From: Aerococcus kribbianus | Lineage (GTDB): Bacteria > Bacillota > Bacilli > Lactobacillales > Aerococcaceae | DNA length: 64,000 bases | Assembly: GCF_026805545.1 (NCBI RefSeq) | Contig: NZ_JAPRFR010000003.1 | Location: 1-64,000 of the forward strand | Direction: 5' to 3' | In this document: positions 1-64,000 of the stretch, one piece after another | Layout of the letters: each line of letters begins with the position of its first letter | Position numbering within the stretch: the stretch's first letter is position 1 | Made by a program: the position numbers and the translations under genes | The notes under the pieces: generated by a model | What the model was told of the DNA's origin: nothing | What the model saw: the letters and a program-made list of their open reading frames with translations, nothing else | Database searches by the model: none

Positions 1-59
1 TGCATGTATTAGGCACGCCGCCAGCGTTCGTCCTGAGCCAGGATCAAACTCTCATGAAA
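1..59 (-). rRNA. rrs: 16S ribosomal RNA, 5' end only (partial)
   Basis: The reverse complement of 33-52 is the universal 16S 5' sequence (AGAGTTTGATCCTGGCTCAG, the 27F site), followed by ACGAACGCTGGCGGCGTGCC. Taking that site as E. coli position 8 puts the mature 5' end near base 59. The rest of the gene, and presumably 23S and 5S, lies beyond the left edge. Only about 59 bases are present, too few for species assignment. Confidence 0.97.
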
Positions 60-228
60 GATTGTTTCATGAGCTTCTAGCTCATTTTATTGCTGACTTA
101 TTTATAGTAGTTCGCACTACTTTAAATTGTTTGGGTTGTTAACTTCTGTTAACTCCCTACACAAATTGGTTCGTCTTCTTTGTTCAGTTTTCAAAGGTCT
201 ATGTCGTTGCGTTTGCTGCAACTTTTAT

Positions 229-258
229 ATCATATCACAAGCAATAAATGCTTGTCAA
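229..258 (-). promoter_or_regulatory. rrn promoter P2 (proximal)
   Basis: On the minus strand a perfect -35 TTGACA (253-258) and a -10 TATGAT (229-234) are separated by 18 bp, pointing at the 16S gene. The leader between them and the 16S start contains the TTTGAAAACTGAAC type sequence common before Firmicute 16S genes. Confidence 0.85.
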
Positions 259-322
259 TAGATTTTTAAAAAATAATTTTAGAGCATTTTGCCCTCCGTT
301 GCTCTCTTGAAGCAACTCATAT

Positions 323-352
323 ATAATAGCAACTCCCACTAACACTTGTCAA
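323..352 (-). promoter_or_regulatory. rrn promoter P1 (distal)
   Basis: A second perfect -35 TTGACA (347-352) with -10 TATTAT (323-328) and an 18-bp spacer lies about 94 bp upstream of P2. Tandem promoters are usual for rrn operons. Together with the leader (60-228) and the trmR terminator they account for the gene-free stretch 60-427. Confidence 0.8.
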
Positions 353-369
353 TACTTTTTCAATAAAAA

Positions 370-403
370 ATAAAAAAACTTGTTCCCAAAGCGGAAACAA
401 GTT
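370..403 (-). terminator. Rho-independent terminator after the O-methyltransferase gene
   Basis: Inverted repeat AACTTGTT(T)CC / GGGAACAAGTT followed on the minus strand by a run of seven T. It ends the gene at 428-1141 and insulates it from the rrn promoters immediately downstream. Confidence 0.85.
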
Positions 404-427
404 AATAAACTGGTGGATAAATTGATA

Positions 428-1141
428 TTAAAGTTTTTCTAGCATGTAATGGAAGGACTTATTTGTTTGTTTTTGTACCATTAAGACACCATCACCTAAA
501 GGTAGGATACTAGTTTTTAAATCTGGATGGCCAGAAATTTCATCTAGCAGTAAATTTAACTTCTTATGGATTTTTCTAACGCGTTTAGGAATTGTCTCTA
601 AATCATCGAAAACTGTTCCACCTTGGAAGATATCATCTATCATCAAGACGCCACCTACTCTTAAGCGGTCAATACAATAAGGGAAAAAATCGTAATATTT
701 GGCTTTAGCAGAATCCATAAAGATAAAATCATAAGTTTTATCAAGCTGTGGCAGGATATCCACTGCATCCCCTTCTAGGATGGTGACTCGGTCTTCTACC
801 CCTAGTCTAGCAAAATTCTCCTTGGCTTCATTAATCATTAAATCATAGCGATCAATGGTGTCCACATGTCGCTCTTCATGCCCATAAACCATTAGGCTAG
901 CGGAAAATCCAATTGCCATGCCGACTTCAAGTATTTCTTTGGGCTGAATTAGACCTAAAAGAAAGTCTAAATAGACTGCTGTTTCATGAGGAATAATAGG
1001 AACACGGCGTTGGTGGGCGTTCATTTCTAAATCATAAATAGCCGCCGGAAAATCTCCTTGTCCATGACGCATAAAATTTAATATCCGTTCATCAACAACG
1101 GGACGGTCTAACATTTCGTTTAATTGTCGCTTCTCAGTCAT
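428..1141 (-). CDS. trmR: Class I SAM-dependent O-methyltransferase, TrmR (YrrM)-like
   Basis: A 237-residue Rossmann-fold methyltransferase of the small O-methyltransferase family 3. The SAM motif EVGMAIG lies at residues 72-78, the acidic ribose-binding loop TIDRYD at 95-100, and the metal/substrate strand FMDSAK at 141-146. The closest well-known relative is B. subtilis TrmR, which methylates 5-hydroxyuridine at the tRNA wobble base using Mg2+; the substrate here is inferred, and catechol-type enzymes of the same fold are the alternative. The protein is about 20 residues longer than TrmR. The ATG is preceded by AAGGGG. It follows the CNNM-protein terminator and has its own terminator. Confidence 0.75.
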   Translation of the reverse strand: MTEKRQLNEMLDRPVVDERILNFMRHGQGDFPAAIYDLEMNAHQRRVPIIPHETAVYLDFLLGLIQPKEILEVGMAIGFSASLMVYGHEERHVDTIDRYDLMINEAKENFARLGVEDRVTILEGDAVDILPQLDKTYDFIFMDSAKAKYYDFFPYCIDRLRVGGVLMIDDIFQGGTVFDDLETIPKRVRKIHKKLNLLLDEISGHPDLKTSILPLGDGVLMVQKQTNKSFHYMLEKL

Positions 1142-1174
1142 TGTATCTACCCCTTATCTGTCATTCATTTAGAA

Positions 1175-1211
1175 ACAAAAAGAGAGGCCGGGCTCCTAGC
1201 CTCACCCTCTC
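1175..1211 (-). terminator. Terminator after the CNNM/CBS gene
   Basis: Stem GAGAGG (1182-1187) / CCTCTC (1206-1211) with an inner GGCT-AGG-AGCC pairing, followed on the minus strand by CTTTTTG. It sits about 40 bp past the stop of the 1249-2583 gene. Confidence 0.75.
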
Positions 1212-1248
1212 CATTATCAAAGCCGCATTAATAGTTATCTACTTACTA

Positions 1249-2583
1249 TTAATCGACTAAATCGTCATTATCTTCTTCCGGATATTTTTCTTTGACTTGA
1301 ATGCCACGAATTCGTCCATTTTCTACGGCAGTTGTCGTTAATTCATATTTACCTACACGGATAATTTCTTCAGCGCGGTCTTCCGGAAAATAACCCAAGC
1401 GTTCAATCATATAACCAGCAATAGTATCTGATTCTTCAGTGTCGACATCTTCCTTGAAGAGGATATTAAACTTATCAACTGGTAAGACACCGTTGATAAT
1501 ATAAGTCGTATCATTGATTTTCTTGTAAAGATGGGAGATTTCATCATACTCATCTTCGATATCTCCAACAATTTCTTCCAATAAGTCTTCTAAGGTGACA
1601 ATACCAGCAACACCATTATACTCATCTTTTAAAACTGCCATATGCTGATGATTGCGCTTAAAATCAAGCAACAAGTCATCAATAAAAATAGTTTCTGGGG
1701 CAAAGTAAGCAGGCTTAGCAATCTCTTCAATTTGAATCCCTTCAAAACCTACCTTCTTAGCTGCTCGCAAGATATCCTTGGCATGCATAATCCCAATAAT
1801 ATTATCCTTATCATCTTCATAAACAGGGATGCGCGAATATTGAGAAGCCAAGACCTCTTGTAAGGCTTCTGCTTGGTCGTCTTCAATATCAACCATAAAA
1901 GTATCCGTACGTGGCGTCATCACTTCCTTGGCCAATTTTGTATCCAAAGAAAGAACCCCTTGCATCATACGGAATTCATCAAGGTCAATCACACCATCAT
2001 TACGACCACTAGCGATAATGGCTTGCATTTCATTACGGGTCAAATGCTGATCCTTGTTGGTAAATTCAATCGGGGTAATACGTTTCAACAAAGACGTTGA
2101 TGCTGACAACAACCAAACAAAAGGTTTAAATATTATTTGCAAAAAATTGATGCTAGGCGCAACAAATTTGGCATATTTTTCTGGCATTTGCATAGCCACT
2201 TGTTTAGGAAAGAGCTCCCCAAAAACCAAGGTGAAATAAGACAAGATCAAAGTCACTATAGCAGTCGCAATTGTCGCTCCTGCAGGAATTCCTGACAAGA
2301 GTGGCGCCAAATAAGAAACGAAAGTCGTTGACGCTGACGCTGAGGAGAAGAATCCTGCGAAGGTGATTCCTACTTGAATAGTCGATAAGAAGTCATCTGA
2401 ATTCTCTAACAATTTTAATACCTGCCGAGCACGCTTATTGCCTTCCTCAGCTTCTTCCTTGAGTCGAGATTGGTTGACAGATACAAAGGCCAACTCGGCT
2501 CCCGCCAAATAAGCATTAATAGCGGTTAATATAATAATTAAAATAATCTGTCCGCTTAAATTCGCGGCCCCGGGGTCTTCCAT
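1249..2583 (-). CDS. CNNM/CBS-pair transporter-associated membrane protein (HlyC/CorC family)
   Basis: A 444-residue protein with the family's full layout. An N-terminal CNNM (DUF21) domain with three to four membrane helices (about 10-190) is followed by a CBS pair (about 210-335; motifs EVMTPRTD and VLKDEYNGVAGIVT) and a C-terminal CorC_HlyC domain. Relatives are linked to Mg2+ or Co2+ efflux and Mg2+ homeostasis; the haemolysin name is historical. The long open frame could start at 2808, but ATG 2583 has AAAGGAGA about 11 bp upstream and lies behind a good promoter, while the longer form would run back through the promoter and terminator. Monocistronic. Confidence 0.88.
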   Translation of the reverse strand: MEDPGAANLSGQIILIIILTAINAYLAGAELAFVSVNQSRLKEEAEEGNKRARQVLKLLENSDDFLSTIQVGITFAGFFSSASASTTFVSYLAPLLSGIPAGATIATAIVTLILSYFTLVFGELFPKQVAMQMPEKYAKFVAPSINFLQIIFKPFVWLLSASTSLLKRITPIEFTNKDQHLTRNEMQAIIASGRNDGVIDLDEFRMMQGVLSLDTKLAKEVMTPRTDTFMVDIEDDQAEALQEVLASQYSRIPVYEDDKDNIIGIMHAKDILRAAKKVGFEGIQIEEIAKPAYFAPETIFIDDLLLDFKRNHQHMAVLKDEYNGVAGIVTLEDLLEEIVGDIEDEYDEISHLYKKINDTTYIINGVLPVDKFNILFKEDVDTEESDTIAGYMIERLGYFPEDRAEEIIRVGKYELTTTAVENGRIRGIQVKEKYPEEDNDDLVD

Positions 2584-2626
2584 AGTAAAGTGTCTCTCCT
2601 TTAAAAATCTTAGTATGAGTAGCTTA

Positions 2627-2655
2627 ATTATAGACTTAGTGTAGCTCTTTTGCAA
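2627..2655 (-). promoter_or_regulatory. Promoter of the CNNM/CBS gene
   Basis: -35 TTGCAA (2650-2655), 17-bp spacer, -10 TATAAT (2627-2632), 43 bp ahead of the ATG at 2583. It also argues against the upstream start at 2808. Confidence 0.75.
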
Positions 2656-2760
2656 ACCTCTTTTTAAGCAGGGCTCTAGTATCAAGACGCCAGTTCCCTC
2701 ACCCTGAAATGATTGCTCATACAACAGAACACGCCAAATACAGTCTAGCCAATAATTAAG

Positions 2761-2790
2761 AAAAACCAGGCCAATATGACCTGGTTTTTT
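2761..2790 (-). terminator. Terminator after the GH3 gene
   Basis: Perfect stem AACCAGG/CCTGGTT around a 9-base loop, with A and T runs on both sides, so it could work in both directions. On the minus strand it lies 57 bp past the stop of the GH3 gene. Confidence 0.8.
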
Positions 2791-2846
2791 ATACGACAAC
2801 CCTAACAAGTGATGAAATGATTAACTAGGGGTGTGTCGGTTAAAAT

Positions 2847-4661
2847 TTATTTTTTCAAACGGTTGATGCGGTTTTCATAAACATCAGCTGATGAATATTT
2901 AGTGTCGTTGAAGCCACAGAATGAATCCACTGGATCAACACCCTTGAAGGCTTCTTCACCTTGCATTAACTTATCAACCAAAATCTCTAAGTTAAATTCT
3001 TTGTCATCGTAAGCATTGATATAAGTTTGCACTTGAGGCACATCAGCCAAGGCAAACGGATGGTTAACAGAGATTTGGATAACAGGGACTTCATTGACAT
3101 AGAACGGAATGTCAGGGGTACCCTTAGATGCAGGCCAAACTACACGTTGGTCAGTTGCAGCAGCAATCTTAGACAAGTTAATTGCTAAGTCATATTTATC
3201 TACCAAGTTAGCAATTGGTTGTTTTTGTGCGTAAACATTAGCAACCGCTGCAGCGCGTTCGTCTTCTGGTAATTTCATGATTTTTTCTTCAGTTGATTCC
3301 CAAATGGTTACATTGAAGCCACGTTCTTCCATCAATTTAGCCATAATTTCAACAGGGGACTCAGCAGAAGCAATCATTTGACCGAATCCAGTTTTAACCC
3401 CTTCGTTCAAGACAAGTAAAACATTCTTGTAACGTTCTGGTGTCACTGGGAAGACATCTGGTTGTTCATTCTTAACCAAGGTAATCGCATGGTCTGCCAC
3501 TTCACGAGCCATTTCTTGGTGCTCGTCAGTTTTAATCTTAGCTAGGGCTTCTTCTTTTGGCGCTAGCAATGATTTAGGATCTTTTTCATGCAAGCCAATT
3601 GAAGCTTTTAATCCTAAAGTACGACGAAGGGCATCATGTAAGCGTTCGTCAGTAATGATACCATTTTCGTAACCTTCCTTCATCCAAGCGAAGTCTTCGT
3701 CTGGATCGTTGAAGAATAGGAACAAGTCACAACCCGCTTGGATAGCCATTGGTAGGGCATCCTTACGAGACATTGCTGAAGTTAAAGCAACCATGTGAGA
3801 AGCATCAGTAATGACCGCACCATTGAAGCCTAGTTCTTCTTTTAATAGGCCTTCAGTGACTTCATTTGAAAGTGTTGCTGGTAAATATTTTTCTGATAAA
3901 GTGGCATCTGGGTTAACTTTTTCTACCCAGTGAGGCAAGGCGATATGTCCAGCCATAACTCCAGGTAAACCAGCATCAATTAAGCCTTTGTAAATCTTAC
4001 CGTAAGTTTCCATCCATTCGTCAACTGGCATTTCGTTAGGTGCGAATGAGAAGTGGTGGTCACGTTCGCTTTGACCATCACCTGGGAAGTGCTTAGCCAT
4101 TGCTAGGATATTAGATTCTTCAATCCCTTTTAAGTACTCTAAAGAGTTCGCCAAAACTTTGTCCACATCGTTAGACCATGTACGGACAGAGATAATTGGG
4201 TTACGCCAGTTAGAAGTAATATCTACAATTGGCGCAAATGACATGTTACAGCCGATTGCTGCAGCTTCAACACCAGCTATACGTCCCATTTCGTAAGCAT
4301 ACTTAGGATCATTAGTAGCCGCAATTTTGACCTCATGACCAATGTAAGTACCGTCTTTAGCAGCCCCGTCTCCACCTGCTTCAGTGTTAGCAGCGATTAG
4401 AACAGGAATCTTAGAATTTTCTTGTAACACACGGTTTTGGTCATAAACCACATCAGCGTTAGATTTGTTGTAACGCACACCAGCAATGTGATAGTTGTCT
4501 AAGACATCTTTAAGGTAGTCTTCTTCAGTAGAAGCCCCCATGTTAAAGAATAATTGTCCAATCTTTTCGTCTAAAGACATATTAGCGATTGTGTCTTCAA
4601 CCCATTGGATAGCTTTGTCATCCAAATTATAGGGTTGTTTGGTCAAATCAACAGTTGCCAT
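2847..4661 (-). CDS. Glycoside hydrolase family 3, NagZ-like beta-N-acetylhexosaminidase
   Basis: A 604-residue cytoplasmic GH3 enzyme without a signal peptide. The TIM barrel carries the NagZ signature KHFPGDG (190-196) followed by the Asp-His pair (DHH, 201-203) that acts as acid/base in beta-N-acetylglucosaminidases, and the nucleophile Asp286 in ITDASH. A C-terminal alpha/beta domain (about 390-600) is present, as in Bacillus-type NagZ. The likely role is cleavage of GlcNAc-containing muropeptides or amino-sugar glycosides during wall recycling; the exact substrate is not shown. The ATG has AAGGAG 9 bp upstream. A cre-like site between promoter and start suggests repression by CcpA. Confidence 0.85.
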   Translation of the reverse strand: MATVDLTKQPYNLDDKAIQWVEDTIANMSLDEKIGQLFFNMGASTEEDYLKDVLDNYHIAGVRYNKSNADVVYDQNRVLQENSKIPVLIAANTEAGGDGAAKDGTYIGHEVKIAATNDPKYAYEMGRIAGVEAAAIGCNMSFAPIVDITSNWRNPIISVRTWSNDVDKVLANSLEYLKGIEESNILAMAKHFPGDGQSERDHHFSFAPNEMPVDEWMETYGKIYKGLIDAGLPGVMAGHIALPHWVEKVNPDATLSEKYLPATLSNEVTEGLLKEELGFNGAVITDASHMVALTSAMSRKDALPMAIQAGCDLFLFFNDPDEDFAWMKEGYENGIITDERLHDALRRTLGLKASIGLHEKDPKSLLAPKEEALAKIKTDEHQEMAREVADHAITLVKNEQPDVFPVTPERYKNVLLVLNEGVKTGFGQMIASAESPVEIMAKLMEERGFNVTIWESTEEKIMKLPEDERAAAVANVYAQKQPIANLVDKYDLAINLSKIAAATDQRVVWPASKGTPDIPFYVNEVPVIQISVNHPFALADVPQVQTYINAYDDKEFNLEILVDKLMQGEEAFKGVDPVDSFCGFNDTKYSSADVYENRINRLKK

Positions 4662-4683
4662 AAAATTTTTCTCCTTTCAAGAA

Positions 4684-4697
4684 CGTAAACGCTTTCC
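4684..4697 (-). promoter_or_regulatory. Putative cre (CcpA) site in the GH3 leader
   Basis: The minus strand reads GGAAAGCGTTTACG, matching 12 of 14 positions of the consensus TGWAARCGYTWNCW. It lies about 35-50 bp downstream of the predicted transcription start, where CcpA acts as a roadblock. Confidence 0.6.
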
Positions 4698-4738
4698 GAA
4701 GATCGCGTCAAGACTAATGTATTTTTGTTCACAACGCA

Positions 4739-4766
4739 ATTATAACAAGTTTTTCAATAAATGTAA
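4739..4766 (-). promoter_or_regulatory. Promoter of the GH3 gene
   Basis: -35 TTACAT (4761-4766), 16-bp spacer, perfect -10 TATAAT (4739-4744), about 78 bp ahead of the GH3 start codon. Confidence 0.65.
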
Positions 4767-4908
4767 CCCCTTTTCTAGGAAAAATATGAAATTTTATTAG
4801 AAAACCTGCAAATTATGCAAACTAATCCTAAAGCACAAAGAAAGATAGGCGAATGATTAGAATTGTGTTATACTTCAATGAGAAACTTCAAAAGTAAAGA
4901 GGCTCATC

Positions 4909-5553
4909 ATGAATATAACAGACTATAGTATTAAAAAAGAGGATATTGTCTACGTCCATGAAGATTCCACTTTGAAGGAAGCCTTAGCATTAATGGAAAC
5001 ACATCATTTTCGTTGTATTCCTATCTTAGATAAATCAGCGACGCTTTTTCGGGGGACCATATATCGGCAGCATATTTACCAATATATTATCCAAAAAAAA
5101 TCGTTAGATTTACCTGTTACCCATTTGCAAAAAAATGCCACTAAGTATATTTATGCTAATAGTTCCTTCTACCAAGTAATGTTTGCTGTACGTGACCTTC
5201 CCTACATCACTATTCTAAATCCTGACCATACCTTTTATGGAATTTTAACCCACCGGGCCTTTGAGACCGCCCTCTACCGAGCTTGGGGACTAAATGCTGA
5301 TTCTTACATTTTAACCATTGAATTGCCACAAAATAAACGTGGCAGTCTAGCCAAGGTCACTCGTATTATCGGGCGGTATGTTTCCATTTCATCCATGATT
5401 TCTTGGGCGGATAAGGACCATAAAAAGAATTATATGACGATGAATCTAGATGAATCTTGTGATTTAGAAACCTTGCATAAAATTATCAATCGCTTAGAAG
5501 CACGCGATTTTCGCGTCTTATCCACCCAACACACCAAGGAAATTTTTCTATAA
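4909..5553 (+). CDS. cbpA: CBS-ACT domain protein, CbpA-like (predicted c-di-AMP binding)
   Basis: A 214-residue soluble protein. Two CBS motifs span about residues 8-125 (AALMETHHFRCIPIL-like first repeat; YITILNPDHTFYGILT in the second), and an ACT-like domain follows (about 133-205, starting YILTIELPQNKRGSLAKVTR). The layout and length match Listeria CbpA (Lmo0553), found as a c-di-AMP binding protein of unknown output. Ligand binding here is inferred. Transcribed alone on the plus strand, opposite to its neighbours; TTATACT near 4868-4874 could be its -10, and the start codon follows a weak AAAGAGG. A strong hairpin terminator follows. Confidence 0.72.
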   Translation: MNITDYSIKKEDIVYVHEDSTLKEALALMETHHFRCIPILDKSATLFRGTIYRQHIYQYIIQKKSLDLPVTHLQKNATKYIYANSSFYQVMFAVRDLPYITILNPDHTFYGILTHRAFETALYRAWGLNADSYILTIELPQNKRGSLAKVTRIIGRYVSISSMISWADKDHKKNYMTMNLDESCDLETLHKIINRLEARDFRVLSTQHTKEIFL

Positions 5554-5558
5554 AAGCC

Positions 5559-5600
5559 AAAAATACGGCCCATCTGATTTTGCAGATGGGCCGTATTTTT
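5559..5600 (+). terminator. Strong terminator after cbpA
   Basis: A perfect 18-bp inverted repeat (5559-5576 with 5583-5600; core ACGGCCCATCTG) around a 6-base loop ends in TTTTT on the plus strand and AAAAA on the other side, so it may be bidirectional. It begins 6 bp after the cbpA stop. Confidence 0.93.
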
Positions 5601-5744
5601 AATTTACGCTCTATATTCAGTTTTTATCTGGTCTCCCAAAGTTAGTGTTGGCATGTGTTTTTCAAAATCCTAGGATATCTTAGCGATACCATTCGGACTT
5701 TGATCCAACGATGCAGCACTAAAGGACTTTGGTCACATCCTTTT

Positions 5745-6335
5745 TTATTTAAAGAAAGGATTGTTGGCTTTTTCTTCAGCAATACTTGTCGCCTGGCCAT
5801 GACCAGGGAAGACCCGCACTTGATCTGGTAGAGTCAGCAAATGCTTTTTGATGCCACTGATTAAGCGGTCATGGTCGCCATCTTCTAAGTCAGTCCGCCC
5901 TATCGTGCCTTTGAACAAAGTATCCCCAGCAATAACAAAGTCATTAAAGATAAAGACTACCGAACCCGGTGAATGACCTGGTACATGAGCCAGTCGGAAT
6001 TTAAAGCCAGCAATAGCATAGTCCCCTTCATGGTCCCAAAAATAAGTTGGAGTTGTGGCAGGATGGCTTTGCCGCTTTACTACCCAATTAGCCTCACTAG
6101 CATGTTGCCAAAGCGGAATTTGATAGTGGTCACGTAAAGCCTCGACTGCCAAGATATGATCAAAATGCGCATGGGTCAACAAGATGGCTTGCGGCCGCAC
6201 ATTCAACTGAGTGATTTCTTGAATCAAGAAATCAGCTTGGTCACCAGGATCAATAATCAAACATTGACCGTCATCCAAATAAATCAAATAACAATGTTCC
6301 CCGTAAGGACCGACAGTATAACGGGCGAGCTGCAT
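5745..6335 (-). CDS. MBL-fold metallo-hydrolase, YqgX/glyoxalase II-like
   Basis: A 196-residue metallo-beta-lactamase-fold enzyme. The zinc motif THAHFDH lies at 54-60, GHSPGS supplies the next His (about 117), AGDTLF the bridging Asp (about 138) and FPGHG the last His (about 178). Length and motifs fit the short bacterial YqgX group related to hydroxyacylglutathione hydrolase, lacking the C-terminal helical domain of classical glyoxalase II. The substrate is unknown. The ATG has a strong AAGGAGG. It starts 25 bp after queT and is probably co-transcribed from the riboswitch-controlled promoter. Confidence 0.85.
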   Translation of the reverse strand: MQLARYTVGPYGEHCYLIYLDDGQCLIIDPGDQADFLIQEITQLNVRPQAILLTHAHFDHILAVEALRDHYQIPLWQHASEANWVVKRQSHPATTPTYFWDHEGDYAIAGFKFRLAHVPGHSPGSVVFIFNDFVIAGDTLFKGTIGRTDLEDGDHDRLISGIKKHLLTLPDQVRVFPGHGQATSIAEEKANNPFFK

Positions 6336-6360
6336 AAGGGACCTCCTTATAAGATAAACA

Positions 6361-6855
6361 TTAACGTTCTAATAATTTACGGAAGTTTACACGTTGATTT
6401 AACAATAACATCACGGGCGCTGTCACCGCTAAAATTAAAAGTTCACTCAAGAATAAAGTGAAGTAATTAAACCAAAATGGCAAATCTAAGACAAAGTATA
6501 ACTCTAGTCCAATAATAAACATCATCACGGAAAAGACTAAAGTAATGACAGCCATTCGTTTTTTAGGATCAACAATACGCCGCATTAAGAATTCTGCAAT
6601 AAAAAAGGAAACGGCCGTATGGAAAGTTCCAAAAATTAAATCTACAACCCCTAAGTCCGTTGAGAACAAGAGATTCGTCAAGAACACCCCGAGAATTACT
6701 CCCCATTTATAGTCCTTGTGGAAGGCACCTAAATGATTTAAGCCTTCCGCTAAACGAAACTGAATGGCACCAAAGCCAAAACTGGCAAAGGGCATAGTCA
6801 AAACAACATAGATGGCAGAAACCACCGCTAAATTCACTATCTTCTTACTATTCAT
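6361..6855 (-). CDS. queT: QueT family queuosine-precursor transporter
   Basis: A 164-residue integral membrane protein with about five hydrophobic helices and the QueT signature near the N terminus (FGFGAIQFRLAEGLNHL, about 26-42). QueT proteins are proposed S-components of ECF transporters for preQ1 or related 7-deazaguanines. The function is supported by a preQ1-I riboswitch in its leader. No queuosine biosynthesis genes are in the window, consistent with salvage. A shared ECF A/T module would have to be encoded elsewhere. First gene of a queT-MBL pair. Confidence 0.93.
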   Translation of the reverse strand: MNSKKIVNLAVVSAIYVVLTMPFASFGFGAIQFRLAEGLNHLGAFHKDYKWGVILGVFLTNLLFSTDLGVVDLIFGTFHTAVSFFIAEFLMRRIVDPKKRMAVITLVFSVMMFIIGLELYFVLDLPFWFNYFTLFLSELLILAVTAPVMLLLNQRVNFRKLLER

Positions 6856-6861
6856 ATTTTT

Positions 6862-6901
6862 CCCCCTAGTTTTTTAATGTTGGATGGTTGCGAACAACAT
6901 G
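6862..6901 (-). promoter_or_regulatory. preQ1-I riboswitch
   Basis: The minus-strand leader has the class I preQ1 layout. P1 (ATGTTG / CAACAT) encloses the binding loop GTTCGCAACC with the conserved TTCGC, followed by the A-rich tail TTAAAAAACTAGG that forms the pseudoknot. The tail runs straight into the GGGGG ribosome binding site of queT, so ligand binding would hide the site: translational control. The aptamer starts at the predicted transcription start. Confidence 0.9.
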
Positions 6902-6905
6902 ATTA

Positions 6906-6934
6906 ATTTTAGCACAGTTTTCCATCAGGAACAA
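6906..6934 (-). promoter_or_regulatory. Promoter of the preQ1 riboswitch-queT transcript
   Basis: -35 TTGTTC (6929-6934), 17-bp spacer, -10 TAAAAT (6906-6911) preceded by TGC (extended -10). Predicted start near 6899-6900, the first base of the aptamer. Confidence 0.8.
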
Positions 6935-6968
6935 TTTGCTCAAAATACTCTTAGGAAGGATTCGATAG

Positions 6969-7000
6969 AAAAAGAGGTAGGGCCAAAAGCCCCACCTCTT
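6969..7000 (-). terminator. Terminator, GGG-type hairpin
   Basis: Stem AGAGGTGGGGC / GGCCCTACCTCT with loop TTTT, then TTTTTC on the minus strand. It would end the opuC-UPF0316 transcript. Belongs to the recurring hairpin family described in the findings. Confidence 0.8.
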
Positions 7001-7057
7001 CATATTATCCAAAGTATGCGTTTTTCATCGCATCCTCACAGTCGAGTTCTGAAAAAC

Positions 7058-7133
7058 AGCCCCATCAGTATTTTCTGCAAATGAGTCAGTATTCTGCGAA
7101 TACTTCCCATTTTCAGACAAATCCTTTGGGGCT
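7058..7133 (-). other. Nested inverted repeats downstream of the UPF0316 gene
   Basis: An outer 7-bp pair AGCCCCA (7058-7064) / TGGGGCT (7127-7133) encloses a perfect inner hairpin AGTATTC-TGC-GAATACT (7088-7104). On the minus strand the outer stem is followed by GTTTTT, so the whole may be a branched terminator or a processed 3' end. No function is known. Confidence 0.45.
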
Positions 7134-7156
7134 AACCGTTTTTCATCTCATCCTAT

Positions 7157-7765
7157 TTAGTCTTCAATATAGGTTTTTTTATCGGGAATTTCTTCTACAA
7201 CAATCTCTTCTTGAGCCTTATCTTTCTTGGCAGCTCGTTTAATCAATGGTTTATTCACGCGTTTCGACCAGAAACCACCATGGATATAACGGGCATCATA
7301 AGAAATATAGAAGGCCTTCTCATCAATCTCATCAATAGTATTACGTAGGGTCAGTTCATTGGCCCGCGGTGTTAAGACAGTCAATACCAAACGGTCACCG
7401 TCCCGACCATAACCAGGTTGGATGGTAACCCCATAGCCCCGCTCACGCAATGCATTGGGTAAGGTATGGTCCGCTGATTGTGAGAAGATTTGAATCACTG
7501 AATAACCTAGAGCGAGACGGTCTTCAATCAGAATACCTAGGTAGATACCCACTCCAAAACCGGTCGCATAGGCTACGAGATAGACTGGATTGGACAGGTA
7601 TTGAATCACTATTGATAGTCCTAAGGTATAGATAATAACCTCAACTACAGCAATAAAAGGCGCCACACGTCGGTAGCCTTTCATTACCAACAAGGTTCGG
7701 ATGGTATTCAACATGATATACACTAGGTTGATACCAAAAATTTTAAAGAGTAACAGCCAATCCAT
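7157..7765 (-). CDS. UPF0316 family membrane protein (DUF5698/DUF2179)
   Basis: A 202-residue protein. Three N-terminal membrane helices (about 5-25, 35-57, 62-82; the DUF5698 part) precede a soluble DUF2179 domain (about 95-165). The last 35 residues are charged (Lys and Glu rich). The family is widespread in Firmicutes and its function is unknown. It starts 15 bp after opuCD, with AAGGAGGG before the ATG, so it is probably the last gene of the opuC transcript. A link to osmoprotection is only suggested by position. Confidence 0.82.
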   Translation of the reverse strand: MDWLLLFKIFGINLVYIMLNTIRTLLVMKGYRRVAPFIAVVEVIIYTLGLSIVIQYLSNPVYLVAYATGFGVGIYLGILIEDRLALGYSVIQIFSQSADHTLPNALRERGYGVTIQPGYGRDGDRLVLTVLTPRANELTLRNTIDEIDEKAFYISYDARYIHGGFWSKRVNKPLIKRAAKKDKAQEEIVVEEIPDKKTYIED

Positions 7766-7780
7766 TCTATAATGCCCTCC

Positions 7781-8449
7781 TTATGCTTTTTGCCGAGAAG
7801 GATCCATCTTTTGTTCGATATAACTCAATAACCAGTCCGTAACCATTGCCATTAGAGCAATTGGGATAACTCCCGCTAAAATAATCGAAGTTCCCTCAGA
7901 GGCATTTACCCCCCGAGTTAAGACGTCACCTAATCCACCAGCACCAACAAAGGTTCCGATTGTGGCAATTCCGATTCCAGTAATGAAAGCATTACGGATC
8001 CCCCCCATAATCACGGGTAAGGCTAAAGGAAACTCTACCTTAAAAATCAATTGCCACTTGGTCATTCCCATTCCTTTACCAACATCTACAATACCGGCAT
8101 CCAAATTTTTAACGCCAGTGTAAGTGTTACGAATAATAGGTAACAAGGAATAGAGGAAGACAGTCAATACCACCAAGTTAGTACCAAGCCCTAAGACTAA
8201 CATTAAGATAGACAACAAGGCAAGTTGCGGCACCGTTTGAATCAAGTTAGCGATGGTAATAATCCATTCTGACTTTTTGGGATTGTGAGCAATTAAAAAT
8301 CCCAGCGGAATCGCCACAATCATAGCGAAAACCACTCCGTAAAAGGTCATTAAGAAATGCCGTAACATTTGGTCAAGAACATAGCCGCCATTGACTTGGA
8401 AATAATAAATCAATTGTTCCCATAAATTCAGCGTTGTAATATCTTGCAT
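7781..8449 (-). CDS. opuCD: Osmoprotectant ABC transporter permease OpuCD
   Basis: A 222-residue BPD-type permease with about six membrane helices. The EAA loop that docks on the ATPase is visible in KGMGMTKWQLIFKVEFPLALP (two adjoining pieces, about 124-144). It is the second permease of the OpuC importer for glycine betaine, carnitine or choline. Its start overlaps the opuCC stop (TAATG), indicating translational coupling. Similar to the OpuCB protein at 9408-10049, as expected for heterodimeric permeases. Confidence 0.9.
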   Translation of the reverse strand: MQDITTLNLWEQLIYYFQVNGGYVLDQMLRHFLMTFYGVVFAMIVAIPLGFLIAHNPKKSEWIITIANLIQTVPQLALLSILMLVLGLGTNLVVLTVFLYSLLPIIRNTYTGVKNLDAGIVDVGKGMGMTKWQLIFKVEFPLALPVIMGGIRNAFITGIGIATIGTFVGAGGLGDVLTRGVNASEGTSIILAGVIPIALMAMVTDWLLSYIEQKMDPSRQKA

Positions 8450-9408
8450 TATTCCAGCACCCCTTTCTCAACCGGTTCAACATAAGGTTCTTTGTCTTCA
8501 AAATAATTGTTTTCTTCCAAGAATTTAGTGGCCACCGTTTTAGGCTCTAACAAATATTCATCTGAAGTATAGTTCAACCGTTGCATATCTTCATCAGAAA
8601 TTGTGCCTTCTAATTTCATCAAAATATTATCTAATTCTGGATATTCAGCTAAAATTTCATGATTGGCCACAGCTGACCCATCATAAGGCGGGAAGAGATG
8701 ACGGTCATCTTCTAAAACAACTAAGTCTTCAGAAATAATCCGACCGTCAGTGGAATAACCTAATACCACATCCACCTCGTCATTGGCTACTGCCGTATAA
8801 ACTAAACCAATTGACATTGGGTAGAGATTAGGCAAGCCAAAACCGTATGTTTCTTGGAAGGCAGCGTAACCATCACCGGCCCGAGAAATCCAAGAAGAGT
8901 CCACCCCAACATCAATGCTATCAGCATATTGCTCTAGATCAGAGACCTTTTCAAGTCCGTATTTTTCGGCATTTTCGCGAGTAACCATGAAGGCATAGGT
9001 ATTGGCAAATCCATAAGATGGATACCATTTTTGGTCAAACGCTTCATCGAAGCCTTTGACAACAGTTTTAAAGGCAAGATCAGGATCAGTAATTGGGTCT
9101 TGTCCCAATTCTCCGGTCAAGGAAGTTCCAGTATATCGAACGGCAGAAACATTCGCATCGCCACCCATCAAAGCTTGGTGGTTCATAGTTGAACTTCCTA
9201 AGTTACTTACAATATTAACATCAGTATCAATATAGTGCTCAATCATTCCTTGCACGATATATCCCATAATCTGCATTTCTGTGGATCCACCTGAAGTAAC
9301 CGTAATCGTTTGTCCCGTCAGATTACCACCTAAACCAGGTAGGGAACAGCCGGCCAATAAAATAAGTGACAGGGCAAGGAGGATTTTTTTCTTCATTTGT
9401 TTAAACAT
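8449..9408 (-). CDS. opuCC: Osmoprotectant-binding lipoprotein OpuCC
   Basis: A 319-residue substrate-binding lipoprotein. The signal peptide MFKQMKKKILLALSLILLA is followed by the lipobox LAGC, with Cys21 the predicted lipidated residue. The mature part is an OpuAC-type periplasmic-binding fold starting at TITVTSGGSTEMQIMGYI and including a WISRAGDG segment typical of the choline/betaine binding group. It delivers substrate to OpuCB/OpuCD at the outer membrane face. Start and stop overlap both neighbours by one base (TAATG). Confidence 0.92.
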   Translation of the reverse strand: MFKQMKKKILLALSLILLAGCSLPGLGGNLTGQTITVTSGGSTEMQIMGYIVQGMIEHYIDTDVNIVSNLGSSTMNHQALMGGDANVSAVRYTGTSLTGELGQDPITDPDLAFKTVVKGFDEAFDQKWYPSYGFANTYAFMVTRENAEKYGLEKVSDLEQYADSIDVGVDSSWISRAGDGYAAFQETYGFGLPNLYPMSIGLVYTAVANDEVDVVLGYSTDGRIISEDLVVLEDDRHLFPPYDGSAVANHEILAEYPELDNILMKLEGTISDEDMQRLNYTSDEYLLEPKTVATKFLEENNYFEDKEPYVEPVEKGVLE

Positions 9409-10049
9409 TAGCTCTCTCCTTTCTTAGAAGTCGTTCGTGGGCTTACCCAAACTTCTAATTTACCCATTAAGTAATCTGCCAACAAGGCTAAGATCGTCAC
9501 TGGGATGGTCCCACCAAGAATTAATTCTGGCATAAAAAGGTTCAGACCATTAAAGATCATTTCACCTAAACCTCCACCACCGATATAAGCAGCCAGAGTA
9601 GTCCAAGAAATCACATAAACGGTCGATAAACGAATACCGGCCATAATAACTGGTACCGCTAAGGGAAGTTGGACCTGACGGATGACCTGCATTTGGGTCA
9701 TTCCCATTCCTTTGGCAGCATCTAACAAGTTGCTACCAACCCCCTGCATACCTAAGTAGGTGTTCCGTAAAATTGGCAAGAGAGAGTAAATGAATAGGGC
9801 AATAATAGACGGTAAACGCCCAATTCCAAAGAAAGGAATCATCAAGGCTAAAAGAGCCAGGGTCGGAATCGTTTGTAAAACCGAAATAAAGTTAATCACA
9901 CCATTGGCAATTTTAGGGAATTGAGAGAGTAGAATACCTAAGGGGACTGCCACAACCACTCCAAGCAATAAAGCAATAGCCGATAGACTAAGGTGGTCAA
10001 TGGTCAACCGCAGCAACTCACTCCCATTGTTTTGGAAAAACGAAATCAT
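9408..10049 (-). CDS. opuCB: Osmoprotectant ABC transporter permease OpuCB
   Basis: A 213-residue BPD-type permease with six predicted membrane helices and an EAA loop (AAKGMGMTQMQVIRQVQLP, about 120-138). Its ATG overlaps the opuCA stop in ATGA and its stop overlaps the opuCC start, so translation of all four opuC genes is coupled. Partner of OpuCD. Confidence 0.9.
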   Translation of the reverse strand: MISFFQNNGSELLRLTIDHLSLSAIALLLGVVVAVPLGILLSQFPKIANGVINFISVLQTIPTLALLALMIPFFGIGRLPSIIALFIYSLLPILRNTYLGMQGVGSNLLDAAKGMGMTQMQVIRQVQLPLAVPVIMAGIRLSTVYVISWTTLAAYIGGGGLGEMIFNGLNLFMPELILGGTIPVTILALLADYLMGKLEVWVSPRTTSKKGES

Positions 10050-11269
10050 TTATGGTCAACTCCTTCAGCTTGGTCCTTATGATCATGACTAGAGTGACTT
10101 TCCTCGCTAGAGGCAGAATCTGTCGCTTCTTCACCCTTGTCGCTAGATGAGTCATCACCCCAAACAGAATCATAAACAAGGTTAACCAAAGCAGCCCGGG
10201 TCACAATACCAGTTAACTCGTTCTTATCGTTAATAACCGGGACGTTTAGAACGCGACCTTTAAGAATACGTTGCATGGTATCTTGAACAAGTTCAGATTC
10301 TTTCACAGGACGATTAGCCGCATGCATCACATCAGACACTGACATATCGTAATCTGAACGGGCAGTAATATCAGACAAGGTAATAATGCCCTTGTAATGG
10401 TTACGGTCGTCAACTACAAACAAGGAGTCGACATTACTGTTACGCATGATGGTCAAGGCGTCAGACAAGGATTTACCAAGTGTGATAGTTAGTGGATTCT
10501 TACGCATAATATTACCCACTTGGATATAGTTGGTCTTAGCTTGCAAGAGACGGTCTTCACCCAAGAAACTACGCACATAGTCATTCGCTGGGTGACGCAA
10601 GATGTTTTCTGGGGTATCGTATTGCAAGAGATTCCCTTCATGCCAAATTGCAATACGGTCAGCCAAGTTCAAGGCTTCATCCATATCATGGGTCACGAAA
10701 ACAAAGGTATTCCCATACTCTCTTTGTAATTCTTTCACTAAGTCTTGTAAGGCATCACGGGTAATCGGGTCTAAGGCACCAAATGGCTCATCCATTAATA
10801 CAATTTCTGGATTCGCAGCTAAGGCACGAATAACCCCAATCCGTTGTTGTTGCCCACCAGACAATTCACCGGGGTAACGATCAAGGTATTCCTCTGGTAG
10901 CTCCACTCGGTCTAGAAGACGTTTAGCGGTTTCACGACACTTATCATCAGACCAACCTAACATCTTAGGAACCATCACGATATTGTCATAAACCGTCATG
11001 TGAGGCATTAGTCCAATTTGTTGGATAACATAACCGATTTGTCGACGGAGTTCCACAGGGTTTTTATCAATCGTTTTTTCACCATTGATATAGATGGCCC
11101 CTTCAGAAGGGTCGTGCATCCGGTTAATCATCCGTAAGGCAGTAGTTTTACCTGATCCAGAGGTCCCAATAAAGCAAACGAATTCGCCATCCTCTATGGT
11201 CAGATTAGCGTCCTTCACTGCTTGGACACCACCTGGATAAACTTTTTTCACATCTTTAAATTCAATCAT
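10046..11269 (-). CDS. opuCA: Osmoprotectant ABC transporter ATPase OpuCA with CBS pair
   Basis: A 407-residue ATPase. The nucleotide-binding domain has Walker A GTSGSGKTT, signature LSGGQQQR and Walker B VLMDEPFGALD, then a C-terminal CBS pair (about 255-375) and a hydrophilic Ser/Glu/His-rich tail. In Listeria and Staphylococcus the OpuCA CBS pair binds c-di-AMP and shuts down uptake; the same is inferred here. An in-frame codon at 11311 would add 14 residues, but ATG 11269 has AGGAG 8 bp upstream and starts exactly at the family N terminus (MIEFKDVKKVYPGG). First gene of opuCA-CB-CC-CD-UPF0316. Confidence 0.93.
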   Translation of the reverse strand: MIEFKDVKKVYPGGVQAVKDANLTIEDGEFVCFIGTSGSGKTTALRMINRMHDPSEGAIYINGEKTIDKNPVELRRQIGYVIQQIGLMPHMTVYDNIVMVPKMLGWSDDKCRETAKRLLDRVELPEEYLDRYPGELSGGQQQRIGVIRALAANPEIVLMDEPFGALDPITRDALQDLVKELQREYGNTFVFVTHDMDEALNLADRIAIWHEGNLLQYDTPENILRHPANDYVRSFLGEDRLLQAKTNYIQVGNIMRKNPLTITLGKSLSDALTIMRNSNVDSLFVVDDRNHYKGIITLSDITARSDYDMSVSDVMHAANRPVKESELVQDTMQRILKGRVLNVPVINDKNELTGIVTRAALVNLVYDSVWGDDSSSDKGEEATDSASSEESHSSHDHKDQAEGVDHK

Positions 11270-11309
11270 TTCTCCAACTCCTGTTAAATGTTTTTTCAAA
11301 TAATGCTCC

Positions 11310-11337
11310 ATTATAACATTATCAAGAATCCCGGCAA
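11310..11337 (-). promoter_or_regulatory. Promoter of the opuC operon
   Basis: -35 TTGCCG (11332-11337), 16-bp spacer, -10 TATAAT (11310-11315), about 41 bp before the opuCA ATG. Confidence 0.65.
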
Positions 11338-11375
11338 ATCGCTAGTTTTGAGGCAAAATTTACCAATATTTATTA

Positions 11376-11420
11376 AAAATATAAGGATTGAGACAAAATT
11401 ATCCCCGACTAATCCTTATA
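11376..11420 (-). terminator. Terminator-like hairpin upstream of opuCA
   Basis: A 10-bp inverted repeat (TATAAGGATT 11380-11389 with AATCCTTATA 11411-11420) encloses 21 bases with further G/C pairing, and is followed on the minus strand by ATTTTTAAT. It may be a second terminator for acpS or part of the opuC control region. Confidence 0.5.
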
Positions 11421-11494
11421 AGCTTAAGACTTAAGCCGGTTTTTATCTAAAAACAATTATTGTTTGTCGTTTTTTCGTTTTCATCTCCAAATAG

Positions 11495-11527
11495 AAAAAG
11501 CACCAACCAAGGAATTGGCTGGTGCTT
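11495..11527 (-). terminator. Terminator after acpS
   Basis: Stem AAGCACCAGCCAA / TTGGTTGGTGCTT with loop TTCC, then TTTTTC on the minus strand, 19 bp past the acpS stop. Confidence 0.9.
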
Positions 11528-11545
11528 GCATTCAAAATAAGTGAC

Positions 11546-11911
11546 TCAAAGATTGGTGTTTTCTTCTAAGACCACCTGAGCCACTGCATAATGGTGGCTA
11601 TGGGAAATCGATAAGAAAGCAGCGCCCTTGAAATGAGGGCTTTGGATAGTAACTTGGCCACTGGACCCATAAGAAAGGCTAATGTCTAACCAAGAACATT
11701 GGCTACCAATACCGGTTCCTAGGGCTTTAGCATAAGCTTCTTTAGCGGCCCATCGCCCCGCTAAAAACTCTACTTGTCGTGACCAAGTGTTAAGTTGATG
11801 GTAATCCGCTTGTTCACTGATTGTTAAGAGGCGATCAATGAAACGAGGATTGCTGGCTGCTTGGTCAATTCGAGCGATCTCAATAATATCGATACCAATC
11901 CCATAAATCAT
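11546..11911 (-). CDS. acpS: Holo-[acyl-carrier-protein] synthase AcpS
   Basis: A 121-residue enzyme that transfers 4'-phosphopantetheine from CoA to apo-ACP for fatty acid synthesis. Metal-binding Asp8 sits in the N-terminal motif GIGIDIIEIARI and the family motif WAAKEAYAKALGTG carries the catalytic Glu (about 58). The C-terminal strand reads SISHSHHYA. Normal length. It lies downstream of cshA in the common ddl-murF-cshA-acpS order, but alr, often next, is absent and the opuC operon follows the terminator. Confidence 0.95.
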   Translation of the reverse strand: MIYGIGIDIIEIARIDQAASNPRFIDRLLTISEQADYHQLNTWSRQVEFLAGRWAAKEAYAKALGTGIGSQCSWLDISLSYGSSGQVTIQSPHFKGAAFLSISHSHHYAVAQVVLEENTNL

Positions 11912-11978
11912 AGTTAATCTCCTTAACTAATAAGCACTAGGTCTAAGCCCTATCTTAATGCCAAGTCTAGACTCTTAT

Positions 11979-13496
11979 CTAGCGAATCTTGAAGCCTTTG
12001 CTTTGTTTGTGCTGACCACTTTTATTTGCTGGTTTACCTGGCTTCTTTCCTTTGCCTTTTTCTGCATGCTTGCCATTCTTACCATGGTTCTTATTCGAAT
12101 GCTTGCCTTGCTTGTGGTTTTGGCGCTTACGATGACCACCCTGTTTATAATTCTTCCGACCCTTTTTATTACGATGCGGCAAGGTTTTTTCTGGGGTAAT
12201 TTTAACCTTGACATCAGATGGGTCCTTAGTTAAGGCCTTCATTAAGGCATAAGCGAGTTGGTCTTGGGTGTATTGAGCGCCAAGATAAGCCACAGCATCT
12301 TCATACTTAGCCATATTTTCTTCGCTCTCAACTAGGTCGGCCACTCGGTCTACTGAAGCTCGCATTTGCCCAGTAAAGGCTTCTTCTGATGTTGGCGGAC
12401 GCAATGGGGATAATTTCTTACGCGTCAGATTTTCAATGGTCCGTAAATAATCCATTTCATGGTTGATTACGAAGGTCACTGACATCCCTTCCTTACCGGC
12501 CCGACCCGTCCGTCCAATTCGGTGGACATAGCTCTCAGGGTCTTGAGGAATATCAAAATTATACACATGACTAACGCCACCAATGTCTAGACCACGCGCG
12601 GCCACATCGGTAGCCACTAAGATATTTAACTTACCAGCCTTGAAGTCTTTTAATACTTGTAGCCGTTTTTGTTGGGTCAAGTCTCCATGAATTCCTTCTG
12701 CAGTGTAGCCACGTTCAATCAAGCCACGAGCCACTTCGTCAACTCGTCGTTTGGTACGAGCAAAAACAATAGCCAAGTCAGGATTGTGAATATCAATAAA
12801 ACGCGTCAAAATATCAAATTTCTCATAGTCCCGACACTTGGTAAAGTATTGGTCAATTAAGTCGGCCGTCATTTCCTTGGCTTCAATCTTGACATGGTGA
12901 GGATCCGTCATAAATTGTTGAGAAATTCGCTTGATTTCACTCGGTACAGTAGCTGAGAACAAGAGCGTTTGCCGTTGTTCTGGAACTTGTTTCAAGATGG
13001 CTTCAATATCATCAATAAAGCCCATATTCAGCATTTCGTCAGCTTCGTCAAGAACCACCGTTTCAATCGCGTCTAAACGTAACGCCTTCCGTTGAATTAA
13101 GTCCAACAAACGACCCGGCGTTCCCACGACTACACTAGGATGTTTCTTCAACAATTGGATTTGTCGTCCAATCGCCGCACCACCATAAACTGTAACCACC
13201 TTAGTTCCTTGGTGTTTACCTAGGTGATACATTTCTTCTCCAGTTTGGACTGCTAATTCCCGAGTGGGTTCAACAATCAAGGCCTGGATAGCTTCCTTAT
13301 TAGTGTCTAGTTTCTCTAATAATGGCAAACCAAAAGCCGCTGTTTTCCCGGTTCCGGTTTGGGCTTGGCCAAAGATATCTTGGCCAGCTAAGGCCATAGG
13401 AATGGCCTGACTTTGAATAGGCGTCGTTTCTTCGAAGCCCATATCGTCAACGGCTTTAATTAAGGCCGCTGATAAATTTAATTCTGAAAATTTCAT
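11979..13496 (-). CDS. cshA: DEAD-box RNA helicase CshA
   Basis: A 505-residue ATP-dependent RNA helicase. Q motif TPIQSQAIP, Walker [13 protein letters not shown] box in VLDEADEML, motif III SAT (LFSATVP) and motif [15 protein letters not shown] are all present. The C-terminal tail (about 420-505) is Lys/Gly/His/Asn rich, typical of CshA, and serves RNA or degradosome contacts in relatives. ATG 13496 follows AAGGAGG; the open frame continues 32 codons upstream without a ribosome site. Expected roles are mRNA turnover and ribosome assembly, especially in the cold. Confidence 0.95.
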
Positions 13497-13682
13497 TGTT
13501 TCCTCCTTATAACTCAAGGAGTGCTCATTCAAATAAGTCACTGTTATCAGAAATACTTCCCTAATAAAAGCAAAGGAGACTGCCATCTGCACAGTCTCGT
13601 CCTTGAATTGACTTTTTAGTCATTGGGCAAGTGTTCTTACCCTATATGTCACTGAGTAATCCTTAAGCGCATTAAGCATAGC

Positions 13683-13719
13683 ATAAGTCAGCTAGATAAA
13701 CAAATCTTAGCTGACTCAT
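13683..13719 (-). terminator. Inverted repeat after murF (possible terminator)
   Basis: ATAAGTCAGCTA (13683-13694) pairs with TAGCTGACTCAT (13708-13719) with one mismatch, directly past the murF stop. There is no T run, so it may act as an RNA 3' stabiliser or attenuator rather than a classic terminator. Confidence 0.45.
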
Positions 13720-13726
13720 AAGTTGA

Positions 13727-15124
13727 TTATTTCTCTATATCAAGGCGTAAAGCATCCACTAATTCGAGTAAGCCCGTCCCATTGCTAGCCTTCACTAAGA
13801 CTAAGTCTTGGGGCGCTAGGACAGCTTTTAGTGTGGCAATTAAAGCTTCCTTGTCATCTGGGAAGTAATGTAAGTTGTCACTTGTATAGCCTTTATCACT
13901 GAGCGCTGTTTCAAGAGCTTGCATTTCTGGTCCAAATAAGAAGACCTCAGAAAAAACTTCCTGGTCAATATCTTGGGCCACAGACGCATGCCAAGTAGCT
14001 GAATCCTCACCTAATTCCAACATATCCCCTAAAACAAGAACTTTCTTGGCACCATCATTACTAGGCAACATAGCCAAATTACTGATAACTGCCCGCATAG
14101 CAGAAGGATTGGCATTATAGGCATCATTTAGAATTTGCGCATCATTATAACCTTGGAACCATTCCATTCGATTAGCAGTGAGTTTGAAATGGGCTAATTT
14201 CTCTTGGACTTGTTCCATGGATAAGCCAAAGACATACGCGGTCGCCAAGGCATAGAGGGCATTTTGGACATTATAAGCCCCAGTTACAGGTAGATCCATA
14301 TGACATGTTGGAGACAAGTTAGTTGTGAAACCTGCATGGTATTGGTCTAAAACAATATCCATGGCATAAACATTTTGTGTGTCAGATGTCCCTACAGAAA
14401 TTAGATCTTGGGTCATTTGATTATTAAGTTCTTGGTTAATTAAATCCTCTTCACCTGGATAAATAAAGGTTCCATCCGCCTTCAATCCCGATAATATTTC
14501 GAGCTTGGCTTTAGCGATATTTTTTCTGGATCCTAAATATTCGATATGAGATTCGCCAATCATAGTGATAATAGCCACATCAGGCTGGGCTAAACGACTC
14601 AAGAGGTCAATTTCGCCTCGACCTGACATGCCCATTTCCAAGACCAAGACTTCTGTGGCTTCAGGCATCGCTAAGATTGTCATTGGTAGTCCAATTTCAT
14701 TGTTGTAATTTCCTTCTGTCTTATGCACATTAAAGCCCGCTGATAAGACAGCAGCTGTCATGTCCTTAGTGGTCGTCTTACCAGAAGAACCGGTGACTGC
14801 CACAACTTTAGGGGCAATCTCTGCCAAGTAATATTGGGCTAAGTCTTGCAAGGCTTGTAAGGTGTCTTCCACCTGGATAACGCCGATATTCTTAGGAGCC
14901 TGGTCTAAATCCTTGGCCCAAAAGGTAGCCTTAGCCCCATTAGCAATGGCATCGTCAACAAAATCATGGCCATCCCTAATACCTTGCAAAGGCACAAACA
15001 AGCCATTTTCTTGGTTTTCCCGAGAATCAAAGGCCACCGAATCCACCGAATCAAATCGCATGGCGGAGCTATAATCAATGGCACCGACCGCTTTAACAAT
15101 CTCGTTAATCTTTAATGGTCTCAT
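13727..15124 (-). CDS. murF: UDP-N-acetylmuramoyl-tripeptide--D-alanyl-D-alanine ligase MurF
   Basis: A 465-residue Mur ligase that adds D-Ala-D-Ala to UDP-MurNAc-tripeptide in the cytoplasm. The ATP loop VTGSSGKTTTKDM lies at about 111-123, followed by the central-domain motif KTEGNYNNEIGLPMT and the Mur motif LNDAYNANPSAM. Usual length. It starts 19 bp after ddl, whose product is its substrate, so the two are one operon. Confidence 0.96.
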   Translation of the reverse strand: MRPLKINEIVKAVGAIDYSSAMRFDSVDSVAFDSRENQENGLFVPLQGIRDGHDFVDDAIANGAKATFWAKDLDQAPKNIGVIQVEDTLQALQDLAQYYLAEIAPKVVAVTGSSGKTTTKDMTAAVLSAGFNVHKTEGNYNNEIGLPMTILAMPEATEVLVLEMGMSGRGEIDLLSRLAQPDVAIITMIGESHIEYLGSRKNIAKAKLEILSGLKADGTFIYPGEEDLINQELNNQMTQDLISVGTSDTQNVYAMDIVLDQYHAGFTTNLSPTCHMDLPVTGAYNVQNALYALATAYVFGLSMEQVQEKLAHFKLTANRMEWFQGYNDAQILNDAYNANPSAMRAVISNLAMLPSNDGAKKVLVLGDMLELGEDSATWHASVAQDIDQEVFSEVFLFGPEMQALETALSDKGYTSDNLHYFPDDKEALIATLKAVLAPQDLVLVKASNGTGLLELVDALRLDIEK

Positions 15125-15143
15125 AAAAACTCCTCTATTAATG

Positions 15144-16229
15144 TTAGTGTTCCACTTGATTTAAGCGTTTTTGCTTGGCTTCATATCTTGACAAGGCTAA
15201 TTCTAACAAATCAGCAATCAATTGGCTATAGGACTTACCAGTGGCCTCCCATAAGCTAGGATACATAGAAAATTGGGTAAAGCCTGGCATAGTATTGACT
15301 TCATTGATGTAAATAGCTTCATCAGCAGTAATGAAGAAGTCACACCGGGTTAAGCCTGACCCATCAATAATGAGATAGGCGGCCTTGGCGTAATCTTGTA
15401 ATTTGCTGACTAATTCTTTTGATAGCGGTGCTGGAATAGCCATTTCTACTGTATTATTAATATATTTCTCATCATAGTCATAGAAACCTTGTTCCTTAAC
15501 CAATTCACCAGGAACAGAAACTTGGGGGTCATCATTGCCCATGACAGCTAATTCAATTTCACGCGCTCCGTCCAAGGCTTTTTCAAGGACCACACGACGG
15601 TCGAACTGCAAAGCTAAGTCGATAGCTGTTTTTAAGTCTTCACGACTATCCGCACGACTAATTCCCACACTAGACCCTAAGTTAGCTGGCTTAACAAAAA
15701 CCGGTAAGTCCAAGTCATTAATCACGACATCCAAAGCCGCTTCTGGATCTTTTTCCCAGTCAGCAGCCCGTAAAGCATGGTAAGGCAATTGTGGAATACC
15801 CGCTTTTTCAAAGAGGTATTTGGAAATAATCTTATCCATAGCGGTGGCAGAAGCCAGCACACCAGCCCCCACATATGGGACGTTTAAACTCTCAAACAAA
15901 CCTTGAATAGTACCATCTTCTCCGTTAGGTCCATGAAGAGCAGGAAAGACAATCGTGCTAGCATTCAAAACATCCGTGGGAACTACTGATAAACCCGTAG
16001 AATTCGCTTCTTTGAATTCTGCATGGTCAGCTGGACTTAAGTTAAAATCCCATCCCATTTGTGGCAACTTATTAAGTTTAGGCCCCGCTAACCAGTCCCC
16101 TTGTTGGGTAATATAAACAGGTTGTACAGTATATTTCATATAATCAATATTTTTGGCAATAGCTTGAGCAGTTAAGACTGAAATCTCATGTTCTGCACTC
16201 TTACCACCATAAATCAAAACAATTTCCAT
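15144..16229 (-). CDS. ddl: D-alanine--D-alanine ligase
   Basis: A 361-residue ATP-grasp ligase making D-Ala-D-Ala. N-terminal motif VLIYGGKSAEHEIS, ATP-grasp strands VFVKPANLGSSVGIS and a terminal YINEVNTMPGFT are present. The substrate-selecting loop reads YDYDEKYI; a Tyr at this place is typical of D-Ala-D-Ala enzymes, while intrinsically vancomycin-resistant lactic acid bacteria have Phe (D-Ala-D-Lac). The second ATG (16229) is chosen because GGAGG lies 5 bp upstream; the first ATG (16241) adds only four residues. Confidence 0.95.
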   Translation of the reverse strand: MEIVLIYGGKSAEHEISVLTAQAIAKNIDYMKYTVQPVYITQQGDWLAGPKLNKLPQMGWDFNLSPADHAEFKEANSTGLSVVPTDVLNASTIVFPALHGPNGEDGTIQGLFESLNVPYVGAGVLASATAMDKIISKYLFEKAGIPQLPYHALRAADWEKDPEAALDVVINDLDLPVFVKPANLGSSVGISRADSREDLKTAIDLALQFDRRVVLEKALDGAREIELAVMGNDDPQVSVPGELVKEQGFYDYDEKYINNTVEMAIPAPLSKELVSKLQDYAKAAYLIIDGSGLTRCDFFITADEAIYINEVNTMPGFTQFSMYPSLWEATGKSYSQLIADLLELALSRYEAKQKRLNQVEH

Positions 16230-16250
16230 AGTTTCCTCCATTGTTATCCT

Positions 16251-17015
16251 TTATTTGTTCGTTTCTTCCTTTAATGTCCATGTACCTGTTTTAAAATTAT
16301 AGGTAATGGTTCCGGCTCGTGGGCTGGTGCTGAGCTTAGGTAAGGTTGCCTCTATTTGGTCCCAAGCCACAATCAAGGGAAGCTCTACATGGTCAGCTGG
16401 TCCCGTTAAATGGCCAAGGTCGATAATGACCCCTTCAGTGAAGTAATCATAGAGCTTCTCAATAAAGGCCTGGCTGGGCGCTTGAATAGTAGGCTTATTC
16501 TTGATTGTGCGCTTAAACTTAAAGGCTGAGGCTTTGTCTACCTTGCCTTCGCTCACTGCCCGTCGTAAAGCCTGGGCAATTTGTCGATAAAAATCATCAA
16601 TATAACGGTAATAGATTTTATAATAATTATGCTCAACCGGCAAATAAACAAAACGATTCTGTAATTTATAAAAAAACGGCGACCGTATCGCTTGATCCAT
16701 GTGACTCAAATATAAGAGCTCTGCAATTTCGCTTGCTTGCAGACGATGAAGCAAATTATATGACTTAAAATCTACCCATTTGGCTTGTGTACTCTTTTTT
16801 CCTTCTTGCCGATTAAGATAGGAACTTACTCTATCTCTACCCAAAACCACATGAAATCTGGTATAATCATCAAATTGACCCTGATAATCGCTATGATTCA
16901 ACAAGATCAAATTGCTCGGTTGATTTTCCCCATCAGCTAAGAAAAAATCAAGGCCCTTTGTTAAAATGTGGTTAGCTACGGGATTAAGTAGAATATATAG
17001 ATATTTCTTTTCCAA
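16251..17015 (-). CDS. Conserved protein of unknown function upstream of ddl
   Basis: About 254 residues; I do not recognise the family. It has no signal peptide or clear membrane helix, is rich in Tyr, Phe and Lys (notably EHNYYKIYYRYIDDFY in the middle), and has a basic segment near KFKRTIKNKP. The start is unsure: ATG 17048 has no ribosome site and would overlap the divergent promoter region, whereas TTG 17015 follows GGGGG at 8 bp. It ends 21 bp before ddl and is probably the first gene of the ddl-murF operon, which hints at, but does not prove, an envelope role. Confidence 0.7.
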   Translation of the reverse strand: MEKKYLYILLNPVANHILTKGLDFFLADGENQPSNLILLNHSDYQGQFDDYTRFHVVLGRDRVSSYLNRQEGKKSTQAKWVDFKSYNLLHRLQASEIAELLYLSHMDQAIRSPFFYKLQNRFVYLPVEHNYYKIYYRYIDDFYRQIAQALRRAVSEGKVDKASAFKFKRTIKNKPTIQAPSQAFIEKLYDYFTEGVIIDLGHLTGPADHVELPLIVAWDQIEATLPKLSTSPRAGTITYNFKTGTWTLKEETNK

Positions 17016-17093
17016 TCCTTGCACCCCCAAAATGTCACTTAATATCATAGCAAAAAAAGCGTGAAAACACTATAATTTTTGAAAGGACTTATA

Positions 17094-17726
17094 ATGGAAC
17101 TCATTGCCCTTCCCTATCAAAAACAATTCTATACTTATCTTCCGGCTAGTAATATTTATGGCCGCATCACGGTGGCTGACCTTCCGATTAGTTTCCATAA
17201 CCTCTTAAACCAACAAAATGGGGGCTATTGCTCGGTAAGCTACTCCCCATCACCCCGACCCAGCCGTGATGCCCTGAATGCAGTCAACATTAGCTATATT
17301 GCCGGTATGTTTGACCAGAAAAAACCAGTTCCTGGCCAGGTTCCCAGCCTTTTTGCCCAAGACGAATTCTTCTGTAGGGACTATTTAGCGGCTAACAAGC
17401 TGATTTTCTTTGAGGACCAGGGACGGTGCGCCTACCTAGGATTCGATGACGATCATCCTTCCCAACATCCTTGGGTTGGCTATTATGACCACTTGCGCCA
17501 ACAAGAATTCGGCTTAGCGGACTCTTTTGATGAATTTCTTAGCACCTTAGAAGACCGTCACTTCCATAGCCACCAACAGACACCTGGTTCCTACCATATT
17601 GGTAACCAACTCTTCTTAAAAGCAAAAAGCAGTCAAGACATCCAAAATGCTTTTAGCTACGGTCTTGGAGTCAATGATGACTACTGGCTAAACCTGTGGC
17701 GCACATACCTAGTCAAGACAAGTTGA
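17094..17726 (+). CDS. SMI1/KNR4 (SUKH) family protein
   Basis: A 210-residue soluble protein with SUKH features: the early LPISFHNLLNQQNGG segment (about 31-45) and the closing DSFDEFLSTLE helix (about 146-156). SUKH proteins in bacteria are mostly immunity proteins against polymorphic nuclease toxins, and sometimes house-keeping regulators. No toxin gene is nearby. A TATAAT at 17071-17076 would give a very short leader; AAAGGA precedes the ATG. The in-frame TTG at 17079 is rejected because it lies upstream of the ribosome site. Assignment rests on motif recognition only. Confidence 0.65.
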   Translation: MELIALPYQKQFYTYLPASNIYGRITVADLPISFHNLLNQQNGGYCSVSYSPSPRPSRDALNAVNISYIAGMFDQKKPVPGQVPSLFAQDEFFCRDYLAANKLIFFEDQGRCAYLGFDDDHPSQHPWVGYYDHLRQQEFGLADSFDEFLSTLEDRHFHSHQQTPGSYHIGNQLFLKAKSSQDIQNAFSYGLGVNDDYWLNLWRTYLVKTS

Positions 17727-17820
17727 CTCCTTATAATCTTCTTAGATTTTAGATTAGGGACGAAAACAATTACATCCTATTCTTCATCTTCCAAACGATA
17801 TTGTTTTACTGTATACTATA

Positions 17821-17850
17821 AAAAAAGGGCTGGGACTTAATCCCAACCCT
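17821..17850 (-). terminator. Terminator hairpin pointing leftward
   Basis: Stem AGGGTTGGGA / TCCCAGCCCT with loop TTAAG, then a run of seven T on the minus strand. No gene lies between it and the rpmE2 terminator at 18104-18136, so it may end a non-coding minus-strand transcript. Confidence 0.75.
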
Positions 17851-17933
17851 GCGCTAGCTGCCAACTAACTAATATGGAGAAAATCGTTTAGTCAAAACGT
17901 ATGAAGGTTAACTAATTTAAGACAGCTAGCATC

Positions 17934-17957
17934 GGGCAGTTTTCCTGCCCTTTTTAT
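17934..17957 (+). terminator. Terminator for the SUKH transcript
   Basis: Stem GGGCAG (17934-17939) / CTGCCC (17945-17950) with a short T-rich loop, followed by TTTTTATTT on the plus strand, about 208 bp past the SUKH stop. Confidence 0.65.
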
Positions 17958-18103
17958 TTACTCAATACTCCCTACACGACAAGGAGTCATTCAGTAAAGG
18001 AAATTCTCATTTCCTACTTTCACACTAACACTATTAAAACAATAATGGAAGTAATAGCCATCACCTTAGTGCGCCCTATCCATCAAATACAAAATCGATA
18101 CAT

Positions 18104-18136
18104 AAAAAGAGGCTGGGATTTTATCCCAACCTCTTT
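18104..18136 (-). terminator. Terminator after rpmE2 (probably bidirectional)
   Basis: AAAGAGGCTGGGAT (18106-18119) pairs with ATCCCAACCTCTTT (18123-18136); on the minus strand the stem is followed by TTTTTATG. It lies 18 bp past the rpmE2 stop and is the clearest member of the recurring GGG hairpin family. Confidence 0.88.
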
Positions 18137-18153
18137 CTTTATCGCTTGATTGC

Positions 18154-18426
18154 TTATTTGTCTTCTGGTTTGGCATTGGCGTCTGTAAAACCGTATTTTT
18201 TGTTGAAACGGTCCACACGTCCATCTGCTTGGGTGAATTTTTGACGTCCAGTGTAGAATGGGTGAGAATCTGAACTGATTTCCACACGAATCAATGGATA
18301 AGTGTTACCATCTTCCCATTCAACAGTTTCTTCTGAGTTCTTAGTTGAACCAGATAAGAATTTATAGCCTGTTGATGTGTCCATAAATACAACTGGATGA
18401 TATTCTGGATGGATATTTGCTTGCAT
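18154..18426 (-). CDS. rpmE2: 50S ribosomal protein bL31, type B
   Basis: A 90-residue ribosomal protein with the type B motifs [17 protein letters not shown] and [10 protein letters not shown]. The zinc-binding CxxC of type A L31 is absent, so this is the zinc-independent form. AAGGAG precedes the ATG. It follows rho in the conserved fba-murZ-rho-rpmE order but also has its own promoter, and its own terminator. Confidence 0.96.
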
Positions 18427-18492
18427 GTTTTTCTCTCCTTTTCGCCCTAAACTATTTGCTAGTCTAGAGATTATTTTGACATAACATCGGTT

Positions 18493-18521
18493 ATTCTACC
18501 ACATGTGTATGCCCTATGCAA
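18493..18521 (-). promoter_or_regulatory. Promoter of rpmE2
   Basis: -35 TTGCAT (18516-18521), 17-bp spacer, -10 TAGAAT (18493-18498), in the rho-rpmE2 gap and overlapping the end of the rho gene by only a few bases. Confidence 0.75.
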
Positions 18522-18523
18522 GA

Positions 18524-19810
18524 CTATTTTCTTGGTTTTCTATTTTTCCCAAAAACTTGCAAACGGTCAAGAAATTGTTGGTTGTTCTTCGTTTTTTGCA
18601 TTTCATCGATAAAATCTTCGGTAAAGGTCATAGTGTCATGGCGCATGGCCCGACGAAATTGGAAAATGGCATGTTGTTGATCCTTATCTAAGAGTAGATC
18701 ATCACGCCGGGTGCCTGACTTGGCAATATCGATAGCAGGATAAATCCGCCGCTCAGCTAATTCTCGATTGAGATGTAATTCCATATTTCCAGTGCCCTTG
18801 AATTCTTCATAAATCATATCGTCCATCCGTGATCCGGTATCCACTAAGGCTGTAGCTAAAATTGTTAGGCTTCCCCCATCTTCAATATTACGGGCTGACC
18901 CGAAAAAGCGTTTAGGTCGGTAAAAGGCCGCTGGATCAATCCCACCAGACAAAGTACGTCCTGAAGGCTTTTCGACCAAGTTATAGGCGCGGGCTAAACG
19001 AGTAATGGAATCCATCAAAATAATCACATCTCGCTTGGATTCAACCAAACGACGGGCCCGTTCCAAGACTAATTCCGCTACCCGAACATGGTTTTGTGGA
19101 CGTTGGTCAAAGGTTGATGAAACAACATCAGCTTGGACAGCACGCTCGATATCGGTCACTTCTTCTGGCCGTTCATCAATCAGCAGGATGATAAGCTCGG
19201 CATCGGGATGATTACGGCTTACAGAATTGGCAATTTCCTTAATCACCGAAGTTTTTCCTGCTTTCGGTGGCGCAACAATTAATCCCCTTTGCCCAAAACC
19301 GACTGGTGCCACTAAATCCATCATTCGCGTCGCTAAGCGATTAGGCGCTGACTCCAAGTGAATCTTACTATCCGGATATATTGGCGTCAAAGCAGGGAAA
19401 TGAGACCGTTCCTTGGCCTCATCCGGATCCGTGCCATTAACCTTATAAACATGCATCAAACCATTATACCGCTCGCTAGACTTAGGTGGGCGCGCTGTTC
19501 CAGCCACCATATCCCCATTCCGCAAACCAAAACGTTTAATCTGAGAGTTAGAAATGTAGATATCTTCTTGACTAGGAGAGTAGTTAATCGGTCGCAAAAA
19601 GCCATATTCTGTGCCCGTGATATCTAATACCCCTGCCACGGTAAAGTATCCCTGGTCTTCTTCCTGGGCACGCAAGACTGACATGATCAATTCTTTTTTA
19701 TTCATTTGACTGTAATAGGGAATCTTATAATGACGGGCATAGGCATAAATCTCCTTGAGCGTCATTTTCTTGAGCGCAGCTAATGTTAAATTAGGGTCTT
19801 TATCTGCCAT
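18524..19810 (-). CDS. rho: Transcription termination factor Rho
   Basis: A 428-residue hexameric RNA helicase. The N-terminal Rho-N helices ([19 protein letters not shown]) precede an RNA-binding CSD domain (about 55-125) and the ATPase core with Walker [10 protein letters not shown] and Walker [17 protein letters not shown]. The Q-loop/R-loop region and the ASGIDPAA-type lid (LSGGIDPAA) are present. ATG 19810 follows TAGGAGG; the open frame extends 17 codons further without a ribosome site. It starts 69 bp after murZ. Confidence 0.96.
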
Positions 19811-19878
19811 GGTTTTCCTCCTAAAGAAGGTGGCGAGCACAGATACTCCCCACCTAAACACATATAATCAATGGTAGC

Positions 19879-21141
19879 TTAGTCTTCGATAAAACGAATA
19901 TCAGCACCTAGTCCATTGAACTTATCAATAATATGGTCATAACCACGCAAGATGTTTTCTACGCCGGTCAAAGTTGTTTGTCCTTGAGCAATCAAGCCAG
20001 CATTAATTAAGCAAGCCCCTGCACGTAAGTCAGACGCCCGTACTTCAGCACCGGTTAATTGATTAGGCCCTTCCATAAAAATTTGGTCATTGTTGACTTT
20101 AGCCTTAGCGCCCATTCGTTGTAGTTCAGGGATATGGTTAACCCGTTTAGGATAAATGGTATCTTCAATCTGTCCATGACCCTCAGCCATTAGTAGTAAC
20201 GGCGTAATAGGTTGTTGGAGGTCCGTTGCAAAGCCAGGATAAGGCATCGTTTTAATATCTACCATTTTTAAGTTAGCTTGTTTGGGATGGACGTAGATAC
20301 TTTCCTCAGTGATATCAAGCTTAACGCCCATCTCATTGAGCTTAGCTACGAAGCTTTCAATGTGTTCATAAATAACATTATTCACCTTAACCCCTTGACC
20401 AATAGCAGCAGCTGCTGACAAATAAGTCCCTGCTTCAATACGGTCAGGAATAATTTGATGACTCACTCCGTTTAAATGGTCAACACCTTGTACACGGATA
20501 GTGGACGTTCCAGCGCCCTTGATATTGGCCCCCATCTTATTTAGTAAGTTCACTACATCGATAATTTCCGGTTCCCGGGCAGCATTTTCAATCACTGTCT
20601 CACCCTTGGCCTTGACTGCTGCTAGGAGGATATTAATCGTTGCACCCACGCTGACCATATCCAAATAAATATCTGCACCAGTTAAATGACCTTGTGGCGA
20701 AGACAAATGCATGGCACCCATTTCATTATCGACTTGGGCCCCCAACATTTCAAAACCTTTAATATGTAGGTCCATTGGGCGTGGGCCAAGCGAACATCCG
20801 CCTGGCAAGCCAACAACACCTTCACCATATTTACTCAATAAGGCGCCCATAAAATAGTAAGATGCGCGTAAGCTTTGGATCTTACCATCTGGCATCGGGA
20901 TATTTTGCATTCCCTGCGGATCAATACGCAATACATTATCCTGGAAGAAAACTTGGCAACCAAAGTCAGTCAAAATTTCCATCAAGGCATGGACATCTTG
21001 AATATCCGGTACCCCTTCTAATACCACCTCAGAATCCGCCATAATGGCAGCTGGTATTAGGGCCACTGCACTATTCTTAGCTCCAGAAACCGTGACTTCA
21101 CCCGCTAAAGGCTTTCCTCCATTGATAATAAACTTCTTCAT
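19879..21141 (-). CDS. murZ: UDP-N-acetylglucosamine 1-carboxyvinyltransferase (MurZ/MurA2)
   Basis: A 420-residue EPSP-synthase-fold enzyme for the first committed step of peptidoglycan synthesis. The N-terminal [18 protein letters not shown] and the catalytic loop [13 protein letters not shown] are present. Cys116 is the residue alkylated by fosfomycin, so the enzyme is predicted to be sensitive. The position between fba and rho identifies it as the MurZ (MurAB) paralogue; the second Firmicute copy is not in the window. A TATAAT lies at about 21206-21211, with no good -35. Confidence 0.95.
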
Positions 21142-21368
21142 GAAAACAATATCCTTTCAAAACTTGTCTAATTTTTTCGGTGATTTAAGCATATACAAAA
21201 ATCATTATACCTAATTTTGTGCGCTGGCACTAGCTTTTCAACCAGTATTAATATATTTTTAAAAAAAGTAAGGAAATTGTTAGTTGATGAAGGACAAACT
21301 GATTAAAAAGTATCACAAAATACAAAACGAGGAAAGAAATTAGGTGGAGAAGCAATAGGCTCAAATAG

Positions 21369-21417
21369 CTATATAAAGTAAAAAGGCTGGAACCTTCGTC
21401 CCAACCTCCTTATATAG
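21369..21417 (-). terminator. Terminator after fba
   Basis: An outer pair CTATATA (21369-21375) / TATATAG (21411-21417) surrounds an inner AGGTTGGGA / TTCCAGCCT stem with CTTTTTAC on the minus-strand side. Same hairpin family as at 18104-18136. Confidence 0.75.
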
Positions 21418-21432
21418 TTTGTATTAATTTGC

Positions 21433-22287
21433 TTATGCTTTGTTTGAAGAACCGAAGTTACGTAATGTTTCCCGGGCAGTCTTAACGATTGCTTCTTTAC
21501 CAGGTCCGATTACCTTACGTGGGTCATAAACGTCAGAGTCGTTGTTCAATTTTTCGCGAACAGCGGCAGTCCAAACTTGTTGTAGTTCAGTGTTAACGTT
21601 GATTTTAGCATGGCCACGATCAATGGCTTTTTGCACTTGTTCTAGAGGAATACCAGAACCACCATGTAATACTAATGGCGCACCAGTTAATTCAGAAATT
21701 TCTTTCATTTCGTCGAAACCTAAAACAGGTTCACCTTGGTAAGGACCGTGAACAGAACCTAGGGCAGCTGCTAAGGCATCCACACCTGCTTCAGTCACAA
21801 GACGTTGGCATTCTTCTGGGTCAGCGTATTTAATTCCGCCAGTTACACCATCTTCAGTACCACCAACAGTACCAATTTCACCTTCAACAGATACGCCACG
21901 TTCATGCGCATATTCAACAACATCTTTAGTCATTTCGATGTTTTCTTCTAATGGGAAGTGTGATTTGTCGATCATTACAGAAGTGTAACCCGCGTCGATT
22001 GCACGTTTACAAGCATCGAATGAAGAACCATGGTCTAGGTGAATAGCAACTGGAACAGTGATTTCCATGTTTTCGATAAGGGCTTTAACCATTGGTACAA
22101 CCACTTCTGGGCCGCCCATGTATTTACCAGCACCTTCAGAAACACCTAAGATAACTGGAGAATTTTCAGCTTGTGCTGCTTCTAGGACTGCTTGAGTCCA
22201 TTCCAAGTTATTGATGTTTAACTGTGCTACTGCATAGTGTTCTTCTTTTGCCTTGTTCAACATGTCAACCATATTTACTAATGCCAT
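21433..22287 (-). CDS. fba: Class II fructose-1,6-bisphosphate aldolase
   Basis: A 284-residue zinc-dependent glycolytic aldolase splitting fructose 1,6-bisphosphate to DHAP and glyceraldehyde 3-phosphate. The HLDHGSSFD segment (about 81-89) holds the catalytic Asp and a zinc His; further ligands are in [14 protein letters not shown] and LHGGSGIP. Codon use is strongly biased, as expected for a highly expressed gene. The ATG has TAGGAGG. It has its own promoter and terminator and heads the fba-murZ-rho-rpmE2 neighbourhood. Confidence 0.96.
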
Positions 22288-22340
22288 TTGAATTCCTCCT
22301 ATTTTTTAAATGACGTACGGGAATTCCCCGTTCAGTTGAT

Positions 22341-22370
22341 ATTGTAACCTTTCTCACATTTAAAAGACAA
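22341..22370 (-). promoter_or_regulatory. Promoter of fba
   Basis: -35 TTGTCT (22365-22370), 18-bp spacer, -10 TACAAT (22341-22346). The leader then carries the near-palindrome ACGGGGAATTCCCGT (22315-22329). Confidence 0.6.
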
Positions 22371-22578
22371 GGGAAATCCCCTTATTTCAACGGACTTTTT
22401 ATTTTTAATGCAAGCTCGGATGGCTATCTCTTGATCACTAATTCCCCATTCTGGGCCATGTATTCGTTTACTTTTAAGCAGTCACTGATTTATTGCCATT
22501 TTTTAAAAAGAACATTCTTTGTTTATTGGTTTTCACGCTAGCAAACAAGTAACCAAGAAAGGCAAAAATTCTATCCTA

Positions 22579-24876
22579 TTAAACTTTTTTCTTAGGGGCG
22601 CTGAGAAGGAAAGCTACCCCTGCTAGAAGACTTAAGACGATTAAGCCTACGTTAGCTTCTTGACTACCAGTGGCTGGTAAAGCACTTGATATGGCTACTT
22701 TTTCAGCTTTTACACTGTTTTGATTACTTTCTTTATAATCAGTTTCTTTGCTTAGCTTACCTTTTGGATCTACAGCTTGATTCGTCTCAATGTCATCCGT
22801 CTTCTGACTGTCCTGTTTGAGATCTTGGTCATCCCGACCTGTTACTGGCAGATCGTCTTTATGGTCAGCTTCTGAGTCAGGGTTTGTTTGGCCAGACTCG
22901 TCTTTAACGTCTTCTGTTTGATCGTTTTCTTGAACATCTTCCTCGTCCGATTGAAGTGAAGTCAAGCCCAATCCCCCACTAAGGTTAAAATGACTATGAC
23001 CAACAATCTCTGCCACTTGGTCCGCCAAGACACTCGGCAATGTCACTTGATCATCTTCTACTAGTAAAGAAATAGGATTAGAATAAAACCATAAATCACT
23101 ATAATTCCGTTCATTAACTTGGTTGAAATAAGTTCTTAAGGCTTCAAGATAATCCCTTTCATTTTCAAAGTCGTCTTCTTGAGGCTTTTCCATGTAGGGA
23201 TCAAGCAATGGATTCCCCAAGTCATCCGTTTCCCCTGCTGTGTTGACAGCATGATTAGTCCCGCGTAAACGGAGGTAGAAATCTTGGTCCACTATGAAAG
23301 GAAGATCAATATGGTAGTACCCTTCTTCATCTGCCTCGCCCCAGTCGGCACTAGTGAAACGTTGACCAATACGTGTGGTTGGATTGTAGTCATTAGTACG
23401 ATCAGTAACTTGGCCATAAATATTACCTAGGATAAGGTCCATATGGTCTAGAATAGGTTGGTTAGTAATCGTCGATTCATAACCTGGAAAGATTGGTTGG
23501 TAGTTATTTTTTTCCGTTGCTCGGAAACGAACCGATAAATTAGCAGGGGTATTCATAGGCACTGCCAAAGTTTGTCCCATTTCAACTCGCTGGTCACCTA
23601 CTGTAACAAAGAATTCTAGATCCTTTATTAAATCTCCATAAACGGACCAACTATTACCTGATTTCAATCCGCGTGCCACATCTTGGAAGGTATTACCAGT
23701 AACCTTAGTATAATTACGGCTATACTCACTTGGCCAATAACCAGAAGAATACAGTTCATTTGACGACACTTTGAAATGGAAATCAGAGTTAGCAAAGTTA
23801 TAGAAAGGACGCCCTTCACCTAGCATGGCATCCCAAACACCACCAACTTTGGCAACCATCAAATCGGCTCCTCCATAAATATCAGTGGTTTCGCCACGGT
23901 CACCACCCATTTGGTTACCAGGCATCCCTTCTAATCCAACTACTACATTAGGAGCCAAATCTTGGATGTCACGTATATCAGCTGCTTTTACTTCGCCACT
24001 CCCTCCATTATGGCGGGAAGGATGGTTAACTAGGAGTAGGGACTCTGGATAGTGTTTTTGCAACCAACGCAAGCCGTCATAGGAGTTACTCTTATCAGCT
24101 TTGACATTATCGCGCGGGCCAAACACATTGCTTTCATTGTAGTGAAAAGTTTCTGTCGGAGTATCGTAAGCATATAACCACTCAAAATGCCGATAAGCTT
24201 CTAATGGTACTCGGTTGGTCCCATCTTCAATAATGGCAACCGTCGCATGGTCCAAACCAAACATGTCCCACTCAAAACCAGGATAATAGATTTTACCTGC
24301 ATATTTCCCTTGAGATTTCAACTTATTGTATTGCTCAACCTGTTGGGCTAGCGACTTCCAAGTTGGTTTTTGAGCCACTTCTTCACCATTGACATCACGG
24401 TCAGACCCACGCAAATGGTCAGCTGTCATATAATAATCAAAGGGTTGGCTGTGGTCTAGTTGTGGTTGACCACCAGTAGGTAAATCAGACAGCTCTTCGC
24501 CAAAAGCAGCATCTAAAACATTTTCAAAAGTCATATAAGGTTCAGAAGCATCACTGGATTGGTTGGTATGGTTGTGGACTTCTCCTTGCACAATCCGCGT
24601 TTCACTAGGCACCGCTGGATCCTCCACTAAATGGCCTTGGTTTTGTAAATCAAGTGGATCTTCCGCTTTATTATAATAGTCACCAGTGTTTTCCGTTTCT
24701 AGCTCGCCATACTCATTATTACGTGTGACCACAGACTCTTCTGGTGCTTCTTCCAACATTTGAGCCACTTCTTCCGCTTCTGCCGCTTGAATCAATTGAA
24801 TTTGACTTGACCAAGCTGCCGCCAAAGTCACCGCTGATATAAATAAAATTCGTTTCCCAAGTCCCATCGCTTTCAA
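22579..24876 (-). CDS. LPXTG-anchored surface PHP-type phosphoesterase
   Basis: About 765 residues. A signal peptide (GKRILFISAVTLAAAW... ending near IQAAEA) is followed by a metal-dependent domain: GEVHNHTNQSSD, YMTADHL, LLVNHPSRHNGG and NFANSDFHF supply His/Asp ligands as in PHP phosphoesterases. An acidic, Asp/Gln/Lys-rich spacer comes next, then the sortase signal LPATG, a hydrophobic helix and the basic end APKKKV. The enzyme should act on phosphate esters outside the cell; the substrate is unknown. The start is TTG 24876 (GGGAGG 8 bp upstream) or ATG 24867. A PhoP-box-like array lies just upstream, suggesting induction by phosphate starvation. Confidence 0.8.
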   Translation of the reverse strand: MKAMGLGKRILFISAVTLAAAWSSQIQLIQAAEAEEVAQMLEEAPEESVVTRNNEYGELETENTGDYYNKAEDPLDLQNQGHLVEDPAVPSETRIVQGEVHNHTNQSSDASEPYMTFENVLDAAFGEELSDLPTGGQPQLDHSQPFDYYMTADHLRGSDRDVNGEEVAQKPTWKSLAQQVEQYNKLKSQGKYAGKIYYPGFEWDMFGLDHATVAIIEDGTNRVPLEAYRHFEWLYAYDTPTETFHYNESNVFGPRDNVKADKSNSYDGLRWLQKHYPESLLLVNHPSRHNGGSGEVKAADIRDIQDLAPNVVVGLEGMPGNQMGGDRGETTDIYGGADLMVAKVGGVWDAMLGEGRPFYNFANSDFHFKVSSNELYSSGYWPSEYSRNYTKVTGNTFQDVARGLKSGNSWSVYGDLIKDLEFFVTVGDQRVEMGQTLAVPMNTPANLSVRFRATEKNNYQPIFPGYESTITNQPILDHMDLILGNIYGQVTDRTNDYNPTTRIGQRFTSADWGEADEEGYYHIDLPFIVDQDFYLRLRGTNHAVNTAGETDDLGNPLLDPYMEKPQEDDFENERDYLEALRTYFNQVNERNYSDLWFYSNPISLLVEDDQVTLPSVLADQVAEIVGHSHFNLSGGLGLTSLQSDEEDVQENDQTEDVKDESGQTNPDSEADHKDDLPVTGRDDQDLKQDSQKTDDIETNQAVDPKGKLSKETDYKESNQNSVKAEKVAISSALPATGSQEANVGLIVLSLLAGVAFLLSAPKKKV

Positions 24877-24920
24877 TCCTATTACCTCCCTCAATCTAAC
24901 TCTGCCTTGTAGACTCTTTC

Positions 24921-24974
24921 ATTATAGCGAGTCAATGTCAATTTTAGGTAAAGCTTGTGTCAAATTTATGTAAA
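24921..24974 (-). promoter_or_regulatory. PhoP-box-like array and promoter of the surface phosphoesterase
   Basis: On the minus strand four hexamers TTTACA (24969-24974), TTGACA (24958-24963), TTTACC (24947-24952) and TTGACA (24936-24941) repeat with an exact 11-bp period, ending 9 bp before a perfect TATAAT (24921-24926). Four TT(N)ACA repeats at 11 bp match the B. subtilis PhoP operator layout. No normally spaced -35 is present, as expected for an activated promoter. Regulation is inferred. Confidence 0.7.
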
Positions 24975-25111
24975 ATCAGAGGGGGTATAATGGAACCAGC
25001 AAGCAATAGAACCCGCTTACATCATCCATCCCATTCCTGTCTTTTGAATTAGTCAGAACAGCAAATTGCCACTTACTAATTGAAAAGAGACCCTTTATCT
25101 AAAAACAATAC

Positions 25112-25140
25112 AAAAAAGGCCGGAATCTAGTTCCAGCCTT
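25112..25140 (-). terminator. Terminator after rpoE
   Basis: Stem AAGGCTGGAA / TTCCGGCCTT with loop CTAGA, then TTTTTTG on the minus strand, 27 bp past the rpoE stop. Confidence 0.88.
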
Positions 25141-25166
25141 GCCTATAGATTTATATTTATATCTGC

Positions 25167-25751
25167 TTAGAATTCATCTTCGTCGTCTTCATCGAGGGCG
25201 TCATCGTCGATTTCAGTGAGGTCGCCCTCTAAACCGTCTTCTAGGTTGTCTTCAGAATCATCTTCAGTGAAGTTGTTGAGGTCAGAAGAGTATTCTTCTA
25301 ATTCGTCGTCTTCATCGTCATCTTCGTCGTCGTAGTCAGCTTCTTCATCAACGAGATCTTCGTCTTCAGGGTCATCTGAGTTATAGTCGATAAGGTCGTC
25401 TTCAGTCGCAGCAAAGGTTGATGTTTTCTTGCGTGTTTTGTGTTTTTTCTTGATTTCTTCATCATCAATAGAAGAAATGATTTCTTCATCAATTGAATCA
25501 ACTGGGTACCATTCCCGTAATCCCCAACGATTTTCACCTAGGGAAATGAAGGCACCATCCGCATTCATTTCAGTGTAGAAGAGGGCCATTTTGTTTTCCA
25601 ATTCATCTTGGGGCATTTCAAGATAATCTTGAATTTTAACCAATAAGTCATCAAAAGAGTGGACGTCATTCGTTTCTTGGAGAATGGCGTAGGCCACTTC
25701 GACCATTGAAAGCTGTTGTTTATTTAAACCATCCAAATTTTTTAATTTCAT
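25167..25751 (-). CDS. rpoE: DNA-directed RNA polymerase delta subunit RpoE
   Basis: A 194-residue Gram-positive polymerase subunit. A folded HARE-HTH N-terminal domain (about 1-90; FISLGENRWGLREWYPVD) precedes a very acidic disordered tail (about 115-194, mostly Asp and Glu) that displaces nucleic acids and speeds polymerase recycling. Typical length. GAAAGGATG precedes the start. It lies 54 bp after the DUF1934 gene and has its own promoter inside the end of that gene. Confidence 0.95.
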   Translation of the reverse strand: MKLKNLDGLNKQQLSMVEVAYAILQETNDVHSFDDLLVKIQDYLEMPQDELENKMALFYTEMNADGAFISLGENRWGLREWYPVDSIDEEIISSIDDEEIKKKHKTRKKTSTFAATEDDLIDYNSDDPEDEDLVDEEADYDDEDDDEDDELEEYSSDLNNFTEDDSEDNLEDGLEGDLTEIDDDALDEDDEDEF

Positions 25752-25802
25752 CTGGGGCTCATCCTTTCGCCTGAATATTGCAGCTTGGTGTGCATCTCTA
25801 TT

Positions 25803-25832
25803 ATTCTACCTCATTATTGGTCGGTATTGCAA
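25803..25832 (-). promoter_or_regulatory. Promoter of rpoE
   Basis: -35 TTGCAA (25827-25832), 18-bp spacer, -10 TAGAAT (25803-25808), overlapping the last codons of the DUF1934 gene. Confidence 0.65.
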
Positions 25833-26252
25833 TCTTATTTTATAATGTCCCAAAACATGGTCATCTTGGCTGAGCTGATAGGCAATGGTTAAGGCTTGCC
25901 AGTCAGAGGCTAATTCCTCATAGTCAACCGTCTTTAAAAACCCTTCAAATTCCAAGGCTTGGTCTTGGAAAATTGGATAATAAATCAGGGTCGGTGTTTG
26001 ATAGGAAAAGGGCATGATGATTTTGCTTTGGTCAAATTGCCGCTGAATGGTCAGGTCTTTGTTGGCATTGAGTTTAATCCGCACCTGACTTTTTTGGCCT
26101 TCCCATTCTTCTTGGTAGGTAATGTAGTGTGTCTCTCCCACCTGGAAATAGTGACCAGAACTCTCCCAGTTAAATGTTTCTTGTCCGCCCCCTTCTGCCT
26201 TGGGGTTAATAATTTCTGAACTCGCCTTTATTTCAATCGGCTGTTTATTCAT
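25806..26252 (-). CDS. DUF1934 (YwiB-like) beta-barrel protein
   Basis: A 148-residue cytoplasmic protein of the DUF1934 family, a calycin-like beta-barrel of unknown function. Family features are the early aromatic strand (HYITYQEE), the central RQFDQSKIIMPFSYQTPTLI and the terminal GHYKIRLQYRP. In Firmicutes it is often found beside rpoE or argS, as here. Transcribed divergently from lipL. Confidence 0.82.
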   Translation of the reverse strand: MNKQPIEIKASSEIINPKAEGGGQETFNWESSGHYFQVGETHYITYQEEWEGQKSQVRIKLNANKDLTIQRQFDQSKIIMPFSYQTPTLIYYPIFQDQALEFEGFLKTVDYEELASDWQALTIAYQLSQDDHVLGHYKIRLQYRPIMR

Positions 26253-26336
26253 TGGGATCCCATCCTCTCCCTTTTATTTTAGCGGATTCAAGCGCATTTT
26301 TAAACCACTAAGTCGCCTCCCACCCTAGTCTTCCTG

Positions 26337-26345
26337 TGTTATAAT
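26337..26345 (+). promoter_or_regulatory. Extended -10 promoter of lipL
   Basis: TGTTATAAT (26337-26345) is a perfect -10 with a TGn extension, 28 bp before the lipL ATG. No -35 match is seen, which extended -10 promoters tolerate. Confidence 0.6.
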
Positions 26346-26373
26346 GAAACCACCAATTAGAAAGGATGCGCCT

Positions 26374-27234
26374 ATGACTCTATCGACTCTATACCCCGAT
26401 CAATCCACCCTTGTTTTGGGCCAAATTGACCATTTTGTGGACAAGGAAGACTTCTTTCTGCCCTTTGCGCTTGATGATGCCTCACTACACTTGTTGAACC
26501 AAGCAGAGACAACTTATGATGCCATCCTACATTTCTGGCCCACTGTACCAGCTGTTTTTCTCGGCGGGATGGATATGCGAACTCCCTTTATCGACCAAGG
26601 ATTAAAATTCCTAATTGATAAGGCTCAGGTCCCCACTATTATTCGCCCAGCTGGAGGCTTAGCGGTGGTTTCTGATCCTGGCATTCTTAATTTCACCTTA
26701 GTTCTAAATGCTGGTGACCAACGTTTACCTATTGACCAGGCTTACCAGGTCATGGTTGATTTAATGAACGAGGTCCTAGCCCCTTACGATTTAGTGGGGA
26801 AGACGGGACAAGTCGATGACTCTTATTGTCCTGGTGCTTATGATTTCTCCGTTCAAGGCAAAAAAGTCGCCGGTATCGCCCAACGTCGTATTGGTCAAGC
26901 AGTGGGCATTTATGTCTACGTGTCTCTAAAGGGGCCTCAAGATCAGCGAGGGCAATTGATTCAAGACTTTTATGCGCAAGCTATTCAAGGGCAAGAAACG
27001 CGCACCTTCTACCCTCAGATTAATCCTGATAGTATGGCTAATCTTGGTGACTTTTGTTCTGACTTAGCTAGTGTCTCTGCCTTTAAGCAGGCCTTGGTTA
27101 AGGCAGTAAAGGCTAATGGTTTTAGCCCTGAGCCTCTGGATTGGGAGCAATTAGCCATTGATAAACACTTAGAAAAGATGCACAAACGTAACCAAAAAAT
27201 TGTGGAGATGACCTCCCTAGCAGATAAGGAGTAA
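26374..27234 (+). CDS. lipL: Octanoyl-[GcvH]:protein N-octanoyltransferase (LipL-like)
   Basis: A 286-residue lipoate/octanoate ligase-fold protein. The motifs IRPAGGLAVVSDPGILN and DDSYCPGAYDFSVQGKKVAG match LipL, with Cys152 aligning with the catalytic Cys150 of the B. subtilis enzyme; the following Lys is the conserved family lysine. LipL moves octanoyl groups from GcvH to the E2 subunits of oxo-acid dehydrogenases. A lipoate ligase-like role cannot be excluded. The start is ATG 26374 after AAAGGATG rather than the frame opening at 26344. It is 4 bp from the next gene. Confidence 0.82.
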   Translation: MTLSTLYPDQSTLVLGQIDHFVDKEDFFLPFALDDASLHLLNQAETTYDAILHFWPTVPAVFLGGMDMRTPFIDQGLKFLIDKAQVPTIIRPAGGLAVVSDPGILNFTLVLNAGDQRLPIDQAYQVMVDLMNEVLAPYDLVGKTGQVDDSYCPGAYDFSVQGKKVAGIAQRRIGQAVGIYVYVSLKGPQDQRGQLIQDFYAQAIQGQETRTFYPQINPDSMANLGDFCSDLASVSAFKQALVKAVKANGFSPEPLDWEQLAIDKHLEKMHKRNQKIVEMTSLADKE

Positions 27235-27238
27235 TACT

Positions 27239-28606
27239 ATGTCCATTGCCTCTGCCAGTCAAAGAATTCCCGAAAAAGTATTCCGTGACCCTGTTCACGA
27301 CTATGTTTACGTGCAACATCAGCTAATTTTAGACCTGATTAACACCAAGGAAATGCAACGTCTGCGTCGCATCAAGCAATTAGGGGCGTCAATTTTTACC
27401 TTTCATGGTGCCGAACACTCCCGTTTTTCGCATTCGTTGGGAGTCTATGAAATTACCCGACGAATCGTCGACAAATTCTACCGGTCTTACCCTAGCCAAG
27501 AACCTGGTGATGGCCTCTGGGATGATAAGGAACGGATTGTGGTCTTATGCGCTGCTCTCCTTCATGATATTGGTCATGGGCCATTTTCGCATACTTTTGA
27601 AAAGATTTTTGCCACCGACCACGAGGCCTTGACTCAAGCGATCATTACTAGTCCCGAAACTGAAGTCAACCAAGTCTTACGCCAAGTCAGCCCCGAGTTT
27701 CCCGAAATGATCGACTCAGTCATCAACAAGACCTATCCTAATCCCCAGGTGGTCCAGCTGATTTCTAGTCAAATTGATGCTGATCGAATGGATTACCTAG
27801 TAAGGGATTCTTACTTCACCGGCACAAACTACGGAAACTTCGATCTGACGCGAATCCTTCGCGTGATGCATCCCTATAAGGATGGGATTGTCTTCGATTA
27901 TGCCGGTATGCATGCGGTGGAAGATTATGTGACTAGCCGCTATCAGATGTACATGCAAATCTACTTCCACCCGGTTTCGCGTGGGATGGAAATGATTCTC
28001 AATCGTCTGATGCAACGGGCCGCTGACCTCTACCAAGATGACAGCATTTATTTTGACCCACAAAGTCCTTTTCTTATCCCCTTCTTCGAGAAGAATTGGA
28101 CGCTCAATGACTATCTCAACTTGGATGATGGGGTACTCCAATGCTATTTTGCCCAATGGTTGGTCCAAAATCCTGATGCCATACTCAGTGACCTAGCGGA
28201 CCGTTTCCTCAATCGTAAACCTTTTAAGTCGGTGACCTTTGACAAGGAGAAGGACCAGGCCAATTTAGCCAAATTACTGACACTCATTGAAGAATTGGGT
28301 TATGACACCCATTACTATACCGCCTTGAATTCTAGCTTCGACCTTCCCTATGATTTCTACCGGCCTAATGCCGAAAAACCACGGACTCAGATCGAGCTTC
28401 TTGAGAAGGACGGTACCATGGTCGAACTTTCCCAAGCTTCTAGCCTGGTTCAAGCCTTCACTGGTAAACCACGAGGTGACCAACGGATTTACTTCCCTAA
28501 TGAACTCTACTATGGCAAGAATCACGACCATATCTCCCTATTCGAGCCGCTCCTAGATAACATCCATGACATGACCCGAACAGGCAAATTACGCGCACTC
28601 GATTAG
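27239..28606 (+). CDS. HD-domain phosphohydrolase (YwfO-like, dNTPase/SAMHD1 family)
   Basis: A 455-residue HD-superfamily enzyme. The first histidine region HGAEHSRFSHSLGVYE, the HD pair in ALLHDIGHGPFSHTFE and the later SSQIDADRMDYLVRDSYFTG are the metal-binding hallmarks of bacterial SAMHD1-like triphosphohydrolases. Relatives such as B. subtilis YwfO and the E. faecalis EF1143 enzyme hydrolyse dNTPs under dGTP control. Translation start is coupled to lipL (4-bp gap, AAGGAG inside the end of lipL). The pair ends at a terminator. Confidence 0.88.
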   Translation: MSIASASQRIPEKVFRDPVHDYVYVQHQLILDLINTKEMQRLRRIKQLGASIFTFHGAEHSRFSHSLGVYEITRRIVDKFYRSYPSQEPGDGLWDDKERIVVLCAALLHDIGHGPFSHTFEKIFATDHEALTQAIITSPETEVNQVLRQVSPEFPEMIDSVINKTYPNPQVVQLISSQIDADRMDYLVRDSYFTGTNYGNFDLTRILRVMHPYKDGIVFDYAGMHAVEDYVTSRYQMYMQIYFHPVSRGMEMILNRLMQRAADLYQDDSIYFDPQSPFLIPFFEKNWTLNDYLNLDDGVLQCYFAQWLVQNPDAILSDLADRFLNRKPFKSVTFDKEKDQANLAKLLTLIEELGYDTHYYTALNSSFDLPYDFYRPNAEKPRTQIELLEKDGTMVELSQASSLVQAFTGKPRGDQRIYFPNELYYGKNHDHISLFEPLLDNIHDMTRTGKLRALD

Positions 28607-28620
28607 CAAATAAATAAAGG

Positions 28621-28650
28621 AACAGGCGGGCTCCCGGGCTCGCCTGTTTT
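28621..28650 (+). terminator. Terminator after the lipL-ywfO pair
   Basis: Stem AACAGGCG / CGCCTGTT around a GC-rich loop, then TTTCCTTT, 15 bp past the stop. The remaining gap to 28920 is AT-rich; apart from a small ATTCG/CGAAT hairpin near 28752-28767 nothing is recognised in it. Confidence 0.85.
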
Positions 28651-28920
28651 CCTTTAAGATTAGATTTCCAAGAGATGCTTTGTTTTTCAGATTTTAAAGC
28701 GGGTTATTAATCGATTAAGTTAAGAGGCGAATTAATTTTGATTTTTAGGCAAATTCGGTTTCGCGAATGTGCACATCTAGCTTTTTTAGCAATTCTATCA
28801 CAGCTTCCACTTGCCTCCCAAACGCACACTTTATAAAATTTTGCCAAAGTTAAGGGGTAGATATTCCTAATTGTTGATTTTTTTAGTAAGATGGAGGTAT
28901 TAAGTAAAGGAGCTATTAGC

Positions 28921-29904
28921 ATGAGCCAAACTACCCATGAACACAGCGCCCAAGAGGCGAGCTTATCTTTATACAAAAAAAATAAAGAACGTATCAAAAA
29001 CTTAGATCCAGCTTTTCAAGATTTTTATCTGGATTGCCAGTCCTATCTCTACCTATCGACCCCGCCTAGCTTAGCGGTTGATCAGGCCCTTAGCCAATTA
29101 ATTGATAAGTTAGAACTTGCCCAAAAGCAGGGCATTTCTATCGATGCTATGATTGGTCTCGATGGTGAATCTTATTGCAAACAGGTTCTCCGTCGTCTCA
29201 AGGCACCTAAATATTCTTTCGAAGTGACACCTTACATGAAATATATTTTCTACTATGTCTTGCTTACCATGACCATAGTGGCTATTTTTGAAGGGATACG
29301 TGGTGGTTTTTACTATGGTGATTTAGCTGCTGCCTTTCAAATGCCGATTGCAATCTCCTTGCTCGGTTTACCCTTGCAAGTATTAACGATTTTGACTGCC
29401 TTCTTCTTTGGCGTTCAATTCCGTTTAAACCGGTCGTTTGATGCCACTTGGTACAGTAATGGTAACCCTTTGTATCTAGCGGCCTTCCTTATTTCTCTAT
29501 TAGCAGCTATTACTATTCCTTTTATCACGCATTATTATGGGGTCTTTTTAGTGCATTTCCCCGTTTGGCTGGTCTTATTAGTGGCCCTTATAACAGCAAT
29601 CAGCCAATACCTATCTGATAAAATCAATCTCAGTGACCACTTTTTCAATTATGTGGATGCTCGCCAAGCGAATGACCAAGCCACGAAGCGTGAGAGTCAG
29701 AACTATGAGGCTATCACCAGCGATGATTATTATGGTAGCGAAGATGAAGAATTCGACACCGACAAGGCAAACGACAATAATCTGACCCTTTGGCAGACGG
29801 TTCGTTTGAAAAACCCCCTAATTACACGGAAATCTTACCGGAAAATGCGGCAGCAAGAAGATAAAGCTGACAAAGAACATAAGAACCACAGTAAAAAACA
29901 CTAG
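28921..29904 (+). CDS. DUF1129 family membrane protein
   Basis: A 327-residue protein. The N-terminal soluble part (about 1-100) contains the DUF1129 lead segment NLDPAFQDFYLDCQSYLYLS; four to five membrane helices follow (about 105-230), then a charged cytoplasmic tail rich in Asp, Lys and His. Function unknown; in lactic acid bacteria the family is usually found near cell-division or envelope genes. ATG 28921 has AAAGGAG; the frame also opens 10 codons earlier without one. Followed at 17 bp by the FAD oxidoreductase gene, so likely co-transcribed. Confidence 0.8.
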   Translation: MSQTTHEHSAQEASLSLYKKNKERIKNLDPAFQDFYLDCQSYLYLSTPPSLAVDQALSQLIDKLELAQKQGISIDAMIGLDGESYCKQVLRRLKAPKYSFEVTPYMKYIFYYVLLTMTIVAIFEGIRGGFYYGDLAAAFQMPIAISLLGLPLQVLTILTAFFFGVQFRLNRSFDATWYSNGNPLYLAAFLISLLAAITIPFITHYYGVFLVHFPVWLVLLVALITAISQYLSDKINLSDHFFNYVDARQANDQATKRESQNYEAITSDDYYGSEDEEFDTDKANDNNLTLWQTVRLKNPLITRKSYRKMRQQEDKADKEHKNHSKKH

Positions 29905-29921
29905 AAAGAGATGACCAGCTT

Positions 29922-31028
29922 ATGCCTAAAATCGCAGTAATCGGCGGTGGAATTGTGGGTTCTACCGCTGCCTATTACTTATCCCAAAAACCTGATGTAA
30001 GGCTAACCTTATTTGATGATGATCAAGGCCAAGCCACCAAAGCGGCAGCCGGCATCATTTGCCCTTGGTTTTCCAAACGTCGTAATAAGGCGTGGTACCG
30101 CTTGTCCAATCGCGGGGCCCACTTTTACCCTGAGTTATTGGCAGATATGGCAAAACACGGCTTAAGCTCTAAGGCCTATGAGAAAAAGACCACCTGGATC
30201 GTTAAAAATAAGGCGAAGACTGCTGATGACTTAATTGAAATTGCTAAAAAGCGTCAAGTGGAGGCGCCTTTGATCCAAAAAATTGCCAAACTCACTCCCC
30301 AACAGATTCGCGACAAAGTCCCACAAGCCCAAACTCAAGCCACTGTTATCGTAACCGATGCCGGTGCCATTGTTGATGGCCAAGCCTTGTGCCAGGACTT
30401 GCAAACGTTATTACAGGCACAAGAGGGAGAAATCATTCGTGAGCGCGCCCAAATTGAGGCAATTACTGACAACAGCCTTACCATTAATGACAGAAAGTTT
30501 GATGCCGCTATCCTAGCGGTAGGAGCGTGGTTACCTGAGCTACTCCAGCCTCATGGGTATAATGTTGACGTCCGCCTACAAAAGGGGCAACTGGCGGTTT
30601 ACCAAGACCAATCGTCAAGTCAAGATCTCCCCTTGATTATGTTAGATGGGGAAGGTGATATTATCCCTCATCACCATGGCCAAATTTTCATCGGCGCTAG
30701 CCATGAAGATGATATGGGCTTCGACCTCACCGCTGACCCTAGCGTTCTAGCTGCGATTGAAAAGGCAGCGGCTGATTTTCTTCCAGCTATTGAAAATCGC
30801 CAAGCCGCTGAGATCAAAGTCGGTACCCGTGCCTACACCTCTGACTATGCCCCATTCTTTGGTCAGCTAGCCGACCATCCTCACATCGCAGTGGCCTCCG
30901 GGCTTGGCTCATCTGGTCTTACTTCTGGCCCACTAATTGGCAAAGAATTGGCCCAGCTAATTTCCGGCCAGCCGACTGAAATGACCCTGGCTGACTATGA
31001 TGTCAATCGCTATGTCACTAAACAATAA
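29922..31028 (+). CDS. FAD-dependent oxidoreductase, DAO/glycine-oxidase family
   Basis: A 368-residue flavoprotein. The N-terminal dinucleotide fold IAVIGGGIVGSTAAYYLS is followed by TKAAAGIICPW, which resembles the region before the flavin in DadA/ThiO-like amine oxidases, and the C-terminal ASGLGSSGLTSGP contacts FAD in the family. Likely a soluble D-amino acid or glycine oxidase/dehydrogenase; the substrate cannot be told from sequence. Second gene after DUF1129, with a strong terminator. Confidence 0.83.
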   Translation: MPKIAVIGGGIVGSTAAYYLSQKPDVRLTLFDDDQGQATKAAAGIICPWFSKRRNKAWYRLSNRGAHFYPELLADMAKHGLSSKAYEKKTTWIVKNKAKTADDLIEIAKKRQVEAPLIQKIAKLTPQQIRDKVPQAQTQATVIVTDAGAIVDGQALCQDLQTLLQAQEGEIIRERAQIEAITDNSLTINDRKFDAAILAVGAWLPELLQPHGYNVDVRLQKGQLAVYQDQSSSQDLPLIMLDGEGDIIPHHHGQIFIGASHEDDMGFDLTADPSVLAAIEKAAADFLPAIENRQAAEIKVGTRAYTSDYAPFFGQLADHPHIAVASGLGSSGLTSGPLIGKELAQLISGQPTEMTLADYDVNRYVTKQ

Positions 31029-31030
31029 AC

Positions 31031-31079
31031 AAAACAGCCTTCTCTGCTAGACTTTATCTACAAGAGAAGGCTGTTTTTT
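31031..31079 (+). terminator. Terminator after the FAD oxidoreductase gene
   Basis: AAAACAGCCTTCTCT (31031-31045) pairs perfectly with AGAGAAGGCTGTTTT (31063-31077), then TT; A/T runs on both sides make it possibly bidirectional, serving mscL from the other side. Confidence 0.9.
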
Positions 31080-31135
31080 ATCATTTTTTACGTTTAGTCC
31101 AAGACTGCTGTTCTGAAGGCGATTGCTCACATTCT

Positions 31136-31519
31136 TTATTTTTGTTGGTCTTTTAGTAAGTCGCGGATTTCAGTAAGCAATACTTCTTGGGCGTCCACTT
31201 CTTCTTCCTCTTCTTCTTCCTCAGCCACAAAGTTGGATTTCAATGTTGCGACTGCTTTCATGACGAAGAATAGGACTAAGGCAATAATTAGGAAGGTGAA
31301 GACTGCTTGGATAAAGTTACCCACCATCAAGTCAACTGGTCCTAATGATAGCACGATGCTAGAGAAGTCAGTTGATCCCATTGCGGCACCTACGATTGGC
31401 ATAATAATATCAGCAACAAGTGAATCAACAATAGCAGTAAATGCAGATGCCATAACTACCCCAATTGCCATATCGAGGACGTTACCTTTAGCGATAAAAT
31501 CGCGGAATTCTTTTAACAT
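31136..31519 (-). CDS. mscL: Large-conductance mechanosensitive channel MscL
   Basis: A 127-residue channel subunit. The N-terminal FRDFIAKGNVLDMAIGVVMA is the family signature; two membrane helices (about 15-45 and 65-90) and a cytoplasmic amphipathic helix follow. A run of eight Glu just after the second helix is unusual and lies where relatives have a mixed charged cluster. MscL is the emergency valve for osmotic downshock. ATG 31519 has AGGAG; the longer frame to 31627 lacks family similarity. Confidence 0.95.
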   Translation of the reverse strand: MLKEFRDFIAKGNVLDMAIGVVMASAFTAIVDSLVADIIMPIVGAAMGSTDFSSIVLSLGPVDLMVGNFIQAVFTFLIIALVLFFVMKAVATLKSNFVAEEEEEEEEVDAQEVLLTEIRDLLKDQQK

Positions 31520-31659
31520 AATAATCTCCTTTCTGTGGTTAATTCCCTTCATATTAAAGCACAAACCACCCCAACCTGCAAGATTTTTACTCAAGTCGAT
31601 TGCAGATAATAGAAAAATTTCTACCATGAGAAGAGTATTAAGTTAATCATTTGCAATAA

Positions 31660-32697
31660 TTAAGCAAAATAATGTACCCAGGCCAAACCTGCGCCCAATA
31701 GCAAAATAGTCATCATGAAATGGAATTTACGGTGCATAAATAAAATGGCAATAAATTCTCTAATCATGCCAAAAATTCGGTCCCCAAGTGGAGAAGGGGC
31801 ACCCAAACCGATAATCTGATAAATCCCTTCCATATGCGCGTATAGATAAGCCCGATAAAGGTGGTAATTAGAAGTCACGAAGGCAATGGGTGTCGCCTGA
31901 AGAATACGGCGGTGACCTTCGATAATTTGTCTGGTAAAGATAAAATTATCATGAGTGCTGTGAGCCTCTTCTTCTTGGATAATTTTCTGACTAGGAATGC
32001 CTTGGTCCACGAGGTAAGCCGACATAAGCTTGGCCTCGCTAGACTGAATGCTATCCTGGGTTTGGGCTCCACTGACGATAATCGTTGGATAATTTTGATA
32101 GAGAAACTTATGCCGCTCTAAGTAGCGAACCGCCATGTCCAAGCGAGATTTGAGATCAGTAGACACGCCCTTCTTCTGGTCTAAACGCGCCCCTAAAATC
32201 ACTAGATAATCGACTTTTTTCTCAGTCACTAATAAGGACAAGCGTAAACTCACCAGGAGATAATTAAAGAATAACAGGACAAAATAGGCCATAGCAAAAC
32301 TCGGTACAGTGACCCAACGCTCATAAAAAGCATCATCCATAGAATAATACTGGTAATAATGGAAGAGGGTCATCGCTAACAAGATTAACCCTAAGGCTAC
32401 ACCCACTGCCAACTGTAAGCGACTGCTTTCTTCTTGGTATAGATGGTAGGCAAAACTAATAGAGCCAAAACCAAATAGCCCCATCAATAAGGGCGCAAAG
32501 ACCATCGCAATGGTTTTTAAGTGATAAAAAAATAATTGCAAACTCACATTATCCCCAAATTGAGGATCATTGACAATGGCAACCCCCAAAACAATTAGGG
32601 CCACTAAAATAATCAAGTTATCAATTAAATTTCTGGGCGCAATTAAGAGAATTAAGACCCCCAAGATAAAGAGGGCCAAAGCAATCAGATAGAGCAT
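31660..32697 (-). CDS. YdcF/ElyC family membrane protein (DUF218)
   Basis: A 345-residue protein with five or so N-terminal hydrophobic helices (about 1-150) and a DUF218 domain (about 163-310): DYLVILGARLDQKKG, TIIVSGAQ, SSEAKLMSAYLVDQGIP and the STHDNF segment fit the family. Members affect envelope polysaccharide or undecaprenyl-phosphate metabolism (ElyC, SanA in E. coli); the reaction is unknown. It starts directly at the end of rsmI, as last gene of the yabA operon. Confidence 0.82.
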   Translation of the reverse strand: MLYLIALALFILGVLILLIAPRNLIDNLIILVALIVLGVAIVNDPQFGDNVSLQLFFYHLKTIAMVFAPLLMGLFGFGSISFAYHLYQEESSRLQLAVGVALGLILLAMTLFHYYQYYSMDDAFYERWVTVPSFAMAYFVLLFFNYLLVSLRLSLLVTEKKVDYLVILGARLDQKKGVSTDLKSRLDMAVRYLERHKFLYQNYPTIIVSGAQTQDSIQSSEAKLMSAYLVDQGIPSQKIIQEEEAHSTHDNFIFTRQIIEGHRRILQATPIAFVTSNYHLYRAYLYAHMEGIYQIIGLGAPSPLGDRIFGMIREFIAILFMHRKFHFMMTILLLGAGLAWVHYFA

Positions 32698-33591
32698 CTA
32701 ACCCTCCTCTCCCATATGATAAGCTGCATAGACTTCTTGCTTAGCAAGACCATTTTGTTTGGCCACCTTCTTAATGGCTTGTTTGGACGTGAGACTATCA
32801 TTGGTCATCCACCAGTTGACTTGCTCAGCTAAGGAAAGATCGGCTAAAGCCGATTGGAGCAGGTCATCATTACTTTGCGGATGATCGTTACCCGCAAGCA
32901 AAAGACAAATTTCCCCTTTAATATCGGGATGGACATCATAATAATCGACTAGTTCTCCCAAACTACCACGAACAAAATTTTCATAAGACTTGGTAAGTTC
33001 GCGAACGACCACAGCAGATCGGTCAGCCCCAAAAACCCCCATCATATCGGCCAAAGTTTGTTTGAGTCGAAAAGGCGATTCGTAAAAAATCATCGTATAG
33101 GGAAAATTGACATGGTCCTGCAGGCTATGCAGGCGGTCGTTTTTCTTACGGGGCAAGAAACCAATAAAGGCAAAGCGGTCAGGATTTAAGCCCGACGCAA
33201 CCAAGGCCGTTAACCCGGCACTAGCTCCTGGCAAGGGAATCACCGGAACATTAGCTGCAATACAGGCCGTCACTAGGTCAGCACCTGGATCTGAAATAGC
33301 CGGCATCCCAGCATCAGAAATTTGAGCAATCCTTTGTCCTTCGGCTAACTTAGCCAGAACTTCTGCTTGTCGCTCCTTCTCATTATGCTCATGGTAAGAG
33401 AGTTGGGGCGTGGTAATATCAAAATGATTGAGAAGTTTCTGGCTATGACGCGTATCCTCAGCTAAAATCAAATCCGCTTCCTTGAGAATATTTACTGCAC
33501 GAAAAGTCATATCATCTAAGTTACCAATTGGAGTCGGAACCAAATATAATTGCCCTACTTGTTGACTTTTAAAACTCAATTGTTCCTGCAT
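32698..33591 (-). CDS. rsmI: 16S rRNA (cytidine1402-2'-O)-methyltransferase RsmI
   Basis: A 297-residue tetrapyrrole-methylase-fold enzyme that adds the 2'-O-methyl group to C1402 in the ribosomal P site. LYLVPTPIGNLDDMTFRA, ILAEDTRHSQKLLNHF, SDAGMPAISDPG and FYESPFRLKQTL are the family landmarks. TAGGAGG precedes the ATG. It sits in the conserved yabA-yabB-yazA-yabC(rsmI) cluster. Confidence 0.95.
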   Translation of the reverse strand: MQEQLSFKSQQVGQLYLVPTPIGNLDDMTFRAVNILKEADLILAEDTRHSQKLLNHFDITTPQLSYHEHNEKERQAEVLAKLAEGQRIAQISDAGMPAISDPGADLVTACIAANVPVIPLPGASAGLTALVASGLNPDRFAFIGFLPRKKNDRLHSLQDHVNFPYTMIFYESPFRLKQTLADMMGVFGADRSAVVVRELTKSYENFVRGSLGELVDYYDVHPDIKGEICLLLAGNDHPQSNDDLLQSALADLSLAEQVNWWMTNDSLTSKQAIKKVAKQNGLAKQEVYAAYHMGEEG

Positions 33592-33609
33592 CGTTTTCCC
33601 TCCTAGTCT

Positions 33610-33972
33610 CTACTTACTCGCAATTTTAGCTTGCCAAGCCATAAAAAAAGGACTGCTACAGTCTAAGTCCACACGGGCAGCCGAACTTGCATAGTTTAAA
33701 TCAACCACGCCCGCTTGGTAGAGTTCAGCTTCCTTTTCTTGGCGGCTTAATTGTTTAAAATGATACTCGCATGACATGGCCAATGACTTACTTGAAAAGG
33801 CCTTGGTCATTACCATGCGATTGGGACGACGAGAAGCTGGCCGGGTGTATTTGGCCGCTGTTCCAGCTAGGTGTTGGGCTTGGCGGCGGTCAGGATCGGT
33901 GGTGTAACCTGTATAGAGACTGCCATCCCGACACGCTAAAACATAAAAATAATACCACTCTTTACTAGCCAT
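33610..33972 (-). CDS. GIY-YIG nuclease family protein (UPF0213, YazA-like)
   Basis: A 120-residue protein, slightly longer than the usual 95-100 because of a C-terminal extension. The GIY-YIG fold motifs are YFYVLACRDGSLYTGYTTDPDRR (in pieces, about 8-30) and the downstream KYTRPASRRP. Function unknown; the family is small and probably DNA- or RNA-directed. Gaps of 11 and 18 bp to its neighbours place it in the yabA operon. Confidence 0.88.
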   Translation of the reverse strand: MASKEWYYFYVLACRDGSLYTGYTTDPDRRQAQHLAGTAAKYTRPASRRPNRMVMTKAFSSKSLAMSCEYHFKQLSRQEKEAELYQAGVVDLNYASSAARVDLDCSSPFFMAWQAKIASK

Positions 33973-33983
33973 AATCCACCCGC

Positions 33984-34760
33984 CTATTCCTCATCACCAT
34001 AGATAATCTTCTTAGCTTCTTCACTATAATCATCACTTTCGGTTTGCGTATAAAAGGGAGGTTGAATCACTAAGCCCTTTTCTTGGCCATTCTTCATAAA
34101 TTCCAACAAGATGGTTTTAGCAGGTTGGCCAAACTTGGGATAAACAAACTGTAGACGCTTCAAGGTAAGTTGGTAGCGATGGCCTAGCACGATCAACTCA
34201 GATAAGCGCTCTGGTCGATGGACCATATATAGTTTCCCTTTGCCCCGTAAAATATATTTGGCTTGTTTAAAAATATCTTCCTGGGTCATTAAAATCTCAT
34301 GGCGGGCAATCGCCTTTCGATCATTAGGATTGAGCCGCGACTCATCATAGCGTTTGAAGTAAGGCGGATTACAAGTAATGACATCCACAGAATCCTTGCT
34401 AAAATAGCGCTTAGCGTCCTTGATATCCGCAGTTAAAATCTTGATTTGTTGCTGCAAGTGGTTATGGACCACTGACCGGCGCGCCATGTCTGCCAGGTCT
34501 GCTTGAATTTCAAGTCCTTGAATCGGCGCCTCCGTTTTTGCGGATAGGAGCAAGGGGATTACCCCATTGCCCGAGCAAAAATCGACAATTACCTGCCGTT
34601 TTTTCATCCGAATCTTGGCGAAGTTTGCCAACAATAAGGCATCAATCGAAAAGGTAAAGGCCTCCGTACTTTGAATAATATCTAATTTTTGCGGAATCAA
34701 CCGGTCCAAGCGTTCATGAGGGTGTAAGTCCAATCCAGATTTTTCCTGATTAGCGCTCAT
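33984..34760 (-). CDS. tRNA1(Val) (adenine37-N6)-methyltransferase-like protein (YabB/TrmN6 family)
   Basis: A 258-residue SAM-dependent methyltransferase. The SAM loop VDFCSGNGVIPLLL, the acidic EIQADLADMA and the catalytic NPPY (ITCNPPYFKRY) of N6-adenine enzymes are present. ATG 34760 overlaps the yabA stop (TAATG) and follows GGAAGG, so the longer frame to 34811 is discarded. Substrate is taken from the E. coli homologue; the Firmicute group is close to B. subtilis YabB. Confidence 0.88.
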   Translation of the reverse strand: MSANQEKSGLDLHPHERLDRLIPQKLDIIQSTEAFTFSIDALLLANFAKIRMKKRQVIVDFCSGNGVIPLLLSAKTEAPIQGLEIQADLADMARRSVVHNHLQQQIKILTADIKDAKRYFSKDSVDVITCNPPYFKRYDESRLNPNDRKAIARHEILMTQEDIFKQAKYILRGKGKLYMVHRPERLSELIVLGHRYQLTLKRLQFVYPKFGQPAKTILLEFMKNGQEKGLVIQPPFYTQTESDDYSEEAKKIIYGDEE

Positions 34761-35140
34761 TACTTGTCGCCTTCCTTGTTGCCATAAAGAATATCCAGGC
34801 AAAACATGCACTGTTCATCATTTTCCCGTCGTTGGCCATAGGAAATATTACAAATGTGAAAACCGTCCTCATAAATATGCATGAGATTTTGTCGGGCTTT
34901 AGACAAGCCTAAGTCATGACTTGCTTGGGTCGCATTATGATTAGCACTGTCTTGACCGTCTTGGTAGGCGCTAGAATAAGCATTGATTCGTTCTCGCAAA
35001 TAATGATTTTCCATTTCTAAGTTATGCGAATTAACCAAGAGTTCATCCCATTCCCGGCTTAAACTCTCCACTTCTTGACTCATCTGGGCGAGCTGCTCTT
35101 GCATGGCCAATAATTTATCCGTCATTTCCCTTTTGTCCAT
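34760..35140 (-). CDS. yabA: DNA replication initiation control protein YabA
   Basis: A 126-residue regulator that ties DnaA to the DnaN clamp and prevents over-initiation. An N-terminal coiled coil (about 5-55) drives tetramer formation; the C-terminal zinc domain is seen in GFHICNISYGQRR and EQCMFCLDIL. Slightly long between the two domains. First gene of yabA-yabB-yazA-rsmI-ydcF. In most Firmicutes it lies right after ricT, which is missing here. Confidence 0.93.
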   Translation of the reverse strand: MDKREMTDKLLAMQEQLAQMSQEVESLSREWDELLVNSHNLEMENHYLRERINAYSSAYQDGQDSANHNATQASHDLGLSKARQNLMHIYEDGFHICNISYGQRRENDEQCMFCLDILYGNKEGDK

Positions 35141-35181
35141 GACACACTCCTACTTTCTAAACACTTGCCTGTAAACTCTAA

Positions 35182-35210
35182 CACATATCTTACCATATTT
35201 TGTGGGTCAA
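35182..35210 (-). promoter_or_regulatory. Promoter of the yabA operon
   Basis: -35 TTGACC (35205-35210), 17-bp spacer, -10 TATGTG (35182-35187), 42 bp before the yabA start. Confidence 0.5.
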
Positions 35211-35315
35211 CTCCTAGACGGATACAAGATTCTCTATGAAAAATTACTTTATTCAGCTAAAATGGAAAGAGAAAAAGCTAAGTCATAATTTTCGCTCACA
35301 CAAGGAGGCAATGAC

Positions 35316-36134
35316 ATGAGTTCATTTGATGCAATTTACCAATGGGCCGACCGTTATGATGAAACGGACTATTATCATTTCTGGGGCAACTCTCAATTAC
35401 CCTTAGGCTACACCTACAACAAAATCGTCCTAGATTTCATCCCTAATCTGGACGAATTTCCAATTCTAGAGGATATCTTTTTAGATTACGCCTATGAACT
35501 TGACCTATCCTACTATAGTTTTGACTTTCCCGCTAATCAAGCCTTGGGGCAAAAATTGATTGCTTATTTAAATCAGGAAGAATACGGCCTAGAAATTAAC
35601 CGTCTCTTAAGTATTGACCCTAAGGATTTTAAGACTAGTCGCCTTAGTCCCAAAGACATTACTGTCACTGCCCTTAGTTCAGCAGGCCAGGGATGGGATG
35701 ACTTTTTCCACTTTCATTACCGAGAAAATCAGGCATTTGGCCAAGACTTTGCCAATCAATCTCAAACTTTCTACCAAGCTGTTAGAGAAGAAGACCAGCT
35801 AATTGCCCTTACAGCTTATCGAGAGCAAGAGCTCTTAGGGGTCATGGTCCTAATCGATAGCCCCAACAGCCTAGAAATTGACGATTTCACGGTACTCGAA
35901 GACTACCGAGGCCAAGGCATTGGCCAAGCCATGCAAACTTGGGTCATGGACCGCGCCCAAGACCAAGGCAAAAATGTCATTCTACTAGCAGACGCTGATG
36001 ATACGCCACTTAAAATGTATCTAAAACAGGGCTATCAAGACCTAAGTTTTCGAATTTCTGCCCATAAACGCATTCCTCAAGCCATCCGCCAAGATATCAG
36101 TAATTATCAAGCAGGCAATCCCCCGCAATTTTAA
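35316..36134 (+). CDS. GNAT family N-acetyltransferase
   Basis: A 272-residue protein. The N-terminal half (about 1-125) is a separate alpha/beta domain rich in aromatic residues; the C-terminal half is a GNAT domain with the acetyl-CoA loop DYRGQGIGQAMQTWVM (about 198-213) and a closing KMYLKQGY motif. The substrate is unknown. AAGGAGG precedes the ATG. It is the only plus-strand gene here, placed between yabA and holB exactly where ricT is expected, which suggests a local insertion or replacement. Confidence 0.83.
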   Translation: MSSFDAIYQWADRYDETDYYHFWGNSQLPLGYTYNKIVLDFIPNLDEFPILEDIFLDYAYELDLSYYSFDFPANQALGQKLIAYLNQEEYGLEINRLLSIDPKDFKTSRLSPKDITVTALSSAGQGWDDFFHFHYRENQAFGQDFANQSQTFYQAVREEDQLIALTAYREQELLGVMVLIDSPNSLEIDDFTVLEDYRGQGIGQAMQTWVMDRAQDQGKNVILLADADDTPLKMYLKQGYQDLSFRISAHKRIPQAIRQDISNYQAGNPPQF

Positions 36135-36147
36135 GGCTCCCTCACTT

Positions 36148-36200
36148 AAAAACTCCCTTAAAGTAAGTATCAAATGACTAACTTACTTTAGGGGAGTTTT
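36148..36200 (+). terminator. Bidirectional terminator between the GNAT gene and holB
   Basis: AAAACTCCCTTAAAGTAAGT pairs with ACTTACTTTAGGGGAGTTTT around 13 bases; T runs lie on both sides. It serves the converging GNAT and holB transcripts. Confidence 0.9.
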
Positions 36201-36224
36201 CACTATTTATACTTGGGAAGCATC

Positions 36225-37250
36225 CTAGGAAGGGGTATCTGCTTGCCACCATGCCAAGACTAAATATTCCAGGGCTGCTTGGACAGCGACCTGGTGGTTG
36301 ATCATCAGCTGAGCCTTATGCAGCAGGTGCTGTCCCTGAATCAAGTCTGCCAGCTGGCAATGGTTTAACCACTTACTATAATTGGCTTGGTAGTGGGGGA
36401 ATACCAAATTTTCTTCCAAGTATTGGTCGGAAATTTGCTTGGCATCCGCCAAAGCCAAGTGCATTAAATCACGCGTCATAAAGGCCATTAAGCGTAGAAA
36501 TTGAATATGCTGGCGACGGTCATCACTTAGCCCTTTGATAGTGGTTTGCACCATGGTAAAGGCGCGCGGATCTTTTTGTAAGATTAAAGGAAGCCACTGG
36601 GCGCTGACCTTGACCGCTTGGCTAAAGACCTCATCCTCTGCCAAGGCCAAGGCTTGGTCCCGGTCATTAGTTAGATGGGCTAATAAGTGAGCCTGCTGAC
36701 TATTAATACCCGCTTGCATTAAGAGTTCCGCGAAGTCTTGACTATTTAAGGCTGGAAATTGGATCACCTGACAACGCGATTGAATCGTCGGCAAGAGGGC
36801 ATCACGGTTAGGAGTAATCAGAAAAATCAACATATTAAGACTGGGTTCCTCAATAAACTTCAATAGGCTATTGGCCGCACTAGCTGTCATCGTTTGCGCC
36901 TGGTTGATGACAAAAATTTTATAGTCGCCTTCCATGGGAGATATAGTCAACTCTTGTTTCAGCTGGCGAATTTGGTCAACCTTCAACGATTGCTCTTCTG
37001 GAGCAATGGTAAGGAAGTCAGCATAGTCACCATTTTGAATCCGCTGGCAAATCTGACAGTGACCACACGGCGCCTCTGCATTAGGACATAGCAAGGCCGC
37101 GGCAATATAGCGCGCCATATCTTCTTGGCCCGACCCGGCCATCCCTTCTAAAATATAGGCATGACCCAAACGATCATTCGCTAAAACCTGGTCAATCATA
37201 GTGACCAACTGAGCTTGTTTATCTTTAATTAGCCATGTGTTTTCTGCCAC
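36225..37250 (-). CDS. holB: DNA polymerase III delta' subunit HolB
   Basis: A 341-residue clamp-loader subunit. The degenerate P-loop (GMAGSGQED) and the zinc module CPNAEAPCGHCQIC identify it, with the SRC motif in IQSRCQVIQFP. The GTG at 37250 is chosen: GGAGGAGG lies about 8 bp upstream, whereas the 11 further codons to 37283 cover that ribosome site. It follows tmk at 57 bp; darA (yaaQ), commonly between them, is absent. Confidence 0.92.
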   Translation of the reverse strand: MAENTWLIKDKQAQLVTMIDQVLANDRLGHAYILEGMAGSGQEDMARYIAAALLCPNAEAPCGHCQICQRIQNGDYADFLTIAPEEQSLKVDQIRQLKQELTISPMEGDYKIFVINQAQTMTASAANSLLKFIEEPSLNMLIFLITPNRDALLPTIQSRCQVIQFPALNSQDFAELLMQAGINSQQAHLLAHLTNDRDQALALAEDEVFSQAVKVSAQWLPLILQKDPRAFTMVQTTIKGLSDDRRQHIQFLRLMAFMTRDLMHLALADAKQISDQYLEENLVFPHYQANYSKWLNHCQLADLIQGQHLLHKAQLMINHQVAVQAALEYLVLAWWQADTPS

Positions 37251-37307
37251 AAATCGACACCTCCTCCATATCGTTTTCCTCAAATACTCTCGCTTTATGC
37301 TCTCTTA

Positions 37308-37955
37308 TTAATCGTTTTTAAAGCATTGGGGAAAACGAGCTTTAATCGCAACCAATGCTTGCGCTTGCATGCGGTCAGGTGACTGGCTGGCGTCAATCTT
37401 CACTAGTCGGTCCCCAGCCTGGGCGTTAATGATTTGGTAACCAGCCACTACCCGCTCGTGGAAGTCAATAGCCTCCTTGTCTAGGCGATTTTGTTGGGCC
37501 TCCTCACGGTTAGCCTGGATGCGGTCAATCCCTTCTTGAGCAGACAGGTCCAGATAAAGGGTCATATCTGGTAATTTCCCTTCAATAGCAAACTCGTTGA
37601 TAGCGGCTACTCCTTGAGCGCCAATCTCACGCCCATAACCTTGATAAGCAATAGAAGAATCCACATAACGGTCACACAAGACCATTTTCCCCGCCGCTAG
37701 CGCAGGTAGAATCTTATTCACTAGGTGCTGACGTCGACTAGCAGCGTAAAGCAAGGCCTCCGCCCGTGGATCTAAGTCCGTGTGTTTAGGATCTAGAATG
37801 ACACCACGGATTTTCTCTGCTAGAGGCTCTCCCCCGGGTTCACGGGTCAACAAGAGTGGCACCTGTAAGTCCGCTTGTAAACGATCAACTAGGCCTTGAA
37901 TCAGGGTGGTTTTGCCTGCCCCATCTGGCCCTTCAACAGTAATAAAATAGCTCAT
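37308..37955 (-). CDS. tmk: Thymidylate kinase
   Basis: A 215-residue dTMP kinase. P-loop EGPDGAGKTTLI, the DR(Y/H) motif in LCDRYVDSSIAYQGYGR and the lid region are present, with the TREPGGEPLAEKIR substrate loop. Normal length. Follows recR at 21 bp, so recR-tmk-holB are probably one transcript. Confidence 0.96.
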   Translation of the reverse strand: MSYFITVEGPDGAGKTTLIQGLVDRLQADLQVPLLLTREPGGEPLAEKIRGVILDPKHTDLDPRAEALLYAASRRQHLVNKILPALAAGKMVLCDRYVDSSIAYQGYGREIGAQGVAAINEFAIEGKLPDMTLYLDLSAQEGIDRIQANREEAQQNRLDKEAIDFHERVVAGYQIINAQAGDRLVKIDASQSPDRMQAQALVAIKARFPQCFKND

Positions 37956-37976
37956 GCTTATACTCCTTTACTGGAA

Positions 37977-38576
37977 TTAATCAATCTCACGACGCCCTTC
38001 CAAGGCCCGCATCAAAGTCATCTCATCAGCATACTCAATGTCAGAACCTACCGATAATCCGTAAGCAATCCGTGATACCTTAATCCCAGCTGGTTTAATC
38101 AAACGCGACAAGTAGGTGGCTGTTGCTTCCCCTTCAGCAGTGGCATTCGTTGCAATAATCACTTCTTTGACCGTTTCATCTTGTAAACGTGTCAAAAGTG
38201 AGGGAATGTTTAAGTCTTCCGGACCCGTCCCGTCCATGGGCGACAAAACACCGTGGAGAACATGGTACTTCCCAGTAAACTCATGCATCCGTTCCATAGA
38301 GACCACATCACGGATTTGCTCAACCACTAGAATTTGTTCATTATTCCGGTTCGGGTCAGCGCAAATCTCACAAGGATCATCCTGAGTAATATTACCGCAC
38401 ACCGAGCAATATTGCAGCTCCCGTTTAACATCGATTAAGGCATTGGCAAACTGGAGCACATCCCCTTCATCCATGTCTAAGATATAAAAGGCCAGGCGTG
38501 ACGCTGTCTTCCGCCCGATACCCGGTAATTTAGAAAAACTATCAATCAGATGTGCAATCGGTTCTGGGTACTGCAT
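37977..38576 (-). CDS. recR: Recombination mediator RecR
   Basis: A 199-residue protein of the RecFOR pathway, loading RecA at gaps. N-terminal HhH ([18 protein letters not shown]), C4 zinc finger ([16 protein letters not shown]) and TOPRIM domain ([14 protein letters not shown]) appear in order, and it ends [14 protein letters not shown]. Full length. Sits 70 bp after ybaB, as in most bacteria. Confidence 0.96.
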
Positions 38577-38646
38577 AGCCCGCTCCTCTCCAAAATAAAG
38601 AACCTAGGAACAAGTTCATTTGCCCTAGGTCCAAGTGTCGCCAGTT

Positions 38647-38961
38647 TTATAGTCCAGGAATGCCCTTGGTGTATTGGCCCATCATGTTGTTGGTTTCCTT
38701 CTCAACCTGGTCTAAACCATCATTCACTGCTGCGATGACAAGGTCTTCTAACATATCCACATCATCAGGATCAACAGCATCAGCTTTAATATCGATGGCT
38801 TTCAATTTTTTATCCCCAGTTAAGGTGGCTGTTACCATACCAGAAGGCTCTTTGCCAGTAAACTCCTTGGCTTCCAGTTCCTTTTGAGACGCCTCCACTT
38901 GCTTTTGCATCTTCTGCATTTTACGCATCATTTGTTGCATATTGGCCATTCCGCCTGCCAT
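38647..38961 (-). CDS. YbaB/EbfC family nucleoid-associated protein
   Basis: A 104-residue dimeric DNA-binding protein. The Met/Gln-rich start (NMQQMMRKMQKMQKQVEAS) and the core KEFTGKEPSGMVTATLTGD are typical. Usually encoded between dnaX and recR; here about 2.1 kb with two membrane genes and a repeat array separates it from dnaX. AAGGAG precedes the ATG. Confidence 0.94.
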   Translation of the reverse strand: MAGGMANMQQMMRKMQKMQKQVEASQKELEAKEFTGKEPSGMVTATLTGDKKLKAIDIKADAVDPDDVDMLEDLVIAAVNDGLDQVEKETNNMMGQYTKGIPGL

Positions 38962-39084
38962 AAATGCTCACTCCTTAAAATCGTTTTTACTATTTCCTCT
39001 ATTGTAATATAGATTCTTGCCTAAAAAAATTATTAAGCACTGCACCCCTAATCATAGCAAAAATTGCCCCTAGTTAAAAGCCAT

Positions 39085-39251
39085 AGCTAGGTTCGAACGC
39101 CAATTTCACTAGTTAATTTAACCGTAATGTCACACTCCCATTAGTAATATTAAATTTGTTCAAAGGCAAAAGCCTACTCATGCCCAACCGCTACAATCCC
39201 GTTAGCAGTGTTGGTTAGCTAGGTTGGAACGAAACTTTCTCAAGTTAATTT
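39085..39251. repeat. Pair of 35-bp imperfect direct repeats
   Basis: 39085-39119 and 39217-39251 both begin AGCTAGGTT and end AGTTAATTT, with about six mismatches, 132 bp apart. The second copy covers the stop codon of the 39245-39658 gene. The first may be a remnant of a duplicated gene end. Otherwise nothing is recognised in 38962-39244. Confidence 0.55.
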
Positions 39252-39658
39252 TTAAGGCGACGACTATGATAAACCAAGAAGCAGCTCCAGAAAAAGGCAA
39301 GCACCTGCAGCATCATAAAGCCATCATAGCCAGTATTTTCAAAAAGCCAATCCGTAAAGAAAGGATTAAAGTAGTAGGTCCCCATTAATAAAGTCAGTAA
39401 GACGACCTCCACTACAAAGAAGGACTTTGGAATTTGTTTTTTAAAACGGGCCCAAACAGAAACCAGCAAGGCCAAACCAGAGAAAATTCCGATAAAGTAA
39501 AAACTCAATACCATAGCTGCCATAAAGACTGATGCGAAAAATTCAGTGCTTGCAAATAATTGTAACCAAGAAGTAATGTAACTCAGTAGCAAGCTCCCAA
39601 AAATAAGGACATAGACAGCAAAAGGCAAACAATTAACGATTTTCACTAATCTTTTCAT
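39245..39658 (-). CDS. Small four-helix membrane protein, unknown
   Basis: A 137-residue protein made of four hydrophobic helices (about 8-30, 40-68, 78-98, 112-132) with a positively charged start and end. No known domain is recognised. AAGGAGGG precedes the ATG and a TATAAT lies about 35 bp further up, so it looks like a real gene. It sits in the segment separating ybaB from dnaX. The 390 bp upstream of its promoter (to about 40050) hold no feature I can name. Confidence 0.65.
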   Translation of the reverse strand: MKRLVKIVNCLPFAVYVLIFGSLLLSYITSWLQLFASTEFFASVFMAAMVLSFYFIGIFSGLALLVSVWARFKKQIPKSFFVVEVVLLTLLMGTYYFNPFFTDWLFENTGYDGFMMLQVLAFFWSCFLVYHSRRLKN

Positions 39659-40051
39659 TAAATTCCCTCCTTAATACGCTAATATACCTTTATTATATTA
39701 GGCTAAACTATAGGAAATAATTTAGATCAACAGCTTATGAGAAATACCCGTCGCACAAAATAAACAAGAGCAAAAATTTAAAGACAACGGTGAAACGGCA
39801 CGCAAGTATCCATTCTTAATAGGTAATTTTTATTAAAACCACGCATGCAATTTCTAACTCTAGACTAGGCTAACAAACGCCCTTTTCTACTCATAGTATA
39901 GCATCACGGATTCTTCACTGTTAAATTTGACCAATATTTCACAATCTATCTTTGCAGATTACAGCTTTCTTAATTAGGGTGAGACGGCAGAGATAAACTT
40001 TCTTACTAAAATTACTACTTGACTACAAACTGTATTGACTATTTTTCCAAC

Positions 40052-40084
40052 AAAAAAGCAACCACCTACTTGAGGAAAGTCGCT
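40052..40084 (-). terminator. Terminator after the DUF454 gene
   Basis: AGCGACTTTCCT pairs, with G-U pairs, with AGGTGGTTGCT around CAAGT, followed on the minus strand by TTTTTTG, 24 bp past the stop. Confidence 0.65.
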
Positions 40085-40107
40085 AAAATTGAATATTAAT
40101 AGATTGA

Positions 40108-40464
40108 TTACTTATCAGGAATCCGATTGAAGAGATAATAAATCATAAACACGGTCCATAAAAAAAGCGCAATCCGCACTGGCCATAGTGGAACAAAGAC
40201 AATAGATATTGTCATCAAAAGTGCAATCCGCTTGGCAATTCGCTTCTTTGTATCGCGCGCAATAGTTTTAGTTTCCGCATAATCAGCCACATACGACTGA
40301 TAAATTTTAGTCCCCTGTAGCCATTGGTGGAAACGCTCAGACGAACGGGCAAAACAGAAACCTGACAATAACAAAAATGGTGTCGTAGGTAAAATCGGCA
40401 AGGCCGCTCCCAAAATACCTAAAGCAAATGATAAACAACCCCCTACAATTAGAAAATATCGCAT
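40108..40464 (-). CDS. YbaN family (DUF454) inner membrane protein
   Basis: A 118-residue membrane protein. The family signature GILGAALPILPTTPFLLLSGFCFARSS appears at about 14-39 in one hydrophobic block, followed by RFHQWL, and two further helices close the protein. Function unknown. ATG 40464 has GGGAG; the frame opening at 40515 lacks one and family similarity. Confidence 0.85.
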   Translation of the reverse strand: MRYFLIVGGCLSFALGILGAALPILPTTPFLLLSGFCFARSSERFHQWLQGTKIYQSYVADYAETKTIARDTKKRIAKRIALLMTISIVFVPLWPVRIALFLWTVFMIYYLFNRIPDK

Positions 40465-40594
40465 AAAAGCTCTCCCTTCAAGCTTTATTGTCCGAAATTC
40501 ACAAGATTTTGTCAATATCTTTTAGCCTTTATATTGCAAGTGATAAATTTTCGAGACCAATAAAAAGCGCTATCAAAGGTTTTATAAACAAAAT

Positions 40595-40625
40595 AAAAAC
40601 AGCCGTTTCTGCGGCTGTTTTTTTT
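40595..40625 (-). terminator. Terminator downstream of dnaX and the 41-bp repeats
   Basis: AAAACAGCCG / CGGCTGTTTT with a 6-base loop and long A and T runs on both sides, so it may be bidirectional. It is the first terminator downstream of dnaX, so the dnaX transcript should include the repeat array. Confidence 0.88.
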
Positions 40626-40648
40626 ACTATATTAACGAATTAAGCTGG

Positions 40649-40708
40649 CTTGTGAAAATTGCTAGCGTTTTGTGGTATTGCTTGGCATCTTGTGACGCTT
40701 ATGGAGGG
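40649..40708. repeat. Three degenerate 20-bp repeats
   Basis: (C/T)TTGTG recurs at 40649, 40669 and 40689 with an exact 20-bp step and partly conserved following bases (TTGCT, TTGCTTGG). It adjoins the 41-bp array on its dnaX-distal side. Confidence 0.4.
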
Positions 40709-40717
40709 CTTGCGATT

Positions 40718-41057
40718 CTTATCTTCTGGGATATGACGCGTATAGACCTCTTTCACTTCTTATCTTCCGCGATATGACGCGCAAAAACCTCTTTCACTTC
40801 TTATCTGCTGCGATATGACACGCATTCGCCTTTTTCACTTCATATCCACTACGATATGACGCGCATACGCCCTTTTCACTTCTTATCTACTGCGATATGA
40901 CGCGTATAGACCTCTTTCACTTCTTATCCACTACGATACGACGCGCATACGCCCTTTTCACTTCTTATCCACTGCGATATGACGCGCATAGACCTCTTTC
41001 ACTTCTTATCTTCTACGATATGACGTGCATAGACCTCTTTCGCTTCTTATCCGCACT
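40718..41057. repeat. 41-bp tandem repeat array, eight full copies plus a partial
   Basis: Units start at 40718, 40759, 40800, 40841, 40882, 40923, 40964 and 41005, each exactly 41 bp with no spacer, then a partial unit to about 41057. The conserved parts are CTTATC, GATATGACGCGCATA and CTCTTTCACTT. Two subtypes alternate (AGACCTCTTTCAC and ACGCCCTTTTCAC). The array fills most of the gap between the DUF454 gene and the dnaX stop at 41077. Confidence 0.97.
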
Positions 41058-41076
41058 CTAAGCCCTCTACAAAATC

Positions 41077-42897
41077 CTAGTCATCCACCACAGTCACAGA
41101 TTCCTCGCCAAAGAGATCAACTGCTTGCTGGACCATGTCATCCGCCTGATCAGCGTCGCTATCCTCACCTACCGCAGCAGTCAAATCAGGATCAGCTTGG
41201 GTCATAGCGGTTGGCGTCGCTTGGTCATCAGTACGCGTTTCCCCCAATAACTCGTTGACTTTACCGGCTTTATAGGCTTGGGCGAATTTTTGCCGGGTTT
41301 TGTCCCATTGGTCGCTAGTTAAGACTAACATCTTGCTAGGGTGTCCTAACATCTTCTCCGCAGTGGCTTCTATCTCAGCCTGAGCTTCAGGGTTATCGGA
41401 TAACTTTTGGCAAAGAATATCATAATCAAAGCGCACCACAAAGCCATGGGAGCTAGCGGCTGCAGGATAAGTTTGTTCTAATAAGGCCGCCTGTAAACTA
41501 GGCAAAGAAGCCACCAAATCTTGCCAAATTGCCTTGACCTGATCTAAATCTGTGCGCGAAGCCTGGCTGAGCACCTTATAAATTTGTCCATAATTAGGTT
41601 TAAAAGGCGCATGGTTACGGCGGGGTTTGGTGCCAGCCTTGGCTGCTGAGCCAGAATGACTTTGGTCACTAGCACCTTGACCACCTTGTTTGGCTAGCGC
41701 TGCTTGCAAGTCCTTAACCTGGGCTTGTAAGTCAGTAAGGGCTTGATTGGCATCACCCGCTAGTTCTGACTTCGCTCCAACAGCCTCCTCACCCGTAGCT
41801 GACACCATCTTAGGGAGGTCATGGGCCAACTGGACGCTAACTACTTCTAAATAAATCTCCGCCTGCAAAGTAAAGCGAATTTCCTGTTGGGTATCTTTAA
41901 AGGCAGCCATAATACGGTTAATCTGCTCCACACTAATGGCCTTAGCAAAGAGGTAGAAGCCGTCATCATAACGCTGGGTCAAGAGTTCAGTGGCATCCTG
42001 AGCCATCTCCTTGGCCATCAACAAATCTCGGACAAAGAGTAGCTCTTCCTCCACAAAACGCTTGGCATCTTGACCTCGCCGCAGCATATCTTGGAGAAAA
42101 CTCAAAGCAGAAGCCACCTGACCATTCACTAGAGCTTGGTTGAAATCAACCAAGAGCTCCTCGCTCAAGGTCCCAGTAATTTCACGGGTCGTTTCTAGAC
42201 TAATGGTGTCTCCAGAAAATGAAATCACCTGGTCCAATAAAGACAAGGCATCCCGCATACCCCCATGAGCTGCTCGCGCAATCACCGCCAAGGAGCCGAC
42301 TTCATAATCGATCCCCTCATCATCCAAAATATAAGCCATACGCGACTCAATTTCTCGGTGGTTAATCCGCTTAAAGTCAAAACGCTGGGTCCGCGAAATA
42401 ATCGTTGCCGGTATCTTATGGGGTTCCGTCGTCGCTAGGATAAAAATAACATTGGCAGGAGGCTCTTCCAAAGTCTTCAACAAAGCATTAAAGGCTCCTG
42501 TCGATAGCATATGGACCTCGTCAATGATATAGACCTTATAGTCTGCTTGCGTAGGCGCATAACGCACCTTATCCCGGATATCACGAATCTCTTCAACTCC
42601 ATTATTGGAAGCCGCATCAATTTCAATGACATCACTCAACGACCCCTCCGTAATGGCCCGACAAATTTCACAGTCATTACAAGGCTCTCCATCTTCTTGA
42701 TGGGGACAATTAATGGCCTTAGCAAAAATCTTAGCAGCTGACGTCTTTCCAGTCCCCCTAGGGCCAGAAAATAAGTAAGCGTGGCTAGTTTTATGCGTCC
42801 GAATGGCATTACGCAAGGTGGTCGCTACCGCCTCTTGACCAACAATATCTGAAAATTTTTGCGGCCGCCACACCCGGTACAAGGCTTGATAGGTCAT
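41077..42897 (-). CDS. dnaX: DNA polymerase III subunits gamma/tau (DnaX)
   Basis: A 606-residue clamp-loader ATPase. N-terminal YQALYRVWRPQKFSDIVGQE, Walker A GPRGTGKTSAAK, zinc module CPHQEDGEPCNDCEIC, DEVHMLS and SRTQRFDFKRI are intact. A long linker (about 365-430; Ala, Gln, Gly and Lys rich) precedes the tau C-terminal domain. AAAGGAG precedes the ATG, under its own promoter. The usual dnaX-ybaB-recR run is broken by about 2.1 kb. Confidence 0.96.
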   Translation of the reverse strand: MTYQALYRVWRPQKFSDIVGQEAVATTLRNAIRTHKTSHAYLFSGPRGTGKTSAAKIFAKAINCPHQEDGEPCNDCEICRAITEGSLSDVIEIDAASNNGVEEIRDIRDKVRYAPTQADYKVYIIDEVHMLSTGAFNALLKTLEEPPANVIFILATTEPHKIPATIISRTQRFDFKRINHREIESRMAYILDDEGIDYEVGSLAVIARAAHGGMRDALSLLDQVISFSGDTISLETTREITGTLSEELLVDFNQALVNGQVASALSFLQDMLRRGQDAKRFVEEELLFVRDLLMAKEMAQDATELLTQRYDDGFYLFAKAISVEQINRIMAAFKDTQQEIRFTLQAEIYLEVVSVQLAHDLPKMVSATGEEAVGAKSELAGDANQALTDLQAQVKDLQAALAKQGGQGASDQSHSGSAAKAGTKPRRNHAPFKPNYGQIYKVLSQASRTDLDQVKAIWQDLVASLPSLQAALLEQTYPAAASSHGFVVRFDYDILCQKLSDNPEAQAEIEATAEKMLGHPSKMLVLTSDQWDKTRQKFAQAYKAGKVNELLGETRTDDQATPTAMTQADPDLTAAVGEDSDADQADDMVQQAVDLFGEESVTVVDD

Positions 42898-42935
42898 AAT
42901 CGCTGCTCCTTTTCTCTAGTCTTCATAACAGACTC

Positions 42936-42964
42936 ATTATACTTAAGATTTTTCCCTAATTCAA
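42936..42964 (-). promoter_or_regulatory. Promoter of dnaX
   Basis: -35 TTGAAT (42959-42964), 17-bp spacer, perfect -10 TATAAT (42936-42941), about 39 bp before the dnaX start. Confidence 0.75.
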
Positions 42965-42991
42965 TCTAGGTTCTCCCAGACATTTTGCTAA

Positions 42992-43032
42992 TAAAAAAGC
43001 CCATCTCCTAGCATTTCCCGCTAAAAGATGGG
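42992..43032 (-). terminator. Terminator after the SRP RNA
   Basis: CCCATCTTTTAGC pairs with GCTAGGAGATGGG around GGGAAAT, followed on the minus strand by CTTTTTTAT. Confidence 0.9.
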
Positions 43033-43044
43033 TTAATTTTCGAT

Positions 43045-43140
43045 TAATCTTACAGCACAAGATGGACAATGCTTAGAGCTGCTTCGTTCCCGATCTGACC
43101 CGGTTCACACCTCCACCCTTGCCATAAGGCCTTTCGGCAC
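43045..43140 (-). ncRNA. ffs: Signal recognition particle RNA (4.5S-type)
   Basis: The minus strand carries the conserved SRP domain IV: CCGGGTCAGATCGGGAACGA then AGCAGC, i.e. the Ffh-binding internal loop with a tetraloop-like tip, within a rod formed by GCAAGGGTGGAGGTG and CATTGTCCATCTTGTGC. About 95 nt, the short Lactobacillales form. It lies just upstream of dnaX, a common place in Firmicutes. The exact 3' end is not certain. With the promoter and two terminators it explains the gap 42898-43339. Confidence 0.88.
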
Positions 43141-43145
43141 TCTAT

Positions 43146-43175
43146 ATCATAACACAAGTAGTCTTACTATGTAAA
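43146..43175 (-). promoter_or_regulatory. Promoter of the SRP RNA gene
   Basis: -35 TTTACA (43170-43175), 18-bp spacer, -10 TATGAT (43146-43151), placing the start near 43139-43140, the 5' end of the RNA rod. Confidence 0.7.
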
Positions 43176-43292
43176 GAGAAAATAAAATAGACTACCTTAC
43201 TGCCCTTACCAAGTAATCCAAGCGATTTAATTAATATCATAATTATACTATCTCCCCACCCAAAAACATAGTGTTCTCTTACTCACCAACAC

Positions 43293-43325
43293 AAAAAGAC
43301 TGGACGCATTCGTCCAGTCTTTTCT
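43293..43325 (-). terminator. Terminator of the V-ATPase operon
   Basis: AAAAGACTGGACG / CGTCCAGTCTTTT with a 4-base loop, T run on the minus-strand side, 15 bp past the ntpD stop. Confidence 0.93.
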
Positions 43326-43339
43326 TCTTCTCTATGCAA

Positions 43340-43984
43340 TTAATTATCGTCACCCATGTCTTTGACTTTCATCATTCGGGTGATTGAAGCCCGTTCATCT
43401 TCTTCGAGTTTCATTTCGATATATTTGATGGTTTCTTGGTGGTCAGGAATCATCCGATATTCGAGGGCGTTTACCCGGCGCCGTGTGGATTCAATTTCGT
43501 CTGCCATGAGTTGGCAAGTTTTTTCGATTTCACTGAGTTTGAGCAGCTTGGGTAAGACCTCGTTCAAGACGTCTAGGGATTCATCGAGTTCACTAGAAGT
43601 ATTGAGGTAACCGTAGGAGAGTTTTTCTTCTTCGGCTTCTTTTTCCTCTGAGTAGTGAAATTGCATGTCAGGCACGCGGACACTCATCACGTTTTTCTCA
43701 CGAATTTGTAGGCTAGCTTCTTGGCTAGGGATTGCCACCAATTCTTCTACAAAGGCGTCGTTCATAGTGGATGAGGCCAAGACAAAGTTTTGTAGGGCAT
43801 CGGAGAGTTCTTCTTCGACTTCGATCCGCAATTGGTTGTTTTCCTTGATGAGATCGATAAATTGCCGCATCAATTCGTCTTGTTTGTCCTTCAATAATTT
43901 ATGCCCCCGCTCAGCAACATCTAAGCTATCCTTGAGGTTGCTGAGCTCCATCCGGGTCGGTTTGACGTTTAATGCGTTGGCCAT
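43340..43984 (-). CDS. ntpD: V-type ATPase subunit D (central stalk)
   Basis: A 214-residue long coiled-coil protein, the rotor shaft inside the A3B3 head. The N-terminal [35 protein letters not shown]-type helix (in pieces) and the C-terminal [15 protein letters not shown] are diagnostic. Normal length. Last gene of the ntp operon, 7 bp after ntpB; the ntpH and ntpJ genes that follow in E. hirae are absent. Confidence 0.95.
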
Positions 43985-43991
43985 TTAAACA

Positions 43992-45368
43992 TCACTCTCC
44001 TTCAGGCATGTATTTTTCAATCATTGGGTCCTTAATCCGAGTTAATTCAGACTTAGGTAAGATTGTTAAGAGTTCCCAACCTAAATCTAGGGTGTCATAG
44101 ATTGACCGGTTGGTGTCGAAGCCTTGGTTGACGTATTCTTCTTCGAAACGGTTGGTAAACTGCAAGTAAAGTTTATCCGTATCGGATAGGGCAGATTCAC
44201 CTAGTACGACAGAAAGTTCCTTGGCTTCTTTCCCTTTGGCATAGGCAGCAAATAGTTGGTTCATGGTTGCCGCGTGGTCTTCACGAGTCTTACCTTCACC
44301 AGTCCCCTTGTCCTTCAACCGTGACAAGGATGGGAGCACGTTAATTGGTGGTTCAATCCCTTGGTTGGCCAAGTCATTATCTAGGATGATTTGACCCTCA
44401 GTAATATAACCTGTTAAGTCAGGGATTGGGTGGGTGATATCGTCTTCTGGCATGGTTAGGATTGGAATCTGTGTTACCGAACCGTTTGAGCCTTCTAAAC
44501 GACCAGCCCGTTCGTATAAGGTAGACAAGTTAGTATATAGGTAACCTGGGTAACCACGACGACCAGGAACTTCCCGACGTGCTGCGGAAACTTCCCGCAA
44601 GGCTTCACAATAGTTCGTCATGTCAGTCATGATAACCAAGACGTGCATGTCTTTTTCGTAAGCTAGGTATTCGGCTGCTGTTAAGGCAATCTTAGGTGTT
44701 GCTAAACGTTCGATTGCTGGGTCGTCCGCCAAGTTAACAAACATCACTGACCGGTCGATAGCTCCTGTTTCTCTAAAGGAATCCATGAAGTATTTTGATT
44801 CTTCAAAGGTAATCCCCATAGCCGCAAAGACAACGGCGAATTTTTCGTCGTCATTTAATACGGTTGCTTGACGAGCAATTTGGGCCGCCAATTCCTTGTG
44901 GGGAAGACCGGAACCAGAGAAAACAGGAAGTTTTTGCCCACGAACCAAGGTGTTCAAGTGGTCAATAGTAGAGATACCCGTTTGGATAAACTCATCTGGA
45001 TAGTCACGGGCCATTGGGTTAATGGCTTGACCGTTGATGTCTAAGCTCTTGTCTGGGATGATTTCTGGGCCATCATCAATTAAGTTACCTAAACCATCGT
45101 AGATCCGACCAATCATATCTTCAGAAACGCCAAATTCTAGAGGACGTCCTTTGAAACGCACCTTGGTTTCTTGGAGGTTAATTCCTGATCCCCCACCATA
45201 GATTTGGACAACGGCTTTGTCTTCTTGGATTTCTAGAACTTGTCCAATCCGAGTTTCGCCGTTTTGTAGTTGAATTTCTACCAATTCGTCATAAGAGACG
45301 TCTTCAACATCTTCGACAATCATAAGAGGTCCGTAGACGTCAGATACTGTTTTGTATTCTTTTAACAT
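43992..45368 (-). CDS. ntpB: V-type ATPase subunit B
   Basis: A 458-residue regulatory/non-catalytic nucleotide-fold subunit of the V1 head. The former P-loop region reads [13 protein letters not shown] and lacks the Walker A lysine, as usual for B subunits; [20 protein letters not shown] is conserved. The ATG overlaps the ntpA stop by one base (TAATG). Full length. Confidence 0.97.
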
Positions 45369-47143
45369 TAGTCATGGCCTCCTTCTTGAATCACTGATTC
45401 GATTTGTTGGTCGATATCGGATTCGATGGTGTCAAATTCTTGGATATCGTCTTCATGAATGTATTTCATCCGTGAGATTTTTTCGCGGACGTCTTTGCTT
45501 CCTTCTAGAATTTCATCATAATAGGCACCTAAGTCCATGGCTTTACGTGCCTTGTCACCGTAATGCAAGATAACAGATAACATCTTCGTTTGTTTTTCAT
45601 CAGAAGTTGTCGTATCTACATCATCGAAGGCATTTTGTTGTAGGAAGTCTTCACGCAACATCCGAGCCACGACTAGGGTTAGTCGGTCAGATTCAGATAA
45701 GGCGTCTACCCCTACCAAACGCACAATTTCTTGTAGGCTTGATTCTTCACTCAATACTCCCATGGCTTGACGAACCATCGCTGACCAGTCAACTCCACGT
45801 TCTTCTGACAAGTGTTTGGTGACGTCAGCTTGGTAGAGGGAGTAAGAGTCTAACCAGTTGATGGCTGGGAAGTGACGTTGTTGGGATAGTGAGGAGTCTA
45901 GTCCCCAGTAAACCTTAACTACCCGTAAAGTATTTTGGGTAACTGGTTCAGATGTATCTCCCCCTGGAGGTGATACGGCACCGATAGCTGTAACTGAACC
46001 TACCCGGTCATCTGAACCTAATGTTTGGACAATACCGGCCCGTTCATAGTATTCAGCAATACGTGATCCTAGATAGGCTGGGTAACCTTCGTCACCAGGC
46101 ATTTCTTCCAAACGACCTGACATTTCCCGCAAGGCTTCGGCCCAACGTGAAGTAGAGTCAGCCATAATAGCAACAGAATAACCCATATCACGGAAATATT
46201 CAGCAATCGTAATACCGGTATAAACAGAAGCTTCCCGAGCGGCAACAGGCATGTTGGAAGTGTTGGCAATCAATACGGTCCGTTCCATGATTGATTCACC
46301 GGTTTTAGGGTCAACCAGTTCTGGGAATTCGTTAATAACGTCAGTCATCTCGTTACCACGTTCCCCACAACCAACATAAACAACGATGTCAGCGTCGGCA
46401 TATTTAGCGATTTGGTGTTGCACCACTGTTTTACCTGCTCCGAATGGTCCCGGAACAGCAGCTGCCCCACCCTTAGTGATTGGGAAGAAAGTATCAATCA
46501 CCCGTTGACCGGTTGACATAATTTTGTCAGGGGCATATTTTTCTTGCACTGGGCGTCCTTTACGTACTGGCCATTTTTGTACCATAGTAAAGTCCTTGAC
46601 CCCATCTTTGGTTTCCACTTGGTAAACAGTATCTTTGATAGTAAATTCGCCACTTTCAATAGCAACTAATTTACCGGACACGCCGACTGGAACCATGATA
46701 CGGTGTTCAACGACATGACCTTCTTGAACAGTTCCGACGATGTCCCCAGCTTCTACCTGATCGCCCACTGATTTTTGAGCTTTGAATTCCCAAACAGTGT
46801 CGCGATCTAGTGGGTCAATGCGGACTCCACGTTCTAAGAACCATGAATCGGTTTGGTCCATAAAGTCTTGTAGGGGACGTTGAATCCCGTCAAACATCTT
46901 AGTTAACATACCGGGACCAAGTTCAACAGACAGGGGTTCCCCTGTAGTTTTCACTACTTGGCCTGGTTTCAATCCTGAAGTTTCTTCGTAAACTTGGATA
47001 AAGGCAGTGTCGCCGTGCATCTCAATAATTTCTCCGGTTAGGTTTAAGTCCCCAACCAAGCAAATGTCACGAACAGCTGCTTCATCCATGCCACTGGCTT
47101 TAATCAGTGGTCCAGAAACTTCGATAATTTTTCCGTCTTTCAA
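45368..47143 (-). CDS. ntpA: V-type ATPase catalytic subunit A
   Basis: A 591-residue catalytic subunit. Walker [24 protein letters not shown] and [20 protein letters not shown] (in pieces) are intact, and the non-homologous insert typical of A subunits is present (about 110-200). TTG 47143 is chosen as start because GGGAGG lies 7 bp upstream and the product then matches E. hirae NtpA in length; the frame to 47182 would overlap ntpG. Hydrolyses or makes ATP coupled to ion flow. Confidence 0.96.
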
Positions 47144-47162
47144 AGCTGTTCCTCCCTTGTGA

Positions 47163-47474
47163 TTATAAAATGTTTTGTCCAACCGCTTTTTCTACATTGC
47201 GGTTTACGCGTTCTTTCGCAATACCTAGACTTCCTTGGTGAGAAGGAATAAGGATAATTGCAGGAATAACTTGGGTATCGTAATGGTCAATAGTATCAGG
47301 AATTTGTTTGGCCATGGTTTCTGTGAGGTAAATCACCCCATAGTCTTCCTTAGCCAATTTATCTACTACCTGACGGGCTTGGTCACCATTAGCCACAGGA
47401 TAAGAGTCGAAGCCAATCAATTGAAATGGGACAACGACATCTTTTTCACCGACTACTCCAATTTTATAAGCCAT
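47163..47474 (-). CDS. ntpG: V-type ATPase subunit F (NtpG)
   Basis: A 103-residue small rotor subunit that binds NtpD. The start [20 protein letters not shown] and the end [17 protein letters not shown]-like helix fit the family. ATG 47474 overlaps ntpC by 11 bp; the ribosome site AAAGGA is inside ntpC. The frame to 47519 is an extension within ntpC. Confidence 0.94.
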
Positions 47475-48465
47475 AGATTGGTCGCATCCTTTCTTCAATT
47501 TTTTCTTTTGGCAATCCATAGTCTTTAGCCGTTAAGATTAAACGAATATTACTTATTTCATTTTCCTTGAAATAGAGGTAAGCCAGACTAGGAAGAGGAC
47601 CAAAAGCGGCTAAGTTAGCGTTCTTCATCATTTGCGCCTTGATTTCAGCAATAGTGGCATCCAAGGCAACCACATCAACCGCATCCCCTTGGCCAACATA
47701 ATCCTCTAGGGCATCCCCGTAAGCTTGGTGGGCATAAAGGCTTATAATCCCATCAAAGTCATGACGGTCAGCTAAAGGTAAGAGTTCTTCTTGTTTAACT
47801 GTCCCTTGATCAGACGTAATAACTTTTAGGAAGCCTTGGGACCGGCCCTGTTTCATGGCCCGAATAATCGTTGATAAATTCTCTAAATCAATAATAGCCT
47901 CAATGTAAGTTTCTACCTCTGGAGAATCGATTCTCTCCTTAATGCTGCCGATATGGTTAAGGTAAGCATTATCCAAGAGGATGGAAATACCATTAAGATC
48001 CTCATAATCTTCGTAGTATGTTTTGACATCTGAGATTGCCTTGTGCATCACGGAATCCATGTCACGCCCTTCATCTGTCTTAATGGCATGACGAAGGCTG
48101 TCAACGGAATAATGACCGAAATCTAAGAGCATGTCATCAAATTCTTTGTCAGCATACCAGGCTTTGAATAAAACCTTTAGATTATGGTAGTCATAACGTA
48201 AGGCCAAGATATCAATAACCTCAGCATCCGGCACACCAGCATAGAGTTCACGGTAATTAGCCTTGAGACTCTGGTTGAGAAATGCTTCAAAATCTTTACT
48301 TTCCAGGATGTCATCAGGCACATGATAGTCTGTTTTACGCAATACAGCAATGGCGTCTGCCAATGAATCTGCTCTAAGCATGGCCTCATAATCAGCCTTA
48401 GTTAAGAAAGTCGTTTCACGAACACGTACCGTGGTATTTATGGCACCATAAGCAACGTCTTGCAT
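47464..48465 (-). CDS. ntpC: V-type ATPase subunit C (V0/V1 adaptor)
   Basis: A 333-residue, all-helical d/C-type subunit that links the rotor shaft to the membrane ring. N-terminal YGAINTTVRVRETTFLTKADYEAML and late NIRLILTAKDYGLPKEKI are typical. AAAGGAG precedes the ATG. Within the gapless ntp operon. Confidence 0.93.
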   Translation of the reverse strand: MQDVAYGAINTTVRVRETTFLTKADYEAMLRADSLADAIAVLRKTDYHVPDDILESKDFEAFLNQSLKANYRELYAGVPDAEVIDILALRYDYHNLKVLFKAWYADKEFDDMLLDFGHYSVDSLRHAIKTDEGRDMDSVMHKAISDVKTYYEDYEDLNGISILLDNAYLNHIGSIKERIDSPEVETYIEAIIDLENLSTIIRAMKQGRSQGFLKVITSDQGTVKQEELLPLADRHDFDGIISLYAHQAYGDALEDYVGQGDAVDVVALDATIAEIKAQMMKNANLAAFGPLPSLAYLYFKENEISNIRLILTAKDYGLPKEKIEERMRPIYGL

Positions 48466-48480
48466 TGTTCCACTCCTTTC

Positions 48481-49059
48481 TTAAAAGCCACGTTTAACAA
48501 TTTCAGGGGCAAGTTGATCCTTTAATTCCGCAATAATTGCTTCAAACGTGAAGTTATAGTCCATTCCTTGACTAGCTAGGATAAAGCCAGACCGGTCAGC
48601 CACTGTACGCTCAGTAAAGGTCACTTGGCTGTCTGCGTTTTGAATTGCCGTCTTGTCTTGGTCAGAGAGAATGTTTTGGCTGAATTCGCCCATCTCCACC
48701 GCAACGGCTTGACCACTAGGAACTTGTTTTAAGGCGTCTTTAATCAAGTCAGCAAATTGGCTACTATCCATAGCATTTAACTGATCAATCGCTGCTTGAT
48801 AGGATTGGTCAATCAAATGTTGTTTGCCCTGTAAGATTTGATTACGCATTTTATTTTCATATGATTGCTTTTGGCGTTGCAATTCGGCTTGGGAAGCAGA
48901 TTGGGCTTGGTCCATGTCGTTTTGCAAGTCATCAGCAATGGCCTTAGTGGCTTGATCTTTTTCACTTGCGAGTTCTTTTTCTAAGTCTTCGAGTTCGGCG
49001 GCTTCTTTCGCTCTTACCTTGTCCAAGACATTTTGGGTTAAATCGTTAATTTCTGCCAC
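48481..49059 (-). CDS. ntpE: V-type ATPase subunit E (peripheral stalk)
   Basis: A 192-residue peripheral stalk protein: an N-terminal coiled coil (about 5-90, Asp/Gln/Lys rich) followed by a globular C-terminal domain (about 105-190; VADRSGFILAS). Begins with GTG after AAGGAGG. Partner of NtpF in the stator. Confidence 0.9.
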   Translation of the reverse strand: MAEINDLTQNVLDKVRAKEAAELEDLEKELASEKDQATKAIADDLQNDMDQAQSASQAELQRQKQSYENKMRNQILQGKQHLIDQSYQAAIDQLNAMDSSQFADLIKDALKQVPSGQAVAVEMGEFSQNILSDQDKTAIQNADSQVTFTERTVADRSGFILASQGMDYNFTFEAIIAELKDQLAPEIVKRGF

Positions 49060-49093
49060 GACACTTCCTCCTTCCTAATTTTTTCAGCTCAAA

Positions 49094-49597
<504 letters not shown>

Positions 49598-49603
49598 TTA
49601 TTA

Positions 49604-51553
49604 TTACTTATCATCTTTTAAACGTACATGGTCTTGTAGGGTTTTGATTGGTGCAAAGGCACGTCCTCCACCTTCATAGAATTTACCGAAGAACTCTACA
49701 AAGATTAACCGGGCACCGTGAACATAAGCACTCAATAGCCCTAAGAACATATTAAATAGGTGCAAGAATACTAAAATCAATAAACCGATTGTGAAACGAG
49801 CAGGTGCAGGGAAGAAGGCAATCAACATGTTGAAAGCCAAGGCGATAGACCCTGAGGAAACCCCTAAGGCCATCAACCGGGTGTAAGAAACGAAGTCCCC
49901 AACATAATTGGCAATACCATACAAGTTGTAGAGACCTAAACCAGCACCCAACAATTTCTTGTCATTGAATATCATTGGTACAACCACCATACCAATAGCA
50001 GCAATGATGGCTACCCATTTACCAATATTAGTCATTAAGGCGTTGTCCATAGCCATAGAACCAATGACCATAACGATAATTCCTAGTAAGAGTAGCAACC
50101 AACCTAATCCATCGCTATAGGCAGAATCATAATCCTTTTCCTTGGATGCCAAGTAAGTCTTTAGCATTAGACCCAAGAAAATTTGGACTGCCCCGAAAGC
50201 GATTGATAAGATTAGAACTAATTCCACATCTTCGGTGGGATTAATCAATTGAATGGGCAAGCTAGCCCCGAAGATGGACCCGTAAATAATCCCCCAAATC
50301 ATCGTTGGGTAAGACAGGATGTGACCAAAACGCATAAAACGTTTGACACCAGGTTTCAAGTCCATAACCTTCAAGACAAAAATAGTCACTAGCCACATCA
50401 ATAGCCCGTAACCTAAATCGGCCATCATCATACCAAAGAACAAGATATAAAATGGCGTCAAATAAGGGGTTGGGTCAAGTTCATTGTATTTAGGTAAACT
50501 ATACATTTCCGTCACTGTTTCAAAAGGCTCAACCAATTTATTATTGTTTAATTTAATTGGCACCTCGTTGTTGTCAATCTCTGATTGAGAGATTTCTTCA
50601 GTGAGTAAGACGGCACTTGGATAGTCCGCTGTCATAATTGCTTGTAGGTCAGGATAGTCCTCTTCGGTGACCCAACCTGAAACTAAGGTCAGCAAATCAT
50701 TGTCATAGGTTAAGTCATCGACCGTTTGTAATTGGGCTTGGTTATAGAAGACCTCCGCAGCTAGGGCGATGGTTTGCCGTTGACCCTGCAAGTCTTGCAG
50801 ATCACTGACTAAGTGTTTTTCTTCATCTAATAAGTCCTTACGTTCTTTTTCCAAGTTTTGGAAGGCGCGGTCAGGACCATTTTGGTAGGGGTATTCCCAT
50901 TCAGAGAAATGATTATCTGCCAATAGGCCATCCAAGCCATCCCCTTGGTCCTTATCGATAAAGAGGACCACACCAATTTCATTTTCATCGGAATAAACTT
51001 CCGCTAAGCTTAAGCCTTCTGCTGCTTGTAGGGTGTTCCAGAATTGACGATTGTCATCATTAGGTAACTTCCCTAGTTTGGCATCGAAATGCTCAAAGTC
51101 AGCAAAGGTGGTAGGATCAACCGGTAAGCTACGCCAGTTAACCAATTCATTTTGTTGTGTCTCAATTGTTTCGCGTTCATCTTGAATCGCAGTCCGTCGA
51201 CTCTTCAACGACTCAATCCGACTAATCACTTCCTCTGCCTTGTCCAAATCAGCCTCTTGGTAGAGTTGGTCCATCGTCATCACTGGACGTTTGGCAGTGA
51301 GTTTGTCTTTAAGGGATTCTTTTTGTCGGTATTGGGATAGGTCGACTAAGGCCTGCTCTGCGCGCTCATACCAGGAAAAGTTCTCAGCATAGGCTTCTGA
51401 ATTTGCTTGCGGTAATTGCAATTCATCTTCTGCTAATTCACTCGGCAAATCACGAACTTCAACCTTTTGTAAATTTTGTAGGTCACGCAATAAGGCAGCT
51501 TTTAATTCTGGTTCAGCGACAATTGAGAGCTTTCTCATTTTAGCGATTGCCAT
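49604..51553 (-). CDS. ntpI: V-type ATPase subunit I (a subunit, ion channel)
   Basis: A 649-residue subunit. A cytoplasmic N-terminal half (about 1-340, with coiled coils) is followed by seven or eight membrane helices. The essential helix contains the conserved Arg in YTRLMALGVSSGSIALAFN. FFGMMMADLGYGL and ARLIFVEFFGKFYEGGG are family motifs. The start overlaps ntpF by 14 bp and GGAGAGGTG lies upstream of the ATG. Confidence 0.95.
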   Translation of the reverse strand: MAIAKMRKLSIVAEPELKAALLRDLQNLQKVEVRDLPSELAEDELQLPQANSEAYAENFSWYERAEQALVDLSQYRQKESLKDKLTAKRPVMTMDQLYQEADLDKAEEVISRIESLKSRRTAIQDERETIETQQNELVNWRSLPVDPTTFADFEHFDAKLGKLPNDDNRQFWNTLQAAEGLSLAEVYSDENEIGVVLFIDKDQGDGLDGLLADNHFSEWEYPYQNGPDRAFQNLEKERKDLLDEEKHLVSDLQDLQGQRQTIALAAEVFYNQAQLQTVDDLTYDNDLLTLVSGWVTEEDYPDLQAIMTADYPSAVLLTEEISQSEIDNNEVPIKLNNNKLVEPFETVTEMYSLPKYNELDPTPYLTPFYILFFGMMMADLGYGLLMWLVTIFVLKVMDLKPGVKRFMRFGHILSYPTMIWGIIYGSIFGASLPIQLINPTEDVELVLILSIAFGAVQIFLGLMLKTYLASKEKDYDSAYSDGLGWLLLLLGIIVMVIGSMAMDNALMTNIGKWVAIIAAIGMVVVPMIFNDKKLLGAGLGLYNLYGIANYVGDFVSYTRLMALGVSSGSIALAFNMLIAFFPAPARFTIGLLILVFLHLFNMFLGLLSAYVHGARLIFVEFFGKFYEGGGRAFAPIKTLQDHVRLKDDK

Positions 51554-51866
51554 AAACTTTTGTCACCTCTCCAACAATATAATCAACAATGCTATCTTGC
51601 TTATCCTTGAAGGCAGTTTCAATCTCTGCCATCTCGCTTTGCTGTTGACTGGCTTTTTCCTCTTGAAATTGTTTGAGAGTTGCCGCTTGGTCATTAGCGA
51701 GATCTTCTTTGTAAGCTGCTAACTTGTCTTGGGCTTGCTTGCGATAGTCTTCAATAGCTTGTTGATTGTCTGCTTTCGCTTGCTTTTTCTTGTCTTGATA
51801 AGACTTGGCGATTGCTTTGGCTTCTTCTTCTGTTTCCATCACTTTTGCGATTGTATTGCTTTCCAA
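51540..51866 (-). CDS. ntpF: V-type ATPase subunit G/H (NtpF, peripheral stalk)
   Basis: A 108-residue almost fully helical, Lys/Gln/Ala/Glu-rich coiled-coil protein, the E-subunit partner in the stator. First gene of the ntpFIKECGABD operon. The start is TTG 51866 with GGGGGTGG upstream. Composition is low-complexity, so assignment rests on position as much as sequence. Confidence 0.88.
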   Translation of the reverse strand: MESNTIAKVMETEEEAKAIAKSYQDKKKQAKADNQQAIEDYRKQAQDKLAAYKEDLANDQAATLKQFQEEKASQQQSEMAEIETAFKDKQDSIVDYIVGEVTKVYGNR

Positions 51867-51898
51867 ATTATTCCACCCCCTATTTATGCATACGCTTT

Positions 51899-51907
51899 AT
51901 TATAACA
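51899..51907 (-). promoter_or_regulatory. Extended -10 promoter of the V-ATPase operon
   Basis: TGTTATAAT on the minus strand, 33 bp before the ntpF start; the -35 region is weak. It is the only clear promoter seen for the nine-gene operon. Confidence 0.6.
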
Positions 51908-51962
51908 CTCTTGGGCAGTCTTTTTAAGGAAATCTTATAAAGGGAAGGGCCATTCATTAAAT

Positions 51963-52496
51963 TTAAAGGTTCGATTGCATTTTTTGCTGTTCTGCTTGGC
52001 GACGTGCTTTTTTGCGGGCCTTATTTCTTTGGCGGAGCGTCTTGAAAAAAGCTTGCAACATTTCCTGACTCTCTGCTGCTAATAAGCCACCAGTGACTTG
52101 GACTTGATGGTTGAAGCGTTGGTCAGTTAGCAAGTTCATCAAACTTCCAGCTGTGCCCGCCTTTTGGTCATAGGCGCCAAAATAAACATGGCGAATGCGA
52201 CTAAGAATCATAGCCCCAGAACACATCGGACAAGGTTCTAAGGTGACATAAAGGTCACAGTCTGATAAGCGCCAATGGCCAAGTTTTTGGTTAGCTGCTT
52301 GGATAGCTAAGACCTCCGCATGACTCGTGGCCTCTTGGTTAGTCTCCCGTAAATTATGGGCAGCGGCAATTACTTGATCCTGATAGACCACCACTGCTCC
52401 AATCGGAACTTCGCCAATGGCCCGTGCTTTATCGGCTTCGACTAGCGCCTGGCGCATAAATTCATAGTGTTTATCAGCTAATGGCTCCTGGGCCAT
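51963..52496 (-). CDS. tadA: tRNA adenosine(34) deaminase TadA
   Basis: A 177-residue zinc deaminase converting A34 to inosine in tRNA-Arg(ACG). Zinc ligands and catalytic Glu are in SHAEVLAI (HAE) and EPCPMCSGAM (PCxxC). A basic C-terminal tail (RNKARKKARRQAEQQK) is longer than usual. GGGAGGG precedes the ATG. Gene order ATPase, tadA, ntp is not the usual tadA-ffs-dnaX arrangement, although ffs and dnaX lie about 9 kb away. Confidence 0.95.
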   Translation of the reverse strand: MAQEPLADKHYEFMRQALVEADKARAIGEVPIGAVVVYQDQVIAAAHNLRETNQEATSHAEVLAIQAANQKLGHWRLSDCDLYVTLEPCPMCSGAMILSRIRHVYFGAYDQKAGTAGSLMNLLTDQRFNHQVQVTGGLLAAESQEMLQAFFKTLRQRNKARKKARRQAEQQKMQSNL

Positions 52497-52554
52497 GCCA
52501 ATCCCTCCCTGTTAGATTACCTCAGTATTTTCCCAAGAATTACCTTTCTTGCCT

Positions 52555-52594
52555 AAAAAAATAGAAGACGAGGACAAGCCTCATCTTCTTATTT
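52555..52594 (-). terminator. Terminator after the P-type ATPase gene
   Basis: AATAAGAAGATGAGG pairs with CCTCGTCTTCTATT around CTTGT; T run on the minus strand, A run on the other side. Confidence 0.88.
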
Positions 52595-52622
52595 TAACAT
52601 AGGTCATCATTGGACTGGATCC

Positions 52623-55301
52623 TTATGCTTCCCAACGTTTAATAAACTTGTTTAAGAGATAAACTAGGAAGGTGGATACTACAGCAGCAGCGAAAATAAC
52701 TCCCCATGTTTCTAAGCGCAATGCTTCTGTACCAATCACAGTATTCATAAATGGTGTGTAGACGGCTAATAAGAGCAGAATCACTGAAATTATGATGGCA
52801 CCAACTAAGAAGTGGTTTTTGAATACGGTACGATCTAAACCAAAACGATCAGTCTCCCGAACATTGAAAATGTGGAAGAGTTGGGCCACAGCCATGAAGG
52901 CAAATACTGATGTTTGTACATATGGCAAGCTTAAGTCATCATTAGCGCCAAAGATTAAGAAGACAACAAAGGAAGATAATCCAATCACTAAACCGCTCAA
53001 TAGAATCCGTCCCAAGAAGACCTTGTTCATTAGACCCTTGTCTTGATCGCGCGGTGGTTTGTCCATAATCCCTTCTTCAGCCGTTTCAAAAGCTAAAGCC
53101 ATTGCAGGTCCAATATCAATAACTAAGTTCAAGAAGAGAACGTGTAGCGGTAGAATTGGTAATGGCAATAGGAAAACAGTGGCCAAGAAGATGGCAGTGA
53201 TTTCCACCATGTTACAAGCAAATAAGAAGGAAACGTATTTTTTGATATTTTCAAAGATGATCCGTCCTTCACGTACAGCATCTACAATCGTAGAGAAACG
53301 ATCATCCGTTAAGATCATATCGGAAGATTCCTTGGCAACTTCGGTTCCCCGAACACCCATAGCAACTCCGATATCCGCGCCATTTAAGGCTGGGGCGTCG
53401 TTAACCCCGTCACCGGTCATGGCAACAACTTCACCTTCTTCTCTAAGGGCATCAACAATTTGTAGTTTATTTTCTGGTGAAACCCGAGCAAAGACTGCTG
53501 TATCACGAATCTTATCGATAAAGTCAGCTTGGCCATGGGCTTGGTCAATTTCCTTACCAGTCATGGTATTTTCACTATCATTGATACCAATTTCTTGGGC
53601 AATAATAGAAGCAGTTTTCGGATGGTCACCAGTAATCATTTTAACCTTAATGCCCGCATTTTGAGTCATTTCGATGGATTCCTTAACGTCTTGACGTGGT
53701 GGGTCAATGATTCCAAACAAACCATCGAGTTCTAATTCATGTGGGTGGTCGTCAATTAAGGTATTAATGTCTTGGCCAGAATGGTCGTCTAGACGAATAG
53801 ACGCTAGGGCAATCACCCGTAACCCTTTTTCGGCTAGTTCTTCATTACGTTGTGACCAAGTTTGGATTTCTTCATCAGATAATTCCGTCATATCAAAGAG
53901 GACATCTGGGGCCCCTTTCATAATGACAATTTCTTGTGGGCCATCATAGTGAACGGCCATGTACTTGGCTTCGGAATCAAATGGAATTTCATCGATGCGT
54001 TCCCAACCATCTGATTGGAGTTGATCTTCGGTCATCCCCATCTTCTCACCAAGAACAGTTAAGGCACCATCAGTAGGGTCCCCGATAATATCGTATTCGC
54101 CATTGTCTTCTTGAGTTAACTTGGCATCAGAAGCAAAGTAACCATATTGGATAAAGTCGTTTAGGGCTTGGTTGTCAGCCAAATCCACCTCTTGGCCATC
54201 TTGGCTAATTTCACCTTCTGGCGTATAACCCTTACCAGACACCTCGTACTCTTGGCCATCAGCTAAAATCAAGTGCTCAACAGCCATTTGGTTTTCTGTT
54301 AATGTTCCAGTTTTATCTGAAGCAATAACTGAAGTCGATCCTAGGGTTTCCACAGCTGGTAGGGATTTTACTAGAGCCTTGTGGTTGGCCATAGTCTTCA
54401 TCCCCCGTGATAAGGTAATGGTTGATACTGCCGGCATGGCTTCAGGAATAGCAGCCACGGCTAAGATAACGGCAACGTGGAGCATTTCTGTAATGGGTTG
54501 GCCAGTAATTAAACCAGTCACCAAGACTGATATACCAGCAATAGCAGCCGCCACGATAATTACCTTAGAAATCTTATCTAATTCAATATCCAATGGGGTG
54601 GCTTGCTTATCATTACCTTGTAGTAATTCGGTAATCTTACCGACCTCAGTATCCATCCCCGTTTCAGTAACCACTGCTTCAGCAGTCCCCCGTGTTACCG
54701 CCGTTCCTGAGAAGACCATATTTAAGCGGTCACCAATACCTTCTTCTTCGTCATATGTTGCTTCTGCGTCTTTATCGACAGCTTCAGACTCACCAGTTAA
54801 AGCCGATTCAATCGAAGCAAAGTTTTTAGTTTTCAGGAGTCGGGCATCAGCAGCCACGGCATCTCCTTCGCTCAAAATCAAGATATCGCCAGGAACGACA
54901 TCGCCAGCATCAAGCTCAGAAACCTTTCCGTCGCGTCGCACTTTTGCTACGGTAGAACCCATGTTTTGCAAGGAGTCAACAGATTTTTGGGCAGTGTATT
55001 CAGTCACAAAACCAGTAATCACTGATAGTAAGATAGCAATAATCACTGCAATCCCTTCAATTGGTTCATTCGTTAAGAAGGATAATACAGCAGCTGCTAT
55101 TAATAGATAAACAATGAGATCATTAATCTTATCCCATAAAATTTCCCAGGCTGAAAGTTTTTCTTGTTCGTCTAATTCATTCCGTCCATACTTTTCTCGG
55201 TTGGCTTCCACTTGGTCAGTAGACAGGCCTTGTCTTTGTTCAACATCAAAGGCTTGTAAACTGTCTTCAATGGATTCTTGGTAAAAGTTTCTTTCTGTCA
55301 T
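52623..55301 (-). CDS. P-type cation-transporting ATPase (P2A-like)
   Basis: An 892-residue P2-type pump with ten predicted membrane helices. Actuator TGES (LTGESEAVD), phosphorylation motif DKTGT (IASDKTGTLTENQ), KGAP nucleotide loop and hinge TGDGVNDAPAL are intact. Of the SERCA site II ligands, the M4 Glu (PEAMP), M6 Asn and Asp (NLVID) are kept, while the SERCA Thr799 position is Ile and PEGLP reads PEAMP. The ion could be Ca2+, Mn2+ or Na+; I cannot decide. It starts 21 bp after an XRE-type regulator gene and is probably controlled by it. Confidence 0.9.
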   Translation of the reverse strand: MTERNFYQESIEDSLQAFDVEQRQGLSTDQVEANREKYGRNELDEQEKLSAWEILWDKINDLIVYLLIAAAVLSFLTNEPIEGIAVIIAILLSVITGFVTEYTAQKSVDSLQNMGSTVAKVRRDGKVSELDAGDVVPGDILILSEGDAVAADARLLKTKNFASIESALTGESEAVDKDAEATYDEEEGIGDRLNMVFSGTAVTRGTAEAVVTETGMDTEVGKITELLQGNDKQATPLDIELDKISKVIIVAAAIAGISVLVTGLITGQPITEMLHVAVILAVAAIPEAMPAVSTITLSRGMKTMANHKALVKSLPAVETLGSTSVIASDKTGTLTENQMAVEHLILADGQEYEVSGKGYTPEGEISQDGQEVDLADNQALNDFIQYGYFASDAKLTQEDNGEYDIIGDPTDGALTVLGEKMGMTEDQLQSDGWERIDEIPFDSEAKYMAVHYDGPQEIVIMKGAPDVLFDMTELSDEEIQTWSQRNEELAEKGLRVIALASIRLDDHSGQDINTLIDDHPHELELDGLFGIIDPPRQDVKESIEMTQNAGIKVKMITGDHPKTASIIAQEIGINDSENTMTGKEIDQAHGQADFIDKIRDTAVFARVSPENKLQIVDALREEGEVVAMTGDGVNDAPALNGADIGVAMGVRGTEVAKESSDMILTDDRFSTIVDAVREGRIIFENIKKYVSFLFACNMVEITAIFLATVFLLPLPILPLHVLFLNLVIDIGPAMALAFETAEEGIMDKPPRDQDKGLMNKVFLGRILLSGLVIGLSSFVVFLIFGANDDLSLPYVQTSVFAFMAVAQLFHIFNVRETDRFGLDRTVFKNHFLVGAIIISVILLLLAVYTPFMNTVIGTEALRLETWGVIFAAAVVSTFLVYLLNKFIKRWEA

Positions 55302-55322
55302 AACATCTCTCCCATAATTTTT

Positions 55323-55613
55323 TTAAGTTATAGTGACTAAAAAGTGATAAAGGGCTCGGCGTTGGTCAGGGTTCAAGGTTTTGATACGGTCAGCAAATTC
55401 TTGATCTGTCGGTAGGGTGTCTTCCTTGAAGAAGTCTGCCATAGTGACATTCAAAACCCGGCAGATGATTTCAAGTTTTTCAAAAGACACATTTGAGGCA
55501 TGGTGTTCCACCGAAGATATAAAGGCAGCAGACACCCCTACGCGACTGGCGACTTCCTTGACTGTAAGTCCCCTGTTTATTCGTAGTTCATGTATTCTCG
55601 AGCCGATATCCAT
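55323..55613 (-). CDS. XRE family helix-turn-helix regulator
   Basis: A 96-residue protein with an N-terminal HTH_3 domain (about 5-60): LRINRGLTVKEVASRVGVSA gives the recognition helices, continuing FISSVEH. The C-terminal 35 residues form an amphipathic part (PDQRRALYHFL). Short, single-domain. AAGGAGA precedes the ATG. Followed by the P-type ATPase gene in the same transcript; an inverted repeat lies upstream of its start. Confidence 0.88.
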   Translation of the reverse strand: MDIGSRIHELRINRGLTVKEVASRVGVSAAFISSVEHHASNVSFEKLEIICRVLNVTMADFFKEDTLPTDQEFADRIKTLNPDQRRALYHFLVTIT

Positions 55614-55667
55614 TTTTAATCTCCTTAACTTTATTCTGTCTACTAGGTTAACATCTTAGTTTTATAA

Positions 55668-55692
55668 TGTAAAGTGACACGCACGTTTTACA
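55668..55692. promoter_or_regulatory. Inverted repeat upstream of the XRE-ATPase pair
   Basis: TGTAAA (55668-55673) and TTTACA (55687-55692) are separated by 13 bp and lie next to a TATAAA-like -10 on the minus strand, between the divergent XRE and treP genes. It could be the XRE protein's own operator; no direct evidence. Confidence 0.35.
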
Positions 55693-55741
55693 TATAAAAA
55701 ATAAGTACCACTTAATAAAATAGTCAAAATCCCCTTCTTTC

Positions 55742-55770
55742 TTGTTATATAACCGCTTACATGGTATAAT
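55742..55770 (+). promoter_or_regulatory. Promoter of the trehalose operon
   Basis: -35 TTGTTA (55742-55747), exact 17-bp spacer, -10 TATAAT (55765-55770). A cre-like site fills the spacer and a palindromic operator covers the start point. Confidence 0.85.
55748..55761 (-). promoter_or_regulatory. Putative cre (CcpA) site in the tre promoter
   Basis: The minus strand reads TGTAAGCGGTTATA, 12 of 14 matches to TGWAARCGYTWNCW, lying between the -35 and -10 boxes, where CcpA would block RNA polymerase. Confidence 0.65.
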
Positions 55771-55778
55771 CTTTATAC

Positions 55779-55794
55779 ACTTGTATAGACAAGT
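55779..55794 (+). promoter_or_regulatory. TreR operator
   Basis: ACTTGTATAGACAAGT has 6-bp inverted arms (ACTTGT/ACAAGT) around ATAG and closely resembles the B. subtilis TreR half-sites TTGTATATACAA. It starts 9 bp after the -10 box, covering the transcription start. treR is encoded 4.7 kb away. Confidence 0.82.
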
Positions 55795-55840
55795 TGACTA
55801 TTTGCACTTATTATGCACTTATATAAGAGGAGGATATATT

Positions 55841-57307
55841 ATGTCAGAAGAATTTAAACAGGATGCCAAATCTTTGTTAGAAGACATTGGTGGTTCAGAT
55901 AACATCCAGGCAGTCACCCATTGTGCAACTCGGATGCGTTTCGCTCTAAAAGATCCTAGCCAAGCTGATGTCAAAAAAATTGAAGAATTGAAGTCAGTCA
56001 AGGGAACCTTCACCCAATCGGGACAATTCCAGGTCATTATCGGGAATAAAGTCGCAGATTTCTACAATGAATTTGCCAAATTTGCCGATGTCAAGGAAAG
56101 TTCCAAAGATGAAGTGAAGTCAGCGGCAGCTGCCAATAACCAAAACTGGTTGCAACGCGCCATGACCTTCTTGGCGGAAGTTTTCGCTCCTATCATCCCT
56201 GCTATTATCGTTGGTGGTTTGATTCTCGGTTTCCGTAATATCTTAGAAGGTGTTCCAATGGAAAACTTAGGTGGCCAAACCATCGCCGAAAGCTCCACCT
56301 TCTGGAATGGTGTCAATACCTTCCTATGGTTACCTGGAGAAGCTATTTTCCACTTCCTACCCGTAGGAATTACTTGGTCAGTGACCCGTAAGATGGGAAC
56401 CACACCAATTCTAGGAATCATCCTGGGAATCACCCTAGTGTCTCCTCAATTATTAAATGCCTACGCTGCTCCAGAAGCCATCTTAAATAATGAAGTGCCT
56501 GTTTGGGACTTTGGTTTCTTCCAATTAGATATGATTGGTTACCAAGCCCAAGTCTTACCAGCCCTATTCGCTGGATTAGCCCTAGGTTATCTAGAAAAAT
56601 TCTGGCGTAAGGTGATTCCAGAAATGGTTTCTATGATTTTCGTGCCTTTCCTATCCTTATTACCGGCCATTATTTTGGCTCACACCATTCTAGGACCAGT
56701 TGGTTGGACAATTGGTACTTGGATTGGTGAACTCTTCTACGCTGGTTTAACTGGCTCCTTCTCATGGTTGTTTGGTTTACTCTTCGGCGCCTTCTATTCT
56801 CCATTGGTTATCACCGGTCTCCACCACATGTCCAACGCCATCGACTCTCAATTAATTGCTGACTTCGGAGGTACTGGTTTATGGCCAATGATTGCCCTAT
56901 CTAACATTGCCCAAGCCTCTGCTGTCGTTGCCGTATGGTGGATGACTCGTCATGATGAAGAAGAATCACAAATTACCATTCCATCCTTTATCTCGGCTTA
57001 TCTAGGGGTTACCGAACCTGCTATGTTTGGGGTCACCTTAAAATATATTTACCCATTTGTGGCTGCAATGATTGGTTCTGGTATTGCCGGTTTAATTTCT
57101 ACCGTCAGTGGTGTTCAAGCCAATTCCATCGGTGTCGGTGGTTTACCAGGTTTCCTAGTCATTCAACTCGATTCTATGGTGCCATTCGTTATCGCTATGG
57201 TGGTTGCTATGATTGTGCCATTTGTATTGACCCTAACCTTCAAACGCTTCAACATCCTAACTAATGCTGGTTTAGATTTCAACATCCCGTTCTTCAACAA
57301 TAAATAA
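55841..57307 (+). CDS. treP: PTS trehalose-specific EIIBC component
   Basis: A 488-residue phosphotransferase permease importing trehalose as trehalose 6-phosphate. The EIIB domain (about 1-90) carries the phospho-Cys in THCATRMRFAL (Cys28); the EIIC domain has about ten membrane helices, with the substrate segment GVTEPAMFGV. No EIIA domain is fused, so a glucose-type EIIA from elsewhere must serve. ATG 55841 follows AGAGGAGG; the longer frame from 55742 covers promoter and operator and is rejected. Confidence 0.94.
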   Translation: MSEEFKQDAKSLLEDIGGSDNIQAVTHCATRMRFALKDPSQADVKKIEELKSVKGTFTQSGQFQVIIGNKVADFYNEFAKFADVKESSKDEVKSAAAANNQNWLQRAMTFLAEVFAPIIPAIIVGGLILGFRNILEGVPMENLGGQTIAESSTFWNGVNTFLWLPGEAIFHFLPVGITWSVTRKMGTTPILGIILGITLVSPQLLNAYAAPEAILNNEVPVWDFGFFQLDMIGYQAQVLPALFAGLALGYLEKFWRKVIPEMVSMIFVPFLSLLPAIILAHTILGPVGWTIGTWIGELFYAGLTGSFSWLFGLLFGAFYSPLVITGLHHMSNAIDSQLIADFGGTGLWPMIALSNIAQASAVVAVWWMTRHDEEESQITIPSFISAYLGVTEPAMFGVTLKYIYPFVAAMIGSGIAGLISTVSGVQANSIGVGGLPGFLVIQLDSMVPFVIAMVVAMIVPFVLTLTFKRFNILTNAGLDFNIPFFNNK

Positions 57308-57318
57308 GGAGGTAAGTT

Positions 57319-58974
57319 ATGACCCAAGGATTTAGCGACAAAGTCATTTATCAACTCTATCCCCGGTCTTTTAAAGATTCTAACGGTGATGGTGTTGGCG
57401 ATTTACGCGGTGCCATTGAAAAAATTGATCATATCAAGGACCTGGGTGCCGATATGATTTGGATGAATCCTTTTTATCCGTCACCGCAAAACGATAATGG
57501 CTATGATATCCAAGATTACACTGCCATTGACCCAACATTTGGAACTATGGAAGATTTCGAAGACTTAGTCCAAGCCGCCAAGGACCGCGGTATTGGTATC
57601 ATGCTAGATTTCGTTCTCAACCATACTTCAACGAGCCATGAATGGTTCCAAAAGGCTCTAGCCGGTGACCCTTACTACCAAGAGTTCTACTATATCAAGG
57701 ATCCTAAAGCAGATGGCTCTTTACCAACCGACTGGGCATCAAAATTTGGTGGCCCAGCTTGGGAACCCTTTGCCGATACAGGTAAATATTATCTCCACCT
57801 CTATGATGTCACTCAAGCCGACCTGAATTGGCATAATCCTAACGTCCGTCAAGCTCTCTACGAAGTGGTAAACTTTTGGTTAGAAAAGGGTATCACCGGA
57901 ATGCGTTTCGATGTACTCAATGTCATTGGCAAAGAAGATTTTGTGGATTCTGGTGCTCCAAATTCTGCCGAAGAAAAAGCTCTCTACACCGATACACCTA
58001 TTGTTCACGAATGGGTGCAAGAATTGCACCAGGAAACGTTCGGTCGCTATCAAGACACGGTGACCGTGGGCGAGATGTCTTCCACTAGTATTCCGCACGG
58101 GATCAAATATACCAATCCTGACCGTCAAGAATTATCTATGATCTTCAGTTTCCACCACCTCAAGGTTGACTACCAAGATGGTGACAAATGGACCAAGGCA
58201 CCTGTCGATATCCCAGCCTTCAAGAAAATTATTGGCGACTGGCAACGTGGCATGGCTCAGGGTGGAGGTTGGAATGCCTTATTTATGAATAACCATGACC
58301 AGCCTCGAGCCAACTCGCGTTTTGGTGACACAGAGCACTATAATTTCGAAACCACTACCATGCTCGCCACCATGATCCATCTCTTGCGAGGGACACCTTA
58401 TATCTACCAAGGCGAAGAAATTGGAATGACTAATCCTTATTTCGCTTCAATTGATGACTACCGCGATGTGGAGTCACACAACGCCTACAAAGAGCTTCTT
58501 GATAAGGGCATTGATCCTGATCAAGCTTTGGCTATCATTGGCGATAAGTCACGCGATGCTAGTCGAACACCAATGCAATGGGATGACAGTGAAAATGCCG
58601 GTTTTACTTCTGGTCAAGCTTGGATTGGTATTCCTGATAATTACCGGACGATTAATGTTGCTAATGAGCGTGAGAATGGTCGTATCTTCCCTTACTATCA
58701 AAAACTAATTCAATTACGTAAGGATTACCCTGTGATACAAGAAGGGGATTACCAAGAAATTCTTGCTGACCATCCTAAGGTTATGGCCTACTTGCGACAG
58801 TTGGCTGACACAGAAATGGTAGTCTTAGCAAACTTTACTGCTGATCAAGAAAGTGTTGAGCTCGATAAAGACTATAGTGATTATAAAAAATTAATTGGTA
58901 ATGGTGATTTAAAACAAATTGGCCATAGTGCTGAATTAGGTTCTTATGAAGTCGCCGCCTTTATCAAAAAATAA
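57319..58974 (+). CDS. treC: Alpha,alpha-phosphotrehalase (GH13)
   Basis: A 551-residue GH13 enzyme splitting trehalose 6-phosphate into glucose and glucose 6-phosphate. VIYQLYPRSFKDSNGDGVGD, DFVLNHTS, the nucleophile region GMRFDVLNVI (Asp about 198), the acid in TVGEMSS and NNHDQPR form the active site. AAGGAGG precedes the ATG, 12 bp after treP. Ends in a strong terminator. Confidence 0.95.
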   Translation: MTQGFSDKVIYQLYPRSFKDSNGDGVGDLRGAIEKIDHIKDLGADMIWMNPFYPSPQNDNGYDIQDYTAIDPTFGTMEDFEDLVQAAKDRGIGIMLDFVLNHTSTSHEWFQKALAGDPYYQEFYYIKDPKADGSLPTDWASKFGGPAWEPFADTGKYYLHLYDVTQADLNWHNPNVRQALYEVVNFWLEKGITGMRFDVLNVIGKEDFVDSGAPNSAEEKALYTDTPIVHEWVQELHQETFGRYQDTVTVGEMSSTSIPHGIKYTNPDRQELSMIFSFHHLKVDYQDGDKWTKAPVDIPAFKKIIGDWQRGMAQGGGWNALFMNNHDQPRANSRFGDTEHYNFETTTMLATMIHLLRGTPYIYQGEEIGMTNPYFASIDDYRDVESHNAYKELLDKGIDPDQALAIIGDKSRDASRTPMQWDDSENAGFTSGQAWIGIPDNYRTINVANERENGRIFPYYQKLIQLRKDYPVIQEGDYQEILADHPKVMAYLRQLADTEMVVLANFTADQESVELDKDYSDYKKLIGNGDLKQIGHSAELGSYEVAAFIKK

Positions 58975-58988
58975 TTTAAACTAGATAC

Positions 58989-59026
58989 AAAAAGCCATGT
59001 GGGTATCTTACCCACATGGCTTTTTT
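58989..59026 (+). terminator. Terminator of the treP-treC operon
   Basis: AAAAAGCCATGTGGGTA pairs with TACCCACATGGCTTTTTT around a short loop; very strong, A/T runs on both sides, so possibly also ends the yfcC transcript from the other side. Confidence 0.93.
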
Positions 59027-59085
59027 ACTTTAATTATTCTATTTTTAAACTATCTAATCTTCAATGGCTATGATCTTATCAAAAA

Positions 59086-60453
59086 TCAATAAGGACCATA
59101 ATTGATTGCTGTGGCGATAAGTAGGAAGAAGATCCCAATAATCATCCAAATAACGATTAACCGCCAAACAAAACGGAACCACTCTGGCCATGGAATCTTA
59201 GCAATGGCAAGTTGGGCCATCAAGACACCTGACGTCGGAATCACTGAATCCAAGAAACCTTCTCCAAATTGGAAGGCTAAAACGGCAGTCTGCCGAGTTA
59301 CCCCCAGATGGTCAGCAATCGGCACCATAATTGGCATAGACACTGCTGCTAAACCGGAGCTTGAAGGAATGAATGGATTCATAAAGACTTGAGCAAAGAA
59401 CATCCCCACAGCGGCTAAGGAAGCTGGTAATTGTTTCAAGACATTGGTCAAGAAGTAAATCATGGTATCAATAATTTGACCATCTTCCATAATAACTAGG
59501 ATGGACCGGGCCAAACCAATCATCATGGCAGGTCCAATCATTTCCTTGGCCCCTGCAATAAAACGGTCCGCCGTCCGGGAAAATGACAAGCCGGATAAAA
59601 GGCCACCCAGAATACCCATCAATAAAAAGACAGCAGATAGTTCTGTAATAAACCAATCAAATAATAGTACACCAACAGCAATGGAGATAAATCCTCCCAC
59701 AAAGACAAGCAACAAGGCCTTATCACGTAAGTCAAGGTCGATAACATCGTCATCTAGCACATCAGAAATATTCAAATCATTTTCAGCAATTTTATGGTTT
59801 TTAGAATAATAAATCAGGTAAATTGAAGTCACTAGCCACATAATGAAGAGCACTACTAAACGCAAGCCTATACCAGAATACAAGGGGAGTTCCGCAATCA
59901 CCTGGGCGACTCCAATAGAGAAAGGATTCATAAAGCCTGCATAGACCCCAATAGCCGCTCCCAAGGAAACCATGGATAGACCAACATATTTGTCGTAACC
60001 TACTGCCTTAGCAAGACGTAAAACCAAGGGGACAAAAACGAGGGTTTCTTCCGCTAGTCCCATGGTCCCGCCCCCTAAGGAGAAAATGAAGAGAATTGTC
60101 GGAATCAGTAAGTACTCCCGACCTTCCATCTTATTAGCAATAGATTGGATGGCCTTGTTCAAAGCGCCACTGTCCTCAAAAATTTTGAAGGTCCCACCAC
60201 CAATCATAACGAAGAAAACAATCTCAGCTGTTTCCACCAAACCTAGGGGAACAGCCTTTAAGAAATCAAAAAGGTGTTGGGGTTGCTGACTAACATAATG
60301 AAAAGAATCGGGAACGACCTTGGTTCGTCCAGCCTCAGTAATACGCTCGAATGATCCGGCGGGAATCAACCAAGTCATCACCATCATAAATAAGGCAATC
60401 CCTAGCAGGATGACATAGGTATTGGGCATCTGCCAACTTTTTTTCTTCTTCAT
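59086..60453 (-). CDS. YfcC family carrier (DcuC/ArcD-like membrane protein)
   Basis: A 455-residue transporter with about 12 membrane helices. The start MPNTYVILLGIALFMMVMTWLIPAGSF (in part), the glycine-rich GGGTFKIFEDSGALNKAI and the late NPFIPSSSGLAAVSMPIM fit the YfcC/AitC group. Members are predicted carriers for amino acids or C4-dicarboxylates; the substrate is unknown. It follows treR by 40 bp on the same strand, so its expression may be tied to the treR transcript. Confidence 0.83.
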   Translation of the reverse strand: MKKKKSWQMPNTYVILLGIALFMMVMTWLIPAGSFERITEAGRTKVVPDSFHYVSQQPQHLFDFLKAVPLGLVETAEIVFFVMIGGGTFKIFEDSGALNKAIQSIANKMEGREYLLIPTILFIFSLGGGTMGLAEETLVFVPLVLRLAKAVGYDKYVGLSMVSLGAAIGVYAGFMNPFSIGVAQVIAELPLYSGIGLRLVVLFIMWLVTSIYLIYYSKNHKIAENDLNISDVLDDDVIDLDLRDKALLLVFVGGFISIAVGVLLFDWFITELSAVFLLMGILGGLLSGLSFSRTADRFIAGAKEMIGPAMMIGLARSILVIMEDGQIIDTMIYFLTNVLKQLPASLAAVGMFFAQVFMNPFIPSSSGLAAVSMPIMVPIADHLGVTRQTAVLAFQFGEGFLDSVIPTSGVLMAQLAIAKIPWPEWFRFVWRLIVIWMIIGIFFLLIATAINYGPY

Positions 60454-60493
60454 AATTTTCTTCCTCTCTGTGGTGAGCCCATGAAGTCATGGC

Positions 60494-61222
60494 TCAATCC
60501 TTGTCCATAAAACTAGAACTCCGCCGAGCAAATTCAGCAAACCGAAACTTCTCTAAACGGTGATGAGAAGAAGTGTACTGAAAAAAACGTGCGTCTTCCA
60601 AATAAACATAAGAATTTACCTGGATTACATGGTCCTTAGCTTCCAAACCAAGTAAGTTCTGATCCATGTCATTGGTTGGGGTGGCAATAATTTCTTTGGT
60701 GGCATAGGCAATGTTCAAACCTAATTTCTCTTCAAAATAATCATAAATGGAGTCTTGGGCAATATGATTAGGAATCTGGCCTACAACTGACAAGCGTAAA
60801 TAATCTTCATCAACAATTTCCCGTTGACCATCTAAATAACGGCATCGGACCAGATGAATAAACTTTTCATCAGCAGAAACAGCTTCAACACCTAATAGAA
60901 AAGATGGAGTCTTAACCGTTTCATTGATGATTACCTCAGTTTGACTAGAGAAACCTTGTTCAGTTTGAAGCTCCTTGTAGGAGGTTAACCCTGAAATAGG
61001 AAATGAAAAACGTTCATGGTCTAAAACTAGGGCTCCCTTACCCTTCTGTTTTTGGATATAACCCTTGTCTGACAAGGTTTTTTGTGCCTTACGGATAGTC
61101 TCCCGCGAGACCTGGTAATCCTCCGCCAAAACATGTTCGCCTGGTAGATAGGAGCCACTGGGATAGTAACCGGATTGAATTTTATCGGTTAAATCAAAGG
61201 CTATCTGTTGAAACTTACTCAT
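60494..61222 (-). CDS. treR: Trehalose operon repressor TreR (GntR family)
   Basis: A 242-residue GntR/HutC-type repressor. The winged-helix start (DKIQSGYYPSGSYLPGEHVL, SRETIRKAQKTLSDKGYI) is followed by a UTRA effector domain (about 95-235), which in B. subtilis TreR binds trehalose 6-phosphate. It faces away from treP-treC but its predicted operator lies in the tre promoter. Downstream of ogt by 40 bp. Confidence 0.9.
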   Translation of the reverse strand: MSKFQQIAFDLTDKIQSGYYPSGSYLPGEHVLAEDYQVSRETIRKAQKTLSDKGYIQKQKGKGALVLDHERFSFPISGLTSYKELQTEQGFSSQTEVIINETVKTPSFLLGVEAVSADEKFIHLVRCRYLDGQREIVDEDYLRLSVVGQIPNHIAQDSIYDYFEEKLGLNIAYATKEIIATPTNDMDQNLLGLEAKDHVIQVNSYVYLEDARFFQYTSSHHRLEKFRFAEFARRSSSFMDKD

Positions 61223-61262
61223 TAACCTTGCGCCACGTCCTTCCCATTAACACTACATTCAC

Positions 61263-61751
61263 TCATTTACTATTCTTTATCTCCTGTTCCCTAGCCAATA
61301 AACACGACTTCACCTGGATTCCTCCGCGAAAACCGCCCAAGGAACCATCCTTAGCAATCACGCGATGGCAAGGGACTAGAAGCATAATAGGATTACGACC
61401 AACCGCATTGGCCACTGCTCGACTGGCTTGGCTATTGCCAATTTTTTGGGCTAATCCTTGATAAGAGCATGTTTCACCCCAAGGAATATCTAATAGCGCT
61501 CGCCAAACCTTTTCTTGAAAAGGAGTGCCCCTATCTAGAACTAAGGACCAGTCGGCTAGGTCACTAATCACATAATGATCCTTTTGAATGGCTGTAACCA
61601 CTGGGTCTAAAATTCCTAAATGGTCTTCACTCATCCCTTGGTCACGCCACGGCGCTAAACAATTAGGGTCATTATCCAAGGCATATATTTGCCCAGCTGT
61701 TCCAAGCAGCCACCAATCAGTATCTAAATAAGTAAATTGTTGGTAAAGCAT
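61263..61751 (-). CDS. ogt: Methylated-DNA--protein-cysteine methyltransferase
   Basis: A 162-residue suicide enzyme removing O6-methyl groups from guanine. The acceptor motif is PCHRVIAKDGSLGGFRGG, preceded by the DNA-binding SYQGLAQKIGNSQASRAVA with the Arg finger. ATG 61751 is chosen, with AGGAGG 6 bp upstream; the upstream ATG 61757 touches the ribosome site and the frame to 61790 covers a terminator. Confidence 0.95.
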   Translation of the reverse strand: MLYQQFTYLDTDWWLLGTAGQIYALDNDPNCLAPWRDQGMSEDHLGILDPVVTAIQKDHYVISDLADWSLVLDRGTPFQEKVWRALLDIPWGETCSYQGLAQKIGNSQASRAVANAVGRNPIMLLVPCHRVIAKDGSLGGFRGGIQVKSCLLAREQEIKNSK

Positions 61752-61766
61752 TGGCATCCTCCTAGC

Positions 61767-61795
61767 AAAAAGAGCCCTGACTTTGGTCAAGGCTC
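61767..61795 (-). terminator. Terminator between the small membrane gene and ogt
   Basis: GAGCCTTGAC pairs with GTCAGGGCTC around CAAA, followed by TTTTTG on the minus strand. The ogt ribosome site begins just after it. Confidence 0.82.
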
Positions 61796-61864
61796 AAGCA
61801 AAAAGCAAAGGTTGCTCTCATACGATGTTCACTTTTAGGCGAAAAACTTGCCGTATCATTTAGC

Positions 61865-62152
61865 TTATTTAATTTGACGGGCAATGTCCTTTCCGCGACC
61901 AACTGCTTGGTCATAAACGTCCCATGCGCTATCCGCTAAACGTTCGCTTACTGGTCGATCAGGTGTGAAGGAAAGGTCATCCCATTGGCGACGTAATTGT
62001 CGTTTGGAACGACGCGCTTGACGGTTAACATCATCAATTAAGTGACTTACACGGTTATTTTTGTCTTCTTCATAAATTGCAATAGCAGAAATTGCCGCAA
62101 TTCCAGCTAAAGCACCTAATGCGATTAGAGTCGCTTTGGTTGAATTCTTCAT
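61865..62152 (-). CDS. Small membrane-anchored protein, YtxH-like, unknown
   Basis: A 95-residue protein. One N-terminal helix (about 7-27; ATLIALGALAGIAAISAIAIY) anchors a basic, helical cytoplasmic or surface part with many Arg and Lys (RQARRSKRQLRRQWDD). Layout is like YtxH-type stress proteins, but no motif confirms it. AAGGAG precedes the ATG. Confidence 0.65.
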   Translation of the reverse strand: MKNSTKATLIALGALAGIAAISAIAIYEEDKNNRVSHLIDDVNRQARRSKRQLRRQWDDLSFTPDRPVSERLADSAWDVYDQAVGRGKDIARQIK

Positions 62153-62252
62153 GTTAAAAACTCCTTCGTCTTTTATTCTATTATAACACAGGGCGCACTC
62201 ATAAACTATACAAAGCTGAAGTTAATGAATGATAAACACATATAATAAATCA

Positions 62253-62783
62253 TTACTTTATGGCTAATAAGGGATAATAAACTTGAAATTCCGCAGGCGC
62301 TTGGTCATAGGTCAAAAACTTCACCGCTAATTCTGCAGGGCCCGCTTCAACTGGATGACCAGTAAGCAAATAACGAAAATCAATATGATAATGACTGCCC
62401 TCATCCTTAACTGGATTAGCGGGAATAGAGATTTGGTTGATGTCCACCAAAATTTGTCGGCAAGTTGGAGTAAACTGTAAGCCGGTTTCTTCACCAAATT
62501 CCCGGATGGCAGTCTGCCCTGGGAATTCCCCAGGCTCCACATGACCAGCAGGAAGCAAGCTTTGGTGAAGATAGGGGTGGTGAATAAAGCAGAGTTCTTG
62601 GTTGGAAAAATAAAGCGCTGAAGCTGATAAGTGCAGGGTCGACTTCCGATCTGCTAAAGAATGATCGGCGGCTACCTTTAATTGGTCTTGTAGACTCTTC
62701 CAGTCTTTCCCTAGCAAATGAGGATAGTTTTGCTTGGCTAAGCGAGCTAAAGCGTTTAAGGCATATGATTTAAGCTTGGTCAT
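62253..62783 (-). CDS. NUDIX hydrolase
   Basis: A 176-residue pyrophosphohydrolase with the Nudix box GHVEPGEFPGQTAIREFGEE then TGL (about 98-120), matching GX5EX7REUXEEXGU. The substrate is not predictable. The start lies 14 bp inside the folC end, so the two are translationally coupled. Confidence 0.88.
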   Translation of the reverse strand: MTKLKSYALNALARLAKQNYPHLLGKDWKSLQDQLKVAADHSLADRKSTLHLSASALYFSNQELCFIHHPYLHQSLLPAGHVEPGEFPGQTAIREFGEETGLQFTPTCRQILVDINQISIPANPVKDEGSHYHIDFRYLLTGHPVEAGPAELAVKFLTYDQAPAEFQVYYPLLAIK

Positions 62784-64000
62784 AATAGGATGCTCCTATA
62801 GTTTTAATTAGATGGAAGGAACCAAGGACAATGACAGGCTGCTTAGGATTAGTGGATTGCGAGTGTTGCTTGGCTTGTTCGAAGGCCCGGTGAGCGTCAA
62901 CTTGAATAGCGACATTGATTCCATAATCAGAAAAGACCTCTGCCAAATCAGTAGCTGGTAGACGTCGCGAAGGAAAATCAGCCTCGGTGACGATAAAATC
63001 AGCCTCTAAGTGGCTAAGACAGGCCACCAAGTCATTAACTGCCTTATCCTTGAGAAAGGCACAGACGATAGTTAAACATTGGTTGGGAAATCTCGCCTGC
63101 AAAGTCGCCCGCAATTCGCCCATTGCAGCTGGGTTATGAGCTGCATCAAGAATAATTGGTGGATCCTTAGATAAGCAGTCAAAACGTCCAGGAAGTTGCC
63201 AGCCAGACAAGGCTCGATTGACTAAATCACTATCAAAAACTAAATCGTGATCTGCTAGCCAAGCTTGATAGCAAAGCATGGCCGTGGACAAATTCTCACA
63301 CTGAAAACTGCCTCGTAAAGCTAAATCAACGGTAACTTCTTGACCATTGAGTAACCGCAAACAATAGTTTTCACTATGGGCCTGCCAGGTCACTTGCGAA
63401 CGATCTTGGTAAAACCATTGGGAATCTGCTTGGTCTTCTTGTTGATGTTTGAGCTGGTCTACGACTTCTGAGTCTTGCTCAGGTCCTACGACCACCTTTT
63501 GATGGGGGCGCATAATTCCTGACTTAGTTTTGGCGATTTCACTTAATGTATTCCCCAGCATGGCGGTATGATCACGAGCAATCTTAGTGAAAACGGCATA
63601 ATCCGAATGAGCAATGGCATTAGTCGCATCTAATTCACCACCTAATCCGCATTCTAAAACCACATAATCACAGCCTTGCTCAGCAAAATAAGTCATCGCC
63701 ATTAAAAAGACTAATTCAAATTGTGAGAAATCCTCTGCTACTTGGCTATTAACCCTTTCCAATAATGAGGAAAATGCAGATTCGGCAATCATACGGCCAT
63801 TAATTTGGATGGATTCTCGTTCCGTATAAAGATGGGGACTGGTAAATAAGCCCAACTTAAAGCCATGACCCTGTAACAGATGGGATAGCATATGGGCTGT
63901 TGAACCCTTGCCATTGGTTCCTGCAATATGAATAATCGGCATTGCTTGATCCGGGTGGCCCAAGGCTTCTAAGGCAGCTCGCAAAGGAGCCAAGCGATCC
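62770..64000 (-). CDS. folC: Folylpolyglutamate/dihydrofolate synthase FolC (5' end cut by window)
   Basis: At least 409 residues; the window edge removes the N terminus (about 25-30 residues by comparison with relatives). The ATP loop IAGTNGKGSTAHML, the Omega-like TSPHLYTERESIQING and VLECGLGGELDATN are intact, and the C-terminal DAAHNPAAM is present. It adds glutamate to folates, and often to dihydropteroate. The apparent TTG start at 63993 is internal (RLAPLRAALEALG aligns inside the family). Confidence 0.95.
   Translation of the reverse strand, partial: DRLAPLRAALEALGHPDQAMPIIHIAGTNGKGSTAHMLSHLLQGHGFKLGLFTSPHLYTERESIQINGRMIAESAFSSLLERVNSQVAEDFSQFELVFLMAMTYFAEQGCDYVVLECGLGGELDATNAIAHSDYAVFTKIARDHTAMLGNTLSEIAKTKSGIMRPHQKVVVGPEQDSEVVDQLKHQQEDQADSQWFYQDRSQVTWQAHSENYCLRLLNGQEVTVDLALRGSFQCENLSTAMLCYQAWLADHDLVFDSDLVNRALSGWQLPGRFDCLSKDPPIILDAAHNPAAMGELRATLQARFPNQCLTIVCAFLKDKAVNDLVACLSHLEADFIVTEADFPSRRLPATDLAEVFSDYGINVAIQVDAHRAFEQAKQHSQSTNPKQPVIVLGSFHLIKTIGASYYDQA

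Follow-up and report, generated by a model that had tools for sequence, protein, structure and literature searches.

On the minus strand of the window (the whole 64,000-nucleotide stretch of DNA analyzed here), a gene for a predicted wall-anchored metallohydrolase lies behind a promoter built of four regularly spaced hexamers and a −10 element. The features considered are as follows:

22579 to 24894, minus strand: longest open reading frame, 771 aa from a TTG at 24894, with the TTG at 24876 the likelier start
24885 to 24890, minus strand: probable ribosome-binding site GGGAGG, read from the sequence, preceding the TTG start at 24876
24921 to 24926, minus strand: −10 element TATAAT, 9 bp (24935–24927) after the last box
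24936 to 24974, minus strand: four-box Pho-type operator of period 11, with boxes TTTACA (24974–24969), TTGACA (24963–24958), TTTACC (24952–24947), and TTGACA (24941–24936)
25116 to 25140, minus strand: terminator-like hairpin of the upstream gene, separating that gene from the window promoter

Promoter Architecture

Read along the minus strand, the promoter runs TTTACA-taaat-TTGACA-caagc-TTTACC-taaaa-TTGACA-ttgactcgc-TATAAT, with start-to-start distances between boxes of 11, 11, and 11 bp. The array of TTTACA, TTGACA, TTTACC, and TTGACA that an earlier note on this DNA had described, with its 11-bp period and its 9 bp to TATAAT, is thus confirmed at these positions. A promoter scan listed no −35/−10 pair ending at this TATAAT (24926–24921), as is expected of an activator-dependent promoter.

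The consensus box of Bacillus subtilis PhoP is TT(A/T/C)ACA, according to PMC12404567, with further background on Pho boxes available from PMC4415409. Against this consensus, which comes from another organism, only the first window box is exact and the other three carry one mismatch each, two of them having at position 3 a G that the consensus excludes; the four units are in register at N5, and a strict pair of TT(A/T/C)ACA boxes 4–6 bp apart is absent. In comparison to the PhoP-activated promoters of B. subtilis, the window promoter is alike in its direct hexamer repeats at ~11 bp before the −10 element, and differs in that it holds two TTGACA boxes and in that the pst regions of Aerococcaceae favor a box 9 bp before the −10 element.

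The Predicted Wall-Anchored Enzyme

The predicted protein starts with a signal-like N-terminus, continues with a PHP/CehA-McbA-like domain (residues ~99–612) and a low-complexity linker, and closes with an anchor region of LPATG, a hydrophobic stretch, and KKKV. Residues H107, H109, H160, E208, H291, E322, D371, and H373 are invariant in all five aligned orthologs (the window protein included), as are the L, P, T, and G of the LPxTG motif, the hydrophobic stretch and basic tail being recognized by eye. These eight residues fit the series HxH, H, E, H, E, DxH, which we take to be the ligand list of PHP-like domains. Both the LPATG end and the eight PHP-like ligand positions agree with the earlier description of the protein as an LPXTG protein with PHP-type metal motifs.

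The window protein itself scores under the cutoffs of the relevant profiles, namely the LPXTG models (PF00746, 15.8 of 20 bits; TIGR01167, 13.9 of 15.9 bits), the CehA/McbA model NF038032 (35.9 bits against a curated cutoff of 80, around the C-terminal metal motif), and DUF3604 (PF12228; 18.6 bits against a gathering cutoff of 20.4, at residues 99–170, around the N-terminal metal motif). NF038032 is matched below E 0.001 by all five aligned orthologs. Relatives were found on 22 plasmid records, and the ten listed show 28.5–35.4% identity over parts of residues 100–613; six of these ten are annotated as phosphoesterase, which is annotation and not a test. An AlphaFold2 model of the enzyme, from a four-row alignment, had a mean pLDDT of 32.3 and was unusable, and four sequence matches to solved structures (E 0.13–0.25) were taken as chance.

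CehA, from the same broad family, hydrolyzes carbamates. In comparison to CehA/McbA and DUF3604 proteins, the window protein is alike in its PHP-like metal residues and in the NF038032 matches of its orthologs, and differs in its scores below cutoff, its predicted anchor, its length of ~770 aa, and its occurrence, as far as found, in 7 of 395 genomes of the order. Judged by sequence, it is distantly related to CehA/McbA-type proteins, has PHP-like metal residues, and carries LPATG near its C-terminus.

Orthologs and Their Promoters

A protein search placed the gene in 6 of 76 genomes of the family (the source genome of the window, G001, G002, G019, G021, and G067), with a seventh match covering the C-terminal end alone; the G002 gene carries one internal TGA. 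In an order-wide search of 395 genomes, with two candidates scored per genome, the catalytic part was found in these six and in G259 (a 5.7-Mb assembly; one internal TAA), and 30 other genomes of the order, matched only from profile position 575 on, were rejected as relatives. A two-pattern scan of species genomes provided the named relatives Facklamia lactis, Vaginisenegalia massiliensis, Aerococcus sp. HMSC062A02, and Ignavigranum ruoffiae.

To score promoters, we used a matrix of box and −10 columns from five foreign pstS promoters (G019, G021, G067, G068, and G030), picked from the pstS upstream regions of 20 foreign genomes of the family for a full four-box array with 9 bp to the −10 element. 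This training set holds no sequence of the source genome and no phosphoesterase promoter; being selected by architecture, it favors sites built likewise. Of the 20 foreign pst regions, 14 hold an array with a simple box score of at least 20 of 24 and six do not, and the pst promoters of Aerococcus, including that of the source genome, differ upstream in arrangement from the four-box training sites.

The window site obtains 34.0 bits by this matrix, and the runner-up on either strand of the 64 kb obtains 10.95. The earlier note had proposed that orthologous promoters be compared, and when this was done among the 75 other genomes, a TTTACA-type array of uneven quality was found before all five other orthologs, in each case as the top-scoring place of the locus. 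The G021 array obtains 34.4 bits (TTTACA/TTTACT/TTTACA/TTTATA, 9 bp, TAAACT), followed by G002 with 15.5 bits (TTTACA/CACACA/TTTACC/TCAATA, 9 bp, TATATT), G001 with 13.6 bits (TTTACA/CACACA/TTAACC/TCAACA, 9 bp, TATATT), G019 with 12.9 bits, and G067 with 8.8 bits. In both G019 and G067, the register between two distal TTTACA boxes and a third TTTACA slips by 1 bp, and degenerate letters (TAAAAA and TTAATA) fill the slot 9 bp before the −10 element.

These scores bear on whether the window array could be a chance run of A+T-rich hexamers, given that intergenic DNA is A+T-rich. Across 100 random windows drawn from an order-2 Markov model, the mean maximum was 7.4 bits and the highest 17.2, so by score alone the arrays of G001, G002, G019, and G067 (8.8–15.5 bits) lie within the range of random 64-kb windows, and it is their place, boxes, and 9-bp spacing that speak for them, not their score. 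However, none of the 100 random windows reaches the score of the window site, and arrays stand at the promoter in five of five orthologs despite their differing letters, which makes a chance origin exceedingly improbable.

The pst Cluster of the Source Genome

In the source genome (G000; 1.58 Mb, 6 contigs), the genes for a regulator and a kinase share one row with pstSCAB and directly precede it; pstS matches PF12849 and the regulator matches PF00486. The kinase passes the NCBIfam PnpS cutoff (437.5 bits against 400), the regulator stays under that of YycF (260.9 bits against 340), and another regulator, in L015, passes YycF (406.2 bits) and was taken as WalR. The B. subtilis PhoP receiver (1mvo) ranks third among the solved relatives of the pst regulator (E 4.9e-47), and the solved relatives listed for its DNA-binding half include the WalR/VicR domains 2zxj, 2hwv, and 2d1v.

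Upstream of pstS in this genome, TTTACA occurs three times at 11-bp intervals, and TTTACA-N9-TATAAT follows closer to the gene; a search for the same boxes before the pst genes, also suggested in the earlier note, thus found them with the same 9-bp spacing. Across 21 pst upstream regions (20 foreign and that of the source genome), TTNACH-N9-TAWNWT occurs in 15, the next commonest distance between these elements, 12, occurs in seven, and on the reverse strand the 9-bp spacing occurs in one.

We note several further observations on this cluster. The two halves of PstS (L014 8431–9600) align to PF12849 in swapped order, as they do in many listed genomes of the family. Downstream, pstB (L014 5624–5816) is followed by uvrA and not by phoU, and a PhoU-like open reading frame (by eye) is present on contig C3 (L077), close to a nusG-like gene. 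In comparison to the streptococcal PnpRS-pst system, the source genome is alike in its kinase, which passes the PnpS model, and its PstS, with halves swapped against PF12849, presumably resembles streptococcal PstS; a putative difference is that predicted wall-anchored phosphoesterases stand behind like arrays in the source genome.

Genes behind Pho-Type Arrays

Two sequence-only models were used to find further arrays, one (R2) built on the five pst sites of foreign genomes and one (R1) on these plus three foreign phosphoesterase promoters. In the source genome, 150 of 436 first-look candidates were scored with R2 and 150 of 271 with R1, so that sites may have been missed. With E below 0.003, the two models agree on seven places, among which the window site ranks second with R2 (E 1.1e-6) and first with R1 (E 3.5e-8); at six of the seven, a −10-like hexamer lies 9 bp after the box slot, by eye (for pstS, at the nearer box). 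The features at array sites elsewhere in the source genome are as follows:

L104, 2933 to 5326: protein of 797 aa with a purple-acid-phosphatase N-domain, a calcineurin-like domain, and an LPATG anchor over the Pfam cutoff
L105, 7441 to 9905: second purple-acid-phosphatase-type surface protein, its frame split into two open reading frames in the assembly
L106, C1:45786: array site without an open reading frame
L107: UgpC-like ATPase, two permease-like open reading frames (by eye), UgpB-like binding protein, and metallo-beta-lactamase-type protein, with the matches to the UgpC and UgpB models under cutoff
pstS: one of the seven sites

Two places were kept out of the gene set. Strong Pho-like boxes at C4:98853–98892 (plus strand), the last of the seven sites, have no −10 element at 9 bp and no clear gene, and at C3:89823 a weaker match (E 0.035) precedes a nusG-like gene.

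A search of ten hand-picked relatives with R1 returned 92 matches (E up to 0.05), and 30 of these were retrieved as loci and their downstream genes read. By this reading, 21 of the 30 loci concern phosphate acquisition (seven pstS, two phosphoesterase orthologs, four purple-acid-phosphatase-like genes, two alkaline phosphatases, three phosphonate-binding-like genes, and three transporter genes tied to glycerol phosphate by likeness only), one is a glycosyltransferase, and eight are other genes or nothing clear. Since seven of the 30 are training sites, the share among new loci is 14 of 23. A Pfam scan of ten of the proteins returned two alkaline phosphatases, three calcineurin-like or purple acid phosphatases, two phosphonate-binding proteins, one solute-binding protein, one glycosyltransferase, and one protein without a match. 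In the source genome and its relatives, the genes behind such arrays thus appear, from their sequences, to serve mostly phosphate acquisition. As a separate observation, the glycosyltransferase of G019 (L136 1561–2724) is of GT4 type and stands behind a Pho-like array; it possibly serves phosphate-free membrane lipids.

This gene set also bears on a second candidate regulator. The boxes could be WalR/VicR sites, which are likewise 11-bp direct repeats and are near-identical to them on the opposite strand, in which case the gene would belong to a cell-wall regulon. The WalR consensus, TGTWAH-N5-TGTWAH according to PMC9210968, resembles TTTACA repeats when read backwards, and in the arrays of pstS, L105, L106, and L107 a strict pair is present in this backward reading. 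The source genome has a walR (YycF 406.2 bits, cutoff 340), and the enzyme is a wall protein by prediction. In the window array, the four units show 1, 1, 1, and 0 mismatches to TGTWAH. As the array departs equally from the PhoP and the WalR consensus, by three mismatches over the four units, the choice between the two regulators cannot rest on consensus. In contrast, no strict TGTWAH pair occurs in the window array or elsewhere in the 64 kb, and the pair next to walR, before a LysM-like gene (by eye), differs from the window array both in orientation, which is opposite, and in distance, with 22 bp to TATAAT. Furthermore, no autolysin was seen behind the seven sites of the source genome, where the gene set is one of phosphate acquisition. 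Control by WalR is thus disfavored by orientation, distance, and gene set rather than by consensus alone, and we regard it as very unlikely.

A Possible Short RNA behind a Pho-Type Array

At the array site without an open reading frame, the array (C1:45786) is followed by 9 bp, TATAAT, and then ~80 nt (C1:45701–45785, minus strand; L106 1202–1286). This stretch is predicted to fold into three hairpins (−25.3 kcal mol–1, z −4.36), has two C-rich loops, GCCCCA and CCCCCAA, and ends in seven T with an intrinsic terminator. It is flanked by an ABC-F gene and an ABC exporter gene, and the gene after it has its own TTGCAT-N17-TATAAT (by eye). In G006, from a second species, a locus between the same two genes (C3:50520–50602, minus strand) has retained the array with its 9 bp to the −10 element, the two C-rich loops, and the terminator (z −4.43).

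When a model of this putative short RNA was run against 76 genomes, the strong matches were confined to the two genomes it was built from; six further matches (E 0.015–0.075) were discounted as relatives, and neither locus matched Rfam up to E 1. A DNA search with the short RNA and its operator gave matches in 74 of 76 genomes (E up to 1), mostly to the operator part, and from this search G006 alone was accepted as a homolog. Pho-like arrays without a clear open reading frame also occur in two further Aerococcus genomes, G014 (L122 1501–1693; z −4.70) and G001 (L139 1501–1716; z −2.45, for the folded part only), and in both the array leads into a stretch that has CCCC-containing loops and a T-rich end. 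We see about even chances that the Pho array drives a phosphate-sparing RNA of ~80 nt that masks G-rich ribosome-binding sites under phosphate shortage, with the transcripts of G014 and G001 that lack an open reading frame as its functional analogs. A literature search on Pho-linked small RNAs found none on an array-driven short RNA.

Interpretation of the Promoter and Enzyme

Taking these data together, it is highly probable, on sequence grounds, that an activator-type Pho promoter drives a sortase-anchored metallohydrolase whose likely role is phosphate release from an organic phosphoester. Under phosphate shortage, the PnpS/PhoR-type kinase beside pst would phosphorylate the OmpR-type regulator (PhoP/PnpR), which would then bind head to tail on the four boxes, whose 11-bp period is about one helical turn. 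At the last box, 9 bp before the −10 element, the regulator would substitute for the −35 contact that RNA polymerase lacks here. The product would be a secreted, sortase-anchored metallohydrolase that most likely hydrolyzes an organic phosphoester outside the cell to release its phosphate, with pstSCAB and the UgpC-like transporter, behind like arrays, importing the products. PhoP binding, the response to phosphate, and phosphoester cleavage by the enzyme are steps that we infer, the last of them from the regulon: as the array is like that before phosphate-uptake genes, the enzyme is probably made for phosphate scavenging. Pho control of a wall-displayed scavenging enzyme, as the earlier note had proposed, gains support from the ortholog arrays, the boxes before pstS, and the gene set; of the refuting outcomes named in that note, the two open to a sequence check, a lack of the repeats before orthologs or in the pst promoter, did not occur.

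The operator could also be of Pho type while the enzyme serves another purpose, such as the removal of wall or teichoic-acid substituents or the cleavage of a non-phosphate ester or amide. The name of the CehA/McbA family derives from non-phosphate hydrolases, and known Pho responses include teichoic-acid turnover. However, pst, the UgpC-like operon, and purple-acid-phosphatase-like surface proteins stand behind like arrays, and six of the ten plasmid relatives listed are annotated as phosphoesterase, albeit by annotation only; we thus consider a role other than scavenging rather unlikely, with appreciable weight nonetheless. Phosphate scavenging remains the preferred reading, and the promoter is most probably a new case of a known kind of Pho promoter, placed upstream of a surface metallohydrolase whose family is loosely known.

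A literature search on PhoP and phosphate or the Pho regulon in Aerococcus found no paper on such a gene set. The sites described here provide a sequence-based map of the genes that Aerococcus putatively turns on under phosphate starvation, predicted wall-anchored phosphoesterases among them, and the promoter rule of a box, 9 bp, and a −10 element (15 of 21 pst regions) is usable for finding Pho promoters in the family. If confirmed, the array-driven short RNA would add a post-transcriptional arm to the phosphate response.
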